Shown here piece after piece: positions 1 to 28,009 of a stretch of DNA of 28,009 nucleotides; position 1 is the first letter of the stretch; every line of letters begins with the position of its first letter. Below the pieces are notes generated by a model that was not told the DNA's origin, made no database searches, and was given only the letters and a program-made list of their open reading frames with translations. This stretch comes from a virus. The position numbers and the translations under genes are program-made. The stretch is taken from IMG/VR virus record IMGVR_UViG_3300036977_000180, positions 1 to 28,009 of that record; one strand, written 5' to 3'.

Positions 1-2
1 GA

Positions 3-80
3 CGCTGGGCAGTCGTCCGATCCTTTGTCTGGGGCATGATTGCCGGCGCAACGATCAACATTCTGGCCCGCCTGATTTAA
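3..80 (+). CDS. C-terminal end of an upstream phage protein (partial)
   Basis: The window opens inside a reading frame that runs to a TAA at 78-80 and gives about 25 residues, mostly hydrophobic, ending in ILARLI. It is directly followed by a rho-independent terminator, so it is probably the last gene of an upstream transcription unit. The hydrophobic tail would suit a membrane-associated end, but too little is present to name a family. The frame was chosen because it stays open to the window edge and stops just before the terminator. Confidence 0.4.
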   Translation, partial: RWAVVRSFVWGMIAGATINILARLI

Positions 81-98
81 GCCCGCGCTAATAACCAC

Positions 99-122
99 AA
101 CCCGCCGCAAGGCGGGTTTTTT
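99..122 (+). terminator. Rho-independent terminator
   Basis: AACCCGCC and GGCGGGTT arms around a short GCAA-type loop are followed by a run of T. This is a textbook intrinsic terminator. It closes the upstream unit and lies a few bases before the first copy of the GTCGTGAC element, so the next gene needs its own promoter. Confidence 0.9.
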
Positions 123-129
123 ATTGCTC

Positions 130-158
130 CGCCAGTCGTGACACTACAGTTCACCGGC
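130..158 (+). promoter_or_regulatory. GTCGTGAC element, copy A (candidate late promoter/operator)
   Basis: The core GTCGTGAC is at 135-142, preceded by CGCCA and followed by ACTACAGTT. The inverted-repeat arms are degraded here compared with the best copies. The element lies between a terminator and the head gene starting at 159, where a promoter is required. The function as promoter or activator site is inferred from position and recurrence. Confidence 0.7.
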
Positions 159-1076
159 ATGATGCTCCACGAAATCCCCGAATTTATCTCGATCACCGGC
201 CTGCTCAAGGCGACCCCCCGCGAGCAGGACGGCCAGCGTTTCATTTTTATGGAAGTCAGCAATGAAAGCCTGGATCAACAAGGCGAGAAAGTGCTGACCC
301 AGGCGCTGGCGGAATCCGCTGCCATCTTTCAAGCCCACGGCAACATCGACATCGACCACGCCACGCAACTGCGCGAACGTGGCGGTTTCCGCGACTGGAT
401 GCACTACGAAATCGGTCGCCCGGTTGAAGTCAAGATCGATGGACAGCGCACCCTGGTCAAAGCCCAGCTTTACCAGGGCGACACCGAACTGGCCCGCAAC
501 GCGAATTTCGTCTGGGAAAGCCTGACCCAACTCAATCCGCCGGCCCGCTGGTATCCCAGCATCGGCGGCGCGGTGTTGGAAAAGGCTATGGAGTTTGATC
601 CAGACAGCCAAGCCAAGGTCGCAGTGATTAAAAAGGTGCGCTGGACCAACGTCGGGCTGTCTCGCACGCCCGTCAACCAGCACGTCCCGACGGCACAGAC
701 CGTGCCGTTTGGCGCACTCAGCAAGTGCTGGCTGCCCGGCGGACTGAATCTGGGCAAGGCTCTGGAAGCCGGCTACGGCACCGACAGCGCACAACTGACC
801 GGCGGCGCGGCCCTGCGCAAAGAAAGTCTCGACCCCCAGATTCAGTCGTACTGGGATTTTCGGGATCGCTTTGCAGCGGACGTGCGCGCCAAAAAAGTCA
901 AGGTGCAGAAACAGGATTTATCGCCGCTGCTGGACTACGCCCGCAACGAATACCGCATCAACCCCGACACCGCCGCCGATTATCTGGAGCGGTTTCTCAA
1001 TGACATTCAGCAGCACCAACAAAAAACCCGGCGCAACGCAACGAACGCTGCCAAGCCGGGTATCACCACGCAGTAA
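159..1076 (+). CDS. Prohead protease-like head maturation protein
   Basis: About 305 residues, with a layout typical of phage prohead proteases: an N-terminal beta-rich region, NIDIDH with a candidate catalytic His at residue 67, and WYPSIGG with a candidate Ser at residue 134, then a conserved W.NVGLS..PVN stretch near 162-173. It opens the head module ahead of scaffold and capsid genes, where such proteases sit, and would cleave scaffold and capsid N-termini during maturation. Residues 200-225 repeat the N-terminus of the major capsid protein (KALEAGYGTD, then LTGGAALR). The start is ATG 159 or 162; a GTG at 138 lies inside the GTCGTGAC element and is less likely. No clear Shine-Dalgarno precedes the ATG. 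The family assignment is by pattern and gene order. Confidence 0.7.
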   Translation: MMLHEIPEFISITGLLKATPREQDGQRFIFMEVSNESLDQQGEKVLTQALAESAAIFQAHGNIDIDHATQLRERGGFRDWMHYEIGRPVEVKIDGQRTLVKAQLYQGDTELARNANFVWESLTQLNPPARWYPSIGGAVLEKAMEFDPDSQAKVAVIKKVRWTNVGLSRTPVNQHVPTAQTVPFGALSKCWLPGGLNLGKALEAGYGTDSAQLTGGAALRKESLDPQIQSYWDFRDRFAADVRAKKVKVQKQDLSPLLDYARNEYRINPDTAADYLERFLNDIQQHQQKTRRNATNAAKPGITTQ

Positions 1077-1091
1077 AAAGGAGTTACTAAC

Positions 1092-1955
1092 ATGGCATCA
1101 CTCAGTTTGCAGTATCACGAGAAACCGATCAACCAGCGCGGCGATCAATTATCGCTGACCGATATGTGGCGGGCAGCGGGAAGCGATCCCAGTAAGCAAC
1201 CGGCCAAATGGCGCGAGCAGGACGGCACCAAAACCTTTGTGTCACACATAGCTTGCATCCTCCTTGTAGGGGAGGATGCACTAATTCAAACACTTAGGGG
1301 CAACGAAGCCGGAACCTGGGCACACTGGCAGATTGCAATGGCCTATGCCAAGTACCTCAGCCCGGAATTTCACGCCTGGTGCAACAGCGTCGTCAAGGCC
1401 CACATGGAAGGGCGCGGCGTTCCGGTACAAGCCACCGGCGCGATCATCGCCTTTTCCGAAGATCGGTTTTTTGAGGCGCTGGCCTCCGCCATGACGCCGG
1501 TCACCGCCGGCATTGTGGCGATTCTGGAAAAGCAGAATAAAACCGATACCCGCGTCGACCGTGTCGAAATGGATGTCTGCGCCATCAAGCACGACGTGAT
1601 TGCACTCCGGGCGGATGTGCAGCAGATCGCCACCAAAGGCCGACGCAAAATCAAGGATTCAGTGAAAGCTGAAATCGTCAAGCATACCGGCCTGCTCGGT
1701 CAGCGCTGCCCGTGTTGCGGAATCAACGAAGTCATCACCTATGACGGCACCAGCCCCTTTGCTGAGTTTGACCACTTCTATCAAAACAGCCTGCCCGATA
1801 CCAATCACGTCTGGCTGATTTGCAAACCCTGCCATACCGAACTGACCACAGGCCGCATTCAGCGCGGCGACCGCCAGGCTGAATTTAACGCCTTTCAAGC
1901 CAAGCGCCAGCGGTTGCCGGGCGCACAACCGATCTTGCAATGGCAAGCCGCTTAA
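1092..1955 (+). CDS. KilA-N domain protein with C-terminal HNH-like nuclease domain
   Basis: 287 residues starting at ATG 1092 behind a good AAGGAG site. Residues about 8-100 fit a KilA-N DNA-binding domain: LTDMWRAAG, then LRGNEAGTWAHWQIAMAYAK and YLSPEFHAW. A helical linker follows. The C-terminus (about 204-260) is a zinc-HNH-like module with CPCC at 206-209, FDHFY with D227/H228, and CKPCH at 244-248. KilA-N domains bind DNA in phage regulators; HNH modules nick or cut DNA. The protein may be a free-standing mobile nuclease or a phage anti-repressor-like factor. It separates protease and scaffold, an unusual place that suggests insertion. Catalytic activity is inferred. Confidence 0.8.
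   Translation: MASLSLQYHEKPINQRGDQLSLTDMWRAAGSDPSKQPAKWREQDGTKTFVSHIACILLVGEDALIQTLRGNEAGTWAHWQIAMAYAKYLSPEFHAWCNSVVKAHMEGRGVPVQATGAIIAFSEDRFFEALASAMTPVTAGIVAILEKQNKTDTRVDRVEMDVCAIKHDVIALRADVQQIATKGRRKIKDSVKAEIVKHTGLLGQRCPCCGINEVITYDGTSPFAEFDHFYQNSLPDTNHVWLICKPCHTELTTGRIQRGDRQAEFNAFQAKRQRLPGAQPILQWQAA
1254..1280 (+). repeat. 10-bp perfect inverted repeat inside the KilA-N coding region
   Basis: TGCATCCTCC (1254-1263) and GGAGGATGCA (1271-1280) pair perfectly around a 7-base loop. It is coding sequence, so the hairpin may be chance or may affect translation. No T-run follows, so it is not a terminator. Confidence 0.5.
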
Positions 1956-1975
1956 TTGTCCACAAGGAACCCCCC

Positions 1976-2701
1976 ATGAGTTTTGAAGCCCTGCTTGACG
2001 ACCTGGACGCCCTCCAGAAAGCACTGCCGCCCCACCAGGAGCCGGACGCCGATCAGAAGGGCGGCCCGTCTGACGGCGACGCCGACAACGCCCCACCGGC
2101 CAAGAAAGCGCCTGCCAAGAAAGACCCCGGCGATCAGAAGATCGCTGCGGCTGCCGATGGCGACAAAGACGGCGACGGTACGACTGACGGCAAAGACGAT
2201 CTGCCGGAAGACGACGAAGACCCGGAAGACGACGAGGATGAATACTTCGGCAAATCGTTTGCTGTGACCAATGCCACCGGCGAGACTATCGAAGCCTATG
2301 ACGGCACTGCGATGATGAAAGCGTTTCAGGAACGGCTTGCCGTCCTAGAGCAGTCGCATGACGCCAGCATCGTGAAGCTGGAGAAAGCCGAGCAAGTGAT
2401 CGCGGATTTGCAAAAGGCCGAAGCGGTCATCAGCAAGCAGTCCGAACTGATCAAGTCCATGCACGGCCAACTGGCGGCGATTCAGGAACAAGGTCGCGGA
2501 CGCAAAAGCGCCCTGACCATTCACGATAAGCCTGCCTCCGTCCCAACTGCACCTGACCGCCCAGCGCCTCATGCCGTTTTAGCGAAAGCGATATCGGCCC
2601 AGCAGACCGGCAAAATTACCGGAACCGATGTGGCCCGGATCGAAAGTTACCTGAGTCGCGGCCTGGCCGTACCCTCGGAACTGGCTGCACTCATTAACTA
2701 A
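1976..2701 (+). CDS. Capsid scaffolding-like protein
   Basis: 241 residues from ATG 1976, behind an AAGGA site; an upstream in-frame ATG at 1940 lies inside the previous gene and has no such site. The protein is low-complexity and very acidic at about 30-90 (Ala/Lys/Pro stretch, then Asp/Glu runs such as PEDDEDPEDDEDE), followed by a helical heptad-rich region (about 115-170) and a short C-terminal helix. Acidic, coiled-coil proteins between the protease and the major capsid gene are typically scaffolds that guide procapsid assembly and are then cleaved or expelled. There is no sequence motif that proves the role; the call rests on composition and position. Confidence 0.65.
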   Translation: MSFEALLDDLDALQKALPPHQEPDADQKGGPSDGDADNAPPAKKAPAKKDPGDQKIAAAADGDKDGDGTTDGKDDLPEDDEDPEDDEDEYFGKSFAVTNATGETIEAYDGTAMMKAFQERLAVLEQSHDASIVKLEKAEQVIADLQKAEAVISKQSELIKSMHGQLAAIQEQGRGRKSALTIHDKPASVPTAPDRPAPHAVLAKAISAQQTGKITGTDVARIESYLSRGLAVPSELAALIN

Positions 2702-2725
2702 CCCCGCCTTTAAGGATTATTGATC

Positions 2726-4168
2726 ATGGCTCTTGACCCGTCTCTCTTTACCCAGAATTCTGCCACCGGCGCGATGCCGATGGGCGATGTCGAGGAACTC
2801 CGCAAAGCCCTGGAAGCCGGCTACGGCACCGATATGTCCACCCTCACCGGTGGCGCGGCGCTGCGCATCCAGTCCCTGGATGCCACCATGCAGGCGACTC
2901 TGGCGGATAATTCGCATTTTGCACTGTTTAACGCCCTGCCTAAGCCGAAAGCCGGTGCGACCGTCGATGAATGGACGGAAGCCACCGATCAGGGCGGCTG
3001 GGCGGGTAGCACGGCCAACTCGGAAACGGGCGCGATTGCCCAGTCCCAGGGCACCTACGCCCGCCGCGTCGGCATGGTCAAGTACCTGATGACCCAGTGT
3101 CAGGTCTCGTTTGTCCAGACCTTGCAGAATGCCATCGCGGACGCCGAGGCCATCGAAAACCAGATGGGCACGCTGCGGATTTTGCGCGACGTGGAACACC
3201 TGAATTTTTATGGCGACTCCAGCGTTGTCCCGACTGAGTTTGACGGGATCGTGACCCAGATGAACTCGCTCGGCTCGGCGGATCATGTGATCGATGCCGG
3301 CGGCGTTTCGCTGACCAGCGCGACCGCCATTGATCATATCGCCAAGGCCGCCGCCGTCATTGCCGGTTACGGCAACTTCGGCAAGCCGACCGATCTGTTC
3401 TTACCGCCCAGTGTCGGCGCGGATCTGGACATCAACCTCGATCCGGCTTATCGCGTCCCGCTATCCAGCGGCCAGCAGGCCAACCTGGGTACGCCAGTGC
3501 GCGGGATCGTGACCGCCCATGGCGACGTCAAGATGAACCGCGATGTCTTTATTCAGGACGAGCGGATGCAGGCCCCGTTTGAAATTCAGTTCCCGGTACA
3601 GGCCAGCGCTAACACCTTCACCCCGGCCAGCATCACCGCTGACGCCAGCGTGAGCGATACCGCCAGCCAGTTTGTCACCGCGACCGCCGGCAATTATTAC
3701 TACGCGGTCGCCGGGATTAACGGCTCCGGCCAGTCCGTGATCGTCAAGTCGACCCAGACCGCGGTCGCCGCCGGCAAGAAAGTCACCTTGACCATTACGG
3801 CCAGTGTCGCCGGCACCGAAACCGGTTACGCGATTTATCGTGGCCGGCTGAACGGCACCAACGCGACGGCTGACTTCCGGTTGATGGCCCGCGTCCCCAA
3901 GGGCGGAGCCACCACGACCTTTGTGGATCGCAACCGGGAAATTCCGGGCACGACTAAGGCGTTCTTGCTGAACCTGACCCCAGGGCACACCGCAATCACC
4001 TGGCGGTCACTGCTGCCGCTGATCAAGTTCCCGCTGTACCCGACCAACGCCGCCATTGTCCCCTGGGCGCTATTGATGTTTGGCTACCTGCGAATCAGCA
4101 AGCGCCGGCACCATGCGGTCATCAAGAACATCGTGCCCAGCGCCGCAAGCTGGAAGCCGTTTGTGTAA
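2726..4168 (+). CDS. Major capsid protein with Ig/FN3-like insertion
   Basis: 480 residues from ATG 2726, behind AAGGA at 2712-2716; the earlier TTG at 2720 is less likely. It forms the capsid shell. The N-terminus carries KALEAGYGTD..LTGGAALR..SLD at residues 27-52, and the body has the size and order expected for an HK97-fold capsid protein, following protease and scaffold. Residues about 295-400 form a Thr/Ala/Val-rich beta segment (YYYAVAGINGSGQS, ETGYAIYRGR) like an Ig or fibronectin-III domain, probably displayed on the capsid surface. The C-terminus (IKNIVPSAASWKPFV) returns to core-like sequence. The role is well supported by context; the exact capsid subfamily is not identified. Confidence 0.85.
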   Translation: MALDPSLFTQNSATGAMPMGDVEELRKALEAGYGTDMSTLTGGAALRIQSLDATMQATLADNSHFALFNALPKPKAGATVDEWTEATDQGGWAGSTANSETGAIAQSQGTYARRVGMVKYLMTQCQVSFVQTLQNAIADAEAIENQMGTLRILRDVEHLNFYGDSSVVPTEFDGIVTQMNSLGSADHVIDAGGVSLTSATAIDHIAKAAAVIAGYGNFGKPTDLFLPPSVGADLDINLDPAYRVPLSSGQQANLGTPVRGIVTAHGDVKMNRDVFIQDERMQAPFEIQFPVQASANTFTPASITADASVSDTASQFVTATAGNYYYAVAGINGSGQSVIVKSTQTAVAAGKKVTLTITASVAGTETGYAIYRGRLNGTNATADFRLMARVPKGGATTTFVDRNREIPGTTKAFLLNLTPGHTAITWRSLLPLIKFPLYPTNAAIVPWALLMFGYLRISKRRHHAVIKNIVPSAASWKPFV

Positions 4169-4177
4169 GGAATCGCC

Positions 4178-4399
4178 ATGCCCCAAGTGATTTGCACCCT
4201 GCAAAACATGAGCGGCTCGGTATCCGGGATCACGTTTACCCGTGACCCGGATAGCGACGGCCCCTGGCTGTCCGAAGTGGTCTCGGATGAAGTGGCGGAT
4301 TTATTCGCCACGATCCCCGGCTACGCGAAACAGCCAGAATCGGACGTCCTGCCCGAACCGGAACCCGACCCAGCGCCTAAGAGCAAGCGTCATGGATAA
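4178..4399 (+). CDS. Small acidic hypothetical protein downstream of capsid
   Basis: 73 residues from ATG 4178, behind a TAAGGA site ten bases after the capsid stop. The N-terminal half is probably a small beta fold (ICTLQNMSGSVSGITF); the C-terminus is Pro/Glu/Asp-rich (LPEPEPDPAPKSK) and probably disordered. I do not recognise a family. Position directly after the capsid gene suggests a head accessory protein. It overlaps the next gene by 8 bases, which implies coupled translation. Confidence 0.6.
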   Translation: MPQVICTLQNMSGSVSGITFTRDPDSDGPWLSEVVSDEVADLFATIPGYAKQPESDVLPEPEPDPAPKSKRHG

Positions 4400-4619
4400 C
4401 CTCAAGCTGTTAATCAGCCTGCTGCCGACCTTGATCTCGCTGGTCAAAACCATCGAGATCGCCCTGCCCGAAAAAGGAAATGGCGCAACCAAGCTGGCGA
4501 TGGTGCGAGAAATCCTCACGGCCCTCAACGATGGCGTCCCGGCGGCCTGGCCGATGATCGAGACCACGATCAACGCCATCGTCAAGGCGTTTAATCTGAC
4601 CGGCAAATTAGGGAAGTAA
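4392..4619 (+). CDS. Small helical hypothetical protein
   Basis: 75 residues from ATG 4392, overlapping the end of the previous gene. The N-terminus is strongly hydrophobic (LKLLISLLPTLISLVKTIEIA) and the remainder is helical (TKLAMVREILTALND, PMIETTINAIVKAF). It could be an amphipathic or membrane-associated helix protein. No family was recognised. The same frame stays open upstream to 4242, but the ATG at 4392 fits the overlap pattern of the operon. Confidence 0.6.
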   Translation: MDNLKLLISLLPTLISLVKTIEIALPEKGNGATKLAMVREILTALNDGVPAAWPMIETTINAIVKAFNLTGKLGK

Positions 4620-4623
4620 GGCC

Positions 4624-4998
4624 ATGCCTTGCCAGAACTGGCAAGCCACCGCACGCGGCGCTGCGGATACCGCTCTCCTTCCGCCGTCGCCAAATCCCCC
4701 GCCGCAGGTGGCGCACCCGGTTCCCCCGGACGTACCCCCTGCGGTTTTTGCGCCGCTTCCCACTATCCTTCGGCCCAATTCGCCCAGCCTGGCGGTAGAG
4801 ATCGGCAATCAACTGGAAGCCCATCTAACCGCTATCACCCACGCACACCCAGCCAGCGCGATTGATATGGACACATCGGGATTCACCGGCATTCTTGAAG
4901 CAGCAAACTCCATTATCTATACTGCGCAAGCGGTCGCAGCCGAACTCGATCAGCATCAACATTTATCAACTGGCCCGCTCGACGGCGGACTATTTTAA
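4624..4998 (+). CDS. Proline-rich small virion-type protein
   Basis: 124 residues starting four bases after the previous stop, with TAAGG just upstream. Residues 20-50 are a Pro-rich linker; the C-terminal half is helical and ends in LSTGPLDGGLF. That ending resembles the end of the following fibre-like protein (STLDGGSF), suggesting that both belong to the same virion substructure. I do not recognise the family. A competing frame at 4629-4865 is Ser/Arg/Pro-rich, ends early and looks like a shadow. Confidence 0.5.
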   Translation: MPCQNWQATARGAADTALLPPSPNPPPQVAHPVPPDVPPAVFAPLPTILRPNSPSLAVEIGNQLEAHLTAITHAHPASAIDMDTSGFTGILEAANSIIYTAQAVAAELDQHQHLSTGPLDGGLF

Positions 4999-5010
4999 CG
5001 GACACCCGCC

Positions 5011-6282
5011 ATGGCAAACCCAATTCAGATCAAACGCAGTGCCACCACTGCCATCCCGCCGTCTCTATTGCAGGGTGAACTGGCCTGGTCAGAATCCTCG
5101 GATACGCTGTACATCGGTGAAACCGGTAGCGCGATCACCGCAATTGCTGGCCCCGGAACGTTTGCCAAAATTAACAGCCCGACCTTCACCGGCAACCCGG
5201 CGATCAGCACGGCAGTCGTCAATAGCGCCAACGACACCAGCATCGCTACGACTGCGTTTGTAAAAAATCAGGCGTACCTGACCGGCAATCAGAACATCAC
5301 CGTCTCTGGCGATGCGACCGGATCAGGCACTACGGCCATCGCGCTGACCCTGGCGGCGGCGGGCACAGCAGGAACCTACACCAAGGTCACCACTGACGCC
5401 AAAGGCCGGGTGACCACCGGTGCCACACTGGCAGCAACGGACATACCCGCACTGACTGCCAGCAAGATCAGTGATTTTGACACGCAAGTCCGGCTGTCTC
5501 GCCTCGATCAAATGGCAGCCCCCACCAGCGCTGTCAGTCTGAACAGCCAGCGGATTACCAGTGTCGCTACCCCCAGCGTCGGCACCGATGCGGCCAACAA
5601 AGACTACGTCGACGCGGCCCGCATGGGCATGGACGTCAAAGAGTCGGTACGCGCCGCAACGACCGCAACGATCACGCTATCAGCCCCACAGACGATTGAT
5701 GGCGTTGCGGTCATCGCTGGCGACCGGGTGCTGGTCAAAAACCAAAGTAGCGGCGCTGCTAATGGCATTTATGTCGTTGCGGCAGCGGCATGGACACGGG
5801 CAACTGACGCCAATATCAGCGCCGAAGTCACGCCGGGCATGTTTTGTTTTGTCGAGGAAGGTACAGCCAACGCCGACTCAGGCTGGATACTCAGTACCAA
5901 TGCCGCGATCACTCTGGACACCACTGCGCTGGTCTTTACCCAGTTTTCCGGCGCTGGATCGTTAACCGCCGGCGACGGCATGACCCAATCTGGATCGACC
6001 TTTAACGTCGTCGGTACGACGAATCGGATCACGGTTTCAGCCGATGCAATTGATATTGCCAGCACCTACGTCGGGCAAGCCACCATCACGACCCTCGGCA
6101 CCGTCACCACCGGCGTCTGGAACGGCACGCTGATCCCGCTGCAATACGGTGGCACCGGTACCGCATTGAACGGTGCAGCCGATGGCGCGATTTTTAAGAA
6201 GTCGGGAACCGGGCTGGTTGCAGCCGTCCTCGGTACGGATTATTTGTCAAATACCAGCACGTTAGACGGCGGAAGTTTCTGA
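5011..6282 (+). CDS. Fibre-like virion protein, probable head fibre
   Basis: 423 residues from ATG 5011. The N-terminus (IQIKRS..TTAIPPSLLQGELAW, then DTLYIGE) is the attachment-type module found at the start of many phage fibre and tropism proteins. The body is Thr/Ala/Gly-rich beta repeats with typical fibre phrases such as SPTFTGNP, TTAFVK, GTDAANKDYVD and YGGTG. It ends in STLDGGSF. Its place right behind the capsid gene and far from the baseplate argues for a head fibre or capsid decoration that binds host or surfaces, not a tail fibre; this is inference. A weak hairpin follows the stop. Confidence 0.7.
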   Translation: MANPIQIKRSATTAIPPSLLQGELAWSESSDTLYIGETGSAITAIAGPGTFAKINSPTFTGNPAISTAVVNSANDTSIATTAFVKNQAYLTGNQNITVSGDATGSGTTAIALTLAAAGTAGTYTKVTTDAKGRVTTGATLAATDIPALTASKISDFDTQVRLSRLDQMAAPTSAVSLNSQRITSVATPSVGTDAANKDYVDAARMGMDVKESVRAATTATITLSAPQTIDGVAVIAGDRVLVKNQSSGAANGIYVVAAAAWTRATDANISAEVTPGMFCFVEEGTANADSGWILSTNAAITLDTTALVFTQFSGAGSLTAGDGMTQSGSTFNVVGTTNRITVSADAIDIASTYVGQATITTLGTVTTGVWNGTLIPLQYGGTGTALNGAADGAIFKKSGTGLVAAVLGTDYLSNTSTLDGGSF

Positions 6283-6291
6283 TTTAACCCC

Positions 6292-6316
6292 GGCGCTTTT
6301 TTAAGCGCCGCGCTTT
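6292..6316 (+). terminator. Weak intrinsic terminator or attenuator
   Basis: GGCGCTT (6292-6298) and AAGCGCC (6303-6309) pair around TTTT, followed by GCGC and an interrupted T-rich tract. It sits between two fibre-like genes and could partly reduce transcription of the second. The interrupted T-tract makes it weaker than the terminators at 99 and 20916. Confidence 0.45.
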
Positions 6317-6335
6317 TCCTTTTTAGGAATCCAGT

Positions 6336-6695
6336 ATGGCAAATAAAATTATTCACAAACGCAGCAGTGTCGCCGCAAAAGTCCCGCTGGCCTCCGATCT
6401 GGATTACGGCGAACTGGCGGTCAATTACACCGACGCAGCGCTGTATTTGAAAAAGGCGGATAACTCGATAGCGCGAGTGAATGATGCTGCGAACGTCAAG
6501 AACACCCCAGCAGGCAACATTGCAGCAACGACTGTTCAAGCGGCGCTGAATGAGTTGGATACCGAGAAGCAGGCGGCGTTGGTATCAGGCACGACCATCA
6601 AAACGATCAACAGCACGTCATTACTCGGATCGGGCGACATCGTGATTACGGGCGGCGGTTCAGCCGGCAAGTCGTTTTTCATGGCCGGCTGGTAG
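6336..6695 (+). CDS. Short fibre-like protein, probable head fibre/decoration
   Basis: 119 residues from ATG 6336, behind TAGGA. The N-terminus (NKIIHKRS..AAKVPLASDLDYGELAV, then ALYLKKAD) matches the same attachment module as the preceding fibre protein, with a short helical and Gly/Thr-rich remainder (NTPAGNIAATTVQAALNELD, STSLLGSGDIVIT). It is a short relative or partner of that fibre, probably forming a trimeric stalk. It is the last plus-strand gene before the toxin-antitoxin-like cassette; a GTCGTGAC element starts 14 bases after its stop. Confidence 0.65.
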   Translation: MANKIIHKRSSVAAKVPLASDLDYGELAVNYTDAALYLKKADNSIARVNDAANVKNTPAGNIAATTVQAALNELDTEKQAALVSGTTIKTINSTSLLGSGDIVITGGGSAGKSFFMAGW

Positions 6696-6708
6696 CGCCG
6701 CCCCCCCG

Positions 6709-6733
6709 CGCCAGTCGTGACAGCACACTGGCG
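6709..6733 (+). promoter_or_regulatory. GTCGTGAC element, copy B
   Basis: The core is at 6714-6721. Perfect 7-bp arms CGCCAGT (6709-6715) and ACTGGCG (6727-6733) flank it. Unlike the other copies it faces the 3' end of a minus-strand gene at once, so as a promoter it would read antisense into the toxin. With copy C it brackets the toxin-antitoxin-like cassette as a direct repeat. Confidence 0.7.
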
Positions 6734-6734
6734 A

Positions 6735-7034
6735 TTAAGGCGCTCGGTCAATTTCATCATGTGGAGCGATCCGCCGTAAAATCGCCGTAGCCCCTTCAAT
6801 AGCCAATGACAGCTTATAATTGCCGGTGACGTGCAGCGTATAAAGATCGGGCCGACGATAGCCTTTCAACTTTTCAAAAGCCAACCCCGGCGGACGCGGA
6901 TCGCTCAATAACGCCGTCAGTCTATCTTCAGTGCGTTGCTGCAACTCCGCCGTCAGTTTCCCAAAGTCTTTACTGAACCGCGCAGTGCGCTGGATGTGGC
7001 GAATCAGGACACCGCCTGAACCGATGACCGTCAT
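6735..7034 (-). CDS. RelE/YafQ-superfamily toxin-like protein
   Basis: 99 residues on the minus strand. The sequence fits the RelE fold of ribosome-dependent mRNA interferases: TARFSKDFGKL near the N-terminus, then a central basic stretch (FEKLKGYRRPDLYTLHV), NYKLSLAIEG, and a C-terminal ILRRIAPHDEID. Such toxins cut mRNA on the ribosome and are held in check by a partner antitoxin. Its ATG overlaps the TGA of the upstream gene (ATGA), so translation is coupled, as in toxin-antitoxin operons. In a phage it may act in prophage maintenance or exclusion of other phages. The superfamily call is by pattern; the catalytic residues were not verified. Confidence 0.7.
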   Translation of the reverse strand: MTVIGSGGVLIRHIQRTARFSKDFGKLTAELQQRTEDRLTALLSDPRPPGLAFEKLKGYRRPDLYTLHVTGNYKLSLAIEGATAILRRIAPHDEIDRAP

Positions 7035-7183
7035 CCTTGCACCGCATCCCGCCGCAAGGCTGCGATTAGTGCGGCGGCTGAGGTGAAGGTTTCTGGCAAC
7101 ACCGGCGACACGTCAGCATCATGCTCCAGCAACCACAGTCGCGCCCGGCCCAAATCCGCATGAAGCGCAGTCATCTCCCGCAT
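7031..7183 (-). CDS. Small protein coupled to the RelE-like toxin (candidate antitoxin or C-terminal part)
   Basis: The frame is open from 7291, but the best start is ATG 7183 or 7174, giving about 50 residues (TALHADLGRARLWLLEHD, then PETFTSAAALIAALRRD). It ends in an ATGA overlap with the toxin. It overlaps the preceding ORF out of frame; that ORF's last 15 or so residues look unnatural (CASCGFGPG), while this frame looks natural. So either two overlapping genes exist, or one protein is split by a +1 frameshift, real or programmed. No antitoxin DNA-binding motif is recognised. Confidence 0.45.
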   Translation of the reverse strand: MREMTALHADLGRARLWLLEHDADVSPVLPETFTSAAALIAALRRDAVQG

Positions 7184-7460
7184 CACCCGACCGAGCAAGC
7201 GCCGCCTGAATAGCCTGTTGTTGATCCAGTAGCCGTTTACTCGCAGCATCCTCTGGGTCAATAGCTTCCAGTGACCCGGCGCATCGTTCAATATCCGCTT
7301 GCAACCCCCGCGCTGACCGTCGCAAATCCGCCGTCATTCCTAAAATACCTACCAGCAACCAACTGACCGCATGACTGCATGACAGCGCGTTTGCCAGCGC
7401 CTTCATCCCGGCCAGCGCCGCATCTATAGCCACTTCTTGCCGTTCATCGATAGCGATCAT
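7119..7460 (-). CDS. First gene of the toxin-antitoxin-like cassette, hypothetical
   Basis: 113 residues from ATG 7460, with a good GGAG site eight bases upstream, the best ribosome site in the cassette. It contains a hydrophobic helix (AVSWLLVGILGM) followed by helical, charged sequence (LRRSARGLQADIERC, SKRLLDQQQAIQAALARS). It may be the antitoxin or a third component. The C-terminal residues in this frame look out of frame, as noted for the overlapping gene. No family was recognised. Confidence 0.5.
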   Translation of the reverse strand: MIAIDERQEVAIDAALAGMKALANALSCSHAVSWLLVGILGMTADLRRSARGLQADIERCAGSLEAIDPEDAASKRLLDQQQAIQAALARSGDAGDDCASCGFGPGATVVAGA

Positions 7461-7485
7461 CGTCCGATCTCCTACGGTTTAATCA

Positions 7486-7502
7486 CGCTTGCAGTTTAAG
7501 CG
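7486..7502 (-). promoter_or_regulatory. Inverted repeat upstream of the toxin-antitoxin-like cassette (candidate operator)
   Basis: CGCTT and AAGCG arms surround a 7-base spacer, about 25 bases upstream of the cassette's first ATG. Such dyads are common autoregulatory sites of toxin-antitoxin operons. A convincing -10/-35 pair is not visible, so the promoter is not placed. Confidence 0.35.
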
Positions 7503-7507
7503 ATTCC

Positions 7508-7534
7508 CCGCCAGTCGTGACAGTAGACTGGCGG
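7508..7534 (+). promoter_or_regulatory. GTCGTGAC element, copy C (best inverted repeat)
   Basis: The core is at 7514-7521. Perfect 9-bp arms, CCGCCAGTC (7508-7516) and GACTGGCGG (7526-7534), flank GTGACAGTA. The right arm ends two bases before the ATG of the connector gene at 7537, leaving no room for a normal Shine-Dalgarno outside the element. It restarts plus-strand expression after the minus-strand cassette. Confidence 0.75.
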
Positions 7535-7536
7535 GC

Positions 7537-8643
7537 ATGAACCCACTGACCCTGACCCCCGGCCAACCCGCCGAACTCGCCCTGACCCTGCGCCGCAACG
7601 CCAGCGCCTGGCCGATACCCGATGGCGCAATCGTTGCTGGCAGCCTTGTCTCTGCTAGTGACCCGACGATTGTCCTGATTCCGACTCCCATAATCATGTC
7701 GGACTATCCCGGCCAGCAGTGGGCTACCGGCGGCGTCACCATCACCTACAGCGCCGCACACACCGCTGCACTCACTCCTGGCCCGGTATTGCTGCTTGTA
7801 ATGGTGCAGCCGCCCATCCTCGGCGCTCCGCTGGAAATGTTTTATTTCCCGGTTGAAGTCGCTATCCCCGCCGATCTCAGCCCGCTGTTTGTCCGTGGCC
7901 CCGCCCTCGCCAGTTTGCGCCAGGACAGGCTGCTGAACGTGATCCAGACCTATGCGCCCGGCGCAACCTTTAGCGACGACTACCTCTGGGCCAAATTGCG
8001 CGCCGCCGAGGCCGACGCCGAACGGCAACTGCGGGTGTTTTTCAGCCCGGTTGAGATCATCCCGCAAGGCAGCCCCGAAGACACCGCCGCCCTCGACGCC
8101 GCGAATGTGCGCTGGATCGAGGAACCCGGCTACGATTTTGACCCCGATCTGTTCCAAGGGGAAACCTGGGGACTGATCGAAACCCGCCAGCGCCCGATTA
8201 TCCGCATCGATTCAATTTACTTTGCCTGGCCGGCCCCCGGCATGGGCGTCGCTTTCACCGTCCCCGACTCCTGGCTACGGATCGACAAGAAGTACGGACG
8301 GTTGAACCTGGTGCCGACCCAGAACCTGCTGACCTTGCCCCTCAACACCTTCATCCTGAGCGCCCTGAGTGGCGGGCGATCCGTGCCCCTCATGATGCAG
8401 ATCCGTTATGCCGCCGGCCTGAAAAACGCCGCCCGCGACTATCCCGATCTGGCCGATCTGGTGCAGAAAATGGCGGTACTGAACCTGCTGGCCGATCTGT
8501 TTTTACCCCAATCCGGCAGCATCAGCGCCGATGGCCTCAGTCAATCCATGAGTCTCGACCTGGACAAATACCAGCAAAGCGTTAAAGACCGGCTGGAAAC
8601 TTTGCGCCAGGCGATTCATGGCGTCCGTCATATGGTGTTTTAA
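7537..8643 (+). CDS. Head-tail connector (gp6-like) protein with an extended N-terminal beta domain
   Basis: 368 residues from ATG 7537; an in-frame start at 7489 lies upstream of the regulatory element and is unlikely. The N-terminal half (about 1-125) is a beta-rich domain. The C-terminal half resembles phage connector proteins: FSDDYLWAKLRAAEADAERQL, then a beta region (YGRLNLVPTQNLLTL), IRYAAGLKNAARDYPDLADLV and a Ser-rich helical end (SLDLDKYQQSVKDRLETL). Such proteins form a ring below the portal that joins head to tail. First gene of the neck module; the stop is two bases before the next ATG. Confidence 0.65.
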   Translation: MNPLTLTPGQPAELALTLRRNASAWPIPDGAIVAGSLVSASDPTIVLIPTPIIMSDYPGQQWATGGVTITYSAAHTAALTPGPVLLLVMVQPPILGAPLEMFYFPVEVAIPADLSPLFVRGPALASLRQDRLLNVIQTYAPGATFSDDYLWAKLRAAEADAERQLRVFFSPVEIIPQGSPEDTAALDAANVRWIEEPGYDFDPDLFQGETWGLIETRQRPIIRIDSIYFAWPAPGMGVAFTVPDSWLRIDKKYGRLNLVPTQNLLTLPLNTFILSALSGGRSVPLMMQIRYAAGLKNAARDYPDLADLVQKMAVLNLLADLFLPQSGSISADGLSQSMSLDLDKYQQSVKDRLETLRQAIHGVRHMVF

Positions 8644-8645
8644 TC

Positions 8646-9035
8646 ATGTCCGATCTCGATAAAGAACCCACCACCCGCCGCCCGGTCATCAACTGGCCGG
8701 AGCGCATCTCTAAACTGGAAATTTGTCAAGGCGATCTCAAGGAAATGATCGTGGCGATGAATGAAACGATGCAGCAGGCCATGTTCCGCAACGCGGAATC
8801 CAACGAGCGCATTGCGGCGCACCTTGAACAATCAAGACGGATCTGGGATCGAGTTGACGAACTGGAACATACCATTAACGAGCTAGATAAAGCCCTGATC
8901 GAATTGCGGGCGCAAAACCGGCAACTATTGGATTTTTCAGCCGGCATCAAAAAAGCCGGGTGGATTTTTATCACCTGCGGCGGCGTAGTTTTATGGTGGA
9001 TCATTCAGCGATGGGTGGAACAACATGGGCGCTAA
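8646..9035 (+). CDS. Coiled-coil protein with C-terminal membrane helix (XhlA-like)
   Basis: 129 residues. Residues about 18-97 are charged and heptad-like (LEICQGDLKEMIVAMNE, VDELEHTINELDKALIEL); residues about 103-121 are one hydrophobic helix (WIFITCGGVVLWWIIQRW). The layout resembles XhlA-type and i-spanin-like phage membrane proteins, which act in lysis or at the membrane during entry. Here it sits among connector genes, not in the lysis group at 20 kb, so the role is open. It overlaps the next gene by 11 bases. Confidence 0.6.
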   Translation: MSDLDKEPTTRRPVINWPERISKLEICQGDLKEMIVAMNETMQQAMFRNAESNERIAAHLEQSRRIWDRVDELEHTINELDKALIELRAQNRQLLDFSAGIKKAGWIFITCGGVVLWWIIQRWVEQHGR

Positions 9036-9231
9036 ATTTTACTGGTTGATATTCTGCGGGTTTGCCGTTTTGCTGACCTTGCAGGCAATTCATTACCTGG
9101 AATTCCAAGGCCGGATGACCCAGTTTGTCTCGAAAGGCCCGCGTTTTACGGCGCATGACGGACAGTTGCTGTGCGAGCGAGTCCAGGCGCTTGAGAAGAA
9201 TCCGCAACCGTGTGCGTTTGCGCCGAAATAA
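9025..9231 (+). CDS. Small single-pass membrane protein
   Basis: 68 residues from ATG 9025. One N-terminal transmembrane helix (FYWLIFCGFAVLLTLQAI) is followed by a short soluble tail with two Cys (LLCERV, PCAF). It overlaps the coiled-coil membrane protein, so the two are probably translated together and may act together at the inner membrane. No family was recognised; holin-like or spanin-like roles are possible. Confidence 0.55.
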   Translation: MGAKFYWLIFCGFAVLLTLQAIHYLEFQGRMTQFVSKGPRFTAHDGQLLCERVQALEKNPQPCAFAPK

Positions 9232-9234
9232 ACC

Positions 9235-10071
9235 ATGAACGCCGCGATCCTGTTCTTTAAAGCGCGGCGCTTTAAGGATCAGCCGGGCTATACCTTTCGG
9301 GTTCATCGCTGGCATTCCATGCTGCCGAATGGGGAACGGGGCGGCGGATCATCATCTTCGGCTATTCCGTCGCCTTTCAAACCCGATCCAGCGCAGGCGG
9401 AAGCGTTTAGACTGAATCTGGATCGAGCGATGACCAGCCGGCAGTCTAATGTCGATGCTATTACAGTTGGGCCAACCCCCGCTGTATTACAGGCACTCGG
9501 TGCGCCGCAATTACCCATATCAATTACGCGAGATGTAGTACGCAAGGCCACCAATGGCGTTAAACATGCCGTGTCCATCGCCATTATTCGACAATTGCCG
9601 GAACTGCTGGCTAATCCAATCATGGTGTTTAATTCAGCGCCAAATCCAGAGCGAATCAACCATACTGTCGAAGAAAATAGTTTAGTTGTACTGATTGATG
9701 CTGTTGATGAACAAGGTGCGCCTATTATTGCGGCAATACACTTTCAGCAACACGAAAAACGGCATGAAGTAAATCGTGTTGCCAGCGTTTACGGAAAAGA
9801 TCGAGCAGGCGTCATTGTTTCCTGGATGAAAGAAGGTTTGCTGCGATACCGCCAGACGCAAAAATGCCTTGAGTGGTTCCAGTCCAGAAGGCTCCAATTG
9901 CCCAAGGAGGGAACAACGCAAGGCACTGAGACAAGGATACTCACTGAAACCGACATCGTCAAGCTGCCCGCCCCACTTACCAAAACCTGGCCCTTGCCGC
10001 CCGGCGTGTTGATCCTGATCTTCAAATCCTCAAGGCGTTGCAGCCATGAAACTTTCCCCCGCCCGCTTTAA
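9235..10071 (+). CDS. MuF C-terminal/PBECR nuclease-like effector
   Basis: 278 residues. Residues 5-22 form a leader (ILFFKARRFKDQPGYTFR) shared with the protein at 10720-11433. A Ser/Pro linker follows. Residues about 95-240 fit the phage MuF C-terminal (Barnase-EndoU-ColicinE5/D-RelE-like, PBECR) family: AIIRQLPELLANPIMVFNS, VVLIDAVDEQGAPIIAAIHF, HEVNRVASVYGKD, GLLRYRQTQK and a late ILTETDIV. Members are predicted RNases often attached to virion proteins and thought to be injected with DNA. It is AT-richer than its neighbours in the middle. Its end overlaps the next gene by 26 bases. Nuclease activity and injection are inferred. Confidence 0.7.
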   Translation: MNAAILFFKARRFKDQPGYTFRVHRWHSMLPNGERGGGSSSSAIPSPFKPDPAQAEAFRLNLDRAMTSRQSNVDAITVGPTPAVLQALGAPQLPISITRDVVRKATNGVKHAVSIAIIRQLPELLANPIMVFNSAPNPERINHTVEENSLVVLIDAVDEQGAPIIAAIHFQQHEKRHEVNRVASVYGKDRAGVIVSWMKEGLLRYRQTQKCLEWFQSRRLQLPKEGTTQGTETRILTETDIVKLPAPLTKTWPLPPGVLILIFKSSRRCSHETFPRPL

Positions 10072-10714
10072 CGCCCTACTCCTGCACCTCGGTCAAGACG
10101 TGCAGTGGCGACGCGCCTATGCCTGCCCCTGCCGCGACCCGGACAGCGGCGCGGCCCGGCAAGGCTGCCCGCACTGCCTCGGCAAAGGCAAAAGCTGGAC
10201 AGCATCCGTCCCGGCCTATGTCGGCCTGACCGGTATGCAGCGGCAACGCCAGTGGGCACAAATGGGACTGTGGGAAGCCGGCGATGTCGTCGTCACCCTG
10301 CCCAGCGACTCGCCGATTTACGCCATTGGTGAAACCGACCGGGTAGCGTTCACCGACAGTAGCGACGCCTTCAGCATCAACCTGACCCACGGTCAGAACG
10401 ACGCGATCATGCCCTGGGCAGTGACCCAAGTGGATCGGCTGTACTGGCTCGACCCGGACACCGGCCTGGAAGTCGAAGGGGCGCTGCCCACGGTTGACCC
10501 GATCACCCACGTCTCGACCTGGACAGTCCCTGACCCGCTGTTGCCCCCGCCGGCGCTGCTGGAACCGCCTGCCGATATGCAGTACAGCCTGACCGGGCGC
10601 AAGTTGCCGGAGTTTTTCGTCTGGGGCGACCTGGTGCAGACCCGCCACCATCACAGCGGTTTCAATTTGCCCCGGCACGTCGTGCTGCGCCGGTTTGACC
10701 TGTTCGGCAAGTGA
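10046..10714 (+). CDS. Cys-cluster head-tail joining-type protein
   Basis: 222 residues from ATG 10046. A four-Cys cluster at residues 27-44 (CPCRDPDSGAARQGCPHC, then GKG) looks like a zinc knuckle; a beta-rich body follows. The protein lies between the connector gene and the gp10-like neck gene, so a neck or head-completion role is likely. The two effector-like genes flank it directly on both sides. I do not recognise a named family with certainty. Confidence 0.6.
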   Translation: MKLSPARFNALLLHLGQDVQWRRAYACPCRDPDSGAARQGCPHCLGKGKSWTASVPAYVGLTGMQRQRQWAQMGLWEAGDVVVTLPSDSPIYAIGETDRVAFTDSSDAFSINLTHGQNDAIMPWAVTQVDRLYWLDPDTGLEVEGALPTVDPITHVSTWTVPDPLLPPPALLEPPADMQYSLTGRKLPEFFVWGDLVQTRHHHSGFNLPRHVVLRRFDLFGK

Positions 10715-10719
10715 CCGTG

Positions 10720-11433
10720 ATGCTGAATTTAGCCGCTTGGCAGTTGCCACTCGAAGCCCGTATCCTGTTTTTCAAAGCGACCTTCAAGAATCAGCCGGGC
10801 TATGCGTTGCGCGGCCCGCACGGCAAGCGGCGCTGGAGAAAAACGGTGATGGGCCAACGACCGGGCTTGTTTGATTTGCCTGACTTAGAAGCCGTCAAGC
10901 TGACAGGGCAGGAAATCTCTGGAAGCCAGCAACCCTGGGCGTTACGTCAAACGGTCAAAGAATGGGCGCAACGCTATCGCGGTAAGGCGTTTATCAATCA
11001 GGATACCGGACAACACTTAACGATTGGAAAGGAAGGCTATCGTCATTTGTTTGGCGGAAACAAGACGCCTAGCGAACTTCAAGCGGTTGCTGCATTGCCC
11101 GCGTTGCTGGAAAAAGCAGTGCTGGCCGATGTTCACGAAGACCGCAAAAACGAATCGCAAGTGCTAGAGATGTGGCGATTCTATGCGCCGTTAATGTTGA
11201 ACGGGCAACTTCAGCGCATGAAAATGACGGTTAAGGTTAGAAAAGACGGCGCACATCAATTTCACGAACTTGATGCGCTAGAAATAGAACATCCTGCCGT
11301 CAATGCCCGTGAGGTCGTGGCTGTTTCCAGTTCGACTCCCTACCACGGACGCCCGGCAGGACTGATGATTAGTATAGCCGATCTGTTGCGCGGCGCAATC
11401 CGCGACAGCGACCATCAGCCGTTTAAGCCATGA
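10720..11433 (+). CDS. LPD3-like polyvalent-protein domain protein
   Basis: About 237 residues from ATG 10720; a GTG at 10711 in the same frame overlaps the previous stop and is possible. Residues 15-31 (ILFFKATFKNQPGYALR) repeat the leader of the nuclease-like protein at 9235, with similar DNA. Residues about 80-180 resemble the large polyvalent-protein-associated domain 3: KAFINQDTGQHLTIGKEGYRH, LPALLEKAVL, and a beta stretch (MKMTVKVRKDGAHQFHELD). LPD domains occur in phage and plasmid proteins thought to travel with DNA into the host. It ends with an ATGA overlap with the next gene. Function is unknown; the domain call is by pattern. Confidence 0.65.
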   Translation: MLNLAAWQLPLEARILFFKATFKNQPGYALRGPHGKRRWRKTVMGQRPGLFDLPDLEAVKLTGQEISGSQQPWALRQTVKEWAQRYRGKAFINQDTGQHLTIGKEGYRHLFGGNKTPSELQAVAALPALLEKAVLADVHEDRKNESQVLEMWRFYAPLMLNGQLQRMKMTVKVRKDGAHQFHELDALEIEHPAVNAREVVAVSSSTPYHGRPAGLMISIADLLRGAIRDSDHQPFKP

Positions 11434-12299
11434 GTAGCTACAGCATCGGGATCACCATCGCGCTGCCGCCGGATATTCCCTTCGGCCCGGACACCTTCCA
11501 GACTCTGGCCGGCGCAGTGGCCCAAATGGCGCAAGACGCAAAAGCCCGCTGGCTGGCCTATGCCCAGGGCGAACCGCTACCCAACGGCCAAGTGATTGGC
11601 GTCCGCAGTGGCACCTACCATCGCAGCATTCAACTGGAACAGATCGGCCCGTTTCACTATCGGGTTTTTTCCAATCTGGCCTATGCCGAGGCGATAGAGA
11701 CCGGTAGCCCGGAACGCGACATGAAGAAGATGCTGGACAGCAGTTTGAAAGTCCGGCGCACCAAGGACGGCAAGCGGTACCTGATTATCCCCTTTCGCTG
11801 GGGTACGCCCGACACAGTGACTTTCGGCAACAACACTATGCCGAAAGCCGTGCATGATTTTTTCAAGCCGCAAGGCGTCGCCCGCAGCCGGATTATCAGC
11901 CTCGGTCGGCGTGAATCAGGTACCGGTGCCTACGACATCAAAACCCGCCAGCCGGTACTTGTCCCGCGTCGCCAATATGAATGGGGTACGCGCCTGACGC
12001 AACAGCACCTCGGCGCAATGGGGATTGGCACTCAATTTAAGGGAAAGAACTACAAAACTCACCCGATGGCCGGTATGACCAACTTCCGCAAGCCCGACGC
12101 CCGTGGCGGTAAAGCACACTCGAAGTACCTAACCTTCCGGGTGATGACCGAGGATTCCACCGGCTGGAAAGCGCCTGCCATTCCCGGCAAGTACCCGGCC
12201 AAGACGGTCGCGGAGATGTTCAAGCCGATTGCAGAACAAGCCTTCAAAAAGGCGCTGGAAGAAGATGTGCGCAATTATTTAGGTCAGGTCAGAACTTGA
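11430..12299 (+). CDS. HK97 gp10-like neck/tail-completion protein
   Basis: 289 residues. The N-terminal half matches the gp10-like neck family: MAQDAKARWLAYAQG, VRSGTYHRSIQLEQ, and YRVFSNLAYAEAIETGSPERDMKKML. The C-terminal half has a longer insertion ending in a helical tail (KPIAEQAFKKALEEDVRNYL). These proteins complete the head-tail junction and help join the tail. It is the last plus-strand gene before the methyltransferase cassette, which converges on its end with a 12-base gap. Confidence 0.75.
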   Translation: MSSYSIGITIALPPDIPFGPDTFQTLAGAVAQMAQDAKARWLAYAQGEPLPNGQVIGVRSGTYHRSIQLEQIGPFHYRVFSNLAYAEAIETGSPERDMKKMLDSSLKVRRTKDGKRYLIIPFRWGTPDTVTFGNNTMPKAVHDFFKPQGVARSRIISLGRRESGTGAYDIKTRQPVLVPRRQYEWGTRLTQQHLGAMGIGTQFKGKNYKTHPMAGMTNFRKPDARGGKAHSKYLTFRVMTEDSTGWKAPAIPGKYPAKTVAEMFKPIAEQAFKKALEEDVRNYLGQVRT

Positions 12300-12311
12300 A
12301 GGCAATCCGGC

Positions 12312-12506
12312 CTATTTATGTAAAAAAAGGCTATTTGATGGAACCCAATCGCAGGCAATTAAATCAGCCTTGAGTAGCCATCGTGAGATTCTTTCTTCGG
12401 GCGGTACGGATTCTCCCCAATATTCAACAAATAAAGCGTCGTCCATTTCTAATGCGGCTTTTTTCATCTCATTTTCAACAAGTTTCAATGATCGCTCAAA
12501 GTACAC
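12312..12506 (-). CDS. Small hypothetical ORF coupled to the methyltransferase
   Basis: The frame continues to 12722, but that part lies inside the methyltransferase gene. A GTG at 12506 overlaps the methyltransferase stop, giving about 64 residues (SLKLVENEMKKAALEMDD, then ERISRWLLKADLIACDW). ATG 12467 is an alternative, giving 51 residues. Ribosome sites are weak. It may be a small partner gene, or a remnant of a lost restriction endonuclease; neither is shown by motif. Base composition matches the AT-rich cassette. Confidence 0.4.
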   Translation of the reverse strand: MYFERSLKLVENEMKKAALEMDDALFVEYWGESVPPEERISRWLLKADLIACDWVPSNSLFLHK

Positions 12507-13464
12507 GCTCGACAGCTTTAGCAATATGCCATGCCAAAACGGGCGGTACAGCATTACCAACTTGTCGTTCTGTTTCCCGAAGTTTTGAATCAAAAATAAA
12601 ATTATCTGGGAACGACTGAATCCTTGCAGCTTCCCGCATTGAAATACGTCTAGGGAGAGAATAATGAAACTGGATATTCCCATGACACTCAGAACGAATA
12701 GTGTACCCCGGCCTTTCAGCAATCAATTTTCTGTTCCCTTGCTCTGCGCTTTTATTTGCAAGGCTCCAAATGTGGTTAAAATCTTCTTTCATATCGAAAC
12801 CTTCCAAATCGCCAATAGCCTCTTTGGCTGAAATATGATGCTTGCAAACAGGCTCAGGATGAACGAACGCAGGAACGTCCGGTCTGGTTCCAACAATAAA
12901 AACCCGTTCTCGGGTCTGTGGCACGCCATAGTCTGCTGCATGATAAAGGCGATAACTAACTTCGTATCCCAATGCCCTGAAATCTGACAACACCTGCGTT
13001 AAAGATTTTTCGTTATGCCTCATAAGCAAACCCTTAACGTTTTCAGCAACAAAAACCTTCGGGCAAATAATGGATATTGCCTTTACCATTGCTCGATACA
13101 AACCGCTGCGCTTTCCGTCAATACCCGCGCCTTTGCCATTAACGGAAATATCCTGACAAGGGAAACCACCAATCACAACGTCCGTATCTTCTGGTGCATT
13201 AATAAAATTTTTCCAAATATCGCCCTCTATAATATGAGTTCCGATATTTTTTCTGTACGTTCTACACGCGGCGCTGTTAATTTCGTTTGCCCAAATAATA
13301 TCGAAACATGTCTCTTCGTAACGCTTGCCAAGAAACTCAAAGCCACCGATAAACCCCAAGTCCAAGCCGCCACATCCTGAAAATAACGATACAACGGGTA
13401 TCTTTTTTATCCCCGATGTTGGTAGCACGTCCAGACTTCCCCCGTAATACAGCCCATTTTCCAT
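12496..13464 (-). CDS. C5-cytosine DNA methyltransferase
   Basis: 322 residues with all key motifs in order: I SLFSGCGGLDLGF (26-38), IV GGFPCQDIS with catalytic Cys 103, VI ENVKGLL (141-147), VIII QTRERVFIVG (183-192), IX RISMREAARIQSFPD (273-287) and X QVGNAVPP (301-308). It transfers a methyl group from SAM to cytosine C5. The target-recognition region between VIII and IX is short (about 75 residues), so the recognised site cannot be read from the sequence. No restriction enzyme is adjacent, so it is an orphan, probably protecting phage DNA from host restriction. The gene is visibly AT-richer than the flanking phage genes and is on the opposite strand, which points to recent acquisition. 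Confidence 0.95.
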   Translation of the reverse strand: MENGLYYGGSLDVLPTSGIKKIPVVSLFSGCGGLDLGFIGGFEFLGKRYEETCFDIIWANEINSAACRTYRKNIGTHIIEGDIWKNFINAPEDTDVVIGGFPCQDISVNGKGAGIDGKRSGLYRAMVKAISIICPKVFVAENVKGLLMRHNEKSLTQVLSDFRALGYEVSYRLYHAADYGVPQTRERVFIVGTRPDVPAFVHPEPVCKHHISAKEAIGDLEGFDMKEDFNHIWSLANKSAEQGNRKLIAERPGYTIRSECHGNIQFHYSLPRRISMREAARIQSFPDNFIFDSKLRETERQVGNAVPPVLAWHIAKAVERVL

Positions 13465-13501
13465 GACCTAACCTCCCGCCTCGTTGTTCAAATTTGTCCC
13501 C

Positions 13502-13529
13502 ATTATACCCGCCCGCACAGTCGTGACAG
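13502..13529 (-). promoter_or_regulatory. Sigma-70-like promoter of the methyltransferase cassette
   Basis: On the minus strand a perfect -10 TATAAT (13502-13507) lies about 40 bases upstream of the ATG. CTGTCA (13524-13529, four of six matches to TTGACA) is 16 bases further upstream and lies within the GTCGTGAC element. A GGGAGG ribosome site sits before the ATG. The host polymerase could thus express the cassette independently of the late genes. Confidence 0.6.
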
Positions 13530-13540
13530 CACACTGGCGG
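13516..13540 (+). promoter_or_regulatory. GTCGTGAC element, copy D
   Basis: The core is at 13520-13527, followed by AGCACACTGGCGG exactly as in copy B. The left arm is imperfect. The element ends one base before the ATG of the tail gene at 13542, as copy C does before its gene. It marks the right edge of the methyltransferase cassette and overlaps the minus-strand promoter. Confidence 0.75.
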
Positions 13541-13541
13541 C

Positions 13542-14402
13542 ATGAACATCAGCTACCTGCGCTCCCTTCCGATTGGCAACGCCGTCGAACTGCTCCTGGC
13601 GGTTGACGCCGACACCGTCTGGCTGCAACTACTCCGACGCACCGACAACGCCTTTGCTGGCCCCGACGATCCCGGCGCGACGATCATCCATAATGCCGCC
13701 CGGCACGTCACCCCAGAGAACGACCGGCTGTCGCTGCTGGATACCGAAGACATCATCAACGGCGTCCCGCTGTTTTACCAAGCCTACGGCAATGATGGCT
13801 TTGAGTGGATCGCCTCCAGCATCGCCACCGTCACCCCGACCCAGCGCCTGCTGGATCGCAGTATCGACCCCCTGCTGATTGTGCGCGACCGCCTCAAAGC
13901 CGGCCTGCAGGCCGAAGTCGCCGCCGGACGGTTAAAGCCCGCCAGCGCCAAGATTCCGGTCTGGACAGCCCCGCCACAAGCAGAAGTGACCTCATGGCCG
14001 GTCGTGACAGTAAAACTGGACGCCGACCGCAGCGCCGAGCGCGCCATTGGCGAAATGATCGATGCGGACTATCCGCTGGCTGCGCCCGACGACTGGCTGG
14101 AAACCGAGGGCTGGCTGTCGCACGTTACCCTGTCGATTATTGGCTGGTCACAAAACCCGGATGAACGGATCGCCCTGCGCCAGGCATTAAAACGGATCGT
14201 GATCGGCAACCTGCCGATTTTTGCCAGCCTGGGCCTCATTACCCCGGACTGGAGTCAGCAGGACAGCGAAGATTTTGAGACCTTCAAAGCGCCGGTTTAT
14301 CAGACCGTCGGCACCTTCACCTGCCTGGCCCCGTCCATGATCTCCTGGACAACCCCGGCGATTGACCAGATCGATGTGATCGGGAAAGGAACAAACGAAT
14401 GA
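13542..14402 (+). CDS. Tail terminator/tail-completion-like protein
   Basis: 286 residues from ATG 13542, directly behind the regulatory element. The sequence is a mixed alpha/beta protein (DADTVWLQLLRRTD, HVTLSIIGWSQNPDERIALRQALKRIVIGNLPIF) ending in a beta region. Its place immediately before the small protein and the tail sheath, after the gp10-like gene, fits a tail terminator or completion protein that caps the sheath and tube. No diagnostic motif was found, so the role is by gene order. A copy of the GTCGTGAC core lies inside it at 14001. It overlaps the next gene by ATGA. Confidence 0.5.
   Translation: MNISYLRSLPIGNAVELLLAVDADTVWLQLLRRTDNAFAGPDDPGATIIHNAARHVTPENDRLSLLDTEDIINGVPLFYQAYGNDGFEWIASSIATVTPTQRLLDRSIDPLLIVRDRLKAGLQAEVAAGRLKPASAKIPVWTAPPQAEVTSWPVVTVKLDADRSAERAIGEMIDADYPLAAPDDWLETEGWLSHVTLSIIGWSQNPDERIALRQALKRIVIGNLPIFASLGLITPDWSQQDSEDFETFKAPVYQTVGTFTCLAPSMISWTTPAIDQIDVIGKGTNE
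13997..14020 (+). promoter_or_regulatory. GTCGTGAC core inside a coding region, copy E
   Basis: The core is at 14001-14008, followed by AGTAAAACTGGA. It resembles copies C and H, with one extra base before ACTGG. It is in-frame coding for part of the tail gene, so it may be a chance match or an internal promoter/operator. Confidence 0.4.
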
Positions 14403-14659
14403 AAGCAGTTAAAGAAATCGGCGCGGATGTGCCAGAAGTTCCGCCCGCGATTGAAGCCGCGCCCGCCATTGAAGCGCCGCCCGAACCGGTAGAAATCCCG
14501 ATGAGCCTGGATGAGTTTTGTCAGAACTTTTCAAAAACCGAACGCCGCGTCGTCTTGCTCGGCGCGTTTCACTTTGAAATGAAACGCCAGAAGCGCCTAA
14601 AAGATACCGATTCAAACTATCGCGCCGCATTTGCGGCCTTTATTACTGCCCCCGCATAA
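14399..14659 (+). CDS. Small hypothetical protein before the sheath
   Basis: 86 residues, starting in an ATGA overlap with the preceding gene. The first 35 residues are Ala/Pro/Glu-rich and probably disordered; the rest is helical and basic (LDEFCQNFSKTERRVVLLGAF, RLKDTDSNYRAAFAAF). No family was recognised. The position suggests a tail assembly accessory protein. Confidence 0.6.
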   Translation: MKAVKEIGADVPEVPPAIEAAPAIEAPPEPVEIPMSLDEFCQNFSKTERRVVLLGAFHFEMKRQKRLKDTDSNYRAAFAAFITAPA

Positions 14660-14671
14660 GGAGTTTGTCAC

Positions 14672-16393
14672 ATGTCTGTTTTTTTTAATGGTCGTCTGCT
14701 GACGACTCCGACTGTCGAAACCATTGTCAATGACGGCGGGCTGAATCCCCAAAACGCCACCGTCGGCAACAACCTGGCGCTGATCGGATTGTGCCAGGGC
14801 GGCATCCCCAGGTCACCGACCGTGATCCGAAATATCGCCCATGCCCGGCAAGTGCTGCGCGGCGGCGAACTGCTGTGGGCGGTTGAAAAAGCCTTTGCAT
14901 CCAGCGTCGATGTCGCGGCTCCCGGCTCCATTTATGCGGTACGGGTCAATCCGGCGACCCAGGCCACCAAGACCCTACAAGGCGGATCGCCGCTGGCGAA
15001 CGTGCTGACCCTCAAGTCCACCGACTACGGCTCGCACACCAACAGCGTCCAAATCAAGATCGAAGCCGGCAGCGTGAAAGGACTAAAGGTCACCACGCAG
15101 CAAGGAAAGACCTATTACACCCAGGACAACCTGGCCCGCGATGCCTTCACGATTCGCTACACCGGCGCGGAAACGACCGGCACTGTGACCGTCACCGAGG
15201 GCACGGTTGTCCTGATCGCCGGCGCGGTGACCACTACGATCCAACTGTCCGATTTCCCCACCGTACAGCGGCTGGTTGAACGGTTGATGGGCGAAGTCGG
15301 CTGGACAACCACCATCAACCCCGGCGTCGAAACCACGGCGGCCCTGCGCGGACTGGACGGACTGACTGCGGTTGACGCCAAAGCGGCTGCGGTGACCGTG
15401 ACCGCGAACCTGCAAGCGGTCATCGACTGGATCAACAGCGCCGCCGAGGATTTAATCACTGCCGAACGGCCCACCGGCGCACTCAAGCCGCCAGCTACGA
15501 CGGATTTTGTTTATCTCACCGGCGCAATTGACGGGGTATCGACGAACACCGACTGGGCGGCCTGCTTTGACGCACTGCAAGCCCAGGACGTGCAATGGCT
15601 CGCCCCGCTGTCTGAAACCCCGGCGGTTTGGGGCATGGCTGATAGTCACTGCCACTTCATGTCCAATATGGGCAAGAAAGAACGGCGCTGCTTTGTCGGG
15701 GCTGGTTCCGGGCTTGACCTTGAACAAGCCGCCGCCGACGCCGGCAACCTGAACTCGGATCGCACCAGCTACGTCTATCCGGCGTTTTACGACTACAACA
15801 GCTACGGCCAACTGGTGCTGATGCCCGCCTATTTGCTGGCCGGTATGTGCGCCGCCGCGTTTGCCAGTATGCCCCCCGGCGAACCGCTGACCAACAAGTC
15901 GCTGCGCATCGCCGGCCTTGAATTGCCGATTGCCGCACCTTCCGATACCGACTACCTGATCCGCAACGGGGTGTTTTCGGTTTACCAGAATTCACGCGGC
16001 GGATTCCGCATCGCCAAGTCGATCAGCACCTGGCGCACCAACGACAACTACAACCGTGTCGAAGTCTCGACCGGCGTCGCCTTGGATTACACCGTGCGAT
16101 CCGTCCGTGAACGACTGGAATCGTTTGTCGGCAAGAAGGGTACCCATATTTCAATCGCCAGTATCGTTGAATCTACTGCCTCCGTATTACGGCTATTAAC
16201 GCAACAGCCACCCTTCGGCCTCGGCTTGCTGGCCGGCGATGAAGTTAATCCGTCGTTTCGCAACCTGACCGCTGAAATTCGTGGTGATGTCGTCACCGTG
16301 CAATTTGAGTGCAGCCCAGTGGTGCCGATCAACTATATCCTGATTTCCATTTATGCCAATGCCTACACTGGCATCGTCAATTACGAAGGGTAA
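14672..16393 (+). CDS. Contractile tail sheath protein
   Basis: 573 residues from ATG 14672, behind an excellent AAGGAG site. It contains sheath-like segments: an N-terminal GGLNPQNATVGNNLALIGLCQGG, a large inserted domain around 110-270, and a C-terminal part with DYNSYGQLVLMPAYLLAGMCA, the ISTWRTNDNYNRVEVSTG segment and ESFVGKK. Sheath subunits polymerise around the tube and contract at infection. The tail tube gene follows six bases later, the classic sheath-tube order, which makes the call robust and identifies a myovirus-type tail. Confidence 0.9.
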   Translation: MSVFFNGRLLTTPTVETIVNDGGLNPQNATVGNNLALIGLCQGGIPRSPTVIRNIAHARQVLRGGELLWAVEKAFASSVDVAAPGSIYAVRVNPATQATKTLQGGSPLANVLTLKSTDYGSHTNSVQIKIEAGSVKGLKVTTQQGKTYYTQDNLARDAFTIRYTGAETTGTVTVTEGTVVLIAGAVTTTIQLSDFPTVQRLVERLMGEVGWTTTINPGVETTAALRGLDGLTAVDAKAAAVTVTANLQAVIDWINSAAEDLITAERPTGALKPPATTDFVYLTGAIDGVSTNTDWAACFDALQAQDVQWLAPLSETPAVWGMADSHCHFMSNMGKKERRCFVGAGSGLDLEQAAADAGNLNSDRTSYVYPAFYDYNSYGQLVLMPAYLLAGMCAAAFASMPPGEPLTNKSLRIAGLELPIAAPSDTDYLIRNGVFSVYQNSRGGFRIAKSISTWRTNDNYNRVEVSTGVALDYTVRSVRERLESFVGKKGTHISIASIVESTASVLRLLTQQPPFGLGLLAGDEVNPSFRNLTAEIRGDVVTVQFECSPVVPINYILISIYANAYTGIVNYEG

Positions 16394-16399
16394 TCCGCC

Positions 16400-16933
16400 A
16401 TGCCTTCAATTTATTCGTCTTCACCGGTCACCAAGACGCAAAACGCCATTGTCCGCAGCAGTAACCGATTCACGATCAAGATCGGCGGCGTGGTTGTTGG
16501 GCTTTTGCAAGATTTACGCTGTCAAGATGATTATTCGCCAGAACCGGCCTCTGGTATAGGTGATATCCACGTCAAGGAATATGTGCCGACGATGGCCCGG
16601 CATACGATTAGCACCAGCCAAGCCTGTATGTTTACCGCCAGCCTGCGAAATCTAGGCATTAGCTTTGAAAACGGCGACGATGCTCTCAAAGGAATGGTGT
16701 TTGATATCGAAGTCAATGATCGCATCACTCAGTTGTCGGTGAGTGAAGGAATCTCAACAGAAGTCCTTATGGGCGCTGAGGGATCATCCGGTACCGTGTT
16801 GCGCCGCTACGAAAAATGCTCGTTTGCCAGCGGCGACATTGAAATCCGCAAGCACGCCATGATTGTCACCAGCGCCACCATCAACGCCTGCAACGCAATC
16901 ACGCCGGCTGGTTTGCAGAAGTCGCACATCTAA
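16400..16933 (+). CDS. Tail tube protein
   Basis: 177 residues from ATG 16400. Beta-rich throughout (FTIKIGGVVVGLLQDLR, DIHVKEYVPTMARHTISTSQ, GMVFDIEVNDRITQL, YEKCSFASGDIEIRKHAMIVTSATINA), of the size expected for a contractile-tail tube protein. It immediately follows the sheath. The tube forms the inner channel for DNA. The last bases of its stop overlap the stop of the convergent homing endonuclease gene. Confidence 0.8.
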   Translation: MPSIYSSSPVTKTQNAIVRSSNRFTIKIGGVVVGLLQDLRCQDDYSPEPASGIGDIHVKEYVPTMARHTISTSQACMFTASLRNLGISFENGDDALKGMVFDIEVNDRITQLSVSEGISTEVLMGAEGSSGTVLRRYEKCSFASGDIEIRKHAMIVTSATINACNAITPAGLQKSHI

Positions 16934-18855
16934 GGTTCCCACTTCCAACGAATTTTCCCCGCGTCCATAATCCTCAGGACGCGGGCGAATTTCTGTATCT
17001 CCCGCTCAGTGCGCGAATCCGTAGCCGGATCGAACGGCTCATCAATACCAAGCTCCGCCAATCGCGTCGGAATGTATTTTCTCTGCCATGCCGACTTATG
17101 CCAAATCCGCCCTGACGCTTCATGCAGCACCCGGTAATCAGCCGCCAGCCGCCCATCCTCTTTAAAACCTAGTGCCGGATAGACCCCGCCCGAAAAATGC
17201 TGCCGGTCTGAAAACGACCAGACTGTTTGTGGTATGTGGTTTTTAACAAACGTCGAAAAGATTTTGCCCGCACCACCACGCACAATCCGGTCAGTAGCGA
17301 ATCGCGCTAATTCCCATTCAGCGTTACCCATCATCCCCCGCCGACTAACTCCTTGGCTGAATGACATACAGGCCACCAGATCGTCTCCAGAAAACAGTCC
17401 ATAATTTACAATGGATCGCCAAGCCGCGCCTTGAATATGAGTTCTATTATAAAACTCAGTTGCAACGGACGCTTCAACCCATCGCACAGCACACGCCCGT
17501 GCGTTAATTTTTGACGCGGAATTCAATCCAAAAGCATGAAGCAAAAACCGCTTTACAAAGTCTGCGCGGGCTTTCCAATCAAAATCCCATACCGTAATCA
17601 AGCGAATACCGGCATCTCTGGCCTTTGATGTCTTGACCTCATGGATTCTGGGGTGCGGCAATTTTCCATCTGAGTGCCAATATGCCCCGTTGTACTCTAT
17701 CCCGATCTTGAGATCAGGCAGAAAGATATCGATCTCCATACTGCCTAATGCAGCGCGGTCGTTTCTGGAAACTCGCAGCCCTAGCGACGCAATCCATTGT
17801 GCTAATTCACTTTCTCCCTTGCTTGTAGTTTGCTCCCTGGCACACGTCGGGCATCCAGACCCATTGGCGTGATTATAGGGAGTTTGCCAAAATGCCCCAT
17901 GCTCGACACAAGTTATTGCTACGTTTTCCTTGTATTTTGAAAAAAACATTTGATCGTATTGATAGCGGTCGCCATGCGCCGCTCGCGCCCGTTCAATAAA
18001 TATTTCCCTGGTGACCGGTGCTTTCCCGGCACAGACCGGACACCCCGCACCTAAGCCATGCTCAATCGGACGCTGCAAAAATACGCCATGATCCTGACAG
18101 ATTATCTCAACCGGCGTCGATCCATTAACGATTCTAGCGCGGGAATAATCGTAACGATCCCCATGTACCGATTGACCCCTGGCGATGAGTTTAGCCTCGG
18201 TGATTCGCCCTACCCCGGAACAGTCCGGGCATCCTGCCCCGGCCGCATGGGATTTGGCGACTTGCCAAAAAGCCCCGTGGTCTTTGCAGACAATCTCTAC
18301 CGCATCGCTGTACCTGGAAAACATCGCCTTTGAGTAGTCATAGCGGTCGCCATGCGCCGCTCGCGCCCGTTTAATGAATTCTTCAAGCGTGACTGGCGCA
18401 AGCCCGGTGCAAGCCCGCGCCTTGGCGATAAATTCCGCCAGAGATCGCCGATGCGCCGTCGCGCATTTTTCAACCCCGCATAATTTGCAGCCATGACCTT
18501 GGGTATGGTCATAGGCAATTTGCTGAAATAGGCCATGATCTGGGCAACCGATACTGACCAGCGAATCCACCCCGGCATAATTCAGCGCCGAATAGTCATA
18601 GCGGTCGCCATGTACCGCCCGCGCCCGGACAATAAAATCCTCAGCCGTCGTGCGCTTGCACCCTGCACAAGCCGGACAGCCGGATTTGTTTTGAATATGG
18701 TTGATCGGCTTCGGGAAAAACGATCCATGTTCAGCACAAACCACCTCAACCTTAGTGCTGTTGTTTTTGTAAACGACCCGCGAATAATCATAACGGTCAC
18801 CATGTACCGCCCGCGCCCGGACAATAAATTCCTCAAGCGTGACTTTTCTGCCCAT
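16930..18855 (-). CDS. Vsr-type homing endonuclease with five DUF723-like zinc repeats
   Basis: About 641 residues from ATG 18855; a GTG at 18861 is in frame and gives 643 (numbering below counts from the GTG). Residues 7-342 are five repeats of about 60 residues with HGDRYDYS, a CxxHG/CxDHG motif and a GCPxC end, as in DUF723-type putative zinc DNA-binding modules; a truncated sixth lies at 139-155. Residues about 347-445 are a Vsr/EDxHD-like nuclease: KGESELAQWI, SMEIDIFLPDLKIGIEYNG, AYWH and AGIRLITVWDFDW. The C-terminus (475-643) is the accessory domain often paired with such nucleases (WELARFATD, GGAGKIFSTFVKN, FSDRQHFSGGVYPALGF). It would cut a phage site lacking the gene and so spread. 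It lies between tube and chaperone genes on the opposite strand, converging with a one-to-two-base stop overlap. Confidence 0.85.
   Translation of the reverse strand: MGRKVTLEEFIVRARAVHGDRYDYSRVVYKNNSTKVEVVCAEHGSFFPKPINHIQNKSGCPACAGCKRTTAEDFIVRARAVHGDRYDYSALNYAGVDSLVSIGCPDHGLFQQIAYDHTQGHGCKLCGVEKCATAHRRSLAEFIAKARACTGLAPVTLEEFIKRARAAHGDRYDYSKAMFSRYSDAVEIVCKDHGAFWQVAKSHAAGAGCPDCSGVGRITEAKLIARGQSVHGDRYDYSRARIVNGSTPVEIICQDHGVFLQRPIEHGLGAGCPVCAGKAPVTREIFIERARAAHGDRYQYDQMFFSKYKENVAITCVEHGAFWQTPYNHANGSGCPTCAREQTTSKGESELAQWIASLGLRVSRNDRAALGSMEIDIFLPDLKIGIEYNGAYWHSDGKLPHPRIHEVKTSKARDAGIRLITVWDFDWKARADFVKRFLLHAFGLNSASKINARACAVRWVEASVATEFYNRTHIQGAAWRSIVNYGLFSGDDLVACMSFSQGVSRRGMMGNAEWELARFATDRIVRGGAGKIFSTFVKNHIPQTVWSFSDRQHFSGGVYPALGFKEDGRLAADYRVLHEASGRIWHKSAWQRKYIPTRLAELGIDEPFDPATDSRTEREIQKFARVLRIMDAGKIRWKWEP
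17836..18843 (-). repeat. Degenerate tandem repeats encoding zinc modules
   Basis: Five units of about 190 bases, plus one truncated unit, encode the repeated module of the endonuclease. Stretches such as CATAGCGGTCGCCATG recur nearly identically (plus-strand reading), while other parts have drifted. The truncated unit and the different spacings (about 64, 85, 63 and 63 residues) indicate past expansion and contraction by unequal recombination. Confidence 0.8.
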
Positions 18856-18865
18856 TTTCACCCAC

Positions 18866-18890
18866 CGCCCAGTCGTGACACCACAATAAC
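18866..18890 (+). promoter_or_regulatory. GTCGTGAC element, copy F
   Basis: The core is at 18872-18879, followed by ACCACAATAAC; no inverted-repeat right arm is present. It lies eleven bases beyond the start codon of the minus-strand endonuclease, in that gene's leader, and about 70 bases upstream of the tail chaperone gene. It would restart plus-strand transcription after the cassette. Confidence 0.7.
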
Positions 18891-18910
18891 CCTATCAAAA
18901 CGAGAATCAA

Positions 18911-18939
18911 TTATACCCCTGAATCGGCGCTCCAACAAG
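18911..18939 (-). promoter_or_regulatory. Possible sigma-70 promoter of the endonuclease
   Basis: TATAAT on the minus strand (about 18911-18916), preceded 17 bases upstream by a poor -35 (TTGTTG). The plus-strand string ATTATACCC is shared with the methyltransferase promoter region. It overlaps the leader of the chaperone gene. Only the -10 is convincing. Confidence 0.4.
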
Positions 18940-18946
18940 GAAACAA

Positions 18947-19339
18947 ATGACCCCAGCGACCTATGTGGTCAACGTCCCGGATGTCGGGGCGTTTGAGATT
19001 CGCAAGCGCACCCTCCGTGTCCAGATGGCGATTCACGCTGAACTGAATCGCCTGACGGAAGGCGCACCTCTGGCTACCTTATCCGACTGGTTTATCGACC
19101 TGTGCGGGCTAGTGGCGGAATTAAAAGGGCTGATCATTCACGCCCCGGACGGCTGGTCAATGGAGGACGTTGACCCCCTGGATGACGGGTACGACCGGCT
19201 GCGCGCCGTTTATCGGGCAATCCGCACCCAGGAGGACTCCTTTCGTATTAAAGCTAAAGGAGATCAAACAACGGGCGCGGGAGGCAGCGAACAGCATCCA
19301 GTGGTGGTTCCGGGATCGGTATCGGCTGCCACCGAATGA
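18947..19339 (+). CDS. Tail assembly chaperone, short (unshifted) form
   Basis: 130 residues from ATG 18947, behind AAGGA. The first 99 residues look like a natural alpha-helical chaperone (FEIRKRTLRVQMAIHAELNRL, FIDLCGLVAELKGLI, GYDRLRAVYRAIRTQEDSF). After that the frame becomes Gly/Thr/Val-rich and stops at 19337-19339, while the +1 frame takes over with natural sequence. This is the gpG-like member of a G/G-T pair found between tube and tape measure genes in most long-tailed phages. It binds the tape measure during tail assembly. Confidence 0.75.
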   Translation: MTPATYVVNVPDVGAFEIRKRTLRVQMAIHAELNRLTEGAPLATLSDWFIDLCGLVAELKGLIIHAPDGWSMEDVDPLDDGYDRLRAVYRAIRTQEDSFRIKAKGDQTTGAGGSEQHPVVVPGSVSAATE

Positions 19340-19547
19340 TCCTCGGTTTCTGGCGCTGACCTCTGACGAGTTGGCGCTGGATTACTGGACAGCCTACTAC
19401 GCAGCGTCTGCTGCGAAAGGCGAAGCGATCAGCTTTGACGAAGAAGATGACGACTACGATCTGGCGGCCATTGAAGCCGAACTGGAAACACGGGCTGACC
19501 AGGCTGCTATTGATAATCCTGACCCTGACCAATGGGAAGACGTATGA
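18947..19547 (+). CDS. Tail assembly chaperone, +1-frameshifted long form
   Basis: If the ribosome slips +1 at TTT C (19241-19244), the product is about 199 residues: 99 from the first frame, then 100 from the second (VLKLKEIKQRAREAANSIQW, YRLPPNDPRFLALTSDELALDYW, ending IDNPDPDQWEDV). The second frame has no good start of its own; its first candidate is a TTG inside the other frame. Fused chaperones of this kind are the rule in lambda, P2 and Mu, where frameshifting sets the ratio of forms. The C-terminal extension recruits tube subunits in lambda; this is transferred knowledge. Confidence 0.7.
19230..19244 (+). other. Candidate programmed +1 frameshift site
   Basis: AGGAGG (19230-19235) acts as an internal Shine-Dalgarno, and five bases later TTT C (19241-19244) allows tRNA-Phe to slip from TTT to TTC, which pairs perfectly. 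The layout resembles the SD-stimulated +1 site of prfB. A second SD-like AAAGGAG lies at 19256-19262. A -2 shift would give the same frame and cannot be excluded. Confidence 0.5.
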
Positions 19548-19771
19548 GTGAAGAAGCTGCGGTTTATTGCCATGAATCTTATTGCCACGAACAACTTAGC
19601 GTCCCACAGATCTTGGGGCGGATCATGCGTGACGTGCAGAACCTCATTGAAATTCTGACGGATACACCTCACCCTCCAGCCATTCACTTGATCGACCCCA
19701 GTTACGACCTGGCCGATATCGAAGCAGAACTGGAACTGCAAGCGCTTGAGATCGGAGACCTGGAAAAGTGA
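19544..19771 (+). CDS. Small acidic hypothetical protein
   Basis: 75 residues from ATG 19544, in an ATGA overlap with the chaperone stop. The N-terminus has a repeated CHE pattern (YCHESYCHEQ); the C-terminus, SYDLADIEAELELQALE, closely resembles the chaperone's DYDLAAIEAELETRADQ, suggesting local duplication. It may be part of the chaperone group. No family was recognised. Confidence 0.55.
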   Translation: MSEEAAVYCHESYCHEQLSVPQILGRIMRDVQNLIEILTDTPHPPAIHLIDPSYDLADIEAELELQALEIGDLEK

Positions 19772-20013
19772 CCTGCGCCGCCCCCACTCCTGCACACGCC
19801 CCGCGCCCGGACAAAGCCCGCCGTGACTGGCTGGAGTCGCTGCGAAATGGCGATTCTGTCACCGTGGTCGGGCTAGGTCAGCACCGGCTGGCAAGCGTGA
19901 TCATGCGGATGGATTCAGGCGACCTGCTGGTTAGCGGCGGGATTGTCTTTGACGGCATGGACGGCGAATGCGCCCGGCGCGAACTATGGATCATGGCGGT
20001 AGATAATGACTGA
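19768..20013 (+). CDS. Small hypothetical beta-rich protein
   Basis: 81 residues from GTG 19768, which overlaps the previous stop (GTGA). The sequence DWLESLRNGDSVTVVGLG, then ASVIMRMDSGDLLVSGGIVF, looks like a small beta-barrel, SH3-like fold. It overlaps the endolysin start. No named family was recognised. Confidence 0.55.
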   Translation: MTCAAPTPAHAPRPDKARRDWLESLRNGDSVTVVGLGQHRLASVIMRMDSGDLLVSGGIVFDGMDGECARRELWIMAVDND

Positions 20014-20446
20014 CCTGGAAACCATGGCCCTAACCGTCTGGGCAGAGGCTCGCGGCGAATCCCCGAACGGCCAGCGCGCCGTCGCCTGGGTGATTCGCAA
20101 CCGGCTGGATAATCCGGGCTGGTGGTCACGCAATGCCGGCGATGGTATCCCTGATGACACCCTGGCGGCGGTGTGCCGCGACCCCTGGCAGTTTAGCTGC
20201 TGGAACCCCAGTGACCCGAACCGCGCCCGCATGGAGAACCCCAGGACGCGGGAAAATGGCGACTATCTGGCGATCCTGAAAATCTGCATCGACGTTATGT
20301 CAGCCGCGCCGGAAGCCGACCTTACCAAAGGCGCGGATCACTACTGCACCAGCGCGGTCGTCCGGCACACCCGCTGGGCCAGAGGACGAACCCCGGTCGT
20401 CGTGATCGGCGCACATCACTTCTACAAAATCGGAAACGGCGCATGA
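20006..20446 (+). CDS. SleB-type cell wall hydrolase (endolysin)
   Basis: 146 residues from ATG 20006. It matches the hydrolase_2 (SleB-like) family: TVWAEARGESPNGQRAVAWV with the likely catalytic Glu at residue 14, NRLDNPGWW, TLAAVCRDPWQFSCWNPSDP and a C-terminal ADHYCTS, ending near IGAHHFYKIG. It would cut peptidoglycan at the end of infection. No signal peptide is present, so it needs the holin encoded directly downstream, with which it overlaps by ATGA. Confidence 0.85.
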   Translation: MTDLETMALTVWAEARGESPNGQRAVAWVIRNRLDNPGWWSRNAGDGIPDDTLAAVCRDPWQFSCWNPSDPNRARMENPRTRENGDYLAILKICIDVMSAAPEADLTKGADHYCTSAVVRHTRWARGRTPVVVIGAHHFYKIGNGA

Positions 20447-20883
20447 ACCAGATCACCGCAATCCGCAACAAGGTCAAGCTGCAAGAAGGCAGCACGAAGC
20501 GCGGGATCACTGCCGTGATTACCGGCGTGATCGTTTTATACCTGGTCTTCAAAGGCGCGCCCGCTGACGTCGACACGCTCACGCAAGTAGTGAGCAGCAA
20601 GGTTGAATTCTGGATCGGCGTCGGTCTCAACGCTATTGGTCTACTTGGAATTTTTATCCCCGATGAACCCAAAACCGTCAAAACCGAACTGCCGCCGATT
20701 GAACTGCAAAGCCGGCCCACCCTTGCCGCCCCTGCTGCTCATGCTCCTGTTATTGATGATGACCCTGCTCCTGACCGGCTGCACGACCATGAAGTGCGAA
20801 CAGGGATTTACTCCGAACCGGCTCGCCCTGCAAAACCTACTCAGCCAGCAAACCTTCCCGACCAGCACGGCTGGAATGGTTGA
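20443..20883 (+). CDS. Holin-like protein with two membrane helices
   Basis: 146 residues from ATG 20443. Two hydrophobic helices, at about 22-37 (ITAVITGVIVLYLVF) and 55-72 (FWIGVGLNAIGLLGIFI), are followed by a Pro/Ala-rich soluble tail. Located right after the endolysin, it is the expected holin that opens the inner membrane. Its C-terminal half shares DNA, in another frame, with a lipoprotein gene; the low-complexity tail may be shaped by that overlap. Confidence 0.7.
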   Translation: MNQITAIRNKVKLQEGSTKRGITAVITGVIVLYLVFKGAPADVDTLTQVVSSKVEFWIGVGLNAIGLLGIFIPDEPKTVKTELPPIELQSRPTLAAPAAHAPVIDDDPAPDRLHDHEVRTGIYSEPARPAKPTQPANLPDQHGWNG

Positions 20884-20917
20884 ATCCATTACGTTGTTTT
20901 GCCACGCCCCCTTTTAA
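20663..20917 (+). CDS. Rz1-like outer-membrane lipoprotein (o-spanin), nested in the holin gene
   Basis: 84 residues from ATG 20663, in a different frame from the holin. A basic N-region is followed by a Leu/Met-rich helix (LLLMLLLLMMTLLL) and the lipobox LTGC, with the modified Cys at residue 40 and a short polar mature part. This is the pattern of Rz1-type o-spanins, which help disrupt the outer membrane. Rz1 is normally nested in Rz, but here the host gene is the holin; an i-spanin partner is not obvious nearby. The stop is followed at once by a terminator. Confidence 0.7.
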   Translation: MNPKPSKPNCRRLNCKAGPPLPPLLLMLLLLMMTLLLTGCTTMKCEQGFTPNRLALQNLLSQQTFPTSTAGMVESITLFCHAPF

Positions 20918-20939
20918 CCCGCCTCGGCGGGTTTTTTTT
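20916..20939 (+). terminator. Strong intrinsic terminator
   Basis: AACCCGCC and GGCGGGTT arms with a TC-loop are followed by eight T. It is nearly identical in stem to the terminator at 99-122, and like that one it lies just before a GTCGTGAC element. It ends the tail/lysis unit and insulates the tape measure gene. Confidence 0.92.
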
Positions 20940-20940
20940 A

Positions 20941-20964
20941 GCCCGTCGTGACTCCACACTAACG
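20941..20964 (+). promoter_or_regulatory. GTCGTGAC element, copy G
   Basis: The core is at 20945-20952, followed by TCCACACTAACG. The left side reads AGCCC, not GCCA, and the inverted repeat is lost. It sits two bases after the T-run of the terminator and 26 bases before the tape measure ATG. This is the clearest terminator-promoter arrangement in the window, together with copy A. Confidence 0.75.
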
Positions 20965-20990
20965 AAACCCCGTTTTCAGGACTTCCTGCC

Positions 20991-23900
20991 ATGTCTGTCG
21001 GCTTAGAAATTACCGCGAATACCCAATCCGCCCAAGCGGCGCTTAAGCAATTGCAAAACGCCTTCAAGGAATTGCAGCAGGAGGGTAAAAGGTTTACTGA
21101 GATCGACCTTGGCGATATTGGTACCGATCAGCTAAAGCGCGATCTGAAAATCATCCAGGATAACTGGAAAGGGATGACCGATCCGAAGATCGGCGGGAAA
21201 AGGGCAGAGCGACTTAATCAACCAGAGACCAAAGGCAAAGCGCCCTGGGAAATTGACCCGCGCCATGCCGCGCCTCCCCATGCCACTGACGCGCAAATCA
21301 AGCGGATTCAGCAGGAACTCATCGAGAGCCTGCTGCGCGGCATTTCCGGCACCAACCCGGAATTACCCCGGCCCCCGGAACGCCTGGATATTCCCAATCT
21401 TCCCAATCGCCAGCCGAAACCGTCATCGCCCGGCGCATCCGGCGAAACCCCTGAACAGCGCAAAGCCCAGCGCGAAGCCGACCGTGAAGCCGCCTTTGAA
21501 AAAAAGGAAAGCGAACAGCGCCGCCAGCAAATCATGGGCGGTGTCATGGGCGGTGCGAAGTTTACCGCCGGCATGGTCGGCGTTCAGACTGGCTTGGAGG
21601 CGATTCAAAGCGCTTACCAAGGCGCAAACGACATCGGGAAATATACCGATGAATTCATGCGCCGCACCCAGGACGTGGGCCATGACTTCAACTTCCTGAA
21701 AGGCCAGATTAGCGATGTTGGTAAAGGCTTGGGCGTTGCCAGCGATGAAGCCGCCAAGCTCACCCTCGCCTTCACCCGCACCGCCCACGCCACGACGCTT
21801 AAAGAAGCCGTGGCGGGCACTCAGGCGGCCGTCGGACTGGCGGTCGGCTTTGGCGCGGACAAAGACCAGACCGTGCAGCAAATGGCGCGGCTAAGCCTGA
21901 TTGGCGCAACCGGTAAAAGCGATCTGGTTGGCGCACCCGGCTCCGGCAGCGAACTGACCACCAAAGATAAAAAGTTTGCACTGAAACTCGCCCAAGCGGT
22001 CGGCCAGAACAACGTCCCGCTGGAAAAGGTACTGGGCGATTTTGCCCGGCTGGCCGAAAGCAGCGTGGCGCGTACTACCAAAGAACCGGCCACCGACAAC
22101 CTGCTCGGCTACCTGAAGTCGTTGTATGACGTGGCCGATAAAGGCCGCCCCGGCTTGAAAGGCGAGGCCGGTATGGCGTTGCTGTCTCGCGCCGATGAAG
22201 GGTTGCGTAACTCCACTAATCCAGCCACTGAATTGTTGATGTACAAAGGGCTGTCTGAAGCTATGGAGACTGAAGATTTCCTCCAGATTCAGCGCCAGAG
22301 AGAAGCGCCAATCCTGGCCCCGATTCTGAATCAAAAAGGCGAAGATACCGGAAAAACCAATCTCAGCGTTTATGTCGATCAGATGGAAAAGAAACACGCG
22401 GGTAATAAGAATCCGCTGATAGTGCCTTTTGCCGTTAGCGAAGGGTTAAATATGGGCGGGATGGAAAACGCAGCCGCCTTAATTGCCGTGGATAAAAGTT
22501 TTATGGAACAAGGGCAGAAAGGCGGCGCGGGCAATTTTCAAAAGCAGTTGGAGTCCCGCAACATTAAGATGGACACGCTCCGGGAAGACGGGTTTAAAGA
22601 CCTGAGCGATATTCTCAAGTTTACCGGCAAGCCCGGCGAGCAGTTTACAGCGGCCAAACAGAAACTCACTGAGTACAAACCCGTCATCCCCCTCCATGAA
22701 GGCGACCAGAAAAATCTGGAGAAACTGCAAGCCGACGCCAGCACCGGCGACCCGGGCAAGCAGAAAGCCTTTGTGGATGAGCTGATTAAACAGATTGCCG
22801 AGCATGGCGCTAAAGAAACGCCCTGGCTCGCGGTAACCGCTACCTTGGCGGAACTCAAAACCGCCATGATCAAGAATGTGGGTGAGCCAATCGTTTATGG
22901 AATAAACCAAGTTGCCGAAATTCTTAAACTCGGCTTTAACGTCGACCCGGAAGCCAAGAAGAAATATACCGAAGAACAGGTCAACAGCCGGAACGCTGCC
23001 ACGACCGCCAATGATGAAATAGCGAAAGCGCAAAAGGAACTTGATGACGCGCCGCCAGAAAAGAAAGCGGAAGCCACAAAGCACTTACAGGACGTGACTA
23101 ACGAACAGCGCGCAAAGGTTGATGCGGCAAGTAATGGTAAAAAAGAAAATTACTTTAAACAACGAAGTTTTTTAGACAAGTTTGTCGATCAAGCTATCGG
23201 ATTCTGGATTCCGGGCAAGCATTTTATGGACAACACAAATCCTATCGGCATGGAAGAATCGCCCGCCGAAGAACAATTCGCCAGCCAAGGCCCGTCGCCC
23301 CGCGATCAGCTAGAACAGAAAATCAAAGCGGCCAATATGAAGCTGGCGAATATCGGCTGGGTACAGCCTGAAAAACGAAAAGAGGCTGAACAGGAAATAG
23401 ATGCACTTGAAAAGCAGCTTGCAGAACTCCCCGCCCCGATCCGCCGTGCCACGGGCGGCATAATCCCTGGCGGATTTGGCGGTGGTGACCGCGTCCCGGC
23501 GCTACTGACCCCCGGCGAGTTTGTGATTAATGCCAGCGCCGCCCAGAAGAACCTGCCGCTGTTGCACCAGATTAACCAAGGCGATGATCCGCAAACTCCC
23601 GCCCGGTTTGCGACGGGCGGAACCGTTCCCGGCAAACCCTTGCCGATCACGCCAGCAACCACCAGCACCCTGCCGCCTAATAGCACTCCGACCGGCGCAA
23701 CCACGTTAATCAACACCGGCGATGACACCCCCACCGCCGTTAAAGAACTACAAAAGCGGCTCGAGCAACTGTTTGACCCGGTCACCCGCTACCTGGCCGA
23801 ACTGGCGCATGGCGCAAAAGCCCTGCAAGCCGGTCGCGGAACTGGCGACGGCGCGGGCATAGCCGCTGTCCTGGGCGCTGGCCCCGGCGTCACCGCGCCA

Positions 23901-25682
23901 GACGGCACCCCGACCGCACCACTCACCGACGCGTCCCGATCTGAAGCGCAAAAAGGGCTATCCCCCAGTAAACCAGCCAGTCCCGCCCAAGCCGCCAGCC
24001 CGCCGACCATTCACAAATTCACCGGGCAAACTTTCCCCGGCGATGGTCGCGGTTTTTTGAGTCCCGGAGCCGGCAAGGGAACTGCCGCAGCAGGCCGCAG
24101 TACGACCGCGCCCGTTGCGCCGCCCGCGCCTTGTGATGATCCATCTAACCCCGATTGCGATAAGACCAAGGCTTCAACCATAACCGCCAAAACCGCCCAG
24201 GAAGGCGCAACCAGCCCCGAAAGCGGCGCGGCTACAGGTACGGCCACCCCGTCGGCAAAAACCGCCCAAGGCAGCGGTAAGCCTGGAAAGCTATCCGATA
24301 CCCAGGCTGAATTCATCCGCAAATATCGCCCTGCCGCCGAAAAAGCCGCTGCTGAACTGGGCGTCTCGGCGGACACCCTGCTGGCCCAGGCCGCACATGA
24401 AACCGGCTGGGGCAAGCACATGCCGCCCGGCAGCAATAATATGTTTGGCATCAAGGCCGACAAAAGCTGGAAAGGCAAACGAGTCAATTCTAAAACTGGC
24501 GAAGTGATTAACGGCCAGAATGTGAGCGTCAATGCGGGCTTTCGCGCCTATGACTCGCCAGAAGAAAGTTTTAGCGACTACGCCAAGTTTTTACAACAGA
24601 ATCCACGCTACAAGTCGGCACTGGAAGCCGGCAAGCAAGGCAACGACCCTGAGTACATGCGGCGCTTACAACAGGCCGGCTACGCAACCGATCCGAACTA
24701 CGCCAACAAGGTCGAGAACATTAAGCGCGGGCTACCCGGCGCGGCAGGTAGCGATCCTGCTGATCTGGCCAGCACCACCCCGTCTGCCCGATCCGCCAAG
24801 ACCGGCGGCCCCGGCGGTAGCGGCCCAACCCCGAAAAGCCAGCAGGCCAACAAAGGCGCGGAACTGGCGAACTATTACAAGGAACGGCTCGGTTTAACGG
24901 ACAACCAAGCCGCCGCCCTGGCCGGCAACGCGATCCATGAGTCATCGCTAAATACCAACGCGAAAGGCGACAACGGTAGCGCCCACGGCATCTTTCAGTG
25001 GCGGAACGACCGCTGGCAGCGACTCCAGGAGTACGCCAAGAAGTCCGGGCGATCTGCGAACGACTGGAACGTGCAAAAGGAGTTTGCAGCAGTAGAACTG
25101 GAAACCACTGAAAGCAAAGCCCTGGAACGGTTAAAACAGACCAGCAGCGTCGAAGACGCCAGCCGATCCATCAATAAGAACTACGAACGATCAGCGGACA
25201 CCATCGGCAGCGATATGGATCGGAACCGCATCCGCCAGTCCCATGCGGTGCTGGGCGTAATGGGCAATCCATCCAGCGCTGAAACCCCTGCCGCTGCCCC
25301 CGTCCCACCTCCAGCGCCGGACACCGACACCCAGCCCGTCGCCACCAAAGCCGCCCAGGCCGATCCTAAAGCGCCCCGGAAAAGCGGCGATGGCCTGGGC
25401 GACCCTCGGACGCAGTTATTGCAGCGCACCGACGATGAGTACACCCCCAAACCGCTCAACGCGCCGGAATACACCCCGAGGCCCAAAGAAACGATCCCGG
25501 AACCCAAGCTCGACCAGGCCAATAACTACAGCGGTCAAGGTATCGGGCATTTAGATATTACCCTGACCCAAGCCGACGCTCACGGCGCTCGCCTTGGCAA
25601 TGACGTTAATCACCGGATGAACCTGCGCACCACCCGCCCGCATGGCGCTGTTTCAGTCGCGTCCGTCAACCAGGCTGCTTAA
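20991..25682 (+). CDS. Tape measure protein with GH73 glucosaminidase and tail lysozyme domains
   Basis: 1563 residues from ATG 20991, with AGGA upstream. The N-terminal half is helical. Residues about 820-850 hold the tape-measure phrase GGIIPGGFGGGDRVPALLTPGE. A long Pro/Ala/Thr linker (about 860-1100) leads to a FlgJ/GH73-type glucosaminidase (about 1108-1246, LAQAAHETGWGKH with Glu 1137, then NNMFGIKA and YRSYES-like AYDSPEESF) and a phage tail lysozyme-like domain (about 1288-1425, AGNAIHESSLN with Glu 1317, then GIFQWRNDRW). It sets tail length and, at infection, would open peptidoglycan for DNA entry. The C-terminus (HRMNLRTTRPHGAVSV) is unassigned. It is followed three bases later by the baseplate hub. 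Confidence 0.92.
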   Translation: MSVGLEITANTQSAQAALKQLQNAFKELQQEGKRFTEIDLGDIGTDQLKRDLKIIQDNWKGMTDPKIGGKRAERLNQPETKGKAPWEIDPRHAAPPHATDAQIKRIQQELIESLLRGISGTNPELPRPPERLDIPNLPNRQPKPSSPGASGETPEQRKAQREADREAAFEKKESEQRRQQIMGGVMGGAKFTAGMVGVQTGLEAIQSAYQGANDIGKYTDEFMRRTQDVGHDFNFLKGQISDVGKGLGVASDEAAKLTLAFTRTAHATTLKEAVAGTQAAVGLAVGFGADKDQTVQQMARLSLIGATGKSDLVGAPGSGSELTTKDKKFALKLAQAVGQNNVPLEKVLGDFARLAESSVARTTKEPATDNLLGYLKSLYDVADKGRPGLKGEAGMALLSRADEGLRNSTNPATELLMYKGLSEAMETEDFLQIQRQREAPILAPILNQKGEDTGKTNLSVYVDQMEKKHAGNKNPLIVPFAVSEGLNMGGMENAAALIAVDKSFMEQGQKGGAGNFQKQLESRNIKMDTLREDGFKDLSDILKFTGKPGEQFTAAKQKLTEYKPVIPLHEGDQKNLEKLQADASTGDPGKQKAFVDELIKQIAEHGAKETPWLAVTATLAELKTAMIKNVGEPIVYGINQVAEILKLGFNVDPEAKKKYTEEQVNSRNAATTANDEIAKAQKELDDAPPEKKAEATKHLQDVTNEQRAKVDAASNGKKENYFKQRSFLDKFVDQAIGFWIPGKHFMDNTNPIGMEESPAEEQFASQGPSPRDQLEQKIKAANMKLANIGWVQPEKRKEAEQEIDALEKQLAELPAPIRRATGGIIPGGFGGGDRVPALLTPGEFVINASAAQKNLPLLHQINQGDDPQTPARFATGGTVPGKPLPITPATTSTLPPNSTPTGATTLINTGDDTPTAVKELQKRLEQLFDPVTRYLAELAHGAKALQAGRGTGDGAGIAAVLGAGPGVTAPDGTPTAPLTDASRSEAQKGLSPSKPASPAQAASPPTIHKFTGQTFPGDGRGFLSPGAGKGTAAAGRSTTAPVAPPAPCDDPSNPDCDKTKASTITAKTAQEGATSPESGAATGTATPSAKTAQGSGKPGKLSDTQAEFIRKYRPAAEKAAAELGVSADTLLAQAAHETGWGKHMPPGSNNMFGIKADKSWKGKRVNSKTGEVINGQNVSVNAGFRAYDSPEESFSDYAKFLQQNPRYKSALEAGKQGNDPEYMRRLQQAGYATDPNYANKVENIKRGLPGAAGSDPADLASTTPSARSAKTGGPGGSGPTPKSQQANKGAELANYYKERLGLTDNQAAALAGNAIHESSLNTNAKGDNGSAHGIFQWRNDRWQRLQEYAKKSGRSANDWNVQKEFAAVELETTESKALERLKQTSSVEDASRSINKNYERSADTIGSDMDRNRIRQSHAVLGVMGNPSSAETPAAAPVPPPAPDTDTQPVATKAAQADPKAPRKSGDGLGDPRTQLLQRTDDEYTPKPLNAPEYTPRPKETIPEPKLDQANNYSGQGIGHLDITLTQADAHGARLGNDVNHRMNLRTTRPHGAVSVASVNQAA

Positions 25683-25685
25683 CTT

Positions 25686-27224
25686 ATGGCCGTCAAAACC
25701 TACATCCCGCAATTTACGGTCATCGTCTACAAGGCGATTACCCGCGCTGATAACTGCCAGCCGACCCGTCTTCAAGGCGGACAAAGCCAGCCATGGAGTA
25801 TTACCGAACACTTGGGCGACGGATCGGAAATCAGCGTCAGCAAAAGCGTTACCAGTCCAAAAGGCTCGTTCGTGATTACCGTCCCGGATCGGTACTATAA
25901 AATTGCCCCGGATGCAGGCGGCAATACGCCCGCCGGCATGGATACCCTGTACGGCTTGCTGGAGCCGATGGACGAGATCGAAATCCGGCTGGCCCGCAAC
26001 CGGGCGGAGTATCCCAACGGCCTGCCCCTGCTCATGCGCGGCTTTATTCGCACTATTCGCCGGGTTGAAAGTATGGGTAGCGACGGCAAGCCGCAGCGCA
26101 GTACGGTCATTCAAGGCAATGACTACGGCTGGATTTTTGAGATGACTCAAATCCCGCCACTGGTTTATCTGGGTTTTTTGCTCGGCACTGCCTTTAATAC
26201 CGCTTGGGAAATTTTCTTTGCAATTGGCGAAAACCAGAAACCGCGAACCGTCGGGGAGTTTTTTAAGTTGATTCTGGAACACGTTATCAATGCGCAACTG
26301 GTCAACATGAAAGCGCGGTTTTCCGCAATTGCCCTTTACGACCCAAAACAGGTAAAAGGAAAGGTCGTAATCCCCAAGCAGGACGCGCTGGTGGGGCCAA
26401 TCTGGAATACGTTTTTGCAATATGCCGATTTGCCGTGGAATGAACTCTGGGTTGAAGACCCGGAAACTACCGAGGGCGATCCGCCGAGATTGCGATTCAG
26501 ACCCGCGCCTTATCGCACCTGGATTAAAGGCGGAACCTTTCTTGACAATGGCGAAACGATCCAAATCATGGGCCAAACCTCAGAATATGAAAAGGTTGAA
26601 ATCTGGATTGAGGATGTCGTTCGCCTGGATGTCAGCCGCAGTGAACAGGATGTCGCTAACATTTACTGGGTGGATTCACCCGAACTGGTGTCCAAGCAGG
26701 CGAACAAAGAAATGCAAAATGCCGCTTCCGCCGGTGATATGAAGCATATTCTGCTGGACGGCAAAGAATACCCCAACAGTGACCCGGATTTGTACAGCTA
26801 CCGAGTAATGAATTCTTCATCCGCATTGTTATCCGATCAGCAAACCAGCGGATCAGACGGCCAATCTGAGAAAACGATGAATGGCTCTGGCGGCATATCA
26901 ACCACGCTATCCCCGTGGGTTGCAGAACGCCGCAAAGCCCTGGTTGAAATGAACTGCGATAACGTGCTGTTGGAAGAGGGCAGCATGACGGTCAAAGGCA
27001 ACGAGAAAATCCGCGCCGGAAAGTATGTCGTCCTCCATCGTGGCACGTTCGGCGGGGAACATGGCGTTGAATACTACGCCCAGACCGTCACCCACAAGTT
27101 CGCACCCTATCGCCAGTACACCACCACCATCAATTTCATTCGCGGTACTGGCTTTATTGAACGGGTTAAAATGACCACCGACTCACCCTACTTGCAAGAA
27201 GGCAAGCAAGGCGTCTACGAGTAG
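25686..27224 (+). CDS. Baseplate hub (gp27/gpD-like) protein
   Basis: 512 residues from ATG 25686. The N-terminal domain (about 1-130) has SSVSKSVTSPKGSF-type and MDEIEIRLAR segments; the middle is helical (GEFFKLILEHVINAQL, WNTFLQYADLPWNELW); the C-terminal part has LSPWVAERRKALVEMN, GNEKIRAGKYVVLHRG and YYAQTVTHKFAPYRQYTTTINFIRGTG. That last stretch is typical of hub proteins that read like late-control gpD. The hub lies under the tube and holds the spike. Its TAG overlaps the left arm of the next GTCGTGAC element. Confidence 0.75.
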   Translation: MAVKTYIPQFTVIVYKAITRADNCQPTRLQGGQSQPWSITEHLGDGSEISVSKSVTSPKGSFVITVPDRYYKIAPDAGGNTPAGMDTLYGLLEPMDEIEIRLARNRAEYPNGLPLLMRGFIRTIRRVESMGSDGKPQRSTVIQGNDYGWIFEMTQIPPLVYLGFLLGTAFNTAWEIFFAIGENQKPRTVGEFFKLILEHVINAQLVNMKARFSAIALYDPKQVKGKVVIPKQDALVGPIWNTFLQYADLPWNELWVEDPETTEGDPPRLRFRPAPYRTWIKGGTFLDNGETIQIMGQTSEYEKVEIWIEDVVRLDVSRSEQDVANIYWVDSPELVSKQANKEMQNAASAGDMKHILLDGKEYPNSDPDLYSYRVMNSSSALLSDQQTSGSDGQSEKTMNGSGGISTTLSPWVAERRKALVEMNCDNVLLEEGSMTVKGNEKIRAGKYVVLHRGTFGGEHGVEYYAQTVTHKFAPYRQYTTTINFIRGTGFIERVKMTTDSPYLQEGKQGVYE

Positions 27225-27247
27225 CCAGTCGTGACAGTAGACTGGCG
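27224..27247 (+). promoter_or_regulatory. GTCGTGAC element, copy H
   Basis: The core is at 27228-27235. Perfect arms GCCAGTC (27224-27230) and GACTGGC (27240-27246) flank GTGACAGTA, identical to copy C. It starts in the hub stop codon. An ATGAAC follows at 27251, as after copies C and D, although here the real gene seems to start at 27294. Confidence 0.75.
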
Positions 27248-27293
27248 AACATGAACTCATGGCCGTTGCATCAACCACTGGGAGAAAAGCCGC

Positions 27294-28009
27294 ATGATCG
27301 GTGAGCAGCCTCAAGGTGCCGTCCTCCGTCTCGGCAAAGTCGTCAAAGTCCACCCCTCAGATCACAGCATCGATCTGGTGATGATGGACAACGGCGCGAA
27401 AATGGCGAACGTCCAGCTTTTGTCGCCGACGGCCAGCACCCGATCCGGGCGCGTGGATTTGCCGGAACCTGACCAGGCAGATGAAAAAAATATCTGGTCA
27501 CTCAAGATGACCGGCAAGCAAGACCTGCTGGCCGCCATCGCCATGATGGGCGGCACCCCAATCTGTCTGGGCTTTCTGTACCCGCAAGTCAACGAACTGG
27601 CGATGGCAGAAGACACCAAGAATTTAGCCATTAACCGCCATGCCAGTGATTTCTATACCGTCACCACCGATGAAGCCGTCCAAACGATGTGCCACCCTGG
27701 CGGCGCATATATGAGTTTCGGCGGCGAGTATATTGACTTTGGGCATAAAAAGAACAGCATCCAGAACAAAAAGATAGCGTCTGCCGCGATCAAAGGAGAC
27801 CTAGTCGCCGACAAAAGCAACACGCTTTGTCAAAAGTTAGCAGCCGACTTAAAGAGCGGCGCAGTCCGATTGGAAGTGACTGATCGTCGCGATGATTATC
27901 CTAATGGATTATTCAGTACCATTTGGAAATTAGTCGGAAATAACGCCAGTCTTTATGATAAGTCTCTTTATAGAAACTGTCGTCAATTATACGCAACTAA
28001 ACGCGATGG
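27294..28009 (+). CDS. gpV-like baseplate assembly/spike protein (partial, 3' end beyond window)
   Basis: At least 238 residues from ATG 27294, behind GGGAGAAA. The N-terminus (VLRLGKVVKVHPSDHSIDLVMMDNG, then GRVDLPEP and GGTPICLGFLYP) fits the OB-fold domain of gpV-type baseplate/spike proteins that sit on the hub. A region near 115-165 (HASDFYTVTTDEAVQTMCHPGG, then YMSFGGEYIDFGHKKN) is consistent with the following spike or domain. The final 100 bases are AT-richer and read LFSTIWKLVGNN; this might be an insertion or a variable domain. The family is inferred from order and general pattern. Confidence 0.6.
   Translation, partial: MIGEQPQGAVLRLGKVVKVHPSDHSIDLVMMDNGAKMANVQLLSPTASTRSGRVDLPEPDQADEKNIWSLKMTGKQDLLAAIAMMGGTPICLGFLYPQVNELAMAEDTKNLAINRHASDFYTVTTDEAVQTMCHPGGAYMSFGGEYIDFGHKKNSIQNKKIASAAIKGDLVADKSNTLCQKLAADLKSGAVRLEVTDRRDDYPNGLFSTIWKLVGNNASLYDKSLYRNCRQLYATKRD

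Follow-up and report, generated by a model that had tools for sequence, protein, structure and literature searches.

Why a gene should lie reversed within the tail cassette of a myovirus, and what its product does there, is the question raised by a 28,009-nt stretch of viral DNA, here called the window (IMG/VR record IMGVR_UViG_3300036977_000180). The cassette consists of the sheath gene, the tube gene, the reversed gene, chaperone-like genes and the tape measure gene. The reversed gene (16930..18855, minus strand) matches phrog_559 (2.9e-115). Its longest frame, 16930-18861 (-), begins with GTG; the in-frame ATG at 18855 gives a protein of 641 aa, and all residue numbers are counted from this ATG. 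Very probably, it is a free-standing Hef-like homing endonuclease gene that was inserted in reverse at the end of the tail-tube gene and works by the homing mechanism proposed below. For a phage, such a gene is nothing unusual; it belongs to an already known Hef-like kind.

In 11 relatives, the distance from the stop of the tube gene to the start of the next tail gene is 13-93 bp. In the window, the tail-tube gene (16400..16933, plus strand) and the next one, a tail-assembly-chaperone-like gene (18947..19339, plus strand), are 2,013 bp apart, which corresponds to the endonuclease gene plus 91 bp. These 91 bp ahead of the chaperone gene represent a native-sized spacer. No homologue of the protein's core, its nuclease and C-terminal domains, was found in the whole genomes of Dolphis, PHB04, Touem01, ST4 and Mecenats66. 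The wide gap compared with the 11 relatives, together with the five core-free genomes, shows that the gene is a real insertion, in line with the original prediction of a homing-type endonuclease gene placed tightly among tail genes. Equally accurate was its claim of overlapping stops: the TAG of the endonuclease gene, on the minus strand, occupies 16930-16932 and the TAA of the tail tube 16931-16933, an overlap of 2 nt. Stand-alone genes that adjoin conserved genes and are missing in relatives are typical of Hef-like enzymes, and this is the arrangement found here. The tube protein extends about six residues beyond the end it has in the relatives, and the extra residues are perhaps read from inserted sequence. 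A search of viral contigs for close relatives of the tube protein returned none, and for the window, which is a fragment, no close relative with or without the endonuclease gene was found.

In relatives, the gap between tube and chaperone genes carries a terminator-like hairpin with a T run. A strong hairpin without a T run is also present at 16950-16993 (CCCGCGTCC/GGACGCGGG), within the 3'-terminal part of the endonuclease gene, just past the tail-tube stop. As a family-wide terminator, such a 3'-end hairpin is not general (mean z -0.2 to -0.3).

From the N- to the C-terminus, the protein consists of five zinc modules and one truncated unit, a Vsr/EDxHD nuclease, and a Mom-like GNAT domain. 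Pfam matches above the cut-off are DUF723 (6.9e-8) and DUF4379 (7.7e-6). The closest homologues are only ~38-42% identical to the 641-aa protein, so this copy is not certain to be active; bacterial genomes held no close relative of the whole protein.

The nuclease domain (17521..17829, minus strand) had been described as Vsr-like, which is loosely right. The Pfam Vsr match (5.6e-4) lies under its cut-off, and among solved nucleases the EDxHD homing endonuclease I-Bth0305I is closest in sequence (3r3p; E 5e-7, profile against PDB). It appeared only with the profile; a phmmer search of the PDB with the single protein gave no match. In a structure model of the C-terminal 313 residues, built from 78 sequences (pLDDT 92.5), the domain matches 3r3p with Z 12.9 over 94 residues. 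The two nucleases thus have the fold in common at ~20% identity. As 3r3p is restricted to a catalytic domain, the comparison covers the nuclease part of the protein alone. The conserved nuclease residues are E348, E374, D376, E387, W393-H394, H405 and K408, with E374, D376 and H394 among the candidates for the catalytic E, D, H, D residues of EDxHD enzymes. With its matches to Vsr and I-Bth0305I, the domain is not a nuclease of the T5orf172 type.

The N-terminal array agrees with the original prediction of five DUF723-like modules and a truncated sixth, as judged by a module profile and the Pfam DUF723 match. All units are on the minus strand: module 1 at 18658..18849 (~residues 3-65), module 2 at 18469..18660 (67-127), and the complete modules 3 at 18211..18405 (153-214), 4 at 18022..18213 (217-277) and 5 at 17830..18024 (279-340). 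Each of the five contains a conserved CxxH and CxxC. Among 113 modules of 33 genes, both CxxC cysteines are invariant, while many positions between conserved ones are free to vary. The truncated unit (18403..18447, ~residues 137-151, RSLAEFIAKARACTG) lies between modules 2 and 3. Of a module it retains the first helix (helix 4-14 in the model) and then jumps to an apparent module end and linker; it looks like an in-frame deletion within a single module. An intact sixth module, from which the unit's origin could be identified, was sought, but no homologue was near enough. Foldseek found no match of the module model among solved structures at E 0.001 or better, and DNA binding by the modules therefore rests on published inference. 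Tandem zinc modules of the DUF723 type, a feature of the DUF723/T5orf172 endonucleases, are present here, and the same modules are also joined to GIY-YIG nucleases on plasmids.

The original prediction overlooked the C-terminal third of the protein (16933..17508, minus strand; ~residues 450-641), which is a Mom-like GNAT domain. Its top Foldseek match is phage Mu Mom (8bv8; E 1.4e-8, Z 13.9 over 163 residues); other GNAT enzymes score a similar Z. In a profile comparison with Mu Mom, R518, D550 and Y559 align to Mom R111, D149 and Y159. Mom mutated at the equivalent residues loses activity. In the family, R, D and Y are kept in 78/78, 75/78 and 78/78 proteins. The position of Mom S124 is occupied by Ser in 58/78 members and by Gly in 11/78, including the window protein (Gly530), which therefore lacks the serine of Mom-type enzymes; the S124A mutant of Mom is labelled inactive in the title of its PDB entry. 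Phage Mu Mom and the jumbo-phage Mom-REase fusions (Iyer 2021, PMC7824862) have in common with the window protein the GNAT fold, the conserved R/D/Y and the nuclease fusion, but the latter differs by its DNA-binding array, its insertion-like behaviour and the Gly replacing S124. The Mom-like domain belongs to the conserved core and may serve in adenine modification for self-protection or in DNA binding alone.

A profile of the core matches the Hef-like enzymes F-LimVII (4e-69) and F-LimVIII (2e-61) of phage LIMEstone1. These have N-termini of another kind, whereas the window protein has the DUF723-type zinc array. The LIMEstone1 genome gives four matches, two of them tied to genes by coordinates, and four Hef-like enzymes have been reported for this phage. 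F-LimVIII is encoded between the tail tube and sheath genes, on the strand opposite to them; both it and the window gene thus adjoin the tail tube in opposite orientation. Phage Acj9 has one match, annotated as Hef-like, between nrdA and nrdB; this is the kind of locus reviewed for hef of U5, whose product is described as a homing endonuclease with nrdB as its cleavage target (PMC2988022). Like the window gene, U5 Hef, the Acj9 enzyme, F-LimVII and F-LimVIII are stand-alone genes beside essential genes, and the homologous nuclease and C-terminal domain are common to the window gene and the Acj9 and LIMEstone1 enzymes, the two phages for which this was compared. PA5oct has five matches, one of them in a gene that carries a Hef-like annotation and comes after the tail sheath. 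For the same phage, five "momylating enzymes" have been described, and Mom-REase fusions have been read as restriction-modification (Iyer 2021, PMC7824862); from the equal counts, we infer that the two sets are the same. Hef-like homing endonucleases and the jumbo-phage Mom restriction-modification fusions thus seem to be one family with two literatures. Among the papers found that mention both homing endonucleases and Mom, none describes this fusion as a homing enzyme, judged by titles and abstracts. Merging both descriptions raises the question of whether a homing nuclease is also a DNA-modifying enzyme.

Among 121 fetched open frames with a nuclease or Mom-like domain, both domains occur in 109, the Mom-like domain alone in one, and the nuclease alone in 11. 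One gene (L003:5989-7374) has five zinc modules and the nuclease and is devoid of the Mom-like domain, so array and nuclease can exist without it. Another phage contig (L119:1778-8452) carries three nuclease-Mom members within 7 kb, in which no zinc modules were found.

The original prediction also held that the array changes its length by recombination. Module turnover is indeed real, but the truncated unit is deletion-like and in frame and does not prove gain or loss unit by unit. Within the window gene, an identical tract of 32 nt links modules 3 and 5, a length reached in 0/2,000 simulations with synonymous resampling, and one of 29 nt links modules 1 and 2 (P 0.001 by the same procedure; ten module pairs were tested). 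In a set of 33 non-redundant genes, arrays of three modules are commonest (21 genes), followed by four (seven genes) and five (four genes). At one and the same locus of two near-identical Salmonella phages, Vi II-E1 has three modules and SB28 four. Their first two modules are ~97% identical and the nuclease half 98%; the remaining modules differ, the third being unlike, with breaks at conserved module ends. The array of ST44 is of the Vi type, and in Bas79 the site is empty. These three arrays and the identical tracts within the window gene show that modules do exchange sequence. Mapped on a quick tree of the core, presence and absence of the zinc array needs 11 changes, at least seven of them forced by well-supported branches; the core is thus stable while its recognition arrays are swapped. 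The central idea of the original prediction is not new in kind, as zinc arrays of the DUF723, CapR and similar types have already been described in homing endonucleases with a T5orf172 nuclease, along with a repeat-to-repeat deletion in ICP1 gp174 that keeps the frame, and strong effects on specificity were predicted (Barth 2023, PMC10448857). Those enzymes share the tandem zinc modules and a repeat number altered by recombination between repeats; they differ in having a GIY-YIG nuclease, in contrast to the EDxHD nuclease and Mom-like domain of the window protein.

Under a strict modular code, the strong form of the original prediction, every zinc module gained or lost would shift the target sequence predictably. 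The many variable module positions, the exchange of modules between genes and the effects predicted by Barth 2023 speak for such a code, but Vi II-E1 and SB28 differ in the number and identity of their modules at an unchanged site with flanks ~97-100% identical. We consider the strict code unlikely. The repeats can change while the gene keeps its location, as in Vi II-E1, SB28 and ST44. Module exchange may retarget the enzyme, but in Vi II-E1 and SB28 the site is unchanged. The pair is a natural experiment on zinc-array evolution at a single site.

For the window gene, homing would be directed at a related phage free of the gene: the zinc array would keep the protein bound to an extended DNA site within that phage's tube/chaperone region. 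The EDxHD nuclease would break the DNA of this rival there, and repair from the resident genome would copy the gene and flanking tail DNA into it. The array evolves through exchange and conversion between modules, as the relatives and the identical tracts show. Binding, cutting and repair are steps suggested by the family and by the empty sites. Instead, the gene could be a decayed, inactive remnant kept by chance, as the truncated module and the Gly at the S124 position would allow; with 641 codons uninterrupted by a stop and the conserved nuclease and GNAT residues intact, this is improbable. According to the reading of Iyer 2021 for jumbo phages, the protein would be a restriction-modification fusion whose Mom-like domain modifies the phage's own adenines and whose nuclease is directed at host or rival DNA that lacks the modification. 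The constant core with its conserved R, D and Y, the nearly invariable fusion of the Mom-like domain to a nuclease, and the agreement of the five PA5oct enzymes with five core matches fit this scheme. However, the members are sporadic insertions by essential genes with empty sites in relatives, arrays differ at one site, the window protein has Gly in place of S124, and the nuclease with the same modules occurs without the Mom domain, all of which makes restriction-modification highly unlikely here. Homing by a Hef-type enzyme is thus the preferred reading. A possible, albeit doubtful, extension of it is that Hef-type enzymes are two-enzyme selfish elements, in which a Mom-type acyltransferase marks adenines near the target so that converted and resident genomes resist cutting by the nuclease. 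If true, homing and restriction-modification would be one system with swappable recognition arrays.

Elsewhere in the window, a DNA methyltransferase gene (12496-13464, minus strand; phrog_116, 4e-79) lies reversed between head-tail connector genes and has no homologue at the equivalent place in Dolphis. The gene at 11430-12299 (+) is homologous to Dolphis_14 (36% over 284 aa); the annotated relatives' gene at that place is on the opposite strand, and the gene seems to have been inverted or moved here. Inside the head gene cassette, a transcription-regulator gene, perhaps antirepressor-like, is located at 1092-1955 (+; phrog_129, 7e-26).
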